Shown: piece after piece, positions 1 to 44,016 of the stretch
Layout: each line of letters opens with the position of its first letter
Numbering within the stretch: the stretch's first letter is position 1
NCBI GenBank assembly: GCA_020438485.1
Contig: JAGQUM010000030.1
Coordinates: forward strand, 1-44,016
DNA length: 44,016 nucleotides
Origin: Thermoleophilia bacterium
GTDB taxonomy: Bacteria > Actinomycetota > Thermoleophilia > Miltoncostaeales > Miltoncostaeaceae
Reading direction: 5' to 3'
Position numbers and translations under genes: made by a program
The notes under the pieces: model-generated
What the model was told of the DNA's origin: nothing
What the model saw: only the letters and a program-made list of their open reading frames with translations
The model's database searches: none

Positions 1-1006
1 GGGGATGCGTGCTCGCCGCCGGCGCCGTGGGGGCCGCCAGCGCCGCGGTCGGGGAGGCCGGTGCCGGTCGCTCACCCGCGCCGCTCAGCAGGGGCCCGCC
101 GACGCCGGCGGCCACGGCGGCGGCCGTCAGGGCGGCACCGGCCTTCACCACCATCGGCCCGGGTGCGTCGACCAGCGTCTGCAGCGCGCCCCCCGCCCGC
201 ACGGACGTCGCCAGCATCACGCGGTCGAACCACGCCGCCGCCAACGAGGGGTCGGGCGTCATCTCGGCAGCGGTGGGCAGCAGGCATGCGGGCGCCAGTG
301 CGCTCAGCGCATCGCGGTGGATGCGACGCGTGCGCAGCACGCCGTGGCAGTGCAGGCAGTGGCGCGTGTGGTGCTGGACCCGCCGCCTCTGGCGCCCGTC
401 GGCCGTGCCCGCGACGACGTCGTCGAAGTCGCCGCGCACCCGTGCGCACGCCTCTCCGGTCTCGACCATGCCCTCCCAGCGCCGTAGCGCCGCCCGTCCC
501 TCCAGGATGGAGCGCTCGACCTTGCGCCGCGTGAACCCGGTCGCCTGACAGATGTCGGCATAGCTGGCGCCGCGGGCCTGCAGGATGATGCAGACGCGTT
601 GCGGGTCGGTGAGGTGGTCGAACGCCTCGGTGACCGCCTGGTAGCGGTGGCGCCACGCCTCCAGGCCCGTCGGCTCGCGGGTGCCGCCGGAGCGGTCGGC
701 GGTGACCGCGGCGTCCTCGCAAAGCCCGGGGCCCTCGCGCCGCCGCCGCTGGGCGACGCTGATGGCCTCGTTGCGCAGCACCGTGCGTAGCCAGGCCATG
801 AAACGGTCGGCCTCGACGACGGGTGCCGACCGCAGCGCGATTTCCATGGAGCGCTGGTACGCGTCCTCGGCGTCGTCCAGGTCGCGGGTGATGCGGGCGG
901 CGAAACGCAGCAGGCGGGGAGCCGACGCGAGCGCCGCCAGCACGGCCGCGTGCCGCTGGTCCGACGTGGGCAGCGCAGCCTGGAGTGCCGTGGGAGGGGG
1001 ATTCAA
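1..1006 (-). CDS. ECF sigma factor fused to a zinc-finger-like, membrane-anchored C-terminal region (partial)
   Basis: Runs off the left edge, so the C terminus is missing. Region 2 is recognisable by DAEDAYQRSMEIAL and the following FMAWLRTVLRNEAIS. Region 4 follows as LTDPQRVCIILQARG plus the helix-turn-helix SYADICQATGFTRRKVE. After region 4 comes a segment of about 60 residues with HTRHCLHCH, resembling the HxxxCxxC zinc site of anti-sigma factors, then a hydrophobic Ala/Val stretch that could cross the membrane, then an Ala/Pro-rich tail. The most upstream start is TTG at 1006, because a TGA in frame lies five codons before it; a GTG about 27 codons in is an alternative. Sigma factors of this type direct RNA polymerase to stress or envelope promoters. 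The sigma assignment is firm; the attached anti-sigma-like and membrane parts are inferred from motifs only. Confidence 0.8.
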   Translation of the reverse strand, partial: MNPPPTALQAALPTSDQRHAAVLAALASAPRLLRFAARITRDLDDAEDAYQRSMEIALRSAPVVEADRFMAWLRTVLRNEAISVAQRRRREGPGLCEDAAVTADRSGGTREPTGLEAWRHRYQAVTEAFDHLTDPQRVCIILQARGASYADICQATGFTRRKVERSILEGRAALRRWEGMVETGEACARVRGDFDDVVAGTADGRQRRRVQHHTRHCLHCHGVLRTRRIHRDALSALAPACLLPTAAEMTPDPSLAAAWFDRVMLATSVRAGGALQTLVDAPGPMVVKAGAALTAAAVAAGVGGPLLSGAGERPAPASPTAALAAPTAPAASTHP

Positions 1007-1047
1007 CGAAAGCTCACTGATCTGTCACGAAACACACACAAGATGAT

Positions 1048-1060
1048 CCCCTCATAGGGG
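1048..1060. promoter_or_regulatory. inverted repeat upstream of the sigma-factor gene
   Basis: CCCCT-CAT-AGGGG is a perfect 5-bp dyad with a 3-base centre, about 40 bases before the sigma-factor start and in the only relatively AT-containing part of this spacer. It could be an operator or a recognition site for the sigma factor itself. No function can be read from one copy. Confidence 0.3.
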
Positions 1061-1578
1061 GTCACTCGTGAAGATGAACGAACGAACGGGTTTCACCCCC
1101 CACCGGACGAAATCGCCAGATTCCCCGGCCGAAGGCGTTGCGAGCCGGTGCGATCCCGCGCACGGCTAGGGCGGGGCGCACCGTCCGGGGCTCGAGGCCC
1201 CATCCGGTCGGACGGGCCGGGGGCCGGCGTTGACGCCGCCGGCTCGCCGTCCGGCCTTGCATGTCCCCCGCCTCCGGCGTCCCTCGAGGACCCGCGTGTG
1301 CAACGGTCGCCCTCCCGGGCCGCGGTACGGGCGGGCTTGCCGTCCGGTCGTACCCGGCGTCGGGGCTCCGGGCCGGGTGCCCGAGCGGCGCGAACCCGCT
1401 CTCTGCGGGACGCGACGGGCGGTCGTGCACTCCGGATCGGCGCTCGTTCCGGTGAGGACCGCTTGCCGTCCTGCCGGGACGGACCGTCTAGGCGACGGAC
1501 GGCGCCGTCACGGTATTCGCCCGGCTCGCCCGCGCGGTGGCCCCACCCCCACGCCCGGCGCCCGCTGGGGGTGGCCTC

Positions 1579-1584
1579 TAGACT
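1579..1584 (+). promoter_or_regulatory. -10 box of hemB (TAGACT), probably leaderless
   Basis: TAGACT ends 7 bases before the hemB ATG and no Shine-Dalgarno sequence fits between. Transcription would begin at or next to the start codon. Confidence 0.5.
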
Positions 1585-1591
1585 GCCCCGC

Positions 1592-2599
1592 ATGGAGCAT
1601 CCCCGGGTCACCGCTGCCGGCTTCCCGCTCATCCGGCCCCGCCGCCTGCGCACCACGCCGGCGATTCGCCGCATGGTCCGCGAGACCCGCCTTCACCCGG
1701 ACCAGCTCGTCCTCCCCATGTTCGCCGTCGACGGCGCCGGGGTGGAGGAGCCCATCGCGTCCCTCAAGGGGCACTCACGCCTCTCGGCCGACCTCATCGC
1801 CGCCCGTGCCGCCCGGGCGTACGCCGACGGCGTGCCGGCCGTCCTGCTGTTCGGCGTCAGCGACACCAAGGATGAGGAGGCCACCGCCTCGCACGACCCC
1901 GACGGAGCCGTCCAGCGGGCCGTCGCCGCCGTGAAGGACCGCGTCCCCGAGATGTGCGTCATCACCGACGTCTGCCTGTGCGCATACACGTCGCACGGGC
2001 ACTGCGGCGTGGTGGTGGACGGCCGTGTCGACAACGACCCGTCGCTCGAGATCCTGGCCCGCGCCGCCGTCAGCCACGCCGACGCCGGCGCCGACGTGGT
2101 GGCCCCCAGCGACATGATGGACGGCCGCGTGGCCGTCATCCGCCAGGCGCTCGACGCCGAGGGTCACGCCGAGACGGCGATCATGAGCTACTCCAGCAAG
2201 TACGCGTCGGCGTTCTACGGCCCGTTTCGCGACGCCGCCGGATCCGCCCCCGGGTTCGGCGACCGCAGCGGCTACCAGATGGACCCCGCCAACGCGCGCG
2301 AGGCCGTCCGCGAGAGCCTGCTGGACGAGGCCGAGGGCGCCGACTTCCTGATGGTCAAGCCCGCCGCGACGTACCTGGACGTCATCCGCGACGTCAGCCG
2401 GGCCAGCGACCTCCCCCTGGCCGCGTACCACGTCAGCGGGGAGTACGCGATGATCACCGCCGCCGCTGAGCGGGGGTTCCTGGACGAGCGCCGCGCCGCG
2501 CTCGAGACGCTGACGGCCATCACCCGCGCGGGCGCGGACCTGGTCATCACGTACTACGCCCACGACGCCGCCCGCTGGCTGTCCGAGGAGTCCGCATGA
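1592..2599 (+). CDS. hemB: delta-aminolevulinic acid dehydratase (porphobilinogen synthase)
   Basis: Joins two 5-aminolevulinate molecules into porphobilinogen, the second common step of tetrapyrrole synthesis, in the cytosol. The 335-residue product has the family's usual length. The zinc-type metal site is visible as DVCLCAYTSHGHCG, with three cysteines. The two active-site lysines lie in YSSKYASAFYGPF and LMVKPAATY. The C-terminal motif YHVSGEYAM is also intact. ATG 1592 is preferred because it opens the conserved sequence (the RRLR segment near residue 18) and sits 7 bases after a TAGACT box. First gene of a five-gene operon; its TGA overlaps the start of the next gene by 4 bases, so the Ahb-like protein is likely translationally coupled to it. 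hemA, hemC and hemD are not in the window. Confidence 0.97.
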   Translation: MEHPRVTAAGFPLIRPRRLRTTPAIRRMVRETRLHPDQLVLPMFAVDGAGVEEPIASLKGHSRLSADLIAARAARAYADGVPAVLLFGVSDTKDEEATASHDPDGAVQRAVAAVKDRVPEMCVITDVCLCAYTSHGHCGVVVDGRVDNDPSLEILARAAVSHADAGADVVAPSDMMDGRVAVIRQALDAEGHAETAIMSYSSKYASAFYGPFRDAAGSAPGFGDRSGYQMDPANAREAVRESLLDEAEGADFLMVKPAATYLDVIRDVSRASDLPLAAYHVSGEYAMITAAAERGFLDERRAALETLTAITRAGADLVITYYAHDAARWLSEESA

Positions 2600-3684
2600 C
2601 CACCACCGCGCCGCGCCCCATCCATCACAAGCCCGACGAGGCCGACAAGCAGCTGCTGAACGCGCTCCAGGCGGGGCTGCCACTGTCGCGCGCGCCGTTC
2701 GCCGAGATCGGCCGGGGCATCGGCATGAGCGAGGACGAGGTGCTGCGCCGCCTCGAGGTGCTGCGCCGCGCCGCCATCGTTCGCCAGGTCTCCGCGATCT
2801 TCGACACGCGCGCACTGGGCTACAAGAGCATGCTCGTCGCCGCGCGCTACCCGGAGGACAAACTGCACGAGGGCGCGGCCATCGTGGGCGGCCACCCCGG
2901 CGTCAGTCACAATTACCGCCGCAACCACGACTTCAACCTGTGGTTCACGCTGGCCGTCGAGCCCGACGCGCGCCTGGGCCTCGACGAGACCGTCGACATC
3001 CTGGCCGAGCGCACCGGCGCCGTCAGCATGCGGCAGCTGCCCACGCTGAAGCTGTTCAAGATCAACGTGCAGCTGGACATGACCGGCGACAAGGCCGCGA
3101 AGGAGGAGGCGCCCAAACCGCCGCCCAAGCGCGGCGACGGCGTGCTGCCCACCGAGGAGGACCGCCGCTTCATCTGCATCCTGCAGCGCGACCTCCCGGG
3201 CGTCAGCGACCCGTTCGGCCAGTGGGCCGACGAGGCCGGTGTCGGCGCTGACGAGCTGCTCGACCAGGCCGCTCGCTTCCAGGAGCGCAACTACATGCGC
3301 AGGTTCGCGGCCGTCCTCAACCACCGCCGCGCGGGCTTCGGCGCCAACGGCATGGCCGTGTGGCGTGTACCCGAGGACCGCATCGAGGAGGTCGGCCCCC
3401 AGATGGCCGCGTTCCGATCGGTGTCTCACTGCTACCGGCGCCCCACGTACGAGGACTGGCCGTACAACGTGTTCACGATGGTCCACTCGCGCAGCAAGGA
3501 GGCGTGCGAGGAGGTCATCCAGGGCATCGCCGACGAGACCGGCTTCACCGGGCCCGACGACCGCGCCGTCCTCTACTCCACCCTGGAGTACAAGAAGATC
3601 CGGCTGGTCTACTACACGCCCGAGTACCGGCAGTGGGAGGACATCGCGCTGGCCGGCGGCGAGCTTCCCCGCTGGGGCGCATGA
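2596..3684 (+). CDS. two-headed AhbA/AhbB-like siroheme decarboxylase or heme-linked Lrp-fold protein
   Basis: The 362-residue product is two Lrp/AsnC-like units in tandem, residues about 14-165 and 185-350, joined by a Lys/Pro linker. Each half has an N-terminal helix-turn-helix followed by an alpha/beta domain. The half-motifs are SHNYRR...FNLWF (His105, Tyr107, Asn114) and SHCYRR...WPYNVF (His278, Tyr280, Asn291). These are the hallmarks of AhbA/AhbB and NirD/L/G/H proteins, which remove acetate-side-chain carboxyls from siroheme to give didecarboxysiroheme. In most described organisms AhbA and AhbB are separate chains. The gene lies between hemB and hemL with 4-bp overlaps on both sides, which supports a job in tetrapyrrole metabolism and makes a general amino-acid regulator unlikely. 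It could instead be a heme-sensing regulator; sequence alone does not decide. Confidence 0.75.
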   Translation: MTTTAPRPIHHKPDEADKQLLNALQAGLPLSRAPFAEIGRGIGMSEDEVLRRLEVLRRAAIVRQVSAIFDTRALGYKSMLVAARYPEDKLHEGAAIVGGHPGVSHNYRRNHDFNLWFTLAVEPDARLGLDETVDILAERTGAVSMRQLPTLKLFKINVQLDMTGDKAAKEEAPKPPPKRGDGVLPTEEDRRFICILQRDLPGVSDPFGQWADEAGVGADELLDQAARFQERNYMRRFAAVLNHRRAGFGANGMAVWRVPEDRIEEVGPQMAAFRSVSHCYRRPTYEDWPYNVFTMVHSRSKEACEEVIQGIADETGFTGPDDRAVLYSTLEYKKIRLVYYTPEYRQWEDIALAGGELPRWGA

Positions 3685-4961
3685 CGGCCGCAACCCCGCC
3701 CGACGCCCGCAGCCGGGAGCTGTTCGCGCGGGCCCGCCGGGTGCTGGTGGGCGGCGTCAACTCGCCCGTGCGCGCCATGCGCGGCATCGGCCGAGACCCC
3801 CTGTTCATCGATCGGGCCGAGGGTCCCCGGGTGTGGGACGTCGACGGCGGGGAATACGTCGACTACCTGTCCACGTGGGGCCCCGCCATCCTCGGTCACG
3901 CCCCGTCTGTGGTGCAGGACGCCCTGCGCGAGGCCATCCCGCGCGGCACGTCGTACGGCGCCCCCACCGAGCGCGAGGTGCGGTTCGCCGAGGCCGTCGC
4001 CGGCGCAGTGCCGTCCATCGAGCGCCTGCGGATGACGTCGTCGGGCAGTGAGGCCGTGATGGGCGCGCTGCGCCTGGCCCGCGCCGCCACCGGGCGGGAC
4101 GTGGTGGTGAAGACCATCGGCGGCTACCACGGGGCCATCGACGGCCTGCTGGTGGACGCCGGTAGCGGCCCCACCACACTGGGCGTGCCCACCAGCCCCG
4201 GCGTTCCCGCCGCCGCCACCAACTCCACCCGGATGGTGGCGTACAACGACCTCGGCCAGGCCCGCGAGGCGCTCGACGGCGCCGCCGCCATGATCATCGA
4301 GCCCGTCGCCGGCAACATGGGCGTCGTCCCGCCCGCCGACGGGTACCTGCGGGGGCTGCGCGAGGCGTGCGACGCGGCCGGCGCCCTGCTGATCTTCGAC
4401 GAGGTCATCACCGGTTTCCGGGTGGCGCACGGCGGCGCGCAGGAACGCTTCGGTGTCACGCCCGACCTCACGTGCTTCGGCAAGATCATCGGCGGCGGCC
4501 TGCCCGTGGGGGCGTTCGGCGGCCGCGCCGACGTGATGGCCGAGCTGGCCCCGGAGGGGCCGTGCTACCAGGCCGGCACCCTGTCGGGGAACCCGCTGGC
4601 GACGTCCGCGGGCCTGGCCGTCATCGGCGCGCTGGGGGAGCCCGGCGTGTACGACCGGCTGGAGGAGTCGGGTGCGGCCCTCGAGGAGGCCATCCTGGCG
4701 TCGGGTGCCCCGGTGACCATCAACCGCGTCGGCTCCATGCTGACGCCGTTCTTCACCGACGCGACGGTGACCGACTACGCGGACGCCACGGCGTGCGACA
4801 CCGAGCGGTACGCGGCGTTCGCTCGCGCGCTGCTGGGGCACGGCGTGTACCCGCCGCCGTCGCAGTTCGAGGCATGGTTCACCGGCCTCACGCACACCGG
4901 CGCCGAGCTCGCCGCCACGCGCGACGCGCTGGCCCGCGCGGTGGAGGCGCTGCCGGCGTGA
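3681..4961 (+). CDS. hemL: glutamate-1-semialdehyde 2,1-aminomutase
   Basis: PLP enzyme that makes 5-aminolevulinate from glutamate-1-semialdehyde in the C5 pathway. The 426-residue product starts with the typical VGGVNSPVRA segment. It carries the cofactor-binding GSEAVMGALRLAR near residue 122, the aspartate of LIFDEVITGFR (Asp240) and the PLP lysine in CFGKIIGGGLPVGAFGG (Lys268). ATG 3681 overlaps the previous TGA as ATGA, and its own stop overlaps the next GTG start. Its presence implies glutamyl-tRNA reductase (hemA) elsewhere in the genome. Confidence 0.97.
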   Translation: MTAATPPDARSRELFARARRVLVGGVNSPVRAMRGIGRDPLFIDRAEGPRVWDVDGGEYVDYLSTWGPAILGHAPSVVQDALREAIPRGTSYGAPTEREVRFAEAVAGAVPSIERLRMTSSGSEAVMGALRLARAATGRDVVVKTIGGYHGAIDGLLVDAGSGPTTLGVPTSPGVPAAATNSTRMVAYNDLGQAREALDGAAAMIIEPVAGNMGVVPPADGYLRGLREACDAAGALLIFDEVITGFRVAHGGAQERFGVTPDLTCFGKIIGGGLPVGAFGGRADVMAELAPEGPCYQAGTLSGNPLATSAGLAVIGALGEPGVYDRLEESGAALEEAILASGAPVTINRVGSMLTPFFTDATVTDYADATACDTERYAAFARALLGHGVYPPPSQFEAWFTGLTHTGAELAATRDALARAVEALPA

Positions 4962-5452
4962 TCCGCGACGAACTCGCCGGCGATCCCACGCTGGCCGCGC
5001 GCCTGCGCCCCGAGGCCGCGCCCGCGATCCTCTCGCCCGCCGCGGGCGGCCGCCTGGACCGCGCGCAGGCCACGGGCCTGGACCTGATCCTGGAGGGATT
5101 CCTGGCGCATCATGGCACGCCCCGTCATCTGTCCCCCGCTCCCGACCGGCACGTGCTGGCCGGCGACTACTGCTACGCCGCGGGCCTCGTCCGGGTGGCC
5201 GACGCCGGCGACGTGGAGGTCATCCGCGTGCTGGCCGACCTGGTGGCGCGGTCCGCGGGGCTCGTGGCCGACGGCCCCGACGTGCTGCCGCCCCTGTGGC
5301 GGGCCGCGATGGAGGCGATCGCCGACCCCGGCGCCGGGGGCATCGCGGCGTTCGATTCCGCGCTGGACGCGCTGGACGCCGGGGACGACGCGCCCCTGCG
5401 CACCTTGGGCGCCCGCGCCGCCGCCCGCGGCCTCGACGAGGCGCTGGCGTGA
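4958..5452 (+). CDS. small protein resembling an internal piece of a polyprenyl diphosphate synthase
   Basis: 164 residues, alanine-rich and probably all helical, with no signal peptide. Residues about 50-105 look like the middle of a trans-prenyl diphosphate synthase. The segment RHVLAGDYCYAAGLVRVA (64-81) lines up with RAVQVGDFLFARAFSVLA (111-128) of the full synthase encoded at 12724-13692, and HHGTP just before it lines up with RRGRP. The preceding first Asp-rich motif is absent, and no second DDxxD motif follows, so it cannot be an active synthase alone. GTG 4958 overlaps hemL's stop and its own stop overlaps the ubiD start. It might act as a non-catalytic partner, as in two-subunit heptaprenyl synthases, or bind polyprenyl compounds. 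The homology is my reading from motif spacing, not a search. Confidence 0.6.
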   Translation: MIRDELAGDPTLAARLRPEAAPAILSPAAGGRLDRAQATGLDLILEGFLAHHGTPRHLSPAPDRHVLAGDYCYAAGLVRVADAGDVEVIRVLADLVARSAGLVADGPDVLPPLWRAAMEAIADPGAGGIAAFDSALDALDAGDDAPLRTLGARAAARGLDEALA

Positions 5453-6891
5453 GCCGCGACTTGCGAGACTGGGTCGCCCGCCTGCGCAAGGCCGGTGAGC
5501 TGGTGGAGGTCACGGCCGAGGTCGATCCGCGCCTGGAGATCACGGAGATCACCGACAGGGTGACGAAGGCGGGCGGCCCGGCGCTGTTGTTCCGCAACGT
5601 CACCGGCAGCGACATGCCCGTGCTGATCAACCAGTTCGGCACCGAGAAGCGCATGTGCATGGCCCTCGACGTCGACTCGCTGGACGACCCCGGCAGGCGC
5701 ATCAAGGACCTCATCGAGCTGCAGCCGCCCCAGGGCCTGCTGGAGAAGGTGAAGGCGCTGGGCACACTGCGCGAGCTGGCGTCGTTCGGTGCGAAGGACG
5801 TCAGGACCGGCGCGTGCCAGGAGGTCGTCCACACCGAGCCCGACCTCACGCGGCTTCCCGTGCTGACGTGTTGGCCCGACGACGGCGGCCCGTTCGTGAC
5901 GCTGCCGCTGGTGTTCAGTCGCGACCCCGTGACGGGGGCCCGCAACTGCGGCATGTACCGCATCCAGGTCGTCGACGAGCGAACCGCGATGATGCACTGG
6001 CAGATCCACAAGGACGGCGCCGCCCACCTGCGCGACTCCCAGGGGCGGGTGGAGGTGGCCGTTGCCATCGGCACCGACCCGGCGACGACGTACTCGGCCA
6101 CCGCGCCGCTGCCGCCGGCGATCGACGAGATGATGTTCGCGGGCTTTCTGCGCGGCGGGAGCGTCGAGATGGTGAAGTGCCGCACCGTCGACGTCGAGGT
6201 GCCGGCGAACGCCGAGATCGTGCTGGAGGGCTACGTCGACGCCAACGACCTGCGCCCGGAGGGCCCGTTCGGCGACCACACCGGCTTTTACACGCCCGTG
6301 GACGAGTACCCGGCGTTCCACGTCACGGCCGTCACGCACCGCCGCGACCCGATCTACGCCACCACCATCGTGGGCCTGCCGCCGCAGGAGGACTTCTGGC
6401 TGGGCAAGGCCACCGAGCGCATGTTCCTGCCGCTCATCCGCACCAGCGTGCCGGACATGATCGATATGAACCTCCCGCTCGAGGGGGTGTTCCACAACTG
6501 CGCCGTCGTCAGCGTGAAGAAGCGCTACCCCGGCCACGCGAAGAAGCTGATGAACGCCGTTTGGGGCCTGGGTCTGCTGTCGTTGACCCGCTGCGTGATC
6601 GTCGTCGACCACGACGTCGACGTGCACGACCTCTCGGCCGTCGCGTTCCACGCGTTCTCGAACGTCGACCCCAAGCGTGATTCGCTGGTGGTGGAGGGTC
6701 CCGTCGACGCGCTCGACCACGCCGCCCCGTACTTCGCGTACGGCTCGAAGATCGGGTTCGACGCCACCCGCAAGTGGGAGGGCGAGGGCGTCGTGCGGCC
6801 GTGGCCCGAGAAGGCGCTGATGAGCGAGGAGGTCCGTGCGCGTGTCACGGCGCGGTGGGCCGAACTGGGGATCGACGTCCCGGAGCGGTAG
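5449..6891 (+). CDS. ubiD: UbiD-family prenylated-FMN decarboxylase
   Basis: 480 residues, the normal length. UbiD enzymes use prenylated FMN, supplied by UbiX, to remove a carboxyl group from aromatic or alpha,beta-unsaturated acids. Visible family signatures are the N-terminal DLRDWVARLRKAGEL, GMYRIQVVDE and HWQIHKDGAAHLR (binding loops for the modified flavin and metal). The catalytic ring residues lie in DLRPEGPFGDHTGFYT, and VKKRYPGHAKKLMNAVW follows. With mqnA, mqnC, ubiX and ubiE nearby, the likely role is the late decarboxylation in futalosine-pathway menaquinone synthesis (naphthoate substrate), not ubiquinone. Last gene of the hemB operon; GTG start overlaps the previous TGA. It meets the hydrolase gene tail to tail with 15 bases between. 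Confidence 0.92.
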   Translation: MSRDLRDWVARLRKAGELVEVTAEVDPRLEITEITDRVTKAGGPALLFRNVTGSDMPVLINQFGTEKRMCMALDVDSLDDPGRRIKDLIELQPPQGLLEKVKALGTLRELASFGAKDVRTGACQEVVHTEPDLTRLPVLTCWPDDGGPFVTLPLVFSRDPVTGARNCGMYRIQVVDERTAMMHWQIHKDGAAHLRDSQGRVEVAVAIGTDPATTYSATAPLPPAIDEMMFAGFLRGGSVEMVKCRTVDVEVPANAEIVLEGYVDANDLRPEGPFGDHTGFYTPVDEYPAFHVTAVTHRRDPIYATTIVGLPPQEDFWLGKATERMFLPLIRTSVPDMIDMNLPLEGVFHNCAVVSVKKRYPGHAKKLMNAVWGLGLLSLTRCVIVVDHDVDVHDLSAVAFHAFSNVDPKRDSLVVEGPVDALDHAAPYFAYGSKIGFDATRKWEGEGVVRPWPEKALMSEEVRARVTARWAELGIDVPER

Positions 6892-6906
6892 GGAGCCGGG
6901 CGGGGG

Positions 6907-8787
6907 TCAGCGCCCCGGCGGGGGCAGCGTGACCCTGAACGGCCGGCCGTCCAGCGTCCCGAACCCGGCCCGCTGGCGGATGTGCACGACGCCCCGTGAC
7001 GCCGCCGGGCCGGTGACCACCAGGTCGTGGGCGCGCCGGTCGCCGGACAGCGACACCTCGGCCGTGCCGGACACCGCGACGCCGGGCACGAACACGTAGC
7101 GCCGCAGCGTCAGGCGCAGCGCCCCGCCGCGCAGACGCACCAGTCCCGTGCCCCCGCGGGGTCCGGTGAAGGCCACGCCGCCCGCGGTGCGTCGCCCGCT
7201 GTTCATGGCGTTGCTGGCGTCGCGCAGGGTCAGGCGCACGGCCTGCACCGTGCGACCCGGCCGGCCGGGCAGACCGCGCACCGGGGCGACGGCTGCCAGC
7301 GACCGGGGAGGCACGGGCACGCGCCAGGGATCCAGCGCGGCCCGCCCGCACGCGGCGGCCGGGGTCCCGCCCGCGAGGAAGCGGGTCAGCGACCTGGTGA
7401 CGCATGCGTCACCTCGGGCCAGGATGCTGTGGCCGGCGCCGCGCAGCACCAGCACGCGCGCACCGGGGATCTGGTCGCGCACCCGCGCCGCGGCCTCGAG
7501 CGGTGTGCGCACGTCCTGGTCGCCGCCCAGGATCAGCGTCGGCACGGCGGGCAGCGGCGCGGCCGACAGCCGCCCCGAGCCCGACTCCGGCCACAGGACG
7601 CACAGGCTCGCCAGGGTGTCGCCGCGCCCCGGCCGGGGGAACGGCGCGAACGCCGACGCGGGCGCCCCGGCGAACGTGGCGTCGCGTGCGGCGATGCGCT
7701 GCGGGCCCGGCGTCGGCTCGGTCCACGGCAGCGGGGACTCGCCGCAGAGCGTGGTGGCCAGCAACGCCGTCGAGAACGCCTCCGGGCGGCTGGCACCGCG
7801 GTCGTCCGGCGTGCGTGCCAGCCGCCACAGCAGGCTGGAGTCGCCGTCGAGCGCCGCCCGCACCGCGGCGGGGAACGCGGCCCGCACGGGCGTCGCGAGG
7901 TCCCCGAGGCCGAACACGTCGAACAGCGCCCCGGGATGCCCGGGCCCGCCGAACACGGCGGGGCGGGCGACGCCGCGGGCGTCCACCCGCATCCCGGGCA
8001 CCCCTCGCCGGGTGAGGCGGGCCGACAGGCGCGCCACGTCGCGGGGCAGGCTCGTCGTGATCCCGCGGCACGCGCGCCCCGCGCACAGCGCGCGCAGGGC
8101 CCGGCGCGCGCCCGCGTACGAGTCGGGTTCCAGCAGCGTGGTCCCCTCGGGCGGCAGGGTCGAGTCGAGCACGAGCGCGGCGACGTTGCCGGGGTACGTC
8201 CGCGCGTACTGCTGCGCGACGAGCGTGCCGTACGAGACCCCCACCAGGGTCAGGCGGGGGGCGCCCAGCGCCACGCGCAGGTCCTCCAGGTCGGCCACGG
8301 AGTCGGCCGTGGTGAAGTGCGCGCGCCGCGGGCCCAGCTGCCGGGCGCAGCGGGCGGCGGCGAACGCCAGGTCGCCGGAGGTCTCCCCGCCGTCCAGGGC
8401 GCCGCATCGCAGCGCCGTGGGGCCCGTGCCCCGCTGGTCGAACGCCACCACCCGGTAGCGCGGCGCCGCCTGCGAGACGAGGCGCTCGAACGCGGCGGAG
8501 GGCGCGAGCGCGGCCTCCCCCGGGCCCCCGGCCAGCAACACGATGGTTCCCACGGGGGCGTCGGTCGCCGGCACCACGCGCACCGGCAGGCGCAGCGTTT
8601 CGCTGGGCGCCGCCCGGTCCAGCGGCACCGGAAGCGTCGCGCATCCCAGCGCGGGCAGGCCGGTGCACGGTGTCACGGCGAGCGGAGGGGGCTGGGCGGC
8701 GGCGGGCACGGCCGCCAGCGCAGCGGCGGCGGCGGCTGCGGCGCGGACGCGGCCGGCCGCGGCGGTGAGCATGGGCATCCGGGGCAT
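6907..8787 (-). CDS. secreted alpha/beta hydrolase, TAP-like peptidase family
   Basis: 626 residues. An N-terminal signal-like segment (Arg, then an Ala-rich core ending near AVPAAAQ) indicates export. The alpha/beta hydrolase core shows the oxyanion region LLAGGPGEA, the conserved FDQRGTG, the nucleophile elbow GVSYGT (Ser), the acid in GGDQDVRTP and the histidine in GAGHS, in the order of tripeptidyl aminopeptidase-like enzymes. Paired cysteines in the lid suggest disulfides. After the TAP-like C-terminal region there is an additional beta-rich domain of about 130 residues (from about SLAAVAPVRG to the end) with no family I recognise. ATG 8787 is chosen; a second ATG nine bases in is possible. 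It sits as a lone reverse gene between two forward operons, so its link to respiration is positional only. The substrate is unknown; it is probably peptides. Confidence 0.85.
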   Translation of the reverse strand: MPRMPMLTAAAGRVRAAAAAAAALAAVPAAAQPPPLAVTPCTGLPALGCATLPVPLDRAAPSETLRLPVRVVPATDAPVGTIVLLAGGPGEAALAPSAAFERLVSQAAPRYRVVAFDQRGTGPTALRCGALDGGETSGDLAFAAARCARQLGPRRAHFTTADSVADLEDLRVALGAPRLTLVGVSYGTLVAQQYARTYPGNVAALVLDSTLPPEGTTLLEPDSYAGARRALRALCAGRACRGITTSLPRDVARLSARLTRRGVPGMRVDARGVARPAVFGGPGHPGALFDVFGLGDLATPVRAAFPAAVRAALDGDSSLLWRLARTPDDRGASRPEAFSTALLATTLCGESPLPWTEPTPGPQRIAARDATFAGAPASAFAPFPRPGRGDTLASLCVLWPESGSGRLSAAPLPAVPTLILGGDQDVRTPLEAAARVRDQIPGARVLVLRGAGHSILARGDACVTRSLTRFLAGGTPAAACGRAALDPWRVPVPPRSLAAVAPVRGLPGRPGRTVQAVRLTLRDASNAMNSGRRTAGGVAFTGPRGGTGLVRLRGGALRLTLRRYVFVPGVAVSGTAEVSLSGDRRAHDLVVTGPAASRGVVHIRQRAGFGTLDGRPFRVTLPPPGR

Positions 8788-8893
8788 GGTAGACGGGAGC
8801 CGCGGCCCCCGAGGCCCGGCTGGGGCCGTCGCGCCCGCCCGAGAGGGACACTTGGCACGCGTTCCGGGACGTGGGCGGATAGGCTGTCTCTGG

Positions 8894-8899
8894 TTTACT
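8894..8899 (+). promoter_or_regulatory. candidate -10 box of qcrABC (TTTACT)
   Basis: TTTACT lies 54 bases before the qcrA GTG, leaving a short leader that contains the AGGAGG ribosome site at 8938-8943. TAGGCT at 8880-8885 is an alternative. Confidence 0.35.
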
Positions 8900-8953
8900 C
8901 GGGCGTGTGGCCCGCGTGGCCGCACTTCGACATGCACCAGGAGGTTCCAGACG

Positions 8954-9646
8954 GTGGCAGAAACGCAGGGCGACGGGGTTCCCCCCGACACGGGCGGCGT
9001 CTACGCCGGACCCCGCGCCATCGACCCGGTCTCTGAGGCGAACCACGACGACGACCCCAACTACGTCACGCGCACGAAGTTTCTGAGCGGCGTGGCGGTG
9101 GCGGGCGGCGCGGTGCTGACGGGCGCCATCCTGGTGCCCCTCGTGGGCTTCGCCGTCACCGACAGCGTGAAGGGCGAGGACGACGTCTGGGTCGACATCG
9201 GCCCCCTGTCCGACTTCCCGGACGGCCAGACCACGTCGCTCGCCATCTCCCAGCCCGCCGGGCTGCCCGAACGCCGCGTGTTCCTGCGCCGCAAGGACGG
9301 GGTCCTCATGGGCATCTGGAACCGGTGCGCGCACCTGGGCTGCCCCGTGAACTACTCGGCCGGTGGCGACACCTACGTCTGCCCGTGCCACGGCGGCGCG
9401 TACGACTCCGTGGGCCGCGTCACGGCCGGCCCGCCGCCCCGCCCCCTCGACCGCTTCGATGTGAAGCTCACGAAGGGCGGCAAACCGGGTGAGATCGCGG
9501 GCACGTGGGACCCCACCGGCGCACCGAAGGACGCGCACGTGCTTGTCGGCAAGGCCTTCTCGATCGACCCGGAGCAGCGGCCCTACCGCATCCACGGCCC
9601 CGGCGAAGAGGTCGAGGGCATCCTCAAGTACCTCTACCCGTTCTAG
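8954..9646 (+). CDS. qcrA: Rieske iron-sulfur subunit of menaquinol:cytochrome c reductase
   Basis: 230 residues. One transmembrane anchor (about 45-67) follows a charged N terminus, and the iron-sulfur domain lies outside the membrane. The 2Fe-2S ligands are C125-A-H127 with C130, and C143-P-C145-H146 followed by GGAYD. They bind the cluster that takes the first electron from menaquinol. It is smaller than the three-helix QcrA of Streptomyces or Mycobacterium and closer to the one-anchor Bacillus form. The GTG start has an AGGAGG site nine bases upstream, one of the few strong ribosome sites in the window. Followed by qcrB after a 42-base gap. Confidence 0.95.
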   Translation: MAETQGDGVPPDTGGVYAGPRAIDPVSEANHDDDPNYVTRTKFLSGVAVAGGAVLTGAILVPLVGFAVTDSVKGEDDVWVDIGPLSDFPDGQTTSLAISQPAGLPERRVFLRRKDGVLMGIWNRCAHLGCPVNYSAGGDTYVCPCHGGAYDSVGRVTAGPPPRPLDRFDVKLTKGGKPGEIAGTWDPTGAPKDAHVLVGKAFSIDPEQRPYRIHGPGEEVEGILKYLYPF

Positions 9647-9688
9647 GAACCGGCAGATGATCGAACGCATCCACCCAGGAGCACCCAG

Positions 9689-10519
9689 GTGACGACGAAG
9701 GACATCGGACCCAAGGGCCCGGCCGGCCAGGTCGCTGACGGGGCCGTCGACTACGTGGAAGACCGCACCGGCGCCAAGACGGGCATCAGCTGGTTCCTCT
9801 TCCGCAACATCCCGAAGGAGACGAGCTGGTTCCAGACGCTCGGCTTCGCGGCCATGGCCGTTTTCGGCCTGCAGGCCATCACGGGCATCGTGCTGGCCAT
9901 GTACTACAAGCCCGCGCCGGACGCGGCGTACGCCAGCATCCAGCACATCACCCACGACGTCACGTGGGGCTGGCTGGTGCGCGGCATGCACAAATGGGGC
10001 GCCACCGCCATGATCGTGCTGGTGTTCCTCCACATGGGCCGCGTCTTCCTGTTCGGGTCGTACAAATACCCGCGCGAGCTCACGTGGGTCACGGGCGCCA
10101 TCCTGCTCATCCTCACGATGTTCATGGGTCTCACCGGCTACCTGCTGGTGTGGGACGAGAAGGCGTACTGGGCCACCGTCGTGGCCATGAACATCACGGC
10201 CTCGGCGCCCATCCTGGGTCCGTTCGTCGCCGACATCATGCGTGCGGGCTCCGACATGAACCCCGACACCTTGTCCAGGTTCTATTCCATCCACATGCTC
10301 GTGATACCCGGCGGCATCGCGACGTTCATCGGGCTGCACATGTTCCTCGTCGCGAAGCTGGGCATCTCCGAGCCGCCGTGGTCCAAGCGCTCGTACAAGG
10401 CGCGCTATGAGGCCGAGGCGGCCGCCCGCGCGGCGGCCCGCGCGCGGGCCCCGCAGGGGCGCCGTGAGGTGACCGCCGCGCCCGCCGCGCCGGTTGCGAA
10501 CGCGGAGGTGGAGCGGTGA
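9689..10519 (+). CDS. qcrB: cytochrome b6-type subunit (N-terminal half of cytochrome b)
   Basis: 276 residues with about four transmembrane helices and two b-heme sites. The heme histidines are in GMHKWGATAMIVLVFLHMG (two His 14 apart) and IHMLVIPGGIATFIGLHM (two His 15 apart). The wider spacing of the second pair is the mark of cytochrome b6 rather than mitochondrial or typical actinobacterial cytochrome b. The protein ends after the fourth helix in a charged Ala/Arg tail of about 40 residues that is longer than in Bacillus QcrB. GTG 9689 has AGGAG eight bases upstream. Its stop overlaps the qcrC start by 4 bases, fitting the need for equal amounts of both halves of the b subunit. Confidence 0.95.
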   Translation: MTTKDIGPKGPAGQVADGAVDYVEDRTGAKTGISWFLFRNIPKETSWFQTLGFAAMAVFGLQAITGIVLAMYYKPAPDAAYASIQHITHDVTWGWLVRGMHKWGATAMIVLVFLHMGRVFLFGSYKYPRELTWVTGAILLILTMFMGLTGYLLVWDEKAYWATVVAMNITASAPILGPFVADIMRAGSDMNPDTLSRFYSIHMLVIPGGIATFIGLHMFLVAKLGISEPPWSKRSYKARYEAEAAARAAARARAPQGRREVTAAPAAPVANAEVER

Positions 10520-11268
10520 AGAAGGCACAGCAGGAGGCCTACAAGCGCGACTACGCGCAGGCCAAGAAGGAGGGGAAGCCGTTCTTCCCCTACGCCATCT
10601 ACAAGGACCACATCGTCGCGATCCTGTGCTTCGCCTGGATCATCGGCATGGCCATCTGGCACCGGGTCGAGGTGGGTAGGCCGATCTACGAGGCGACCAC
10701 CGACTTCGTGCCGCGGCCCGAGTGGTACTTCTTCTTCCTGTTCGAGTTGCTCAAGATCTTCAAGGGCGACAATTTCCTCACCCCGGTCATCATGGCCACG
10801 TTCATCGTCCCGAACGTGCTGATGGCGCTCCTGATCCTCACGCCGTTCATCGACCGTAGCCCCGAGCGGCGCATCGAGAAGCGTCCCTTCGCCATGGCCG
10901 TCGCGATCATCATCTTCACGTCGCTGGCGTGGCTGACCTACAAGGGCGCGACGTCGGAGGCCCCCGCGGCGGGCGCCCTCAAGTTCACACCCTCTGACGC
11001 CAACACGGAGATAGCGGCCCGCGTTATCAAGCAAGAGCCCTGCCTGAGCTGCCACGTCATCGGCGCCAGCGGTGGCTCTCTGGGCCCGAACCTGAACAAC
11101 ATCGGCAGCCAGGGCAAGGGTGTGCAGTGGCACATCGACCACCTGAAGAACCCCTCGTCCAAGGTGCCGGGGTCGGCCATGCCAGCGTTCGCGGCGCTGT
11201 CCGAACCCGACCTCAAGGCTCTGGCCACCGTCATGGACGGAATGGGCACGAAGTACAAGGTCGACTGA
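10516..11268 (+). CDS. qcrC: subunit IV fused to a c-type cytochrome
   Basis: 250 residues in two parts. Residues about 1-145 are the C-terminal half of cytochrome b (subunit IV): three helices and the quinol-site motif PEWYFF at 68-73. Residues 160-250 are a class I cytochrome c domain with heme motif CLSCH at 176-180, a GPNLNNIG loop and the probable methionine ligand in SAMPAF (Met222). Heme would be attached outside the membrane. This Rieske / b6 / IV-c arrangement is that of Bacillus QcrABC, not of Streptomyces or Mycobacterium, where b is one long chain and QcrC has two hemes. Last gene of the operon, followed by a strong hairpin. Confidence 0.95.
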   Translation: MKKAQQEAYKRDYAQAKKEGKPFFPYAIYKDHIVAILCFAWIIGMAIWHRVEVGRPIYEATTDFVPRPEWYFFFLFELLKIFKGDNFLTPVIMATFIVPNVLMALLILTPFIDRSPERRIEKRPFAMAVAIIIFTSLAWLTYKGATSEAPAAGALKFTPSDANTEIAARVIKQEPCLSCHVIGASGGSLGPNLNNIGSQGKGVQWHIDHLKNPSSKVPGSAMPAFAALSEPDLKALATVMDGMGTKYKVD

Positions 11269-11301
11269 GTCCGTCCGTCTGGTCGTCCGTCGGTGGTGCT
11301 G

Positions 11302-11331
11302 CGTGGGGCCCGGCTTCGTCCGGGCCCCACG
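11302..11331 (+). terminator. hairpin terminator of the qcr operon
   Basis: A perfect 12-bp stem (CGTGGGGCCCGG / CCGGGCCCCACG) around the loop CTTCGT, 33 bases after the qcrC stop. No run of T follows, as is common for terminators in high-GC actinobacteria. Confidence 0.75.
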
Positions 11332-11375
11332 TCGTTCCGGGGCCTGACGACAGACGGGCGCGGGCGGCCGGCGTC

Positions 11376-11381
11376 TAGCAT
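11376..11381 (+). promoter_or_regulatory. -10 box of the ubiX operon (TAGCAT), probably leaderless
   Basis: TAGCAT ends 6 bases before the ubiX GTG; there is no ribosome site. Confidence 0.5.
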
Positions 11382-11387
11382 GGGCCT

Positions 11388-12005
11388 GTGAAGCGGATCT
11401 TCCTGGGCGTGACCGGCGCGAGCGGCGCGGCGTACGCGGCCCGCGCTCTCGAGGCGCTCACCACCGCCGGCTGTCACGTGGGCCTGTGCGTGAGCGACGC
11501 GGGGGCCCACGTCATCAACCACGAGCTCCTCGGCGGAGGCCGGGAGGCCCCCGCCGACCCGGCCGGCGTCGTCGCCCGCTTCGCGGACACGCAGTCCCGC
11601 GCTCCGGGGGAGGTGAGCGTGCTGGGCCTCCACGACATGGTCGCGCCGTTCGCGTCGGGCTCGTCCCTGGCCCCCGGCGCGCTCATCTGCCCCTGCTCGG
11701 GCGCCACGCTCGGCCACATCGCGTCCGGCGCCGCGCAGAACCTCATCCATCGCTGTGCGGACGTGATGCTGAAGGAACGACGTACTCTGGTGCTGATGAC
11801 CCGCGAGACGCCCCTCAGCCTCATCCACATCGAGAACATGGCCGCCGTCACCCGGGCGGGCGCCACGGTCATGCCCGCCGCGCCCGGCTTCTACAACCTG
11901 CCGGCGTCCGTCGGCGACCTCGTCGACTTCATGGTCGCCAGGGCCCTCGACCACCTGGGCGTCGACAACCGCCTGACAGGGCGCTGGGGAGCGCGGGCCA
12001 CGTGA
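11388..12005 (+). CDS. ubiX: flavin prenyltransferase
   Basis: 205 residues. Adds a dimethylallyl group to FMN to make prenylated FMN, the cofactor that UbiD decarboxylases need. The family signature is intact: GVTGASGAAYAARALEAL at the N terminus, the FMN-binding CPCSGATLGHIASG, and LVLMTRETPLSLIHIENM near the end. Most family members have a related serine- or asparagine-containing loop where this one has CSGATLG. It is the expected partner of the UbiD at 5449-6891. The two lie in separate operons on either side of qcrABC. GTG 11388 is chosen for its closeness to the TAGCAT box. The stop overlaps the next start by 4 bases. Confidence 0.95.
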   Translation: MKRIFLGVTGASGAAYAARALEALTTAGCHVGLCVSDAGAHVINHELLGGGREAPADPAGVVARFADTQSRAPGEVSVLGLHDMVAPFASGSSLAPGALICPCSGATLGHIASGAAQNLIHRCADVMLKERRTLVLMTRETPLSLIHIENMAAVTRAGATVMPAAPGFYNLPASVGDLVDFMVARALDHLGVDNRLTGRWGARAT

Positions 12006-12727
12006 CGGATTCACGCACCGACCCCCTCTCGGGCACGCTGTCCGCCGCCGACGTGCGGGCGATGTTCGATCGCGTGGCGCGGCGGTACGACCTGCTGAAC
12101 CGGGTCATGACCGTGGGACTGGATGGGCGCTGGCGCGAGCGGGCGGCCGCCGCGGCCGACGTCTCGGCCGGCGGATCCGCGCTCGACGTGTGCTGCGGCA
12201 CCGGCGACCTGGCGCTGGCGCTGCACCGCCGGGTGACCGCGTCGGGCCGCGTCGCGGGCGTGGACTTCTCGGAGAACATGCTGGAGCTGGCACGGGCCAA
12301 GGCGTCGGCGGCCGAGGCGGACATCGCGTTCGTGCAGGGCGACGCGCTGGCGCTCCCGTTCGGCGACGGCGAGTTCGACGCGTCGACCGTCGCGTTCGGC
12401 ATCCGCAACGTCGCGGACCTCGACGGATGCCTACGCGAGATGGCGCGCGTCGTGCGCCCCGGCGGCAGGGTGGTGGTGCTTGAGATCACCATGCCCGCCA
12501 AGCTGCAGGCGTTCTACGGCGCCTGGTTCGATCGCCTGGTGCCCGTGATGGGTCGGGTGCTGGGCGACGACGGCGCCGCGTACGGCTACCTGCCGGCGTC
12601 CGTGAAGCGCTTCCCCGGTCCCCGGGACCTGGCATCCCGCATGGCCGGCGCGGGCCTCACCGACATCCGCTGGCGCCTGTTCGCGGCGGGGATCATCGCG
12701 CTGCATTACGCCCGGGTGCCGCGTTGA
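12002..12727 (+). CDS. ubiE: UbiE/MenG demethylmenaquinone methyltransferase
   Basis: 241 residues. Performs the last step of menaquinone synthesis, SAM-dependent C-methylation of the naphthoquinol ring. Family features in order are FDRVARRYDLLNRVMTVGLDGRWR, the SAM-binding LDVCCGTGDLA, VDFSENMLELAR, FGIRNV and the C-terminal YGYLPASVKRFPGP. All are typical of UbiE/MenG, with normal length. The GTG start overlaps the ubiX stop, and the TGA overlaps the TTG of the next gene. Confidence 0.95.
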   Translation: MTDSRTDPLSGTLSAADVRAMFDRVARRYDLLNRVMTVGLDGRWRERAAAAADVSAGGSALDVCCGTGDLALALHRRVTASGRVAGVDFSENMLELARAKASAAEADIAFVQGDALALPFGDGEFDASTVAFGIRNVADLDGCLREMARVVRPGGRVVVLEITMPAKLQAFYGAWFDRLVPVMGRVLGDDGAAYGYLPASVKRFPGPRDLASRMAGAGLTDIRWRLFAAGIIALHYARVPR

Positions 12728-13692
12728 GCTCGGCCGCCGTGCCGGAGGCCGCCGCCGAGCGGGCGCTGGAGGGTCTGGCGGCCACGGAGGGTCTGCTGGC
12801 CGACGTGGTTGGCCACGGGCCGCGCGCCGTCACCCGCCCGGCCGGGCAGACGCTGGCGGCGGGCGGCAAACGCCTGCGTCCTCTCCTGGTGTTCTGCAGC
12901 TCCCCCACCGAGCGACCCCTCGACGCCGACCTGGTTGCGGCGGCCGCCTCGGTGGAGCTGATCCACATGGCCACGCTCGTGCACGACGACATCCTGGACG
13001 CCGCGGACCTGCGCCGCGGCAGGCCCACGGTGGTGGCCGCGCACGGCGCGTCGCGGGCGGTGCAGGTGGGCGACTTCCTATTCGCCCGCGCGTTCTCTGT
13101 GCTGGCTCGCACCGGGAGCGCCGACGCGGTGCGGGTACTCGCCGCCACATCGCTGGACCTCTCCAACGGAGAGCTGCTTCAGGGGCGCGCCGGGCACGAC
13201 GTGGCGCTGACCGAGGACGCGTACCTCGAACGCTGCCGCATGAAGACGGCGTCGCTGTTCGCCGCCTCGTGCCGCCTCGGCTGCCTGCTGGGAGGAGCGT
13301 CCGCCGAGGTAGAGCGACGGCTGGCGCGGTTCGGCACGTCTGTCGGACTGGCGTTCCAGATCTTCGACGACATCCTCGACCTCACCGCGACCGCCGACGC
13401 CACGGGCAAGACCCGCGGCGCGGACCTGCGTGACGGCACCGTCACGCTGCCCATGATCCTGGCGATGCGGAACGAGCCGGGCCTCGCCGCCCGCATCCGC
13501 GACGCGCACCGTGGCGGAGACGTGGACGCGGTCTGCGCCGAGCTGGCCGCCCATCCCGGCACGGCCGCGGCCCGCGAGCGGGCGCTGGGCTTCATCGCCG
13601 ACGCGCGCGATGCCGTCGAGGCGCCCCTCGACGGCATCGATCCGCTGCCGCTCGCGGCGATCGCCGACGGCGTGGTGGACCGCTACTCGTGA
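12724..13692 (+). CDS. polyprenyl diphosphate synthase (menaquinone side chain)
   Basis: 322 residues. Elongates allylic diphosphates with isopentenyl diphosphate to make the isoprenoid tail. Both Asp-rich motifs are present: DDILD at 88-92 and DDILD at 215-219. So are the GGKRLRP substrate site (48-53), the RRGRPT loop, and the KTASLF and KTRGADL segments. Large residues needed for short-chain arrest are not obvious before the first motif, which fits a long-chain (hepta- to nonaprenyl) product. The position between ubiE and mqnA supports a menaquinone role. The TTG start overlaps the previous TGA (TTGA), an uncommon start but the only one that keeps the N-terminal helix. Confidence 0.93.
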   Translation: MSSAAVPEAAAERALEGLAATEGLLADVVGHGPRAVTRPAGQTLAAGGKRLRPLLVFCSSPTERPLDADLVAAAASVELIHMATLVHDDILDAADLRRGRPTVVAAHGASRAVQVGDFLFARAFSVLARTGSADAVRVLAATSLDLSNGELLQGRAGHDVALTEDAYLERCRMKTASLFAASCRLGCLLGGASAEVERRLARFGTSVGLAFQIFDDILDLTATADATGKTRGADLRDGTVTLPMILAMRNEPGLAARIRDAHRGGDVDAVCAELAAHPGTAAARERALGFIADARDAVEAPLDGIDPLPLAAIADGVVDRYS

Positions 13693-14228
13693 CGCGCGAC
13701 GGGCTGATCCGCCTTCTGGAGGGCCGCGACCCCCTGGAGGCCGTCCGGGCCTTCGGCATCCGGGCGCCCACGGCGGTGCGCGTCGCGGCCCCCGCGCAGG
13801 ACGGCCGGCTGGTGGACGCCGGCCGCGAGGGGGCCATCGACGACCACCGCGCCGCGCACTCCGGGGGACGGCGCAGCGAGGCCGTCGTGGCCTACGGCGA
13901 CGGCGTCCCATGCGCCGCCGTGGCCGACCGGCTGCTGGCCCTCGGCGAGCTGTCGCGCGAGACGGGGATGCTGGTCGCGGTAACGCCGGTGCCTTCCGAG
14001 GGATCGTCTGCACGCCCCGGCTCGTGGGGCGTGGAGGACCTCGTGGTGATCGCGGCCGCCCGGGGCGTCATCCCGGGCGCCGCCATCCGTCCGTCGTGGG
14101 AGACCCTCGGCGCCCCCGCGGCGCAGGTGGCCCTGGCGTTCGGCGCCACCGAGTGGGCCGTGCCCGAGGGCGACGACACGGACCTCGACCGGCTGGCGCG
14201 CGCGGCGGGCTGCGCGGTGACCCGATGA
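13689..14228 (+). CDS. MqnC/MqnE-like C-terminal domain without a radical-SAM cluster
   Basis: 179 residues. From residue about 78 on it follows the last third of the futalosine radical-SAM enzymes. RLLALGELSRETGMLVAV lines up with HLRRLRELQDETGGFRAF of the mqnC product in this window. VEDLVVIAAARGVIPG matches the family's DYLRMLAVARLYLDNF region, and RPSWETLGAPAAQVALAFGA lines up with QSSWVTQGLRIGQLALEFGC. The N-terminal 75 residues are short and contain no CxxxCxxC, so it cannot hold the SAM-cleaving cluster. It overlaps neighbours by 4 bases on both sides (GTGA in, ATGA out), so it is part of the menaquinone operon and under selection as an open frame. It could be a non-catalytic partner or scaffold for MqnA or a radical enzyme, or a shortened relic. 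The function is unknown. Confidence 0.7.
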   Translation: MTRDGLIRLLEGRDPLEAVRAFGIRAPTAVRVAAPAQDGRLVDAGREGAIDDHRAAHSGGRRSEAVVAYGDGVPCAAVADRLLALGELSRETGMLVAVTPVPSEGSSARPGSWGVEDLVVIAAARGVIPGAAIRPSWETLGAPAAQVALAFGATEWAVPEGDDTDLDRLARAAGCAVTR

Positions 14229-15028
14229 CCCGCCCCGGGCTGGCCGTAGGCCGCATCGCGGCGCTCAACATGTACCCGCTGTACCACCACCTGGAATCGG
14301 CTGCGGGCGACCGCTTCGCGTACACGGACGGGGTTCCGACCGCGCTCAACCGCGCGCTGCTGGGTGGCCGCATCCACGTGTCGGCCATGTCGTCCATCGA
14401 GTTCGCCCGCAATCACGACGCGCTGCGCCTGCTGCCGGTCGCGTCCATCACGGCGTCCGGCGCCGTCGACTCCATCGCGGTGTTCTCGCGGCGGCCGCTC
14501 GGCGACCTGGGCACCATCGCGATCACGCCCAACAGCGCGACGTCCGTGGCGCTGCTGCGCGTGCTGGTGGGTCCCGGGCCGCGCTTCGTGCCCCAGCGTG
14601 GCGAGCCGCGCGAGGCGCTGGGGCAGGCGGACGGTGTGCTGCTGATCGGCGACGAGGCCCTGCAGGCCCGCCGGTCGGGCCTCGCCCCCGTCGCCACCGA
14701 CCTGGGGGCGCTGTGGACCGAGCGCACCGGCCTGCCCATGGTGTTCGCCGTCTGGGCCGTGCGGCGCGACCTCGACCCGGCCCTCGACGCCGACGTCGAC
14801 ACGCTGGCGGGGCTGCTGGAGGACGCCCGCCGCGCGTACGACGCCGATCCGGAGGCGGTCGTGGCCGCCGCGGCCCGCCGGTTCCCGTTCCCCGCGCCGT
14901 ACGTGTCGACGTATCTGGCGCGGCTGAGCTACGGTTTCGGCAGCCGCGAGCGCGACGCGCTCGCGGCGTTCTACGACCGCGCCGTCGAGGCGGGCGAGCT
15001 CGCTCGCGTCCCCGCCCTCGCGGCCTGA
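14225..15028 (+). CDS. mqnA: chorismate dehydratase
   Basis: 267 residues, normal for MqnA. First step of the futalosine route: dehydrates chorismate to 3-[(1-carboxyvinyl)oxy]benzoate. The protein has the periplasmic-binding-protein-like fold of this family. Recognisable segments are RIAALNMYPLYHHL, DGVPTALNRALLGGRIHVSA followed by MSSIEFARN, ITPNSATSVALLRVL and DGVLLIGDEAL, and the C-terminal YLARLSYGF with helices. ATG overlaps the previous stop. mqnC follows after 15 bases, almost certainly on the same transcript. Confidence 0.95.
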   Translation: MTRPGLAVGRIAALNMYPLYHHLESAAGDRFAYTDGVPTALNRALLGGRIHVSAMSSIEFARNHDALRLLPVASITASGAVDSIAVFSRRPLGDLGTIAITPNSATSVALLRVLVGPGPRFVPQRGEPREALGQADGVLLIGDEALQARRSGLAPVATDLGALWTERTGLPMVFAVWAVRRDLDPALDADVDTLAGLLEDARRAYDADPEAVVAAAARRFPFPAPYVSTYLARLSYGFGSRERDALAAFYDRAVEAGELARVPALAA

Positions 15029-15043
15029 CACGGAACACCGCGC

Positions 15044-16156
15044 ATGAGCACCCACTCCGTCGACACCGTCACCGAGATCCTCGACCGCGCCCGCGCGGGG
15101 CAGCGCATCACGGACGCCGAGGCCCTGGCGCTGTGGGACGAGGCAGACCTGGTCAGCCTCGGCGAGGCCGCCCGTGAGCGCCGCGAGGCCCTCACGCCCG
15201 CCGGCGACGTGACGTTCTCCATCGACCGGAACGTCAACTACACCAACTTCTGCATCACGGACTGCGACTTCTGCGCGTTCTACCGCCTGCCGCGCGACCC
15301 CGAGGGCTACGTTCTGCCCAAGAGCGTCATCTTCCGCAAGACCGAGGAGACGCTGGACCTGGGCGGGACGGCGCTGCTGCTGCAGGGCGGCCACCATCCG
15401 GGCCTGCGCATCGAGTACTACGAGGACCTATTCAGCAGCCTCAAGGGGCGCTACCCCATCCACCTCCACGCGCTGTCGCCGTCGGAGGTGCTGCACATCG
15501 CGCATTTCTCCCGCATCAGCCTGGACGAGACGCTCGACCGCCTCGTGGCGGCGGGGCTCGACTCGATCCCCGGCGGCGGCGCCGAGATCCTGGTGGACCG
15601 CGTGCGCCAGGTGATCGCCCCGAAGAAGACCACCACGGCCGAGTGGCTGGGCGTCATGCGGGCCGCACACGGCAAGGGGCTCTCCACGACGGCCACGATG
15701 ATGTACGGAACCGTCGACACCCCCGCGGACCGGGTGGAGCACCTGCGCCGCCTGCGCGAACTGCAGGACGAGACCGGCGGGTTCCGGGCCTTCGTGTGCT
15801 GGAGCTACCAGTCGGGCGGTTGCAGCAAGGCGGGGGACGACCACCCGGGCGGCACCGCCACCGACTACCTGCGGATGCTGGCCGTCGCCCGCCTTTACCT
15901 CGACAACTTCGCCCACTTCCAGTCGTCATGGGTCACGCAGGGTCTGCGCATCGGGCAGCTGGCGCTGGAGTTCGGCTGCGACGACATGGGCTCGATCATG
16001 ATCGAGGAGAACGTCGTGCGGGCCGCCGGCACCGCGTTCCGCCTCGACACCGAGCGCATGGTGCGTGCCATCGAGGCGACCAACCGCACGGCGGTGCAAC
16101 GCGACACGCTGTACCGGGAGGTGCGGCGGTTCGCCCCGGTGCCCGCGGCCGCCTGA
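15044..16156 (+). CDS. mqnC: cyclic dehypoxanthinyl futalosine synthase
   Basis: 370 residues, a radical SAM enzyme that cyclises dehypoxanthinyl futalosine. The cluster motif is C70-ITD-C74-DF-C77 in NFCITDCDFCAFYR, which is the MqnC version of CxxxCxxC. TIM-barrel signatures include LLLQGGHHPGLRIEYYEDL, HALSPSEVLHIA, IPGGGAEIL and TTATMMYGTVDTPADRVEHL, and the C-terminal FGCDDMGSIMIEENVV. Aminofutalosine synthase MqnE usually shows a different sequence after the cluster, so MqnC is the better call. Last gene of the ubiX operon. It meets the rhodanese gene tail to tail with one base between the stops. Confidence 0.95.
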   Translation: MSTHSVDTVTEILDRARAGQRITDAEALALWDEADLVSLGEAARERREALTPAGDVTFSIDRNVNYTNFCITDCDFCAFYRLPRDPEGYVLPKSVIFRKTEETLDLGGTALLLQGGHHPGLRIEYYEDLFSSLKGRYPIHLHALSPSEVLHIAHFSRISLDETLDRLVAAGLDSIPGGGAEILVDRVRQVIAPKKTTTAEWLGVMRAAHGKGLSTTATMMYGTVDTPADRVEHLRRLRELQDETGGFRAFVCWSYQSGGCSKAGDDHPGGTATDYLRMLAVARLYLDNFAHFQSSWVTQGLRIGQLALEFGCDDMGSIMIEENVVRAAGTAFRLDTERMVRAIEATNRTAVQRDTLYREVRRFAPVPAAA

Positions 16157-16157
16157 G

Positions 16158-16526
16158 CTACTGGGGGGGCTCGCCCACGTAGGGCAGGCCCGCCTCTGCC
16201 CACGCGATGATGCCGCCGGTCAGGTTGCGCACGTCGCCGCGGCCACCCTGCGTGAGTAGCGCATCGGCCACCTGCGCGCTGCGGCGCCCGCTGCGGCACA
16301 TGATGACCAGGGGCAGCTCGCCGGGGAACTCGCCGGCGCGGCCGCCGAACTCGCTCATGGGGATGAGCGGCATCCCGTCCACGCGCGTCGTGTCGTACTC
16401 GTCCTGCTCGCGCACGTCCACGATCGCCACATCGCCCGCCTGCCAGGCGTCGAAGGCCGCCTGGGGGGTCATCTCCTGCACGCGCCGCTCCTTCCAGATT
16501 TCGAGAGGTTCGGCATCAGGGTACAT
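16158..16526 (-). CDS. single-domain rhodanese-like sulfurtransferase
   Basis: 122 residues with one rhodanese domain. The active-site loop is CRSGRRS with the persulfide-carrying cysteine in VIMCRSG. The domain also shows VAIVDVREQDEYDTTRVDGMPLIPM and LTGGIIAWAEAGLP. ATG 16526 opens the protein with a short lead-in before the domain; a later ATG (MTPQAAF) is possible. Single-domain rhodaneses pass sulfur to thiolation or cyanide-detoxifying partners; no partner is clear here. The DUF4395 gene at 25501 often accompanies such proteins elsewhere but is 9 kb away. Confidence 0.88.
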   Translation of the reverse strand: MYPDAEPLEIWKERRVQEMTPQAAFDAWQAGDVAIVDVREQDEYDTTRVDGMPLIPMSEFGGRAGEFPGELPLVIMCRSGRRSAQVADALLTQGGRGDVRNLTGGIIAWAEAGLPYVGEPPQ

Positions 16527-16895
16527 CGCGCCGGGATGGCGGCGCCGTGGACACCGCGACGCCGACGGGCACGTCACCGTGCGGCTCGCGCCACCGTCGC
16601 CGGCGCGGCGGACTCCCGTCACCACCGAGGCAGGGCTCCCGCCGCTCGCGCACGCCTTCCACGCGTGTGGCGTCGCCCGCGCGTGCACACCGTCACCGAC
16701 GTCCGCAACGCGCGCAGCCGCCCGGCGACCGCGCGCCCGGGGGCCGGTCGAGGGCGTGCGACGCCGCTTCCGCCTCCGCGGTTCATTCGGTGGTGACGGA
16801 CCGGTCGGCCGGGCGTGCGCGCCGCGCTCCACGCGCGGCCGGCACCCGGGTGAGGGACCGGCGTCGCCCCGCGCGGGGCGGGGCGGGCGAGATCC
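16527..16895. other. 369-base spacer, no convincing gene
   Basis: Lies upstream of the rhodanese gene and downstream of the zinc-ribbon gene. Frames are Arg/Ala/Pro-rich on both strands. A self-complementary GCCCCGCGCGGGGC near 16866-16879 could end transcription of the zinc-ribbon gene. A near-repeat, GTGACGGACCGG and GTGAGGGACCGG, occurs about 60 bases apart near 16793 and 16850. I see no clear promoter box. Confidence 0.4.
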
Positions 16896-17327
16896 CTAGA
16901 AGTCCATCGGCTGGATGAGGTCCATGTCGAGGGCCGCGATGAGGCGCTCGACGTCCTCCTCCATGTTCGCGCGGGAGTACTCGCGCAGCCGGGTCAGCAG
17001 GCGCTCCGTGCCGTCGTTCAGCACGTCGTCGAACAGCTCGACCTCGCTCTGGTGGAACTCGCCCTCGTGGCGCCACTCGCAGTTGGGGCAGCGCCGCTCG
17101 ACGAACCACGTGTCGTCCGAGCGCTCGTCCCACGACACCGGGTACACGAGGTCGCTCGAACACGACTCGCACACGTGCAGGTCGACAGCCGACGACACGT
17201 CCGCCGGGTGACCCTTGGCGTCGGCATCCCCGCTCGGCGTGTCGCCGGGCTCAGGATCCGAGAAGTACACGATCTCGATGACTCGCCCTCCGGGCAGCGC
17301 GATTTTCTTCGTCCGGTAGCCCTTCAT
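16896..17327 (-). CDS. conserved-looking small protein with a zinc ribbon, function unknown
   Basis: 143 residues. Two CxxC knuckles, C53-ES-C56 and C80-PN-C83, could bind zinc. The knuckles are followed by an acidic helical tail (EVELFDDVLNDGTERLLTRL and RANMEEDVERLIAAL). The N terminus (KKIALPGGRVIEIVYFSD) is beta-like. The fold resembles proteins that recognise nucleic acid or another protein through a zinc ribbon, but I do not recognise the family. ATG 17327 has a good purine-rich site (GGGGAAGG) just upstream. The gene is separated from lipA by 139 bases, so it is probably a unit of its own. Confidence 0.75.
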   Translation of the reverse strand: MKGYRTKKIALPGGRVIEIVYFSDPEPGDTPSGDADAKGHPADVSSAVDLHVCESCSSDLVYPVSWDERSDDTWFVERRCPNCEWRHEGEFHQSEVELFDDVLNDGTERLLTRLREYSRANMEEDVERLIAALDMDLIQPMDF

Positions 17328-17466
17328 GGCCTTCCCCTGGTCAAGGACGACCCGGCCGCCGAATCCGTGGCGCTCCGTTTGGTGTGGTCGTCCCGTTTGG
17401 ACACCACCCGTATCGGGCCCCGCGGGCCGTGACTTGAGCGCTGGGACGAGGCCCGGCGCGCGGGCG

Positions 17467-18525
17467 TCAGACCCCGGCGGGGGTGCCGGACTCGGCCACC
17501 CGGTCGGCTTCGAACGACGAGCGCACGAGGGGCCCGGCCTCGACGTGCGCCAGCCCCCGTGCCCGCCCGCGTTCGGCCAGGTCCGGGTACTCCGCGGGGA
17601 AGTAGAAGCGCTCCACCGGCAGGTGGGCCGGCGACGGCTGCAGGTACTGGCCCACGGTCACCAGCTCGCAGCCGGTGGAGGCCAGGTCCGCGAACACCGC
17701 GTCGATCTCGTCGAGCTCCTCGCCCAGGCCCACCATGATGCCGCTCTTCGTGCGCAGGCCCGCGGCGGCGGAGCGGCCGAGCAGCTCCAGCGTGCGCTCG
17801 TAGCGGGCGCCCGGCCGCACGCGCCGGTACAGGCGGGGCACGGACTCGGTGTTGTGGTTCAGCACGTCCGGCGCCGCCTCCAACACGGTGTCGAGCGCGT
17901 CCCAGTTGCCGCGGAAGTCGGGGATGAGCACCTCCACGCGGACCCCCGGCACGGTGTCGCGCAGCGCGCGGATGGTGGCGGCGAAGTGCTCCGCCCCGCC
18001 GTCGGGCCGGTCGTCGCGTGCCACGGCGGTGACGACCACGAACCGCAGGCCCATTGCCGCGGCCGCCTCGGCCACGCGGCGCGGCTCGTCCGGGTCGGGA
18101 GGGCCCGCCGGGCGGGCGGTGGCGACGTTGCAGAAGCGGCAACCCCGGGTACACACGGCCCCGGCGATCATGAACGTGGCGGTCCCCCGCTGCCAGCAGC
18201 GCCCGATGTTCGGGCACGCCGCCTCCTCGCAGACGGTCGTGAGCGCCGACGAGCGCATCAGCGCCTTGGTGTCGACATACCCGCCGGACAGAGGGTTCTT
18301 GGCGATCACCCATCGCGGCAGGCGCCCGCCGCGCAGCACCTGGTCGAGCTCGCCGGGCTCGGCGGGGACGGCGGCCACGTCGGCGGTCGCCCGCGCGTCG
18401 GGACCCACGCGCGTGCCGGCCAGCAGCACGTCGGGCAGGGCCCCGCGACGCTGGGCCTCGCGGACGTCCTCCACCACGTCCGGGGTGGGGTCGCGGTCGA
18501 CGGCGATGGCGCGCACGGTGCTCAC
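17467..18525 (-). CDS. lipA: lipoyl synthase with an N-terminal extension
   Basis: 352 residues. Inserts two sulfur atoms into protein-bound octanoyl groups to make lipoate. The auxiliary cluster is C99, C104 and C110 in CEEAACPNIGRCW. The radical SAM cluster is C125, C129 and C132 in CTRGCRFCNV. The C-terminal serine ligand lies in VRSSFEAD (RSSY in many homologues). The conserved catalytic part starts near residue 69 (LPRWVIAKNPLSGGY), so about 65 residues precede it, longer than usual. A TACCCT box ends 7 bases before GTG 18525, which supports this start and makes the extension real. No lipB is adjacent. The promoter is back to back with that of dcd. Confidence 0.93.
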   Translation of the reverse strand: MSTVRAIAVDRDPTPDVVEDVREAQRRGALPDVLLAGTRVGPDARATADVAAVPAEPGELDQVLRGGRLPRWVIAKNPLSGGYVDTKALMRSSALTTVCEEAACPNIGRCWQRGTATFMIAGAVCTRGCRFCNVATARPAGPPDPDEPRRVAEAAAAMGLRFVVVTAVARDDRPDGGAEHFAATIRALRDTVPGVRVEVLIPDFRGNWDALDTVLEAAPDVLNHNTESVPRLYRRVRPGARYERTLELLGRSAAAGLRTKSGIMVGLGEELDEIDAVFADLASTGCELVTVGQYLQPSPAHLPVERFYFPAEYPDLAERGRARGLAHVEAGPLVRSSFEADRVAESGTPAGV

Positions 18526-18596
18526 CTCGGCGAGGGTAGCGGAGCCGCCGCCCGCCCGCCGCGTCACGGGGCACGCGGGGCCTGTAGGTTCCCGGC
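18526..18596. promoter_or_regulatory. divergent promoter region for lipA and dcd
   Basis: 71 bases serve both genes. On the minus strand TACCCT (18538 to 18533) lies 7 bases from the lipA GTG. On the plus strand TAGGTT (18585-18590) lies 6 bases from the dcd GTG. Both look leaderless. Confidence 0.5.
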
Positions 18597-19154
18597 GTGG
18601 TCCTGTCCGATCGCACCATCCGCGAGCAGCTCGCGTCCGGTCGCCTCGTGGTGGACCCGTTCGACGACCGCCTGCTTCAGCCCTCGTCGCTGGACGTCCG
18701 CGTGACCGGCGAGTTCCGGGTGTTCCACAACAACCGGCACCCGTACATCGACGTCCGCCGCCCGCTGGAGGACCTCACCGAGCTCGTGACGGTGGCCGAG
18801 GACGAGCCGTTCATCCTGCACCCCGGGGAGTTCGTGCTGGGCTCCACGCTCGAGCGCGTCGCCATCCCCGACGACCTGGTGGCGCGGCTCGAGGGCAAGT
18901 CCAGCCTCGGCCGCCTGGGCCTGCTGATCCACTCCACCGCGGGCTATGTCGATCCCGGCTGGGACGGCCAGATCACGCTGGAGCTGTCCAACGTGGCCCG
19001 GCTGCCCATCACGATCTATCCCGGCATGCCCATCGGCCAGCTGTCGTTCCTGCAGCTCACCACTCCCGTCGACGCGCCGTACACAGGCAAGTACCTGGGA
19101 CAGGAGGGGCCCGTGGCGAGCCGGTACCACAGGAACTTCGACCCGTCCGCGTGA
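18597..19154 (+). CDS. dcd: dCTP deaminase, probably dUMP-forming
   Basis: 185 residues. Converts dCTP to dUTP, and in many actinobacteria on to dUMP in the same active site. Family features are [11 protein letters not shown] at the N terminus, [30 protein letters not shown], the nucleotide-binding [20 protein letters not shown] with YVDPGWDG, and the catalytic glutamate in TLELSNVA. The C-terminal [20 protein letters not shown] closes over the substrate. The sequence resembles the bifunctional mycobacterial enzyme closely, so dUMP formation is likely but not proven by eye. Confidence 0.95.
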
Positions 19155-19236
19155 CGCACCCGCGGGCGGGCCGGCCGCCGCGGGCCCCGTGGTAGCCTGG
19201 GCCGACGACGCGGCGACCCGCCGCGCGCAAGCGACC

Positions 19237-19446
19237 GTGCGAGGCGGCGTGGAGCTTCCCCAGATCCTGATCCTGCTGGTGATCGTGCTGCTCATCTTCG
19301 GCGCCAAGCGGCTGCCGGAGATCGCGCGCAGCCTCGGCTCCAGCACCCGCGAGTTCAAGAAGGGCATCTCGGGCGAGGAGGAGCAGCAGCTCCCGTCGCC
19401 GCGTGACGAGCATGTCGCCCGCCGCCAGGGGGACGAGACCACCTGA
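19237..19446 (+). CDS. tatA: Sec-independent (twin-arginine) translocase subunit TatA
   Basis: 69 residues: one N-terminal transmembrane helix, the hinge FGAKRLPEIARSLG, an amphipathic helix ending in FKKGISG, then an acidic tail. This is the standard TatA layout. GTG 19237 gives about 20 residues before the FG hinge, as in E. coli and Mycobacterium; GTG 19249 is the alternative and has a weak GAGG site. A TAGCCT box at 19193-19198 may drive it. It sits between dcd and the amidohydrolase; tatC is not in the window. TatA forms the pore that exports folded proteins, including Rieske proteins in some bacteria. Confidence 0.88.
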   Translation: MRGGVELPQILILLVIVLLIFGAKRLPEIARSLGSSTREFKKGISGEEEQQLPSPRDEHVARRQGDETT

Positions 19447-19460
19447 GCGGTTCCCCCGCG

Positions 19461-20777
19461 GTGCGGTTGCTGCGCGCCGCGTGGGTCGCGCCGATCGCGG
19501 ACGACCCCGTCGCGGACGGCGCCCTGGCGCTCGATGGCGGGCTGATCGTCGCGGTCGGTCCGTGGGAGCGAGTGCGCGCCGACCATCCCGACGCCGTCGT
19601 GGACGACGTGGGCGGCGTCGTGCTGATTCCCGGGCTGATCGACGTCCACTGCCACCTGGAGTGGAGCCTGGTGGGAGGCCTGTTCTCGGGCGCCCACGGT
19701 TTCGGGCGCTGGATCGCGGGCCTGCTGTCGCTGTTCCCCCTGGCCGAGGGCCTGCTGGACGACGCGGCACGGCTGGCGGCGCTGCGGGCGCTCCAGGCGG
19801 GATCCACCACGCTGCACGACAACGGCCCCACGGGTGCGGGCGTCGCGGCGCTCACCGAGGCCGGCCTGCGCGGAACCGTGCACCTGGAGGCGTTCGGGTC
19901 CGACCCCGCGGCTGCCGGCGAGGTTGCCCGGCGCACCGCTGACGGCGTCGCGGCGCTGGCCGCCGCCGCGGGACCCCGCGTGGCGGTGGGGGTGTCGCCC
20001 CACGCCCCCTACTCGGCGGGCCCGGAGCTGTGGCACGCCCTGACCCGGGCGCTGCCCGACGGCGTGTCGTGGAGCACGCACATCGCGGAGTCGCAGGACG
20101 AACGCGACGCCCTGTCGGGCCGGGCCGGCGGATTGGCCGACGTGTTCGCGCCGATCGGCGTCGGCATCGCCCGGTGGCCCGGTGCGGCGCACGGGTCGTC
20201 GGTGCGCGCCATGGCCGAGGCGGGCGTGCTCGGCGAGGGCCTGGTGGCGGCGCACCTCGTGCACGTCGACGAGCGCGACGCGGAGCTGCTGGCGCGGCAC
20301 GGCGTGCGCGCCGCGCACTGCCCCGTCTCGAACGCCACCCTCCGGTGCGGGCGCAGCCCCGTCGAGATGCTGCGCGCGGCGGGCGTCCCGCTCGCGCTCG
20401 GCACCGACTCGCCCGGCAGCGCCGGCACGTACGACCTGCGCGCCGAGGCGCGCGCCTGCCTGGCCACCCACGCGGCGGCGGGACTGCACCACACCCCGCG
20501 CGAACTGCTGGCGATGTGCACGCGGGACGCCGCCCATGCGCTCGGGCGGGACGACGTGGGGGCCCTGGTGCCCGGGCGCCGCGCAGACGTCGTCGCGATC
20601 CGACCCCGGCCGGAGGCCCTGCCCGGCGACCCGCACGCGGCCGCGCTCGACGCGGGCTCGCGCGTGGAGCACGTCTGGGTCGACGGCGAGCCGCTGCTGC
20701 GGGACGGCATACCGGTGCGCGTCGACGCGGCCGAGATCGAAACGCGCGCGGGCGGCCGTCGGCTGGCGGTCTGTTAG
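19461..20777 (+). CDS. amidohydrolase, candidate aminodeoxyfutalosine deaminase
   Basis: 438 residues of the metal-dependent amidohydrolase superfamily, cytosine-deaminase/TrzN-like branch. Metal ligands are visible as HCH in IDVHCHLEWS, His in AAHLVHVDERD and Asp in LGTDSPGSAG. Substrate residues probably lie in SPHAPYS and HIAESQDE. Deaminases of this type remove the amino group from adenine-containing compounds. In some futalosine-pathway organisms such a protein converts aminodeoxyfutalosine to futalosine, and this locus lies 3.3 kb from mqnC. S-adenosylhomocysteine, guanine or chlorinated-ring substrates are alternatives. GTG 19461 is 14 bases after the tatA stop, so both are probably co-transcribed. 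Confidence 0.8.
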   Translation: MRLLRAAWVAPIADDPVADGALALDGGLIVAVGPWERVRADHPDAVVDDVGGVVLIPGLIDVHCHLEWSLVGGLFSGAHGFGRWIAGLLSLFPLAEGLLDDAARLAALRALQAGSTTLHDNGPTGAGVAALTEAGLRGTVHLEAFGSDPAAAGEVARRTADGVAALAAAAGPRVAVGVSPHAPYSAGPELWHALTRALPDGVSWSTHIAESQDERDALSGRAGGLADVFAPIGVGIARWPGAAHGSSVRAMAEAGVLGEGLVAAHLVHVDERDAELLARHGVRAAHCPVSNATLRCGRSPVEMLRAAGVPLALGTDSPGSAGTYDLRAEARACLATHAAAGLHHTPRELLAMCTRDAAHALGRDDVGALVPGRRADVVAIRPRPEALPGDPHAAALDAGSRVEHVWVDGEPLLRDGIPVRVDAAEIETRAGGRRLAVC

Positions 20778-20780
20778 CGT
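20775..20780 (+). promoter_or_regulatory. -10 box of the TPR gene (TAGCGT)
   Basis: TAGCGT begins at the stop codon of the amidohydrolase gene and ends 8 bases before the ATG of the TPR gene. Confidence 0.35.
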
Positions 20781-20788
20781 CTGCCGCC

Positions 20789-21340
20789 ATGCTCCTGGAC
20801 CAGAAGCGCACGCAGCGGATCGTCAAGATCTCCGCGATCCTCACGTCGATCGCGTTCGGCGGCATCGCGCTGGTCGCCATCGTCGCGATCATCTTCGGTG
20901 GCCTCGGGGGCAGCACGGACGCCACCAAGGAGCGCGTCGACCAGGCCCGCGAGCGGACCCAGTCGCAGCCCACCAACGCGGCCGCCTGGGACCAGCTGGC
21001 CACCGCCGAGTACGCCGCCGGCCACAAGGCCGAGGCGATCGCTGCCTCGCGCAAGGCCATCACGCTGGCGCCCAACGACTTCTCGCGCACCCAGACCCTC
21101 GTGCGCATCTACACGCAGGAGGACCAACCCGACCAGGCCATGCGGGTGGTGTCGGCGTTCATCGACAAGAACCCGCGCAACGCCGACGCATACCTGCAAC
21201 TGGGCGGCGCCGCGGAGGCGGCCGGCAAGACGCAGGTGGCGCGCCTCGCCTACCAGAAGTTCCTGGAGCTGGACCCCAACAACCCGAGCGCCGCGCAGGT
21301 GCGGGACCAGCTCAAGACCCTCGGCTCCGGTGCGGGATGA
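20789..21340 (+). CDS. membrane-anchored TPR protein
   Basis: 183 residues. A basic N terminus is followed by one transmembrane segment (about 16-38, rich in Ile/Ala/Gly). A cytoplasmic or extracytoplasmic domain follows with about three tetratricopeptide repeats. Repeat cores are AAAWDQLATAEYAAGHKAEA, ARVYTQ-like spacing in LVRIYTQEDQPDQAMRVV and DAYLQLGGAAEAAGKTQVA, and the last ends in LELDPNNPSA. TPRs bind partner proteins. The layout resembles small TPR factors that help assemble membrane complexes, but no partner is evident. Followed closely by tRNA-Lys. Confidence 0.85.
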   Translation: MLLDQKRTQRIVKISAILTSIAFGGIALVAIVAIIFGGLGGSTDATKERVDQARERTQSQPTNAAAWDQLATAEYAAGHKAEAIAASRKAITLAPNDFSRTQTLVRIYTQEDQPDQAMRVVSAFIDKNPRNADAYLQLGGAAEAAGKTQVARLAYQKFLELDPNNPSAAQVRDQLKTLGSGAG

Positions 21341-21359
21341 ACCTCGCGCGCCGTTTCGC

Positions 21360-21365
21360 TAACAT
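21360..21365 (+). promoter_or_regulatory. -10 box of tRNA-Lys (TAACAT)
   Basis: TAACAT ends 6 bases before the first base of the tRNA, the spacing expected if transcription starts at or near the mature 5' end. Confidence 0.5.
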
Positions 21366-21371
21366 GCACGC

Positions 21372-21444
<73 letters not shown>

Positions 21445-21462
21445 CCTCACCACGTCGTCGTC

Positions 21463-21479
21463 CCCGCCGCCGCGGCGGG
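21463..21479 (+). terminator. hairpin after tRNA-Lys
   Basis: CCCGCCG-CCG-CGGCGGG is a 7-bp perfect stem with a 3-base loop, 18 bases after the tRNA and just before the next gene. Confidence 0.45.
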
Positions 21480-21496
21480 CCGTGCGGGAGCCGCCC

Positions 21497-22693
21497 GTGA
21501 GCCGCATCGAGGCGTCGCTGCGCGTTCCCGGCAGGCGCGACCCGGTCGCACTGGCCGGCGACCGGCAGGAGCGCGTCATGTTCGACGCCATCGCCCGCCA
21601 CGGCGGACGGTACGAGGGCGCGCTGATGCGCACCGTCCGGCGCTTCATCCCGGCCGACGGGGTCGTCGTCGATGCGGGCGCGCACATCGGGGCGTTCGCC
21701 CTCGCGGCGGCCCACGCGGCCCCGCGGGGCCGCGTGCTGGCCGTGGAGCCCGGTCCCCGCCACGCGGCGCTGCTGGCCGAGAACGCGACGCGCAACGGCG
21801 CGTCGCACGTCGAGGTGGTACCGGCGGCGCTCGGCGACACCATCGGCACCGTGGCGTTCGCGTCCAACGAGCACTACTCGTCCGGATCGACCGTGGGCGG
21901 CGGCGGCGGAGCCCGCGTCGCGATCACGACGCTTGACCGTCTCGTCGCCGAGCGGGGGCTCACGCGCCTGGACCTGCTGAAGGCCGACGTGGAGGGATCC
22001 GAGACCGCGCTCCTGCGCGGCGGGCGGCGGACGATCGAGCGGCTGCGCCCCACGCTGATCCTCGAGGTGAACCCCATGATGCTGCGCCGGGTCGCCGGTG
22101 AGGGCCCCCGCGAGCTGTGGGACCTCGCCGCCGGCCTCTACCCCCGCGTCTGGTGGGTGGGAAGGGGCGGGGCGCTGGTCCGCCTGCGCGGCTACGGGGC
22201 CCTGCGGCGCGTCCTGCGCCGCGAGCAGGTGGGCGACATCGTGTGCTCGGCCCGGCGTCCCTCGCCCCCGGGTCCGTTGGCGCTGGTGGGCCGCGTGTGC
22301 GAGGCGGTCCCCGGTCGCGGCCCGCGGTTCGCGGTGGACGGCCGGCTGGACCTGAGCGCCGCGCCCGCCCCGCGCGAGGAGACGTCCGGCGCTCCTCCGG
22401 TGGTTGTCGTTCGTGTCGCGAACCTCACGGGCGTGACCCTGGCCTCCGCGGGGTTGCAGCCGTTCGGCCTGGCCGCGCGCCTGGTGGCCGCCGACGGGAC
22501 GGTCGTGGAGGGGCCCCGCGCCGCGCTGTCGCGGTCGTTGCCCAACGGCCGGGCGGCCGACGTCGCGGTGCGGCTGCCGCCCGTGGCCTCCGGCGACTAC
22601 GACGCCACCGTTGCGGCGCTGTACGAGGGGTACACGTGGCTTGACGACATGGGGCCGGACGCGGCGGTGCGCTGGCGTCTTCGGGTCCGCTGA
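21497..22693 (+). CDS. FkbM-family methyltransferase with a Wzt-like C-terminal domain
   Basis: 398 residues. Residues about 30-200 are a SAM-dependent FkbM methyltransferase: VVVDAGAHIGAFALAA binds SAM, followed by VLAVEPGPRHAALLAENA, TTLDRL and the acidic KADVEGSE motif. Residues about 200-270 form a linker with a Trp-rich patch. From about 285 the sequence is beta-rich (VVVVRVANLTGVTLASAG, ARLVAADGTVVEGPRAALSR, GDYDATVAALYEGYTWLDDM). This resembles the glycan-binding C-terminal domain of Wzt ABC transporters, which recognise O-antigen ends. A methyltransferase joined to such a domain suggests methylation or capping of a surface polysaccharide. GTG 21497 has GGGAG six bases upstream; GTG 21482 is the alternative. 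Confidence 0.82.
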   Translation: MSRIEASLRVPGRRDPVALAGDRQERVMFDAIARHGGRYEGALMRTVRRFIPADGVVVDAGAHIGAFALAAAHAAPRGRVLAVEPGPRHAALLAENATRNGASHVEVVPAALGDTIGTVAFASNEHYSSGSTVGGGGGARVAITTLDRLVAERGLTRLDLLKADVEGSETALLRGGRRTIERLRPTLILEVNPMMLRRVAGEGPRELWDLAAGLYPRVWWVGRGGALVRLRGYGALRRVLRREQVGDIVCSARRPSPPGPLALVGRVCEAVPGRGPRFAVDGRLDLSAAPAPREETSGAPPVVVVRVANLTGVTLASAGLQPFGLAARLVAADGTVVEGPRAALSRSLPNGRAADVAVRLPPVASGDYDATVAALYEGYTWLDDMGPDAAVRWRLRVR

Positions 22694-22694
22694 C

Positions 22695-23720
22695 TCAGGG
22701 GCTGAACGGGCCCCCCGACCACCCCGCCCCCAGTTTCATGGCCGTCGTCACGTCGTCGGGTGCCGCGACGGACTCGGCCACGCACCGGCGCGCCTCGTCG
22801 CGCGCCGCGTCGTAGAACGCCCGCGCGACGGCCCGCTCGGCGGCGCCCACGCGAGGGTGGGGGGTCACGGGCCCCTCGAAGAACCCCGGCCCCGTGCCGC
22901 GCCCGAGGCGCCCCGCCGCCACGTACGGGTCCAGCACGCCGTCGTCCCAGAACCGCGCGCCGTAGGCCCGCGTCAGGTCGTCGCGCAAACGGGCCATCGT
23001 GTCGAGGCCCACCACGTCGCCCAGCGCGAACGGCCCCACGGCGGCCTGTCCGTCGCGCAGGACCTCGGCATCCACTCCCGCCAGGTCGGCGTCGCGACGC
23101 AGGGTCTCGCGGTACGCGCTGCACGCGGCCCGCGTCAGGATGCGGTTGACGAGGAACCCCGGGCACTCCTTGACCACAACGGCGACCTTGTCCATGTCGC
23201 GCAGCACGTCCAGCGCGCGCACCACCGTCGTCGGGCCCGTCCTCTCGCCACGCACCACCTCCACCAGGCGCATCTCGCTGGGAGGGTGGAAGAAGTGCAG
23301 GCCGATGGTCGTGCGTTCGCGCCCCGCCGCGCGGCCCAGCGCCGTGACGGACAGGCCGGCGGTGCTGGACGCGAGGACCGCGTCGTGGTCGAGCGTCCGG
23401 CCCAGCTCGGCGAACACGCGCTCCTTGACCTCGCGCCGCTCGCTGACCGCCTCGATCACGACCGCGCAGTGGCGCAGGTCCTGGTCGTGCACCGACGGGG
23501 TGATGTGCGCGATCCGCCGCTCCACGGCGTCCGGGTCCCCCGCGATGCGCCCCTTCTGGAGCAGCCGCTGGGCCACCCGCTGGGCGCGCGCGATGCCGGC
23601 CTGCACGCGGGGCGCGTCGAGGTCGCGCAGCACCACGTCACGGCCCGCCAGCGCGGCCACCAGCGCGATCTCGGAACCCATCGCGCCGGCACCCACCACC
23701 CCGACGGGGTCACCGGGCAT
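22695..23720 (-). CDS. 3-hydroxyacyl-CoA dehydrogenase
   Basis: 341 residues. Oxidises 3-hydroxyacyl-CoA to 3-ketoacyl-CoA with NAD. The dinucleotide fold opens with GVVGAGAMGSEIA. Catalytic residues lie in ASSTAGLSVTAL and GLHFFHPPSEMRLVEVV, where many homologues read HFFNP. The helical domain has CPGFLVNRIL and AVGPFALGDVVGLDT. ATG 23720 overlaps the end of the acyl-CoA dehydrogenase gene by 11 bases, so both are one operon. It meets the FkbM gene with one base between stops. Substrate chain length is not readable; PaaH/FadB-N-like use is possible. Confidence 0.92.
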   Translation of the reverse strand: MPGDPVGVVGAGAMGSEIALVAALAGRDVVLRDLDAPRVQAGIARAQRVAQRLLQKGRIAGDPDAVERRIAHITPSVHDQDLRHCAVVIEAVSERREVKERVFAELGRTLDHDAVLASSTAGLSVTALGRAAGRERTTIGLHFFHPPSEMRLVEVVRGERTGPTTVVRALDVLRDMDKVAVVVKECPGFLVNRILTRAACSAYRETLRRDADLAGVDAEVLRDGQAAVGPFALGDVVGLDTMARLRDDLTRAYGARFWDDGVLDPYVAAGRLGRGTGPGFFEGPVTPHPRVGAAERAVARAFYDAARDEARRCVAESVAAPDDVTTAMKLGAGWSGGPFSP

Positions 23721-24855
23721 CCGCGCCCCACAACTCGCGCGCGATGACCAGGCGCTGGATCTGGCTGGTGCCCTCGTACAGCTCCGTGATCTTCGCGTCC
23801 CGGTACAGGCGCTCGGCGGGGTACTCCGCGGAGTACCCGTAGCCCCCCAGCGTCTGCACCGCCACATCCGCGGCCTCCACGGCGACCGCGCTCGCGAACA
23901 GCTTCGCCTTCGCCCCCTCGGCCCGGTACGGCAGCCCCGCGTCGCGCAGCGCCGCGGCGTGCAGCATCAGCAGCCGCGCGGCGTCCAGCTTGGCCGACGC
24001 GTCCGCCACGGGGAACTGCACCCCCTGGAAACGCGCGATCCTGCCCCCGAAGGCCTCCCGGTGGCGGGCGTAGTCCACGGCCAGGTCGACGGCCGCCTGC
24101 GCGATCCCGCACGCCTGTGCGGCCACCGTGATGCGGCCGCCGTCCAGCGTCGCGAGGGCCAGCTTCAGCCCCTGCCCCTCCTCGCCGAGCATCGCGTCGG
24201 CGCCCACGCGCAGGCCGTCGAACGTCAGGCCGACGGTCGACGAGGAGTGCAGGCCCATCTTGGCCAGCTCCGGCCCCGCCTCGAAGCCCTCACCCGGCTC
24301 GGCGATGAACGCGCTGACTCCGCCGGACCCCTGACCCCCGGTGCGCGCGAACACCACCAGAACGCCGGCGAAGCCTCCGTTCGTGATCCACATCTTGGAC
24401 CCCGAGATGCGCCAGCCGTCGCCGTCGCGCGTCGCCGTCGCGCGCAGGCTGGCCGCGTCGCTGCCCGCGTCGGGCTCGGTCAGCGCGTACGCGCCGAACA
24501 CCTCGCCGGAGGCCAGCCGCGGCAGCCACGTGCGCTTCTGCTCCTCCGTGCCCGCCCGCAGGATGGGGGAGCACACCAGGCCGTTCTGTACCGCGACGGT
24601 CACCGACAGCCCCGCGTCGGCCCGGGCGAGCTCCGTGATGACGAGAGCCAGGCATGTCGAGTCGAGCCCCGCACCGCCGTACTCCTCGGGCACCGCGACG
24701 GCCAGGAATCCCATGGCACCGAGGTCCCGCAGCACGTCGCGGGGGATCTCGTGCCGCGCGTTCCACTCCGCCGCGTGGGGTGCCACGCGCCGCTCGGCGA
24801 AATCGCGGGCCAACTCCCGCACCTCGCGCTGCGTGTCGTTCAAGAGGCCGCTCAC
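23710..24855 (-). CDS. acyl-CoA dehydrogenase
   Basis: 381 residues, the usual length. FAD enzyme that forms the 2,3-double bond of acyl-CoA and passes electrons to ETF. Features are RELARDFAERRVAPHAAEWN, VPEEYGGAGLD, YALTEPDAGSDAASL, WITNGGFAG and the flavin and CoA sites LDGGRITVAAQACGIAQAA. The catalytic base is the glutamate in LYEGTSQIQRLVIAR. I choose GTG 24855, which has GGGAGG five bases upstream and begins just before the first helix. A longer form from ATG 24924 or GTG 24933 is possible and would use a different promoter. Divergent from the MarR gene, which probably controls it. Confidence 0.93.
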   Translation of the reverse strand: MSGLLNDTQREVRELARDFAERRVAPHAAEWNARHEIPRDVLRDLGAMGFLAVAVPEEYGGAGLDSTCLALVITELARADAGLSVTVAVQNGLVCSPILRAGTEEQKRTWLPRLASGEVFGAYALTEPDAGSDAASLRATATRDGDGWRISGSKMWITNGGFAGVLVVFARTGGQGSGGVSAFIAEPGEGFEAGPELAKMGLHSSSTVGLTFDGLRVGADAMLGEEGQGLKLALATLDGGRITVAAQACGIAQAAVDLAVDYARHREAFGGRIARFQGVQFPVADASAKLDAARLLMLHAAALRDAGLPYRAEGAKAKLFASAVAVEAADVAVQTLGGYGYSAEYPAERLYRDAKITELYEGTSQIQRLVIARELWGADAR

Positions 24856-24896
24856 GCACGCCTCCCGGGGGCCGTTCTCGTCGTCGTGCGGTCCAC
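24852..24896 (-). CDS. possible 14-residue leader peptide ahead of the acyl-CoA dehydrogenase
   Basis: A short frame VDRTTTRTAPGRRA with a strong AAAGGAGG ribosome site (24902-24909) five bases before its GTG. Its TGA overlaps the GTG of the acyl-CoA dehydrogenase (GTGA). If used, it would couple translation or act as an uORF. It is incompatible with the long N-terminal form of the dehydrogenase being the only product. Confidence 0.3.
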   Translation of the reverse strand: MDRTTTRTAPGRRA

Positions 24897-24924
24897 CGTC
24901 GCCTCCTTTGGTTTGACCCGGCAT

Positions 24925-24941
24925 GTCTACCACAGATAGTC
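24925..24941. promoter_or_regulatory. candidate MarR operator
   Basis: GTCTACCACAGATAGTC is a 17-bp imperfect palindrome (one mismatch in the 5-bp arms), of the size bound by MarR dimers, in the 125-base divergent spacer between the acyl-CoA dehydrogenase and the regulator. Confidence 0.4.
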
Positions 24942-24942
24942 G

Positions 24943-24973
24943 GAATACGAAACATCCCGAGACCGAGTATTCT
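24943..24973. promoter_or_regulatory. mirror-image -10 boxes of the divergent acyl-CoA dehydrogenase and MarR genes
   Basis: GAATAC at 24943-24948 and GTATTC at 24967-24972 form an inverted repeat 18 bases apart. Each arm contains a -10-like box: TATTCT (24968-24973) ends 7 bases before the MarR GTG, and TATTCC lies on the minus strand for the dehydrogenase. Confidence 0.45.
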
Positions 24974-24980
24974 TCCGAGA

Positions 24981-25496
24981 GTGACCACGCCGCCCCGCAC
25001 CCCGCGCGAGCAGGACCCCGTCGAGCGCGCCCGCGCGCAATGGGCCCAGCGATACCCCGACGAGTCGGGGTTCGTCGTCGTCGTCTCGATGCTGCGCACC
25101 TACGCGCTGATGATCCGCGAGCTGGAGCGCATCCTGAAGCCCGTGGGCCTCACCCTGACCAGGTTCGAGGTGCTGCTGCTGCTGTCGTTCTCCGCCGAGC
25201 GGCGCCTGCCGACGATGCGCCTGCGCGACCTGCTGTTGATCCACGGCTCGAGCGCCACGTACCTCGTCGACCGGCTGGAGCTGCGCGGATGGGTCCGGCG
25301 TGAGGCCGAGCCGGCCGACCGGCGCGTGAACTACGTCGTGCTCACCGACGAGGGGGAGACGCTGGTGGAGCGCGCCGTCGAGGCTCTGGTCGCGGCCGGG
25401 TGGGGCCACGCCGCCGGCCTGGACGCCGCCGAGCGCCGCCAGATCACGGCGCTGCTGGCGGCCCTGCGGGGCGCCGAGAGCCCCGCGCTGGTCTGA
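24981..25496 (+). CDS. MarR-family transcriptional regulator
   Basis: 171 residues. The winged helix-turn-helix is clear: LTLTRFEVLLLLSFSAER, then the recognition part MRLRDLLLIHGSSATYLVDRLELRGWVRR and the wing DRRVNYVVLTDEGETL. Helices at both ends form the dimer. MarR proteins bind short palindromes and often respond to acyl-CoA, aromatic or phenolic ligands. The divergent position and the two palindromes in the spacer point to control of the acyl-CoA dehydrogenase/3-hydroxyacyl-CoA dehydrogenase pair and of itself. GTG 24981 is 7 bases from TATTCT, so the message is probably leaderless. It ends 4 bases from the convergent DUF4395 gene. Confidence 0.92.
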   Translation: MTTPPRTPREQDPVERARAQWAQRYPDESGFVVVVSMLRTYALMIRELERILKPVGLTLTRFEVLLLLSFSAERRLPTMRLRDLLLIHGSSATYLVDRLELRGWVRREAEPADRRVNYVVLTDEGETLVERAVEALVAAGWGHAAGLDAAERRQITALLAALRGAESPALV

Positions 25497-25500
25497 CGGG

Positions 25501-25986
25501 TCAGGGTCGGTCGGACGTGCCCCACGCGGCGCAGCGCGCGCACGTCTCCTCGGGAACGATGCCCGCGCGCATGAGCAGCCCGAACACGACACAGCCCAGG
25601 CACAGCCCCAGGGCCGACTCCAGCAGTGCGCAACACCCCAGCACCGCGACGACGCCCAGGGCCGCAGAGCCCGCGCCCGCCAGGTGCAGCGCCAGGGCCG
25701 CCGCGGACATGGCGACGCCCATGGCCTGCGCGAACCGCTTCGGTGGGCCCGGGACGTAACGCGGCGCGACCGGCACGCGCGGCCTCACGACGCGCGTCAC
25801 CAGCCGCCCCAGCGGGCTCAGGCGGGGCCCGGAGAGCACGCGGGCGGCAAAGCCGTACGCCAGCGCGGCCAGCACCCAGGCCGAGCCCGTGGCGAGGTAC
25901 GCGAGGCTCGCCGCCGCCACGCCCCCGGCCACGAGCCGGGCCGAGACCTCGTCCACCGGGTCGGGAAATCCCATCCACCGCCGCAT
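25501..25986 (-). CDS. DUF4395-family integral membrane protein
   Basis: 161 residues with about four hydrophobic segments. Segments typical of DUF4395 are FPDPVDEVSARLVAGGVAAA, VLSGPRLSPLGRLVTRVVRP, PPKRFAQAMG and LESALGLCLGCVVFG with a CLGC pair. A further CxxC (CARC) lies near the C terminus. The function of the family is unknown. Members often occur beside rhodanese or thiol-redox genes, and the cysteine pairs would fit a redox role. ATG 25986 is chosen because GGGAGG lies eight bases upstream; GTG 25995 is possible. Confidence 0.78.
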   Translation of the reverse strand: MRRWMGFPDPVDEVSARLVAGGVAAASLAYLATGSAWVLAALAYGFAARVLSGPRLSPLGRLVTRVVRPRVPVAPRYVPGPPKRFAQAMGVAMSAAALALHLAGAGSAALGVVAVLGCCALLESALGLCLGCVVFGLLMRAGIVPEETCARCAAWGTSDRP

Positions 25987-26004
25987 CCGTGCCACCTCCC
26001 GGGG

Positions 26005-26042
26005 CGAAACTCACATAACACTTCAGAAAATATCCCCAATAG
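26005..26042 (-). promoter_or_regulatory. AT-rich promoter island for the DUF4395 gene
   Basis: The most AT-rich stretch in the surrounding kilobases. On the minus strand it offers TTATGT (a -10-like box) about 35 bases before the start, preceded by TATTTTCTG. Confidence 0.35.
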
Positions 26043-26180
26043 GGCCGGGGGCCAAGTCGCGGGTGGGGTGCGACCCGCGCCCGCGGCGCCCCCTGACACA
26101 GGTGTCGCGGGCCGGCAGGGAACGCGGCGCGCCGCGTCGAATGACGGGGCGTCACACCCCCCTCATCCGGAGACGCCCGC

Positions 26181-26462
26181 ATGATCCGCTACCGCCCCGA
26201 GAAGACCGGTGACGTCCGCGTGACGTTCGCCGTGGAGGACGCCCGCCCCGTGTCGCTCGTGTGCGACCACAACGGATGGGACCCGTTCGCCACCCCCCTC
26301 AAGCGCCGCACGAACGGCACCCGGTCGGCCGCCCTCGTCGTACCGGCCGGCACCGAGATCCGGTTCCGCTACCTCGCCGAGCACGGCGAGTTCTTCGACG
26401 ACCCCGAGGCGCGCCTGGAGGCCAACGGCATGGGAGGCACCCACTCGGTGGTCTGCGCGTAG
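26181..26462 (+). CDS. stand-alone CBM48 (isoamylase early-set) domain protein
   Basis: 93 residues forming a single carbohydrate-binding module of the glycogen-debranching/AMPK-beta type. Signatures are VRVTFAVEDARPVSLVCDHNGWDPFATPLKR with the conserved NGWDP, then EIRFRYLAEHGEFFDDPEA and an NGMGGTHSVV end. There is no catalytic domain, signal peptide or membrane helix. GGAGA lies about eight bases before the ATG. Free-standing modules of this type are known from actinobacteria; the ligand is presumably an alpha-glucan such as glycogen. The neighbours give no hint about its job. Confidence 0.85.
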   Translation: MIRYRPEKTGDVRVTFAVEDARPVSLVCDHNGWDPFATPLKRRTNGTRSAALVVPAGTEIRFRYLAEHGEFFDDPEARLEANGMGGTHSVVCA

Positions 26463-26473
26463 CGCCCGGCGGC

Positions 26474-26492
26474 GGGGCGTGACGACCGCCCC
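26474..26492 (+). terminator. hairpin after the CBM48 gene
   Basis: GGGGCG-TGACGAC-CGCCCC, a 6-bp stem starting 12 bases after the stop, followed by TT. Confidence 0.4.
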
Positions 26493-26552
26493 TTCCGCCC
26501 ACGCGAACGGCGGTGGCCGCCGCCGGGGCCGCGCGCGCCGCCGATCTGCGGG

Positions 26553-26558
26553 TATATT
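26553..26558 (+). promoter_or_regulatory. -10 box of etfBA (TATATT)
   Basis: TATATT is the closest match to the consensus in the window. It would give a leader of about 110 bases before etfB, which unlike most genes here has a purine-rich ribosome site (GTGGGGGA). Confidence 0.5.
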
Positions 26559-26677
26559 CGGCGTGGATGGCCGCGTCGCGCAGGCACGGTCGTTGACCGT
26601 TCGCGCCACGTCGCGCGGAGCACGCTGACAGGGCGGGGGCGGCGGCCCCGGCCCGGAACCTGAAGTGGGGGACGTGT

Positions 26678-27457
26678 ATGAAGATCGCGGTCTGCGTCAA
26701 AGAGGTGCCGGACTCCGGCCCGGCCCGGAAGATCGACCCGGGCAGCAAGCGGATCGACCGCTCCGGTGAGCGCACCCTCAACCCGTTCGACCTGAACGCG
26801 GTGGAGGCGGCGCTCAAGATCAGGGAGGCCGCCGGCGACGGCGAGGTCGTCCTGATCTCGATGGGCCAGCCCAAGGCCCTCGAGTCCATCCGCAAGGCGC
26901 TCGCGATGGGCGCCGACCGCGCCGTGCTCGTCAGCGACGACGCCGCGGCGGGCTCGGACCTGGTGGCCACCAGCGCCGTGCTGGCGAAGGCCATCGAAAA
27001 GGAGGGTGCCGAGCTGGTCATCTTCGGCCAGCAGGCATCCGACGGCGACGGCGCCGTCATGTGGGCGGCGGTGGCCGACCGCCTGAAGATGCCGGTGATC
27101 TCGCAGATCTCCGAGCTCGAGGTATCCGGCGGCAACGTCAAGGCCAAGCGCCAGACGGAGTTCGGTTACGACACCATCGAGGCCGCGGTCCCGGCGGTGC
27201 TGTCGGTGTCGGACGCGGTGAACGAGCCGCGGTTCGCGTCGCTCAAGGGCATCATGGGCGCCAAGAAGAAGCCGCAGGACGTCGTGAGCCTGGCGGACGT
27301 CGGCGTCGACGCCGGCGAGGCCGGGGAAGCCGGCTCCAAGACGACGGTGCTCAACCTGGCCCCGCCCCCGTCGCGCGGCGAGACCGTCAAGGTCGAGGAC
27401 GACGGGTCGGGCGCGCAGAAGGTCCTGGAGTTTCTGATGGAAAGGAAGTACGTGTGA
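26678..27457 (+). CDS. etfB: electron transfer flavoprotein, beta subunit
   Basis: 259 residues. Forms a heterodimer with EtfA, takes electrons from acyl-CoA dehydrogenases and hands them to the quinone pool. Segments are KIAVCVKEVPDS at the start, RTLNPFDLNAVEAAL, VVLISMGQPKALESIRKALA with MGADRAVLVSD, VIFGQQASDGDG and the recognition-loop region LKGIMGAKKKPQ. These are typical of group I bacterial EtfB and give normal length. ATG 26678 starts the conserved sequence. The stop overlaps the etfA GTG. Confidence 0.95.
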   Translation: MKIAVCVKEVPDSGPARKIDPGSKRIDRSGERTLNPFDLNAVEAALKIREAAGDGEVVLISMGQPKALESIRKALAMGADRAVLVSDDAAAGSDLVATSAVLAKAIEKEGAELVIFGQQASDGDGAVMWAAVADRLKMPVISQISELEVSGGNVKAKRQTEFGYDTIEAAVPAVLSVSDAVNEPRFASLKGIMGAKKKPQDVVSLADVGVDAGEAGEAGSKTTVLNLAPPPSRGETVKVEDDGSGAQKVLEFLMERKYV

Positions 27458-28413
27458 GCACCCTCGTTTTCCTCGAGCACAACGGCTCGACCATCACCAA
27501 GGGCTCCCTCGGCGTCCTCGGCAAGGCCGCGTCCGTCGACCCCGACACGGCGGGCGTGCTCGTCGGCTCCGGTGTTGCGGGCCTGGCCGATCAGGCCGGC
27601 AAGTACGGCGCCGCGAAGGTATTCGTCATCGACGACGCGTCACTGGAGGCCCCGCTGCCCCAGCCGCGCGTCGACGCCATCGCCGGCCTGGTGCAGGCGC
27701 AGGGTTTCGACAACGTGCTGTTCGCCGCGTCCGTGCTGGCATCCGACATCGCGGGCGGGCTGTCGTCCCGCCTCGGCGCCGGGCTCAACTGGGACCTCGG
27801 GGACATCACGAACGACGGCGGCGAGCTGGTGGGTAGGCGCTCCGCGCTGGGCGACACCGTGCTGGTCGACGTCGGCTGGACCGCGACGCCGCGCCTCGCC
27901 CTGTTCCGGGCGGGTTCGTTCGACCCCTCCGAGTCGGGCGCGGCGGGGGCGGTCGAGAACGCCTCTGCCGACGTGCAGGACTTCTCGCAGGGCGCGAAGC
28001 TGACGGCCCAGGACCAGGAGGAATCGTCGGGTCCCTCCATCGAGGAGGCCGACATCCTGGTGACCGGCGGACGCGGCGTCGGCTCGCCCGAGGCGTTCAG
28101 CGAGCTGGAGGACCTCGCCAAGGCGCTGGGCGGCGCGGTGGCGTCCACCCGCGCGGTGGTGGACTCCGGGTGGTACCCGTACGCCACGCAGATCGGCCAG
28201 ACCGGCAAGGTGGTGTCGCCCAAGCTGTACATCGGCGCGGGCGTGTCGGGCGCGATCCAGCACAAGGTGGGCATGCAGAGCTCGCAGACCATCGTGAGCA
28301 TCAACAAGGATGGCAACGCTCCGATCTTCGAGTTCAGCGACTTCGGCGTCGTCGGCGACCTCCACGAGGTCGTCCCGAAGCTGACCGAGCTGGTGAAGGA
28401 GCGCAAGGGCTGA
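27454..28413 (+). CDS. etfA: electron transfer flavoprotein, alpha subunit
   Basis: 319 residues. Binds FAD through its C-terminal domain: DILVTGGRGVGSPEAFSEL, GAVASTRAVVDSGWYPYATQIGQTGKVVSPKLYIGAGVSGAIQ-type sequence, then SINKDGNAPIFEFSDFGVVGDL. The N-terminal domain (TLVFLEHNGSTITKGSLG) contacts EtfB. GTG 27454 is inside the etfB stop (GTGA) and preceded by GGAAAGGAAG. The electron donors are probably the acyl-CoA dehydrogenases of this region; the quinone oxidoreductase that accepts electrons is not in the window. A strong hairpin follows. Confidence 0.95.
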   Translation: MSTLVFLEHNGSTITKGSLGVLGKAASVDPDTAGVLVGSGVAGLADQAGKYGAAKVFVIDDASLEAPLPQPRVDAIAGLVQAQGFDNVLFAASVLASDIAGGLSSRLGAGLNWDLGDITNDGGELVGRRSALGDTVLVDVGWTATPRLALFRAGSFDPSESGAAGAVENASADVQDFSQGAKLTAQDQEESSGPSIEEADILVTGGRGVGSPEAFSELEDLAKALGGAVASTRAVVDSGWYPYATQIGQTGKVVSPKLYIGAGVSGAIQHKVGMQSSQTIVSINKDGNAPIFEFSDFGVVGDLHEVVPKLTELVKERKG

Positions 28414-28438
28414 GTTTCCCCGTCACGGGGTGAGGTTC

Positions 28439-28475
28439 CCCGGGGGCCGCGCACCACGCGTGCGCGGCCCCCGGG
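28439..28475. terminator. bidirectional terminator between etfA and the RCK channel gene
   Basis: A 16-bp perfect stem (left arm 28439-28454, right arm 28460-28475) with the loop CACGC lies between the convergent stops of etfA and the channel-like gene. It is the strongest hairpin in the window and can serve both strands. There is no T run. Confidence 0.8.
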
Positions 28476-28497
28476 CCGTTCCGGGGACCCGGCGGCC

Positions 28498-29826
28498 CTA
28501 CGCGGACGGCTGGAACGCCCGGAACGCGGGGGCGCCGTCAACGTCGTCCACCAGCCACGTCGTGCCGTCCGCGTCTGCCACGGCCTCGAACGCGACGCCG
28601 AGTGCGGTGGCCGCCAGCACGTCACCGACGATGCGGTGGATGTCCCGCACGACGCCGACGTGGAACAGCGACCGCGTCTCGGCCGTCACGTCGCCGTCGC
28701 CCGCGCGCAGCACCACCCGCAGGTCGGGCGCGACGGCAAGCCCGGCGACGGCGATCGCCACGTTCGACAGGTCGTCGGAGGTGACGGCCGCGAGCGCCCG
28801 GGCCCCGCGCAGGGACAGCTGCTGCAGCAGCGCGCGGTCCACGCCGTCGGCCACCAGCACCGGGATGCCTGCGCGCCGGGCCCGCTCGAGGTACGGCGAG
28901 CCGGCGTTGCGCTCGACCGCCACGACGGGCACCCCCAGCTCGCGCAGGCGCATCGCCATGCGCAGGCCCATCTGGCCGAATCCCACCACCACGACGTGGT
29001 GGCGGCGGGGCACCGACCTGGGACCCGCGATGGCGGTCAGCCGCCGTTCGCTGAGCCGCGTCACGATGCCGGCGGTGAGGATCGCGGCGAAGCCGAACGT
29101 GGCGAGCATCAGCAGTGGCTCCACCACTCGCACCCACGCGGGCCCGTGGTCGACGGCGGGGTTGGGCCCGACGGTGAGCAGGGCCTTCACCGCCGCGTAG
29201 AACGCGGCGATCGGCTGCTCGTGGAGCACGCCGATGCCGATCAGCGTGTCCGCGGCGAGGATCGACAGGAACCCGAGGATGCCGGCCAGCAGGAACCGTG
29301 CGCTGGAGTCCACCGGCCAGCGTGTACGCAGCCACCCGCCGAACCTCTCGGGCCGTGGGTCCAGCGGCTCCAGCCGGAAGCCGTCGCCGTCCCGGCGCAT
29401 CGCCAGCGGCCCGTCGCGGCCGTCGATGACGGACAGCACGCCGGGCGCCACGCATGGCCCGGCCAGCGTCGACGCCACAAGCTCGGCCATCGACACCACG
29501 CGGCATCCGGGGGCCGCGTCCCGCAGCTGCTGGGCGATGGTGCGGTCGAAGATCGTCACGATGAGGTCGCGGCCCGGCCGGGCGTGCTCCACCAGCAGCG
29601 CCAGGCGGAACGCCTCGATGTCGTCTCGGGTGACAACCAGCACGGTGTCGGCGTGGCGCCCGATGTGGCGCGACAGCTCGGCGTCGTCGGGACGCCGCAC
29701 CCAGTCGACGCTCACGCCCTGGCGGCCCAGCGCCGACGCCACCGCGCGCGCGATGTCGCCGTCGCCCAGCAGCAGGACCGCATGGTCGGCGGGCGGGGGA
29801 GTTGTGTGCGGTTCGTCGGCGTCCAT
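28498..29826 (-). CDS. membrane protein with two RCK/TrkA-N domains and a non-canonical pore loop
   Basis: 442 residues. Residues about 14-130 form a first NAD-binding RCK domain (VLLLGDGDIARAVASALG). Residues about 170-260 hold two transmembrane helices around a pore-like loop, YAAVKALLTVGPNP. Residues 270-430 form a second RCK domain (HHVVVVGFGQMGLRMAMRL, VDRALLQQLSLRGARALAAV). The layout RCK-2TM-RCK matches large prokaryotic potassium channels and related ion-binding proteins. The selectivity filter expected as TVGYG reads TVGPN, so potassium selectivity is doubtful. ATG 29826 sits beside a GAGGG site. A TAGGTT box lies about 40 bases upstream. Convergent with etfA. Confidence 0.82.
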   Translation of the reverse strand: MDADEPHTTPPPADHAVLLLGDGDIARAVASALGRQGVSVDWVRRPDDAELSRHIGRHADTVLVVTRDDIEAFRLALLVEHARPGRDLIVTIFDRTIAQQLRDAAPGCRVVSMAELVASTLAGPCVAPGVLSVIDGRDGPLAMRRDGDGFRLEPLDPRPERFGGWLRTRWPVDSSARFLLAGILGFLSILAADTLIGIGVLHEQPIAAFYAAVKALLTVGPNPAVDHGPAWVRVVEPLLMLATFGFAAILTAGIVTRLSERRLTAIAGPRSVPRRHHVVVVGFGQMGLRMAMRLRELGVPVVAVERNAGSPYLERARRAGIPVLVADGVDRALLQQLSLRGARALAAVTSDDLSNVAIAVAGLAVAPDLRVVLRAGDGDVTAETRSLFHVGVVRDIHRIVGDVLAATALGVAFEAVADADGTTWLVDDVDGAPAFRAFQPSA

Positions 29827-29905
29827 TGGCCCTCGCGGCGGGGGCCGAGAAACCTACCGCACGCGCGGGCCGAGCCGGGGGCGTTCGCCCTCGCGGTCTG
29901 CGCGC

Positions 29906-29940
29906 CGTGGGGGTGGCAACGTGCTCCCGCCACCCCCACG
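29906..29940 (-). terminator. hairpin terminator of the aldolase gene
   Basis: CGTGGGGGTGGC (29906-29917) pairs perfectly with GCCACCCCCACG (29929-29940) around an 11-base loop, 12 bases past the aldolase stop. Confidence 0.7.
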
Positions 29941-29951
29941 CGATCCGGGGC

Positions 29952-31034
<1,083 letters not shown>

Positions 31035-31078
31035 CAGGTCCTCCCCGGTGTGTGGATGCGCGTGCGTGGTCACCCCCT

Positions 31079-31084
31079 AGCTTA
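31079..31084 (-). promoter_or_regulatory. -10 box of the aldolase gene (TAAGCT)
   Basis: TAAGCT on the minus strand ends 5 bases before an in-frame GTG and about 45 bases before the chosen ATG, which has its own ribosome site. Confidence 0.4.
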
Positions 31085-31132
31085 CGCCGGAGCGCCCGGC
31101 CGGGACCCGTCGCGCGGGACGGCGCGGCGCCG

Positions 31133-32422
31133 TCAGTCGGCCAGGTACCGGGCCCTCGGCGCGTGCTCGGCGACGGCCGACACGTTGCCGGAGCTGCGCA
31201 GCGTGACGGCCGGCCGATGTCGGAACGCCCGGGGCCGGGGCCAGCACGCCGCGACCAGCGTCACGACCAGCGCGTTGCGGGCCACCAGGATCCAGATCAC
31301 GTCCTTGTGCAGGGCCACCAGGTCCCAGTACTGGCGCGGGAAGTACGCCTGGGTGGCGACGAGCGCGGCCACCGTGATGCCCGCGGCCAGCGTCCCGTAC
31401 GGACCGCCCGCCAGCAGGGCGGCCGGCAGCATCCACAGCATGAACTGCGGGGAGAACACCTTGGCCCCCGCCACGACCAGCACCACCGTCGTGGCCAGGG
31501 CGGCCACCATCAGGCGCGCGTCGGGCCCGCGGCGAAGGGGCGGCAGCGCCCGGCGCAGGACCAGCGCGACGGCCACCATCAGCACGAACGCCAGCACCTG
31601 GACCAGTACGGCGATGGGGCCCGGCCCCTGCCCGGTCAGCCCCTGGCTGCCGTACGAGGACTCCACCCCCAGGGGCACGTCGGCCAGCGCGTGCAGCGCG
31701 AGCATGTACGAGGCCGCCGTCGACTCGACCTGGACGGGGCGGTGGAGGTGGTACGAGAACATGTCCCAGAGCCCACCCGGTGCCGCCAGCGCGATGGCGC
31801 CGAACACCGCCGCCACGCCGGCCAGCGCGGCCCCGGCCCCGCGCACCGCGTCGCGGCCGCCGGCGCGGTGCGCATGCCAGATCACCAGCACGGGCACCAG
31901 GAGTACGGGCACCAGCTTCACCAGCACGGCGGCGGCGAGCAGCGTCCACATCAGGCGCCAGCGTTCCGTGACGGCGGCGGCGACGAGCCAGGCCATCAGC
32001 GCCGTGACCACCGCGTCGAACCGGGTGGCCACCAGCGCCCCCAGCAGCAGCGGCGCCGCGGCCATCGCGACACCGACGGCCAGCTGGCGGAGCCTGCCGT
32101 ACCCCATCCGCATCGCCGCATACGTCGCCCCGGCCGTGGCGGTCGCCCACGCCAGGGCCATCAGGGCCATGAACCCCCCGGTGTAATCGCCGGGCATGAA
32201 CCGGGCCAGCCAGAACACCACGGCCGCGAGCGGCGGGTATTCCAGGGGCACGTCCAGGTACGGCAGGTCGCCTCGAGCGGTCGCGTCGGACGACGCCTGG
32301 TACACGGGGATGTCCGTGATGACGGAGTGGGTCCACAGGCCCAGGTGGCGATAGGGGCCCGCCCACAACACGAGGGCCAGGGCCGCCATCAGCGCCGGGA
32401 GCACCACCGAGGCACGCCTCAC
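31133..32422 (-). CDS. GT87-like polytopic membrane glycosyltransferase
   Basis: 429 residues with about ten transmembrane helices. The first outside loop carries ITDIPVYQASSD and LPYLDVPLEYPPLAA, the acidic and EYPPLA motifs of GT-C enzymes of the GT87 (DUF2029) group. Mycobacterial members add mannose or arabinose from polyprenyl-phosphate sugars to envelope glycans. The GTG start overlaps the stop of the preceding glycosyltransferase by 4 bases. With GtrA at the head of the operon, a polyprenyl-linked sugar donor is plausible. Sugar and acceptor are unknown. Confidence 0.8.
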   Translation of the reverse strand: MRRASVVLPALMAALALVLWAGPYRHLGLWTHSVITDIPVYQASSDATARGDLPYLDVPLEYPPLAAVVFWLARFMPGDYTGGFMALMALAWATATAGATYAAMRMGYGRLRQLAVGVAMAAAPLLLGALVATRFDAVVTALMAWLVAAAVTERWRLMWTLLAAAVLVKLVPVLLVPVLVIWHAHRAGGRDAVRGAGAALAGVAAVFGAIALAAPGGLWDMFSYHLHRPVQVESTAASYMLALHALADVPLGVESSYGSQGLTGQGPGPIAVLVQVLAFVLMVAVALVLRRALPPLRRGPDARLMVAALATTVVLVVAGAKVFSPQFMLWMLPAALLAGGPYGTLAAGITVAALVATQAYFPRQYWDLVALHKDVIWILVARNALVVTLVAACWPRPRAFRHRPAVTLRSSGNVSAVAEHAPRARYLAD

Positions 32423-34224
32423 GGGGCGTCCCCGGCGGCCGCCGCCGCGGGCTCCGGCGGCGTTGGCGCGGCCGCGACCCGGGGAGCCACCATGGCGGGC
32501 CAGGCCGGGACGGTCGCGATGAGCACGAATGGCGCGAACCAGGGGATATAGAGGTAGAACCAGTGCGTCAGCGTCAGCTGGGTCGCGATGAGCACCGCCC
32601 CCGCGAGCGCGGTCGCGGTCAGCAGATCGCGTCGCCGCGGCCACCGCCACAGCGCCAGAGCCCCCAGTGCCACGGCAGCCGTGAGGGCCAGCTGCACCGG
32701 GCGAAGGCCCGGATGCTGGCCCCAGATCGAGAACGGCGAATCCCGGTCGAACTGGTACTGGATGGTGCGAGACCAGAACGCCCGCAGCCCGTCGTCGCCG
32801 TCGAGTAGCAGCACCCACCCGGTGAGCACCGCACCCGCGGCCAGACCGCCGGCGAATCTCAGCGATCCGGCGAGGCCGCGGTCCGTCGACCGCGGGCGCG
32901 GGAAGGGCGAGCGCCACATCACGGGGACGAGGATCGCGGGGCTGAACTTGGTGGCGATGCTGAGGGCGAGCGCCAGCCCGCGGGACACGGGGTTCGCTGC
33001 CAGCACCAGCATCCAGATGAGCGTCGCCGACACCAGGGCGTCGTTGCTGTTGGACTCCAGCGCATACGCCGTGAACGGGTACGCCGCCCACGCCAGGGCC
33101 AGGGCCGCCGCGAGGCGGCGGCCGCCCAGGCGGTTGCCCAGGAGAGCCAGGCCGGCGATGCACAGCAGGTCGAACGCGACCGCGGCGCCGTGTGCGGCGG
33201 GCAGGCTGTTCCACTTGCCGGTGTACGGGGCTCCCAGCTCGAACGGCACGTACGTCAGGTACGCCAGGGGCCCGTACGTGTCGCAGCGCCCGCAGTCCGC
33301 CGGGAACGTGCCGTACGGGGTCTGGCCGTGGCCGATGCGGTCGGCGCCGATCACGCCCGCGTACCCCACGTCGATGACGTTCGAGTCGAACGCGTTCAGC
33401 CCGTAGCGCAGCCCCAGCGACACCAGCAGGCACGTCACCAGCAGCCAGGTGGGCGCCCACCCGCGAAAGCGTGGCCGGGCCGGCGCGCCGTCCTCGTCCA
33501 CCATGCCCGGCTGCACCCCCGGCGCCCTCACCCGGCGCACCGCGATCCACACGAGGCGGCCCAGCAGGTACAGCATGGGCGGGTACGCCAGCGGCACGGA
33601 CGTGAAGATCTCGCCGCGGTTGAACCACACCAGCGACACACCGAAAGACAGCAGGACCAGCAGGTCGAGCGTGCGCCACGACACCAGCCGGCGGACGTCC
33701 AGCAGCGGCACGAGGAACAGCGCGCACAGCGTCAGCCAGATCGCCGGGCGGGTGACGGCCCTCCCGAACGCCCCCGGCACGCCCCGCGCCATCATCCACG
33801 CCACCTGGGGACCCACCCGCGTCTCGGTGATGCGCCCGGTGGCGTCGTCAACCCACACCTGGGCCTCGGTGACCTCGCCGCCGTCGGCCTTCTTGCGGAC
33901 GTACCAGACGATGTGCTTGCCGTCGTTCTCCTTGAACTCCGGCGTCGTGCGCGTGACGGGGTGGTCGGCGATCCAGTCCCGCACCTCCCGAGACCGCCCG
34001 GCGATGGCCAGTACCCGTTCGTTCGTCAGGCGCGGCGCCCGGCCGGCGGGCGGGTCGGGGACCTTGACGTCGTCCGTGAGGCTGCCGATGACCCGCGTCA
34101 GCACGTCCGGCGGGATAGGCCCGGTGGCGCGCCCAGACGACTGCGACCACGCCGTGGCCGGCAACGCCGCCACGAAGAGCAGCAGCACCACCACCACCGC
34201 GAACGGCCGGCGGGCGCCCGTCAT
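32419..34224 (-). CDS. GT87-like membrane glycosyltransferase with an N-terminal PepSY-like domain
   Basis: 601 residues. A signal-anchor (residues 5-27) is followed by an extracytoplasmic domain (about 35-150). Its end, VWVDDATGRITETRVGPQVA, looks like a PepSY-type beta hairpin. Then come about ten helices with GT-C features: IDVGYAGVIGADRIGHGQTP, a cysteine pair in DCGRCDTYGPLAYLTYVP, then AYALESNSNDAL. PepSY domains are thought to bind and inhibit peptidases or bind peptides; their presence on a glycosyltransferase is unusual. It lies 13 bases after gtrA and overlaps the next gene, so the three are an operon. Confidence 0.75.
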   Translation of the reverse strand: MTGARRPFAVVVVLLLFVAALPATAWSQSSGRATGPIPPDVLTRVIGSLTDDVKVPDPPAGRAPRLTNERVLAIAGRSREVRDWIADHPVTRTTPEFKENDGKHIVWYVRKKADGGEVTEAQVWVDDATGRITETRVGPQVAWMMARGVPGAFGRAVTRPAIWLTLCALFLVPLLDVRRLVSWRTLDLLVLLSFGVSLVWFNRGEIFTSVPLAYPPMLYLLGRLVWIAVRRVRAPGVQPGMVDEDGAPARPRFRGWAPTWLLVTCLLVSLGLRYGLNAFDSNVIDVGYAGVIGADRIGHGQTPYGTFPADCGRCDTYGPLAYLTYVPFELGAPYTGKWNSLPAAHGAAVAFDLLCIAGLALLGNRLGGRRLAAALALAWAAYPFTAYALESNSNDALVSATLIWMLVLAANPVSRGLALALSIATKFSPAILVPVMWRSPFPRPRSTDRGLAGSLRFAGGLAAGAVLTGWVLLLDGDDGLRAFWSRTIQYQFDRDSPFSIWGQHPGLRPVQLALTAAVALGALALWRWPRRRDLLTATALAGAVLIATQLTLTHWFYLYIPWFAPFVLIATVPAWPAMVAPRVAAAPTPPEPAAAAAGDAP

Positions 34225-34237
34225 CGCGGGACGGCGC

Positions 34238-34699
34238 CTACCGGAACGCCCAGCGGCGACCCAGCAGGAAGCCGACGGGTGTGACGGCGACGATCGCCAC
34301 CGCCTGGGCCGGGATCTCCGGCGCGCCGGCCCGCACGAGCACCTCCAGGATGCCCAGGTTGAGGACCAGGGACAGGACGCTGGTGGCCAGGTAGCGGACG
34401 CCCTGGCGAAGGGGCGAGCCGTGCACCGCCGTGAACGTCCACTGGCGGTTGAGGATGAAGTTGTTCACCCACGCCACGCAGAACGCCACGACGGCCGCCG
34501 CCGTGTGGTGCATGCCCGCAAGCTCGAACGCGAGGCTGAACACGATGAGGTTGACCACGAAGCCGGACGCACCGACCGCGCAGAACCGCACGAGCTGGCT
34601 CCAGTCCTTGCGCGTGGCCTTCCGCAGGTCCGGGATGCGCAGGACGCGGTGGGGGCCGGAGGGGGGCGCCGGGGCGTCGGGGAGTTCCGTGGTGGTCAT
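34238..34699 (-). CDS. GtrA-family membrane protein
   Basis: 153 residues. Four transmembrane helices with the family pattern FCAVGASGFVVNLIVFSLAF, VVAFCVAWVNNFILNRQWTF and YLATSVLSLVLNLG, ending in GFLLGRRWAFR. GtrA proteins are believed to move polyprenyl-phosphate sugars across the membrane. A cytoplasmic N-terminal tail of about 35 residues precedes the first helix. ATG 34699 is used; TACATT ends 10 bases upstream. First gene of the glycosyltransferase operon. Confidence 0.9.
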   Translation of the reverse strand: MTTTELPDAPAPPSGPHRVLRIPDLRKATRKDWSQLVRFCAVGASGFVVNLIVFSLAFELAGMHHTAAAVVAFCVAWVNNFILNRQWTFTAVHGSPLRQGVRYLATSVLSLVLNLGILEVLVRAGAPEIPAQAVAIVAVTPVGFLLGRRWAFR

Positions 34700-34709
34700 C
34701 GCGGTCGGA

Positions 34710-34715
34710 AATGTA
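34710..34715 (-). promoter_or_regulatory. -10 box of the gtrA operon (TACATT)
   Basis: Minus-strand TACATT, 10 bases before the gtrA ATG, predicts a leader of only a few bases. Confidence 0.4.
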
Positions 34716-34796
34716 CCAGCCCCCGCGTTAGCGGCCGGTGTGGCGGGCCTTAGCGGACGGCTCCGGCGCGCGGCCGGCCGCGAGGACTTGGGGGGA

Positions 34797-34802
34797 TACA
34801 CT
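34797..34802 (+). promoter_or_regulatory. -10 box of the aminotransferase operon (TACACT)
   Basis: GATACACT precedes the aminotransferase start by about 37 bases, in the 140-base divergent spacer shared with gtrA. Confidence 0.4.
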
Positions 34803-34839
34803 CAGGAACTGCACGTGCGCGCCCCGCGCGCCCGGGATC

Positions 34840-36129
34840 ATGCCCGTGACGGACCCCACGCCCCCCACGACCCAGCGCCGCGGCGCCGACGCCTCGCACT
34901 ACGAGGCGCGGTACAGCGCGCGCGCCGCCGGCGCCGTGTCGTCGGTGATGCGCGACCTGATGGCGCTGGCCGAGCGCCCCGGCGTCATCACGCTGGCCGG
35001 AGGCTTCCCCGACACGGCGTCGTTCCCGCGCGAGAAGTACGTCGAGGTCCAGGAGGTGCTGGCCCGCGAGTACCTGGCGGCGCTGCTGCAGTATGGGCCC
35101 ACCGAGGGCCTGCGGGAGATGCGGGAGGCCATCTGCATGGTGATGGCCCAGGAGGGGGCGCACACCGACCCCGACAGCGTGCTGGTGACCACGGGCGGGC
35201 AGCAGGCCATCGACCTCACCATGCGCACGTTCGTGGACCCCGGCGACTGGATCCTGGCCGAGGGGCCCACGTATCCGGGCGCGGTGCCCAGCTTCACCAG
35301 CGCCCAGGCGCGCGTGCGGCACGTGGCGATGGACGCCGACGGCATGATCATCGAGGCGCTGGAGGAGGAGCTCGACGCGCTGCACCGCGCCGGGACCCCC
35401 CCGAAGCTGCTGTACACCATCCCCACGTTCCAGAACCCGTCGGGCGTGACGATGTCACGCGAGCGGCGCGAGCGGCTCGTGGCGCTAGCCCACGAGCGCG
35501 AGCTGCTGATCGTGGAGGACAACCCGTACGGGCAGGTGCGCTTCGACGGCGACCCGCTGCCCACGCTGTGGCAGCTGGATGCGGGCGCCGGCTGGGTGGT
35601 GTACCTGTCGACGTTCTCCAAGATCCTCTCGCCGGGCCTGCGCGTGGGGTGGGCGGCTGCACCGCCGCCGATCGTGCGCAAGCTCAACCTGGGCAAGCAG
35701 GCGGGCGACCTGTGCTCGTCGACGACGTCGCAGCGGTTCATCGTGGAGTACCTGCGCCGGTTCGACTACCGCGAGCACCTGGCCCACCTCAACGGCATCT
35801 ATCGTCGCCGCCGCGACGCGATGTTCAGGGCCCTGGAGGAGGAGTTCCCGGCAGAGGCGACGTGGTCGAGGCCCCAGGGCGGTCTGTTCCTGTGGGCGAC
35901 GCTGCCGGACTACATCGATACCGGCGAGCTCGCGGCCCGCGCGCTGGAGCGCCACGCCGTGGGGTTCGTGCCCGGCGCCGGGGCGTTCTGCGACGGGCGG
36001 GGCCGCAACGCGATGCGCCTCAACTTCTCGGGGGTCACCGAGGAGGTCATCTCCGAGGGGGTGGCGCGCATCGGCACCGCGATCAACGAGATGATGGAGC
36101 TTCAGCGCATGTTCGGAGGCGGCACATGA
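34840..36129 (+). CDS. class I/II PLP aminotransferase (LysN / MocR-like)
   Basis: 429 residues. Fold type I aminotransferase: ITLAGGFPDTASFP, LLQYGPTEGLREMREAI, VTTGGQQAIDL and TIPTFQNPSGVTMS. The tyrosine/asparagine region is VEDNPYGQVRFDG and the PLP lysine lies in STFSKILSPGLRVGW. The C-terminal arginine lies in NAMRLNFSGV. These match the 2-aminoadipate/aromatic/valine-pyruvate transaminase group, without the DNA-binding domain of MocR. ATG 34840 is chosen; GTG 34846 has a GGGA site and is possible. The gene overlaps the Ddl gene by 4 bases, so it may supply an amino acid for the ligase. The substrate cannot be read. Confidence 0.85.
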   Translation: MPVTDPTPPTTQRRGADASHYEARYSARAAGAVSSVMRDLMALAERPGVITLAGGFPDTASFPREKYVEVQEVLAREYLAALLQYGPTEGLREMREAICMVMAQEGAHTDPDSVLVTTGGQQAIDLTMRTFVDPGDWILAEGPTYPGAVPSFTSAQARVRHVAMDADGMIIEALEEELDALHRAGTPPKLLYTIPTFQNPSGVTMSRERRERLVALAHERELLIVEDNPYGQVRFDGDPLPTLWQLDAGAGWVVYLSTFSKILSPGLRVGWAAAPPPIVRKLNLGKQAGDLCSSTTSQRFIVEYLRRFDYREHLAHLNGIYRRRRDAMFRALEEEFPAEATWSRPQGGLFLWATLPDYIDTGELAARALERHAVGFVPGAGAFCDGRGRNAMRLNFSGVTEEVISEGVARIGTAINEMMELQRMFGGGT

Positions 36130-37067
36130 GCAAGGTCGTGGTGCTCAAGGGCGGGCGATCGCTGGAGCGCGAGGTCAGCCTGCGCTCCGGCGCGAACGTC
36201 GAGGCCGCGCTGCGGCGCCTGGGCCACGAGGTGGTGGGCGTCGACGTCGACCAGCACCTGGTGCGCACGCTGCGCGCCGAGGCGCCCGACGCGGTGTTCG
36301 TGGCCCTGCACGGCCGCGGGGGTGAGGACGGCACCGTCCAGGAACTGCTGGAGATCCTCGGCCTCCCGTACACGGGCTCCGGAGTTCGGGCGTGCGAGCG
36401 CTCGGTGGACAAGGTCGTGGCGAAGGCGGTCTTCCGCGCGGCGGGCATCGCCACCCCCGACTCGTACGCGTTCGGCGAGGACGCGTTCCGCGAACTGGGC
36501 GCCGCGGACACGCTGGCCGAGATCCGCGAGAGGCTGGGCCTGCCGCTGGTGGTCAAGCCCGCCAAGCAGGGCTCGGCGCTGGGCGTCACGATCGCGCGCC
36601 AGGCCGCCGACGTGCCGCCGGCGCTCATGTCGGCCCTGTCGTACGACAACCGCGTCCTGTTGGAGCGGTTCGTCCCCGGCCGCGAGCTGGCGGTGTCGGT
36701 GCTGGGCACCGACGACCCGCGCACGCTGCCGGTGGTGGAGCCCGTGCCGCGCAAGCGCGAGAGCTACGACTTCGAGGCCCGCTACACGGCCGGCATGACC
36801 GAGTTCATCGCCCCCGCCCACCTCACGCCCGAGCAGGCCGACGAGGCCTCGCGGCTGGCGTTGGCGTGCTACCGCGAGATCGGCTGCCGGTGCTTCGGCC
36901 GGGTCGACATGATGCTGGGCGACGACGGCCGGTTCTGGGTGCTGGAGATCGACACGATCCCCGGGCTCACCGACACCAGCCTCATGCCGAAGGCGGCCGC
37001 GGCCGCCGGCATGGAGTTCGACGAGCTCATCGCCGGGGTACTCGACCAGGCCGCGCTGGGGGGATGA
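36126..37067 (+). CDS. ddl: D-alanine--D-alanine ligase family ATP-grasp enzyme
   Basis: 313 residues, normal for Ddl. Joins two D-alanines with ATP for peptidoglycan. Visible parts are VLKGGRSLEREVSLRSG, ALHGRGGEDGTVQELLE, LPYTGSGV, LLERFVPGRELAVSVLG, YDFEARYTAGMTEF, FGRVDMML and EIDTIPGLTDTSLMPKAA. Two family positions differ: the GSSxG loop reads GSALG, and the metal-binding EVNTxPG reads EIDTIPG. Function as Ddl is still the best call, but dipeptide specificity or activity could be altered. It lies beside an aminotransferase, not in a mur cluster. Confidence 0.85.
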   Translation: MSKVVVLKGGRSLEREVSLRSGANVEAALRRLGHEVVGVDVDQHLVRTLRAEAPDAVFVALHGRGGEDGTVQELLEILGLPYTGSGVRACERSVDKVVAKAVFRAAGIATPDSYAFGEDAFRELGAADTLAEIRERLGLPLVVKPAKQGSALGVTIARQAADVPPALMSALSYDNRVLLERFVPGRELAVSVLGTDDPRTLPVVEPVPRKRESYDFEARYTAGMTEFIAPAHLTPEQADEASRLALACYREIGCRCFGRVDMMLGDDGRFWVLEIDTIPGLTDTSLMPKAAAAAGMEFDELIAGVLDQAALGG

Positions 37068-37083
37068 CGCCCCCCCGACCGCG

Positions 37084-37842
37084 ATGAGCGAATGGTGGCA
37101 CGACGACGTCGTTGCCCAGGGCAAGCTGCCGCTGCTGATCCTGTTCGGCACGTTCGTGCTGACGTTCCTGGTGACCCGCGCCATCACGCGCCTCATCCGC
37201 GCCGGGCGCGGGCCGTTTCGCAACGTCACCCACAACGGCATGCACGTGCACCACAGCGTCCCGGGCATCGCGCTGCTGGTGATCGGCGCGTTCGTCGCGG
37301 TCGGCGCGCAGACCACGGCGGTGAACTGCGTCGCCGCCGCGCTCGTGGGCGTCGGCACGTCGCTGGTACTCGATGAGTTCGCCCTGATCCTCCACCTCAG
37401 CGACGTCTACTGGGCGGCGGAGGGGCGCACGTCCGTGGAGATGGTCAGCCTGGCCGCCGCGTGCCTCGGTTTCGCGCTGGTGGGCATCACGCCGATCAGT
37501 GCGGCGACGGCCACCGGCACGGGCGGCGTGTTGCGTTTCACGGCGCTGGGCGCCGTGGTGCTGCACTACCTGCTCGTGGTCGTCGCGGTGCTGAAGGGCA
37601 AGTACCGGTTCGCGCTGATCGGCTGCTTCGTGCCGCTGTTCGCGTGGGCCGCGGGCCTGCACCTGGCCCGCCCGGGATCGTGGTGGGCGCGGCACTACGG
37701 GCCGGAGCGGCGCGCGAGGGCCGCCGCGCGCGCGGCGCGGTTCGACGCCCGCTGGGACCCGCTGCTGGACCGTCTGAGCGACATCGTCGCCGGCCACCCC
37801 GGGCGGGCGGGCGGGCGCAAGCACCGGCACCCCCCGGGGTGA
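37084..37842 (+). CDS. polytopic membrane protein of unknown function with a His-rich motif
   Basis: 252 residues with about six transmembrane segments and a basic C-terminal tail. After the first helix comes FRNVTHNGMHVHHSVPGIALL, with a cluster of four histidines. A later helix pair carries LVLDEFALILHLSDVYWAAEGR, adding acidic residues and a histidine. Together they could form a metal site at the membrane surface. I have the impression of similar proteins in other actinobacteria but do not recognise a named family. It follows ddl by 16 bases on the same strand, so it may belong to that operon. Confidence 0.75.
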   Translation: MSEWWHDDVVAQGKLPLLILFGTFVLTFLVTRAITRLIRAGRGPFRNVTHNGMHVHHSVPGIALLVIGAFVAVGAQTTAVNCVAAALVGVGTSLVLDEFALILHLSDVYWAAEGRTSVEMVSLAAACLGFALVGITPISAATATGTGGVLRFTALGAVVLHYLLVVVAVLKGKYRFALIGCFVPLFAWAAGLHLARPGSWWARHYGPERRARAAARAARFDARWDPLLDRLSDIVAGHPGRAGGRKHRHPPG

Positions 37843-37851
37843 CGCGCGGGG

Positions 37852-38310
37852 TCAGACCAGTTCGTACATCCGGTACGCGATCAGCGTGGCCCCGTTGGAG
37901 CGCCCCTTCATCACCACCTGGATCTTGTTGAGCCACGCGTAGCGGGGGTCGCCGGTCTCGAACCGGGGCGTGCAATAGACGGGGCCCGGGCGCTGGGGGT
38001 CGCTGAAGTCCACGCGTCCGTTGTACTGGATGAACACCAGCGCGTCGTCGTCGGTGCGCAGCGTGGCGCGCACGTCCAGCTGGAACGTGCCGTCGGCCGC
38101 GCGGGCGCCCCAGTCGGCGGCGGCCGTGCCCACCATCGTGGCGTTGAGGCGGTCGCCGGTGATGCGCATGCCGGTGACGTCGACGATCACGCGCGTGCCG
38201 AACGGTGCGCCGTCAAGGATGTGCCGGCCGCCCAGGTCGGCGACCAGCATGCCCATCTCGCGCAGCGACAGGGGGCCGACGTCGTCGAGCAGGGCCTCGG
38301 GGGTGTTCAT
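37852..38310 (-). CDS. DUF3237-family protein
   Basis: 152 residues, a single beta-rich domain. Segments match DUF3237: GAPFGTRVIVDVTGMRITGDRLNATMVGT, ADWGARAADGTFQLDVRATLRTDDDALVFIQYNG and TGDPRYAWLNKIQVVMKGRS, then a C-terminal IAYRMYEL. The family has no established function; members occur near catabolic genes. GAGGAG lies five bases before the ATG and overlaps the end of the upstream reductase gene, so the two are co-transcribed. Confidence 0.85.
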   Translation of the reverse strand: MNTPEALLDDVGPLSLREMGMLVADLGGRHILDGAPFGTRVIVDVTGMRITGDRLNATMVGTAAADWGARAADGTFQLDVRATLRTDDDALVFIQYNGRVDFSDPQRPGPVYCTPRFETGDPRYAWLNKIQVVMKGRSNGATLIAYRMYELV

Positions 38311-38323
38311 ACGTGCTCCTCTC

Positions 38324-39277
38324 TCATGTGGGGTGCGTGGATGCCGCGTCGAGCGCGGCGAGCTGCTGGGCCGAGCGGCCGGTGGCGCGGTCCTGCTGAA
38401 GGACCAGCAGGCCGTCCAGGACGCGGTTCACCGGCGTGTCGACGCCCACCCGGGTGCCGGCGCGCACCACGAAACCGGTGAGCGCGTCGCGCTCGGCGGG
38501 CTTGCCCGCGGCGATGTCCTGGGCCGTGGAGGGGCGGTAGTCACGCAACTGGGGGTTGTAGCGGGCCATGGTCTCGACGTCGTCGCCGGTGAGGGTCACG
38601 CCGTGCGCGCCCGCCAGCGCGACGGCCTCCCGCATGGCTTCCCGGACGAGCGCGCGGCTGCCGGCCGTCGCGAGGGTCTCGCCTGCCGTGGCCCCGGTGA
38701 TGGCGCACATCGCGTTGAACCCGATGTTCCACAGCAGCTTGAACCACTGGGCGCGGACGATGTCGTCGCTGATCTCAAGGGTCCAGGCGTCGCCCACCGT
38801 GTCGCGCAGGCGCGCGGACGCGTCGGTGATGCCGCCGGCGGGGTCGCCGGCGCGCACCCACCCCTCGGCCTCGTGGCGCACCTCACCGGGCGTCTCGATG
38901 CGCAATCCGACGAACGCGATGCCCGCCAGCACCGGGTGTCCCCCCAGTGCGTCGCGGATCACCGCGGGGTTCTCGACCCCGTTCTGCAGCGACAGCACCA
39001 GCGTCGAGGGGCCCATGTGGGCGCGCAGCTCGCGGGCCGCGTCCGCGCTGTGATGCGACTTGGTGGTCACGATCGCGAGGTCAGCCGGGGCGTCGGGGAA
39101 CCGGGGGGACACCCGCGCGTCCCAGTCGGCGCCGTCGGCCTCGCGTACGCGGATGGTTCCCGACCTGGCCAGGGCGTCGCGGTGGGCCCCCCGCGCCACT
39201 AGGCTGACCGTGTGCCCTGCGCGCGCCAGAAGCGCGCCGTAGTACGAGCCCACCGCCCCCGCGCCGATCACCACCAC
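38324..39277 (-). CDS. ketopantoate reductase-like (ApbA/PanE) dehydrogenase
   Basis: 317 residues. NADP-binding fold VVVIGAGAVGSYYGALLARAG with VSLVARG. A central TTKSHHSADAARELR follows where the family has TVK, then LSLQNGVEN. The catalytic lysine and asparagine lie in WFKLLWNIGFNAMCAITGAT, and the C-terminal DIAAGKPAERDALTG carries the usual glutamate and lysine. PanE makes pantoate for coenzyme A. With a DUF3237 neighbour and an enoyl-CoA hydratase opposite, a catabolic 2-ketoacid substrate is equally possible. The start is the first of three GTG codons at 39277; no other ATG or GTG exists upstream in frame nearby. Confidence 0.85.
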   Translation of the reverse strand: MVVIGAGAVGSYYGALLARAGHTVSLVARGAHRDALARSGTIRVREADGADWDARVSPRFPDAPADLAIVTTKSHHSADAARELRAHMGPSTLVLSLQNGVENPAVIRDALGGHPVLAGIAFVGLRIETPGEVRHEAEGWVRAGDPAGGITDASARLRDTVGDAWTLEISDDIVRAQWFKLLWNIGFNAMCAITGATAGETLATAGSRALVREAMREAVALAGAHGVTLTGDDVETMARYNPQLRDYRPSTAQDIAAGKPAERDALTGFVVRAGTRVGVDTPVNRVLDGLLVLQQDRATGRSAQQLAALDAASTHPT

Positions 39278-39279
39278 AG

Positions 39280-40071
39280 ATGCCAGAAGACGCCCCCGAT
39301 ACCGGTGAGATCCTTGTCGAGTGTACTGCGACCGCGCTGGTGCTGCGCATCCACAACCCGGGGAGGGCCAACGCGCTGACCCCGGCGATGCTGGCGTCCC
39401 TGGGGCGGCTGGCGTCCGACCCGCCCGGGGACGTGCGGTCGCTGGTACTGACCGGTTCGGGCGAGCGGCACTTCTGCAGCGGGCTCGACCTGAGCGGCGC
39501 CCGCGGGGAGGAGCTGCAGGCGCGGCTGCGCGAGGGCGAGGGCCTGCTGCGCCGCGCCACGGCGGCCCTGGCGGAGTGCCGCCTGCCGGTGGTGGCCGCC
39601 GTGAACGGTGCGGCGTTCGGTGGCGGTCTCGAGCTGGCCGTCGCGTGTGACTGGCGGGTCGCGGCCGCCTCGGCCCGCCTGGGGATGCCGGCAGCCCGCC
39701 TGGGCGTGGTGTACGCCCCCGAGGGGCTGCTGCGGTTCATCGACTGCATGGGTCCGGCGCGGGCTCGCATGCTGTTCCTCACCGGGCGGCCCGTCACCGC
39801 CGACAGGGCCCGCGAGCTGGGGCTGGTGGACGAGGTGGTGCCCGCCGGCGAGCTGGAGGCCCGCGTCGCCGAGACGTCCGCCGACATCGCCCTGGCCGGC
39901 CCCGGGGCCGTCGCGGCCACGCGCTCGGCGATCACGCTGCTGCACGCCGCCCCGATGCCGGAGGCCGCCCAGGACGTGGAGCGCCTGCGTGCCGCCGCGT
40001 ACGCGTCGCCCGAGTTCGCCGAGGGGCTCGAGGCCGCCGCCGAACGCCGGCCACCCCGGTGGGCGCCGTGA
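39280..40071 (+). CDS. enoyl-CoA hydratase/isomerase
   Basis: 263 residues of the crotonase family. CoA binding and oxyanion hole are formed by SGLDLSG and AAVNGAAFGGGLELAVACDWRVAA. The residue aligned to the first catalytic glutamate lies in ARLGMPAARLGVVY, where many hydratases have the pattern FGxPE. The second lies in LGLVDEVV. Missing acidic residues make hydratase activity uncertain; an isomerase, thioesterase or other crotonase reaction is possible. ATG 39280 lies only 2 bases from the start of the divergent reductase. First gene of a four-gene operon with 4-bp overlaps. Confidence 0.85.
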   Translation: MPEDAPDTGEILVECTATALVLRIHNPGRANALTPAMLASLGRLASDPPGDVRSLVLTGSGERHFCSGLDLSGARGEELQARLREGEGLLRRATAALAECRLPVVAAVNGAAFGGGLELAVACDWRVAAASARLGMPAARLGVVYAPEGLLRFIDCMGPARARMLFLTGRPVTADRARELGLVDEVVPAGELEARVAETSADIALAGPGAVAATRSAITLLHAAPMPEAAQDVERLRAAAYASPEFAEGLEAAAERRPPRWAP

Positions 40072-40880
40072 CCAGGGGCGGCGGCGCCCAGGCGCGGGGC
40101 GCCCCCGAGCCGGAGCCGCGGTTCACGCCCGACCAGGCCGCCCGTGCGCTGCAGCGGGCCGTCACGCTGAACGCCGAGCGCCTGGACCGCACCGCGTCCG
40201 ACCTGTCGCTGGAGGACCTCATCGAGCTCGGGCGCGAGATCGGCATCGGCGAGGAGGACGTCCGAACGGCGGCCGCCGTCGAACGCCTGGGCAGCGAACC
40301 CGATCGGGGAGGGCGGCTGGTGCGGGCCGCCGGGCCGCGTGTGGCGGAGGGGCACGAGGTGGTCGACGCGCCCGCCGCGCGGGTGGCGCCGCTGCTGGAG
40401 GAGTGGGTGCGGGTGGCCCACTGCATGAAGGTGCGTGCGCGCGAGGGCGGCGCCACCCACTGGGAACCCGCGGCGGGCCTCGCGGGCTCGCTGCTGCGCG
40501 GCGCGCGCTCCATCGCGGGCGAGTCCGTGCTGGAGGGGATCCAGGGCATCACCACGCGGGTCGAGCCGGTGGGCGACGGGCGCTGCGTGGTGCGGGTGGA
40601 CCTGGACCCGGGCTCGCGCGGCAAGGCCCTGGGGCGGGCCGGCGTCGTGGGCGGGGGCATCGCCGTGGCCGGCGTGGTCGGGGCCGTGGCGCTGGCCCCC
40701 CTGTGGATCCTCGCCGTGCCCGTCGGCGCGGCCACTGCCGCGGGGATCGTGGCCACGCGCCGCCGGCGCGCCGCCGCGGCGGAGCGCGAGATCCAGCGCC
40801 TCATGAGCGGCGTCGTCTACGGCGATCGCCCCCCGTCGGCGCTCGACGCGATGCGCGGCAGGATGCGAAGGGCACGCTGA
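40068..40880 (+). CDS. membrane protein of unknown function with an N-terminal helical domain
   Basis: 270 residues. The N-terminal part (residues 15-75) has LNAERLDRTASDLSLEDLIELGREIGIGEEDV, a helical motif seen at the start of many bacterial membrane proteins of unknown role. A mid region of about 100 residues follows, with a beta-like core (VVDAPAARVAPLLEEWVRV). Two adjacent hydrophobic stretches lie at about 190-235 (GVVGGGIAVAGVVGAVALAP and LWILAVPVGAATAAGIVA). The C terminus is basic. GTG start overlaps the hydratase stop. I cannot name the family. Part of the operon with the glycine-rich protein. Confidence 0.65.
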   Translation: MTRGGGAQARGAPEPEPRFTPDQAARALQRAVTLNAERLDRTASDLSLEDLIELGREIGIGEEDVRTAAAVERLGSEPDRGGRLVRAAGPRVAEGHEVVDAPAARVAPLLEEWVRVAHCMKVRAREGGATHWEPAAGLAGSLLRGARSIAGESVLEGIQGITTRVEPVGDGRCVVRVDLDPGSRGKALGRAGVVGGGIAVAGVVGAVALAPLWILAVPVGAATAAGIVATRRRRAAAAEREIQRLMSGVVYGDRPPSALDAMRGRMRRAR

Positions 40881-40884
40881 GGCC

Positions 40885-41685
40885 GTGACGGAGGTCCTCG
40901 CGAGCCTTGCGGCCGTCGCCGTCGTCGTGGTCCTCGGGTGGCTGTTCGTCCGCGCGGTGCGCGGAGGATTCCGGGCGGGCGGCAGGGCGTTCGGTCGCAG
41001 CCGCACGCTGGCGCGCCTCGCGCACGCGGCCTCGACGCGCGGGCGGGACCGCCGCGCCCGGTTCATCCGGGAGTACGCGTTCCATCCCAGCGTGGATCAG
41101 AAGCTGGCCGAGGCTCATCCGGACCTCACGCCCACCCAGCGCGCGAGGGTGCTGGAGGGCCTTCGCGACTGGTTCATCGTGTGCCTCAACCGGCCCGCCA
41201 GGACGTTCGTGACCATGCCGTCGCGCCTGGTGGACGACGCCTGGCACGCGTTCATCCTGCACACCCGCGCGTACCAGGACTTCTGCGACAGGGCATTCGG
41301 GCGGATGCTGCATCACGCCCCCGATCGGGAGGTGGACGATCCGCTCGCGATGCGCGTGGGTATGCGCCGCACGTGGGACATCGCGCGCGCAGCTCAGGGC
41401 GCCGCGGGCCCCGGGGCCGCCCTGGCCGTGCCGCTGCTGTTCGCCCTGGACGCCGAGCTGGGCGTACCGGGCGCGGCCGCGTTCGGTCCCGGAGGCCCGC
41501 CCGGCGAGGAGGAACTGCGCCGCAAGCCCGCCGACGGGGGGTTCGCGGCCGGGCCGTGCGGCTCCACGTCCACGTGCGGCGCGGGTTGCGGCGGCGACGG
41601 CGGGGGCTCGTGTGGCGGCGGGTGCGGATCGGGCGGCGGATGCGGATCGAGCTGCGGGGGCGGCTGTGGCGGAGGCGGGGATTGA
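40885..41685 (+). CDS. glycine-rich-domain-like protein with an eight-cysteine tail
   Basis: 266 residues. One N-terminal transmembrane helix (about 4-24) leads into an alpha-helical domain. That domain contains VDDAWHAFILHTRAYQDFC at 116-134, the DxxWHxxxLxTxxYxxFC motif of the glycine-rich-domain (GRDP-like) family, whose chemistry is unknown. Residues 225-266 are 42 residues built almost only from Gly, Cys and Ser, with cysteines at spacings of 4-8 (CGAGCGGDGGGSC, CGGGCGSGGGC and more), eight in all. Such tails could bind metal or form disulfides outside the cell. GTG start 4 bases after the previous stop; its TGA overlaps the TTG of phzF. Confidence 0.75.
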   Translation: MTEVLASLAAVAVVVVLGWLFVRAVRGGFRAGGRAFGRSRTLARLAHAASTRGRDRRARFIREYAFHPSVDQKLAEAHPDLTPTQRARVLEGLRDWFIVCLNRPARTFVTMPSRLVDDAWHAFILHTRAYQDFCDRAFGRMLHHAPDREVDDPLAMRVGMRRTWDIARAAQGAAGPGAALAVPLLFALDAELGVPGAAAFGPGGPPGEEELRRKPADGGFAAGPCGSTSTCGAGCGGDGGGSCGGGCGSGGGCGSSCGGGCGGGGD

Positions 41686-42509
41686 ACCCGCGGCGATTCG
41701 TGCAGGTGGACGTGTTCGGCGCCGGGTGGTGCCGTGGCAACCCGCTCGCCGTCGTGGTCGACGCGGACGGCATGGCCGACGCCGACATGGCCGCCCTGGC
41801 CCGCTGGACGAACCTTTCGGAGACGGCGTTCCTGCTGCCCCCCACCGACCCCGCGGCCGACTACCGCGTGCGCATCTTCACCCCGGCGGGTGAGTTGCCC
41901 TTCGCCGGGCACCCCACGCTGGGTTCGGCCTGGGCGTGGCTCGGCGCGGGCGGCCGGCCGGGCACGGACGGCGTGGTCGTACAGCAGTGCGGCATCGGCC
42001 TCGTGCGCGTGCGGGTCGACGGTGACACCGCGTGGTTCGTGGCGCCGGAATGCCTGCGCCGCGGCCCCGCGTCCGCCGGCGAGGCCTCGGCGGTGGCCGC
42101 CGCGCTCGGCCTGGCACCGGAAGCGCTGGAGGCGTGCGAGTGGGTCGACAACGGGCCGGGGTGGATCGGCGCCCGCGTTGCCGACCTCGATGCGCTGTAC
42201 GCCATCACGCCCCGCGCGTCGGACCTCGCGATCGGCGTGGCCGCCCCCGCGGACGACGGGTCGGCCTACCACGTCCGCGCGTTCACGCGCGGGACGGGCG
42301 GCCCGGTAGAGGATCCCGTCACCGGCAGCCTCAACGCGTCGGTTGCGCAGTGGTGGGTGAGGCGCGGCTGGGCAGTGCCGCCCTACACGGTGCGGCAGGG
42401 GCGCGGCGTGGGGGCCGACGGCGTGGTGGAGATCACGCGCGACGACGCGGGCGCGCTGTGGGTGGGCGGGCGGGTGCGCGCGGTCATCCGCGGCACCGTC
42501 GCGCTCTGA
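41682..42509 (+). CDS. PhzF-family isomerase/epimerase
   Basis: 275 residues. PhzF-like two-domain fold: RFVQVDVFGAGWCRGNPLAVVVDADGM, TNLSETAFLLPP with the catalytic glutamate, and the substrate-binding IFTPAGELPFAGHPTLGSAW. The second domain has the lysine/aspartate region and GPVEDPVTGSLNASVAQWW. PhzF itself isomerises a phenazine precursor; most relatives have unknown substrates. The start is TTG 41682, which overlaps the previous TGA. It has GGAGG six bases upstream, one of the clearest ribosome sites here. Last gene of the operon; phenazine genes are absent. Confidence 0.88.
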   Translation: MNPRRFVQVDVFGAGWCRGNPLAVVVDADGMADADMAALARWTNLSETAFLLPPTDPAADYRVRIFTPAGELPFAGHPTLGSAWAWLGAGGRPGTDGVVVQQCGIGLVRVRVDGDTAWFVAPECLRRGPASAGEASAVAAALGLAPEALEACEWVDNGPGWIGARVADLDALYAITPRASDLAIGVAAPADDGSAYHVRAFTRGTGGPVEDPVTGSLNASVAQWWVRRGWAVPPYTVRQGRGVGADGVVEITRDDAGALWVGGRVRAVIRGTVAL

Positions 42510-43221
42510 CGCCGCCCCACGGTGGGCGGCCCCGAGGACCCGCGTTCAACCCCGACTCCCGCGGCGAGTTCTTCTTCGTCGACCCCGCGGCGCCCCGGGC
42601 GCGAACGCGCTGGACCGCGTGCACTCGCCGAGGCTCGATCGTCGCGGCGGCGCGCGGCGCGCGGCTCGCGGTGCGCGTCGCCGGCGATCGAGGTCGATGC
42701 CGACGTCGACGTCGACACGGCCGTCGGCGTGGACGGGCCCATCAGCCTGGACATCATCGGCGTCAGCCGCGACCCTGCTGATCGCGCAGGAGGACGGAAC
42801 CACGAAGTCGCGGGTCGCGACGACCCCACGGGTGCTTGGACATCGACCAGGACGAGATGGACGGGGATGTCCCGCACCCGTGTGGTCGAGCCGGCGTACC
42901 GGCCGCGACGGCGCGCCGGTGGGACCCGGCGCCTGGGGACCGGCGGCGTCATCCCCACGAACGACCTGCTGTCGCGCGGCCGCCGGCCGTTCAGCGTGCA
43001 GGCCCGCAAGCCGACGCCGCCCGGCGACGAACACCGTCGACGAAGTCGGCTCGTGCCGCTGCGCAAGGCGACCCGGGCCTCGTGCAGCGAGGTGTCGACC
43101 GCGAGGGGTGGCGCGGCTGCGGCCGCGTCACCCCGTGGGCCCGTCACGGGCGCGCGTCGCGCGTCGCGAGTCGTGGGCGGCGGGGCGCAACTCGTCGGCG
43201 CGGCGCGGCCGCCGCGGGCGG
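42510..43221. other. 712-base stretch without a convincing gene, possibly a decayed one
   Basis: No frame has the regular actinobacterial codon look over a useful length. Short protein-like patches occur in changing frames: EFFFVDPAAP near 42567, IEVDADVDVDTAVGVDGP then SLDIIGVSRDP near 42690-42775, TLLIAQEDGTTKSRVATT just after, and DIDQDEMDGDV near 42840. This would fit a gene broken by several frameshifts, but chance in very GC-rich DNA is not excluded. A GACGTC-GACGTC-GAC tandem lies near 42700. I see no promoter, RNA gene or repeat pair. Confidence 0.35.
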
Positions 43222-44016
43222 TCACCCGCGCTCGTAGTCCTCCAGGTGCTCCCGCGTGCCCTCGCCCGTCTGCACGCGCCACAGCGCGCGGTACAGGCCG
43301 TCGTGCGCGATGAGCTCGTCGTGCGTGCCCGCCTCGGCGATGCGGCCGCGCTCCAGCACGTGGATGCGGTGGGCGTGGCGCACCGTGGACAGGCGGTGCG
43401 CGATGACGACGGTGGTGCGGTTGCGCGACACGATGGCCAGCGAGCGCTGGATGGCCGCCTCGGTCTCATTGTCGACGGCCGACGTGGCCTCGTCCAGCAC
43501 GAGGATCGCGGGGTCCCGCAGGATCGCGCGGGCGATCGCCAGGCGCTGGCGCTGGCCCCCCGAGAGCTTCTGGCCGCGCTCACCCACCATGGTGGCGTAC
43601 CCGTCGGGCAGGCGGGCGATGAACTCCTCCGCCTCCGCGAGGCGGGCGGCGTTCTCGATGGCGCCCCGGGCCGCGTCGGGGCGACCGTACGCGATGTTCT
43701 CGGCCACGGTGCCGTCGAACAGGAACGTGTCCTGGTTCACCAGCCCCACCGCGCCGCGCAGCGACGCGAACGACAGCTCGTGGACGTCGACCCCGTCCAC
43801 GGTCACGCGGCCGGACGTGGGCTCGTAGAACCGCAGCAGCAGCTTCACGATGGTGCTCTTGCCCGAGCCGGTCAGACCCACGATGGCGTGCGTCTGTCCC
43901 GCGGGGACGTCGATGCTGACGCCGCGCAGCACCTCGGGCCCCGTGGAGGAGAGGAAGTGCACGTCGTCGAAGCGCACGGCGCCGGCGGGAGGCGACGGGA
44001 GGTCGCGCGCGCCGGG
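43222..44016 (-). CDS. ABC transporter ATP-binding domain, exporter type (partial)
   Basis: Runs off the right edge; only the C-terminal nucleotide-binding domain is present (264 codons). All motifs are intact: Walker [11 protein letters not shown]-loop [10 protein letters not shown], signature [14 protein letters not shown], Walker [14 protein letters not shown] and the H-loop histidine in AHRLST. The domain order and the A-loop FDDVHF region fit an MsbA/LmrA-like half-transporter whose membrane part lies beyond the window. The C-terminal [17 protein letters not shown] is typical. The substrate is unknown. Confidence 0.93.

Follow-up and report, generated by a model that had tools for sequence, protein, structure and literature searches.

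A MqnE-derived protein without the radical-SAM core occupies the mqnE slot of the menaquinone operon in one family of Actinomycetota

Introduction

What can a protein of 179 residues do in a menaquinone operon when it is related to the radical-SAM enzymes of the futalosine route and lacks their core? The question is raised by an ORF in the 44,016-nucleotide stretch of DNA analysed here (contig JAGQUM010000030.1, hereafter the window), which encodes most of this route, namely UbiD, UbiX, UbiE/MenG, a prenyl synthase, the ORF, MqnA and MqnC, and in whose translated sequence a Rieske/cytochrome b region can also be read. The futalosine menaquinone route does not occur in humans, and in other bacteria it is under study as a drug target. 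We tentatively propose, at a probability of about 0.45, that the ORF encodes a pseudo-MqnE that arose from the operonic mqnE by deletion of the core and works non-catalytically, as a partner or regulator of another protein that is most likely MqnC. The genes concerned are the following.

5296-6891, + strand: UbiD-family menaquinone biosynthesis decarboxylase (TIGR03701 above cut-off)
11388-12005, + strand: UbiX-type flavin prenyltransferase (Pfam and NCBIfam scans)
12005-12727, + strand: UbiE/MenG methyltransferase (Pfam and NCBIfam scans)
12724-13692, + strand: polyprenyl diphosphate synthase (Pfam and NCBIfam scans)
13689-14228, + strand: core-deleted MqnE paralogue ("pseudo-MqnE"), 179 aa (profile matches, orthologue alignment, predicted fold)
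14225-15028, + strand: mqnA, chorismate dehydratase (PF02621)
15044-16156, + strand: mqnC, cyclic dehypoxanthinyl futalosine synthase (TIGR03699 above cut-off)

Results

The ORF and its homology to MqnE

At the coordinates given in an earlier note on this DNA, the ORF starts with GTG at 13689 and ends with a TGA at 14228, sharing 4 bp with the stop of the prenyl synthase gene (GTGA, 13689-13692) and 4 bp with the start of mqnA (ATGA, 14225-14228). MqnD of the source genome is encoded on another contig. Near the operon, an amidohydrolase (19461-20777) resembles the aminofutalosine deaminase family NF006269 with 125 bits against a cut-off of 320 and is a candidate deaminase of the route.

The same note had matched the ORF to the C-terminal part of MqnC, and BLASTP bears this out with 32% identity over 131 columns (E 3e-8; MqnC residues 206-332). 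As the closest comparison, MqnC nevertheless gives way to MqnE, whose profiles match better and whose gene is the parent: among NCBIfam models the ORF scored E 4e-5 with TIGR00423 (CofH family) and E 2e-4 with TIGR03700 (MqnE), the MqnC profile being weaker, and its profile scores were likewise higher with operonic MqnE than with the MqnE encoded elsewhere in the genome (ectopic MqnE). One orthologue (L019) reached E 1.7e-13 with TIGR00423. When an HMM of MqnE from sister families was run on the 345 open frames of the window, it matched only the MqnC frame and the ORF, the latter with 40.7-42.1 bits (E 2e-12), whereas 5.2 bits was the highest score among 2000 shuffled versions of the ORF. A PDB search with the ORF as single sequence gave no match, and one with its family profile found MqnE 6xi9 at E 1e-8.

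The absence of CxxxCxxC, also claimed earlier, holds for the ORF, which has two cysteines, and for all 34 aligned family members. Lacking this motif, which binds the [4Fe-4S] cluster, the ORF falls outside the radical SAM superfamily (PF04055), to which a Pfam scan gave no match in it either. With 20.3 bits (48.3 in the best short relative tested), it stays far below the equivalog cut-off of TIGR03700 (434.55 bits), and its 13.6 bits with PF19288, the C-terminal region of CofH and MqnC, fall short of the gathering score of 27 bits. Calling the protein unrecognised was thus justified, as none of the Pfam, NCBIfam and PDB entries scanned covers the short form; nor did our searches of the literature turn up a core-less MqnE.

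Predicted fold

An AlphaFold model of the ORF, built on 34 orthologues, had a pLDDT of 95.4 and a pTM of 0.91. Its four best Foldseek matches were all MqnE of Pedobacter heparinus (E 2e-7 to 2e-6), and a structural aligner superposed 179 of its 179 residues onto residues 33-366 of 6xi9 (Z 16.4, rmsd 2.5). In this model the protein retains the N-terminal helices, beta1 and beta5-8 of MqnE and is without strands beta2-4 and the Fe-S loop. The parts of the ORF are assigned as follows.

13689-13754, + strand: residues 1-22, two N-terminal helices superposed on those of MqnE 6xi9 from residue 33 (predicted structure)
13773-13784, + strand: residues 29-32, strand that would correspond to MqnE beta1, which in MqnE leads into the CxxxCxxC loop (structure and alignment)
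13785-13835, + strand: residues 33-49, deletion scar, marking the loss of about 140 residues of MqnE with the Fe-S loop and beta2-beta4 (alignments)
13875-14156, + strand: residues 63-156, beta5-beta8 and associated helices, homologous to the MqnE barrel's C-terminal half (structure and profile alignments)
14013-14039, + strand: residues 109-117, RPGSWGVED, invariant or near-invariant beta6-alpha6 loop (alignment)

Judged from the aligned ranges and the sequence alignment, the chain would pass from beta1 straight to beta5-beta8 and the C-terminal element, skipping the Fe-S loop and beta2-beta4. Such a deletion removes all the elements that carry the cluster and most SAM-binding motifs of the radical-SAM fold. 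The proteins of genus g9 (e.g., L026:1378-1836) have lost about 28 aa more at the scar in a second in-frame deletion, which leaves them with about 153 aa and an undisturbed predicted fold; the model of this form (pLDDT 93.5) superposed with all 153 of its 153 residues on 6xi9 (Z 14.4, rmsd 2.2).

A simple N-terminal truncation of MqnE was considered as well, since hmmscan and global hhalign set the N-terminus of the ORF against MqnE residues of about 105-200. Sequence alone gives the N-terminal part weak support (hhalign E 0.04). We prefer an internal deletion because both predicted structures superpose on MqnE over their full length, beginning with its first helices (chain residue 33). The earlier description as a C-terminal domain therefore captures the homologous C-terminal half and the missing core and leaves out the N-terminal helices and first strand that are also kept: according to the models, the ORF is an MqnE with an internal deletion and more than a C-terminal domain.

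Distribution and descent

A search of 100 relatives found short orthologues, 42-65% identical to the ORF, in nearly all genomes of its family (f1, Actinomycetota), where the protein is 150-187 aa long; both 4-bp overlaps recur in most genera of the family. Two orthologues come from public metagenome-assembled genomes of Actinomycetota (CAJAPZ010000002.1 and SYFI01000103.1). Applied to 396 genomes of the phylum, the family profile scored 176-270 bits in f1 and at most 78 bits in all others, there on open frames of full MqnE length, and this clean split makes the short form specific to one family in the sample; about 386 genomes sampled outside f1 yielded none. Its occurrence in about 38 independent genomes rules out an assembly artefact.

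In the regions read from the sister families f2, f3, f4, f6 and f8, the slot before mqnA and mqnC, which comes after UbiE or after UbiX-UbiE-prenyl synthase, is occupied by a full-length mqnE that encodes CxxxCxxC, and its product was above the MqnE cut-off in seven of seven cases tested. Wherever an f1 operon carries the short ORF, it stands in this very slot, between the prenyl synthase gene and mqnA; the gene is therefore a truncated mqnE. The only full-length MqnE of f1 is encoded outside the operon, in the source genome on another contig (G000:C78:81899-83056; locus L056:3900-5057) and with the motif CVVGCGFC. This ectopic MqnE is 72-92% conserved within f1, only 39-47% identical to operonic MqnE, and scores just under the MqnE cut-off (414 vs 434.6 bits). 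The phylum samples searched held no relative of it above 47% identity, and its gene may have been acquired horizontally long ago and have taken the place of the operonic mqnE.

When a tree was built on the shared region, all ORFs fell into one clade (support 100/100), which sat on a long branch inside operonic MqnE (95/89), apart from both ectopic MqnE and MqnC; by an AU test, however, a grouping of the ORF with ectopic MqnE was not rejected (p 0.45). Furthermore, G114 and D117 (both family-invariant), Q146 and Y69 of the ORF are the residues of operonic and not of ectopic MqnE, and G114 and D117 differ from MqnC too. Synteny, tree and signature residues agree that the ORF is what remains of the operon's own mqnE, and the fold (Z 16.4 over 179/179 residues) likewise speaks for descent from MqnE. 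The earlier note had held that orthologues with a full radical-SAM domain would reveal the ORF as a truncated copy. Full-length mqnE does stand in the slot in sister families, and to that extent the ORF is truncated; it is not a broken copy, because the truncation is ancestral to f1 and has been kept under purifying selection.

Selection and conserved residues

By a simple Nei-Gojobori estimate on 14 pairs, dN/dS of the ORF was 0.11-0.38 in 13 pairs and 0.59 in the diverged pair from its own genus (G000/G001), above that of the neighbouring genes in most pairs, yet below 1. Across 34 sequences from 11 genera, 20 residues are invariant, 13 of which map to the C-terminal strand ends or to positions after them, on the beta-to-alpha face (Fisher p 1e-3 over all residues), the face that carries the active sites in such barrels. 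W113, W156, P159 and P129 are newly invariant compared with MqnE. These values are not those of a pseudogene or neutral relic free of purifying selection, and the earlier argument from coupling for a working protein gains from them and from the coupled frames conserved through most of the family.

Natural loss in genus g7

Genus g7 (G007 and G016) is without the ORF, and its prenyl synthase gene overlaps mqnA directly by 4 bp. A combined tree nests g7 inside f1 and thereby indicates one loss; the single-gene trees nest it too, a basal place being excluded by MqnE alone (p 0.03) and not by the other genes. As g7 lives without the ORF, this genus has no strict need of the protein. At positions invariant in the 31 other f1 sequences, g7 MqnC (L092 and L093, compared with window 15044-16156) has nine changes out of 187, against 0-4 in other clades, while changes at f1-invariant positions number 0/189 in MqnE, 0/64 in MqnA and 0/75 in the prenyl synthase. 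Around the cluster motif of MqnC there are four of these changes, just ahead of it or within 11 residues after it (residues 69, 85, 86 and 88), and near the C-terminus there are three (327, 334 and 342); several are reversions to residues seen in sister families, and g7 MqnC as a whole evolves at an ordinary rate that is not raised. Since this comparison was chosen after looking at the data and concerns a single loss event, the pattern is a lead, not proof, for MqnC as the partner of the ORF.

Discussion

The retention of the ORF throughout its family suggests that it probably helps or regulates the menaquinone pathway without performing radical chemistry itself, and the accessory factor that the earlier note had in mind is plausible. 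In having lost its catalytic residues while an active-looking full-length MqnE (CVVGCGFC) and MqnC are encoded in the same genome, it resembles a pseudoenzyme; the other mark of a regulatory one would be a complex with the active paralogue that alters its activity, for which the pattern in g7 MqnC is an indirect hint. In the mechanism that we propose, a second, complete mqnE at another locus would have taken over the aminofutalosine synthase reaction in the ancestor of f1, and an internal deletion would have taken the radical-SAM core, with the Fe-S loop and beta2-4, out of the operonic mqnE. The remnant would fold as a compact five-stranded partial barrel that could no longer bind a [4Fe-4S] cluster in the usual way and would keep the conserved surface of the catalytic face. 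Made by coupled translation between the prenyl synthase and MqnA, pseudo-MqnE would, as we infer for both partner and mechanism, bind a full-length radical-SAM enzyme of the pathway, for which MqnC is the best candidate, and once bound it may tune or stabilise this partner or pass on an intermediate. A more specific version, possible though less probable, is that the mini-barrel, with beta1 beside beta5, has gained a ligand site of its own, through which it would control MqnC or supply it with an intermediate.

The explanations that compete with a pseudo-MqnE partnered with MqnC differ in what they take from the same evidence. An origin by duplication of mqnC or from the ectopic mqnE could appeal to the BLASTP match to MqnC (E 3e-8) and to the AU test; we consider it very improbable in view of the mqnE slot, the better profile scores with MqnE than MqnC and with operonic than ectopic MqnE, the operonic signature residues and the tree support of 95/89. 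Least likely of all is a relic that persists for no other reason than to serve as the spacer through which translation is coupled from prenyl synthase to mqnA. Overlaps of 4 bp on both sides and an evolution faster than that of the neighbours in most pairs would suit such a relic, but it sits badly with 20 invariant residues over 11 genera, purifying selection at the amino-acid level and a well-packed predicted fold, and g7, which retains ATGA/GTGA coupling without the ORF, indicates that a spacer is not needed.

The main rival, which we regard as doubtful, is a half-barrel that binds a ligand or catalyses a non-radical reaction of the pathway in its own right, for instance as a binder of some benzoate-type intermediate or as the catalyst of a step whose usual gene f1 lacks. 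The clustering of invariant residues at the C-terminal ends of beta5-beta8 would agree with this, as would the new invariant Trp113, Trp156 and Pro159, which give the impression of a remodelled pocket together with Arg134 (Lys in MqnE) and Trp137, both retained, and the lack in f1 of any MqnB (TIGR03664) over the cut-off. The tested members of f2, f3 and f6, however, are equally without MqnB by the same test and keep a full-length mqnE, so that the missing MqnB has no link to the ORF and we rejected the ORF as its replacement; moreover, the ORF contains no known catalytic motif, and g7 lost it with no obvious substitute. The only PNP_UDP_1 protein of the source genome looks by sequence like a purine nucleoside phosphorylase. 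We think it unlikely that the ORF is instead a partner of ectopic MqnE or of MqnA, channelling 3-enolpyruvylbenzoate: its descent from MqnE and the coupling of its translation to mqnA through the 4-bp overlap would favour these partners, but in g7 the changes at family-invariant positions fall in MqnC and in neither MqnE nor MqnA.

With MqnE (TIGR03700; 6xi9/6xig, P. heparinus) the ORF shares whole-length homology, the slot in sister families, the N-terminal helices, beta1 and beta5-8, and the residues YG, PGxxGxED, R, W, LG and FG. MqnE has about 370 aa, whereas the ORF, besides the roughly 140 residues with CxxxCxxC, beta2-beta4 and most SAM-binding motifs, also lacks a stretch after beta8. 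MqnC (TIGR03699), with its CofH_C region (PF19288), has a homologous C-terminal half and is the more distant relative; at position 134, the ORF has the basic residue (R/K) typical of MqnE where MqnC has Gln. In trypanosomatids, AdoMetDC and deoxyhypusine synthase are each activated by a catalytically dead paralogue in a demonstrated complex (PMC5201418, PMC3663545). Like these activators, the ORF is a paralogue of a pathway enzyme that lacks catalytic residues and is retained beside an active copy, but it is known from sequence and predicted fold, and in it the whole cofactor-binding half of the fold has been deleted. Dead paralogues of metabolic enzymes are thus familiar, while the loss of the cofactor-binding half of a radical-SAM barrel is unusual: what is left still has a confidently predicted fold and is under constraint, with the active gene elsewhere. 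If the proposal is right, it adds an unrecognised component to the futalosine route and illustrates how TIM-barrel enzymes can shrink to five strands, and the version with a ligand site and control of MqnC would imply a new control point of the pathway. The clean natural loss in g7 offers a ready comparison for finding the partner.

Two further genes of the window deserve mention. A 143-aa protein encoded at 16896-17327 (- strand), between a rhodanese-domain gene and lipoyl synthase, had no match in Pfam or NCBIfam. At 2596-3684, the siroheme decarboxylase subunits AhbA and AhbB are fused in a protein of 362 aa, whose gene adjoins that of porphobilinogen synthase (about 1148-2599).
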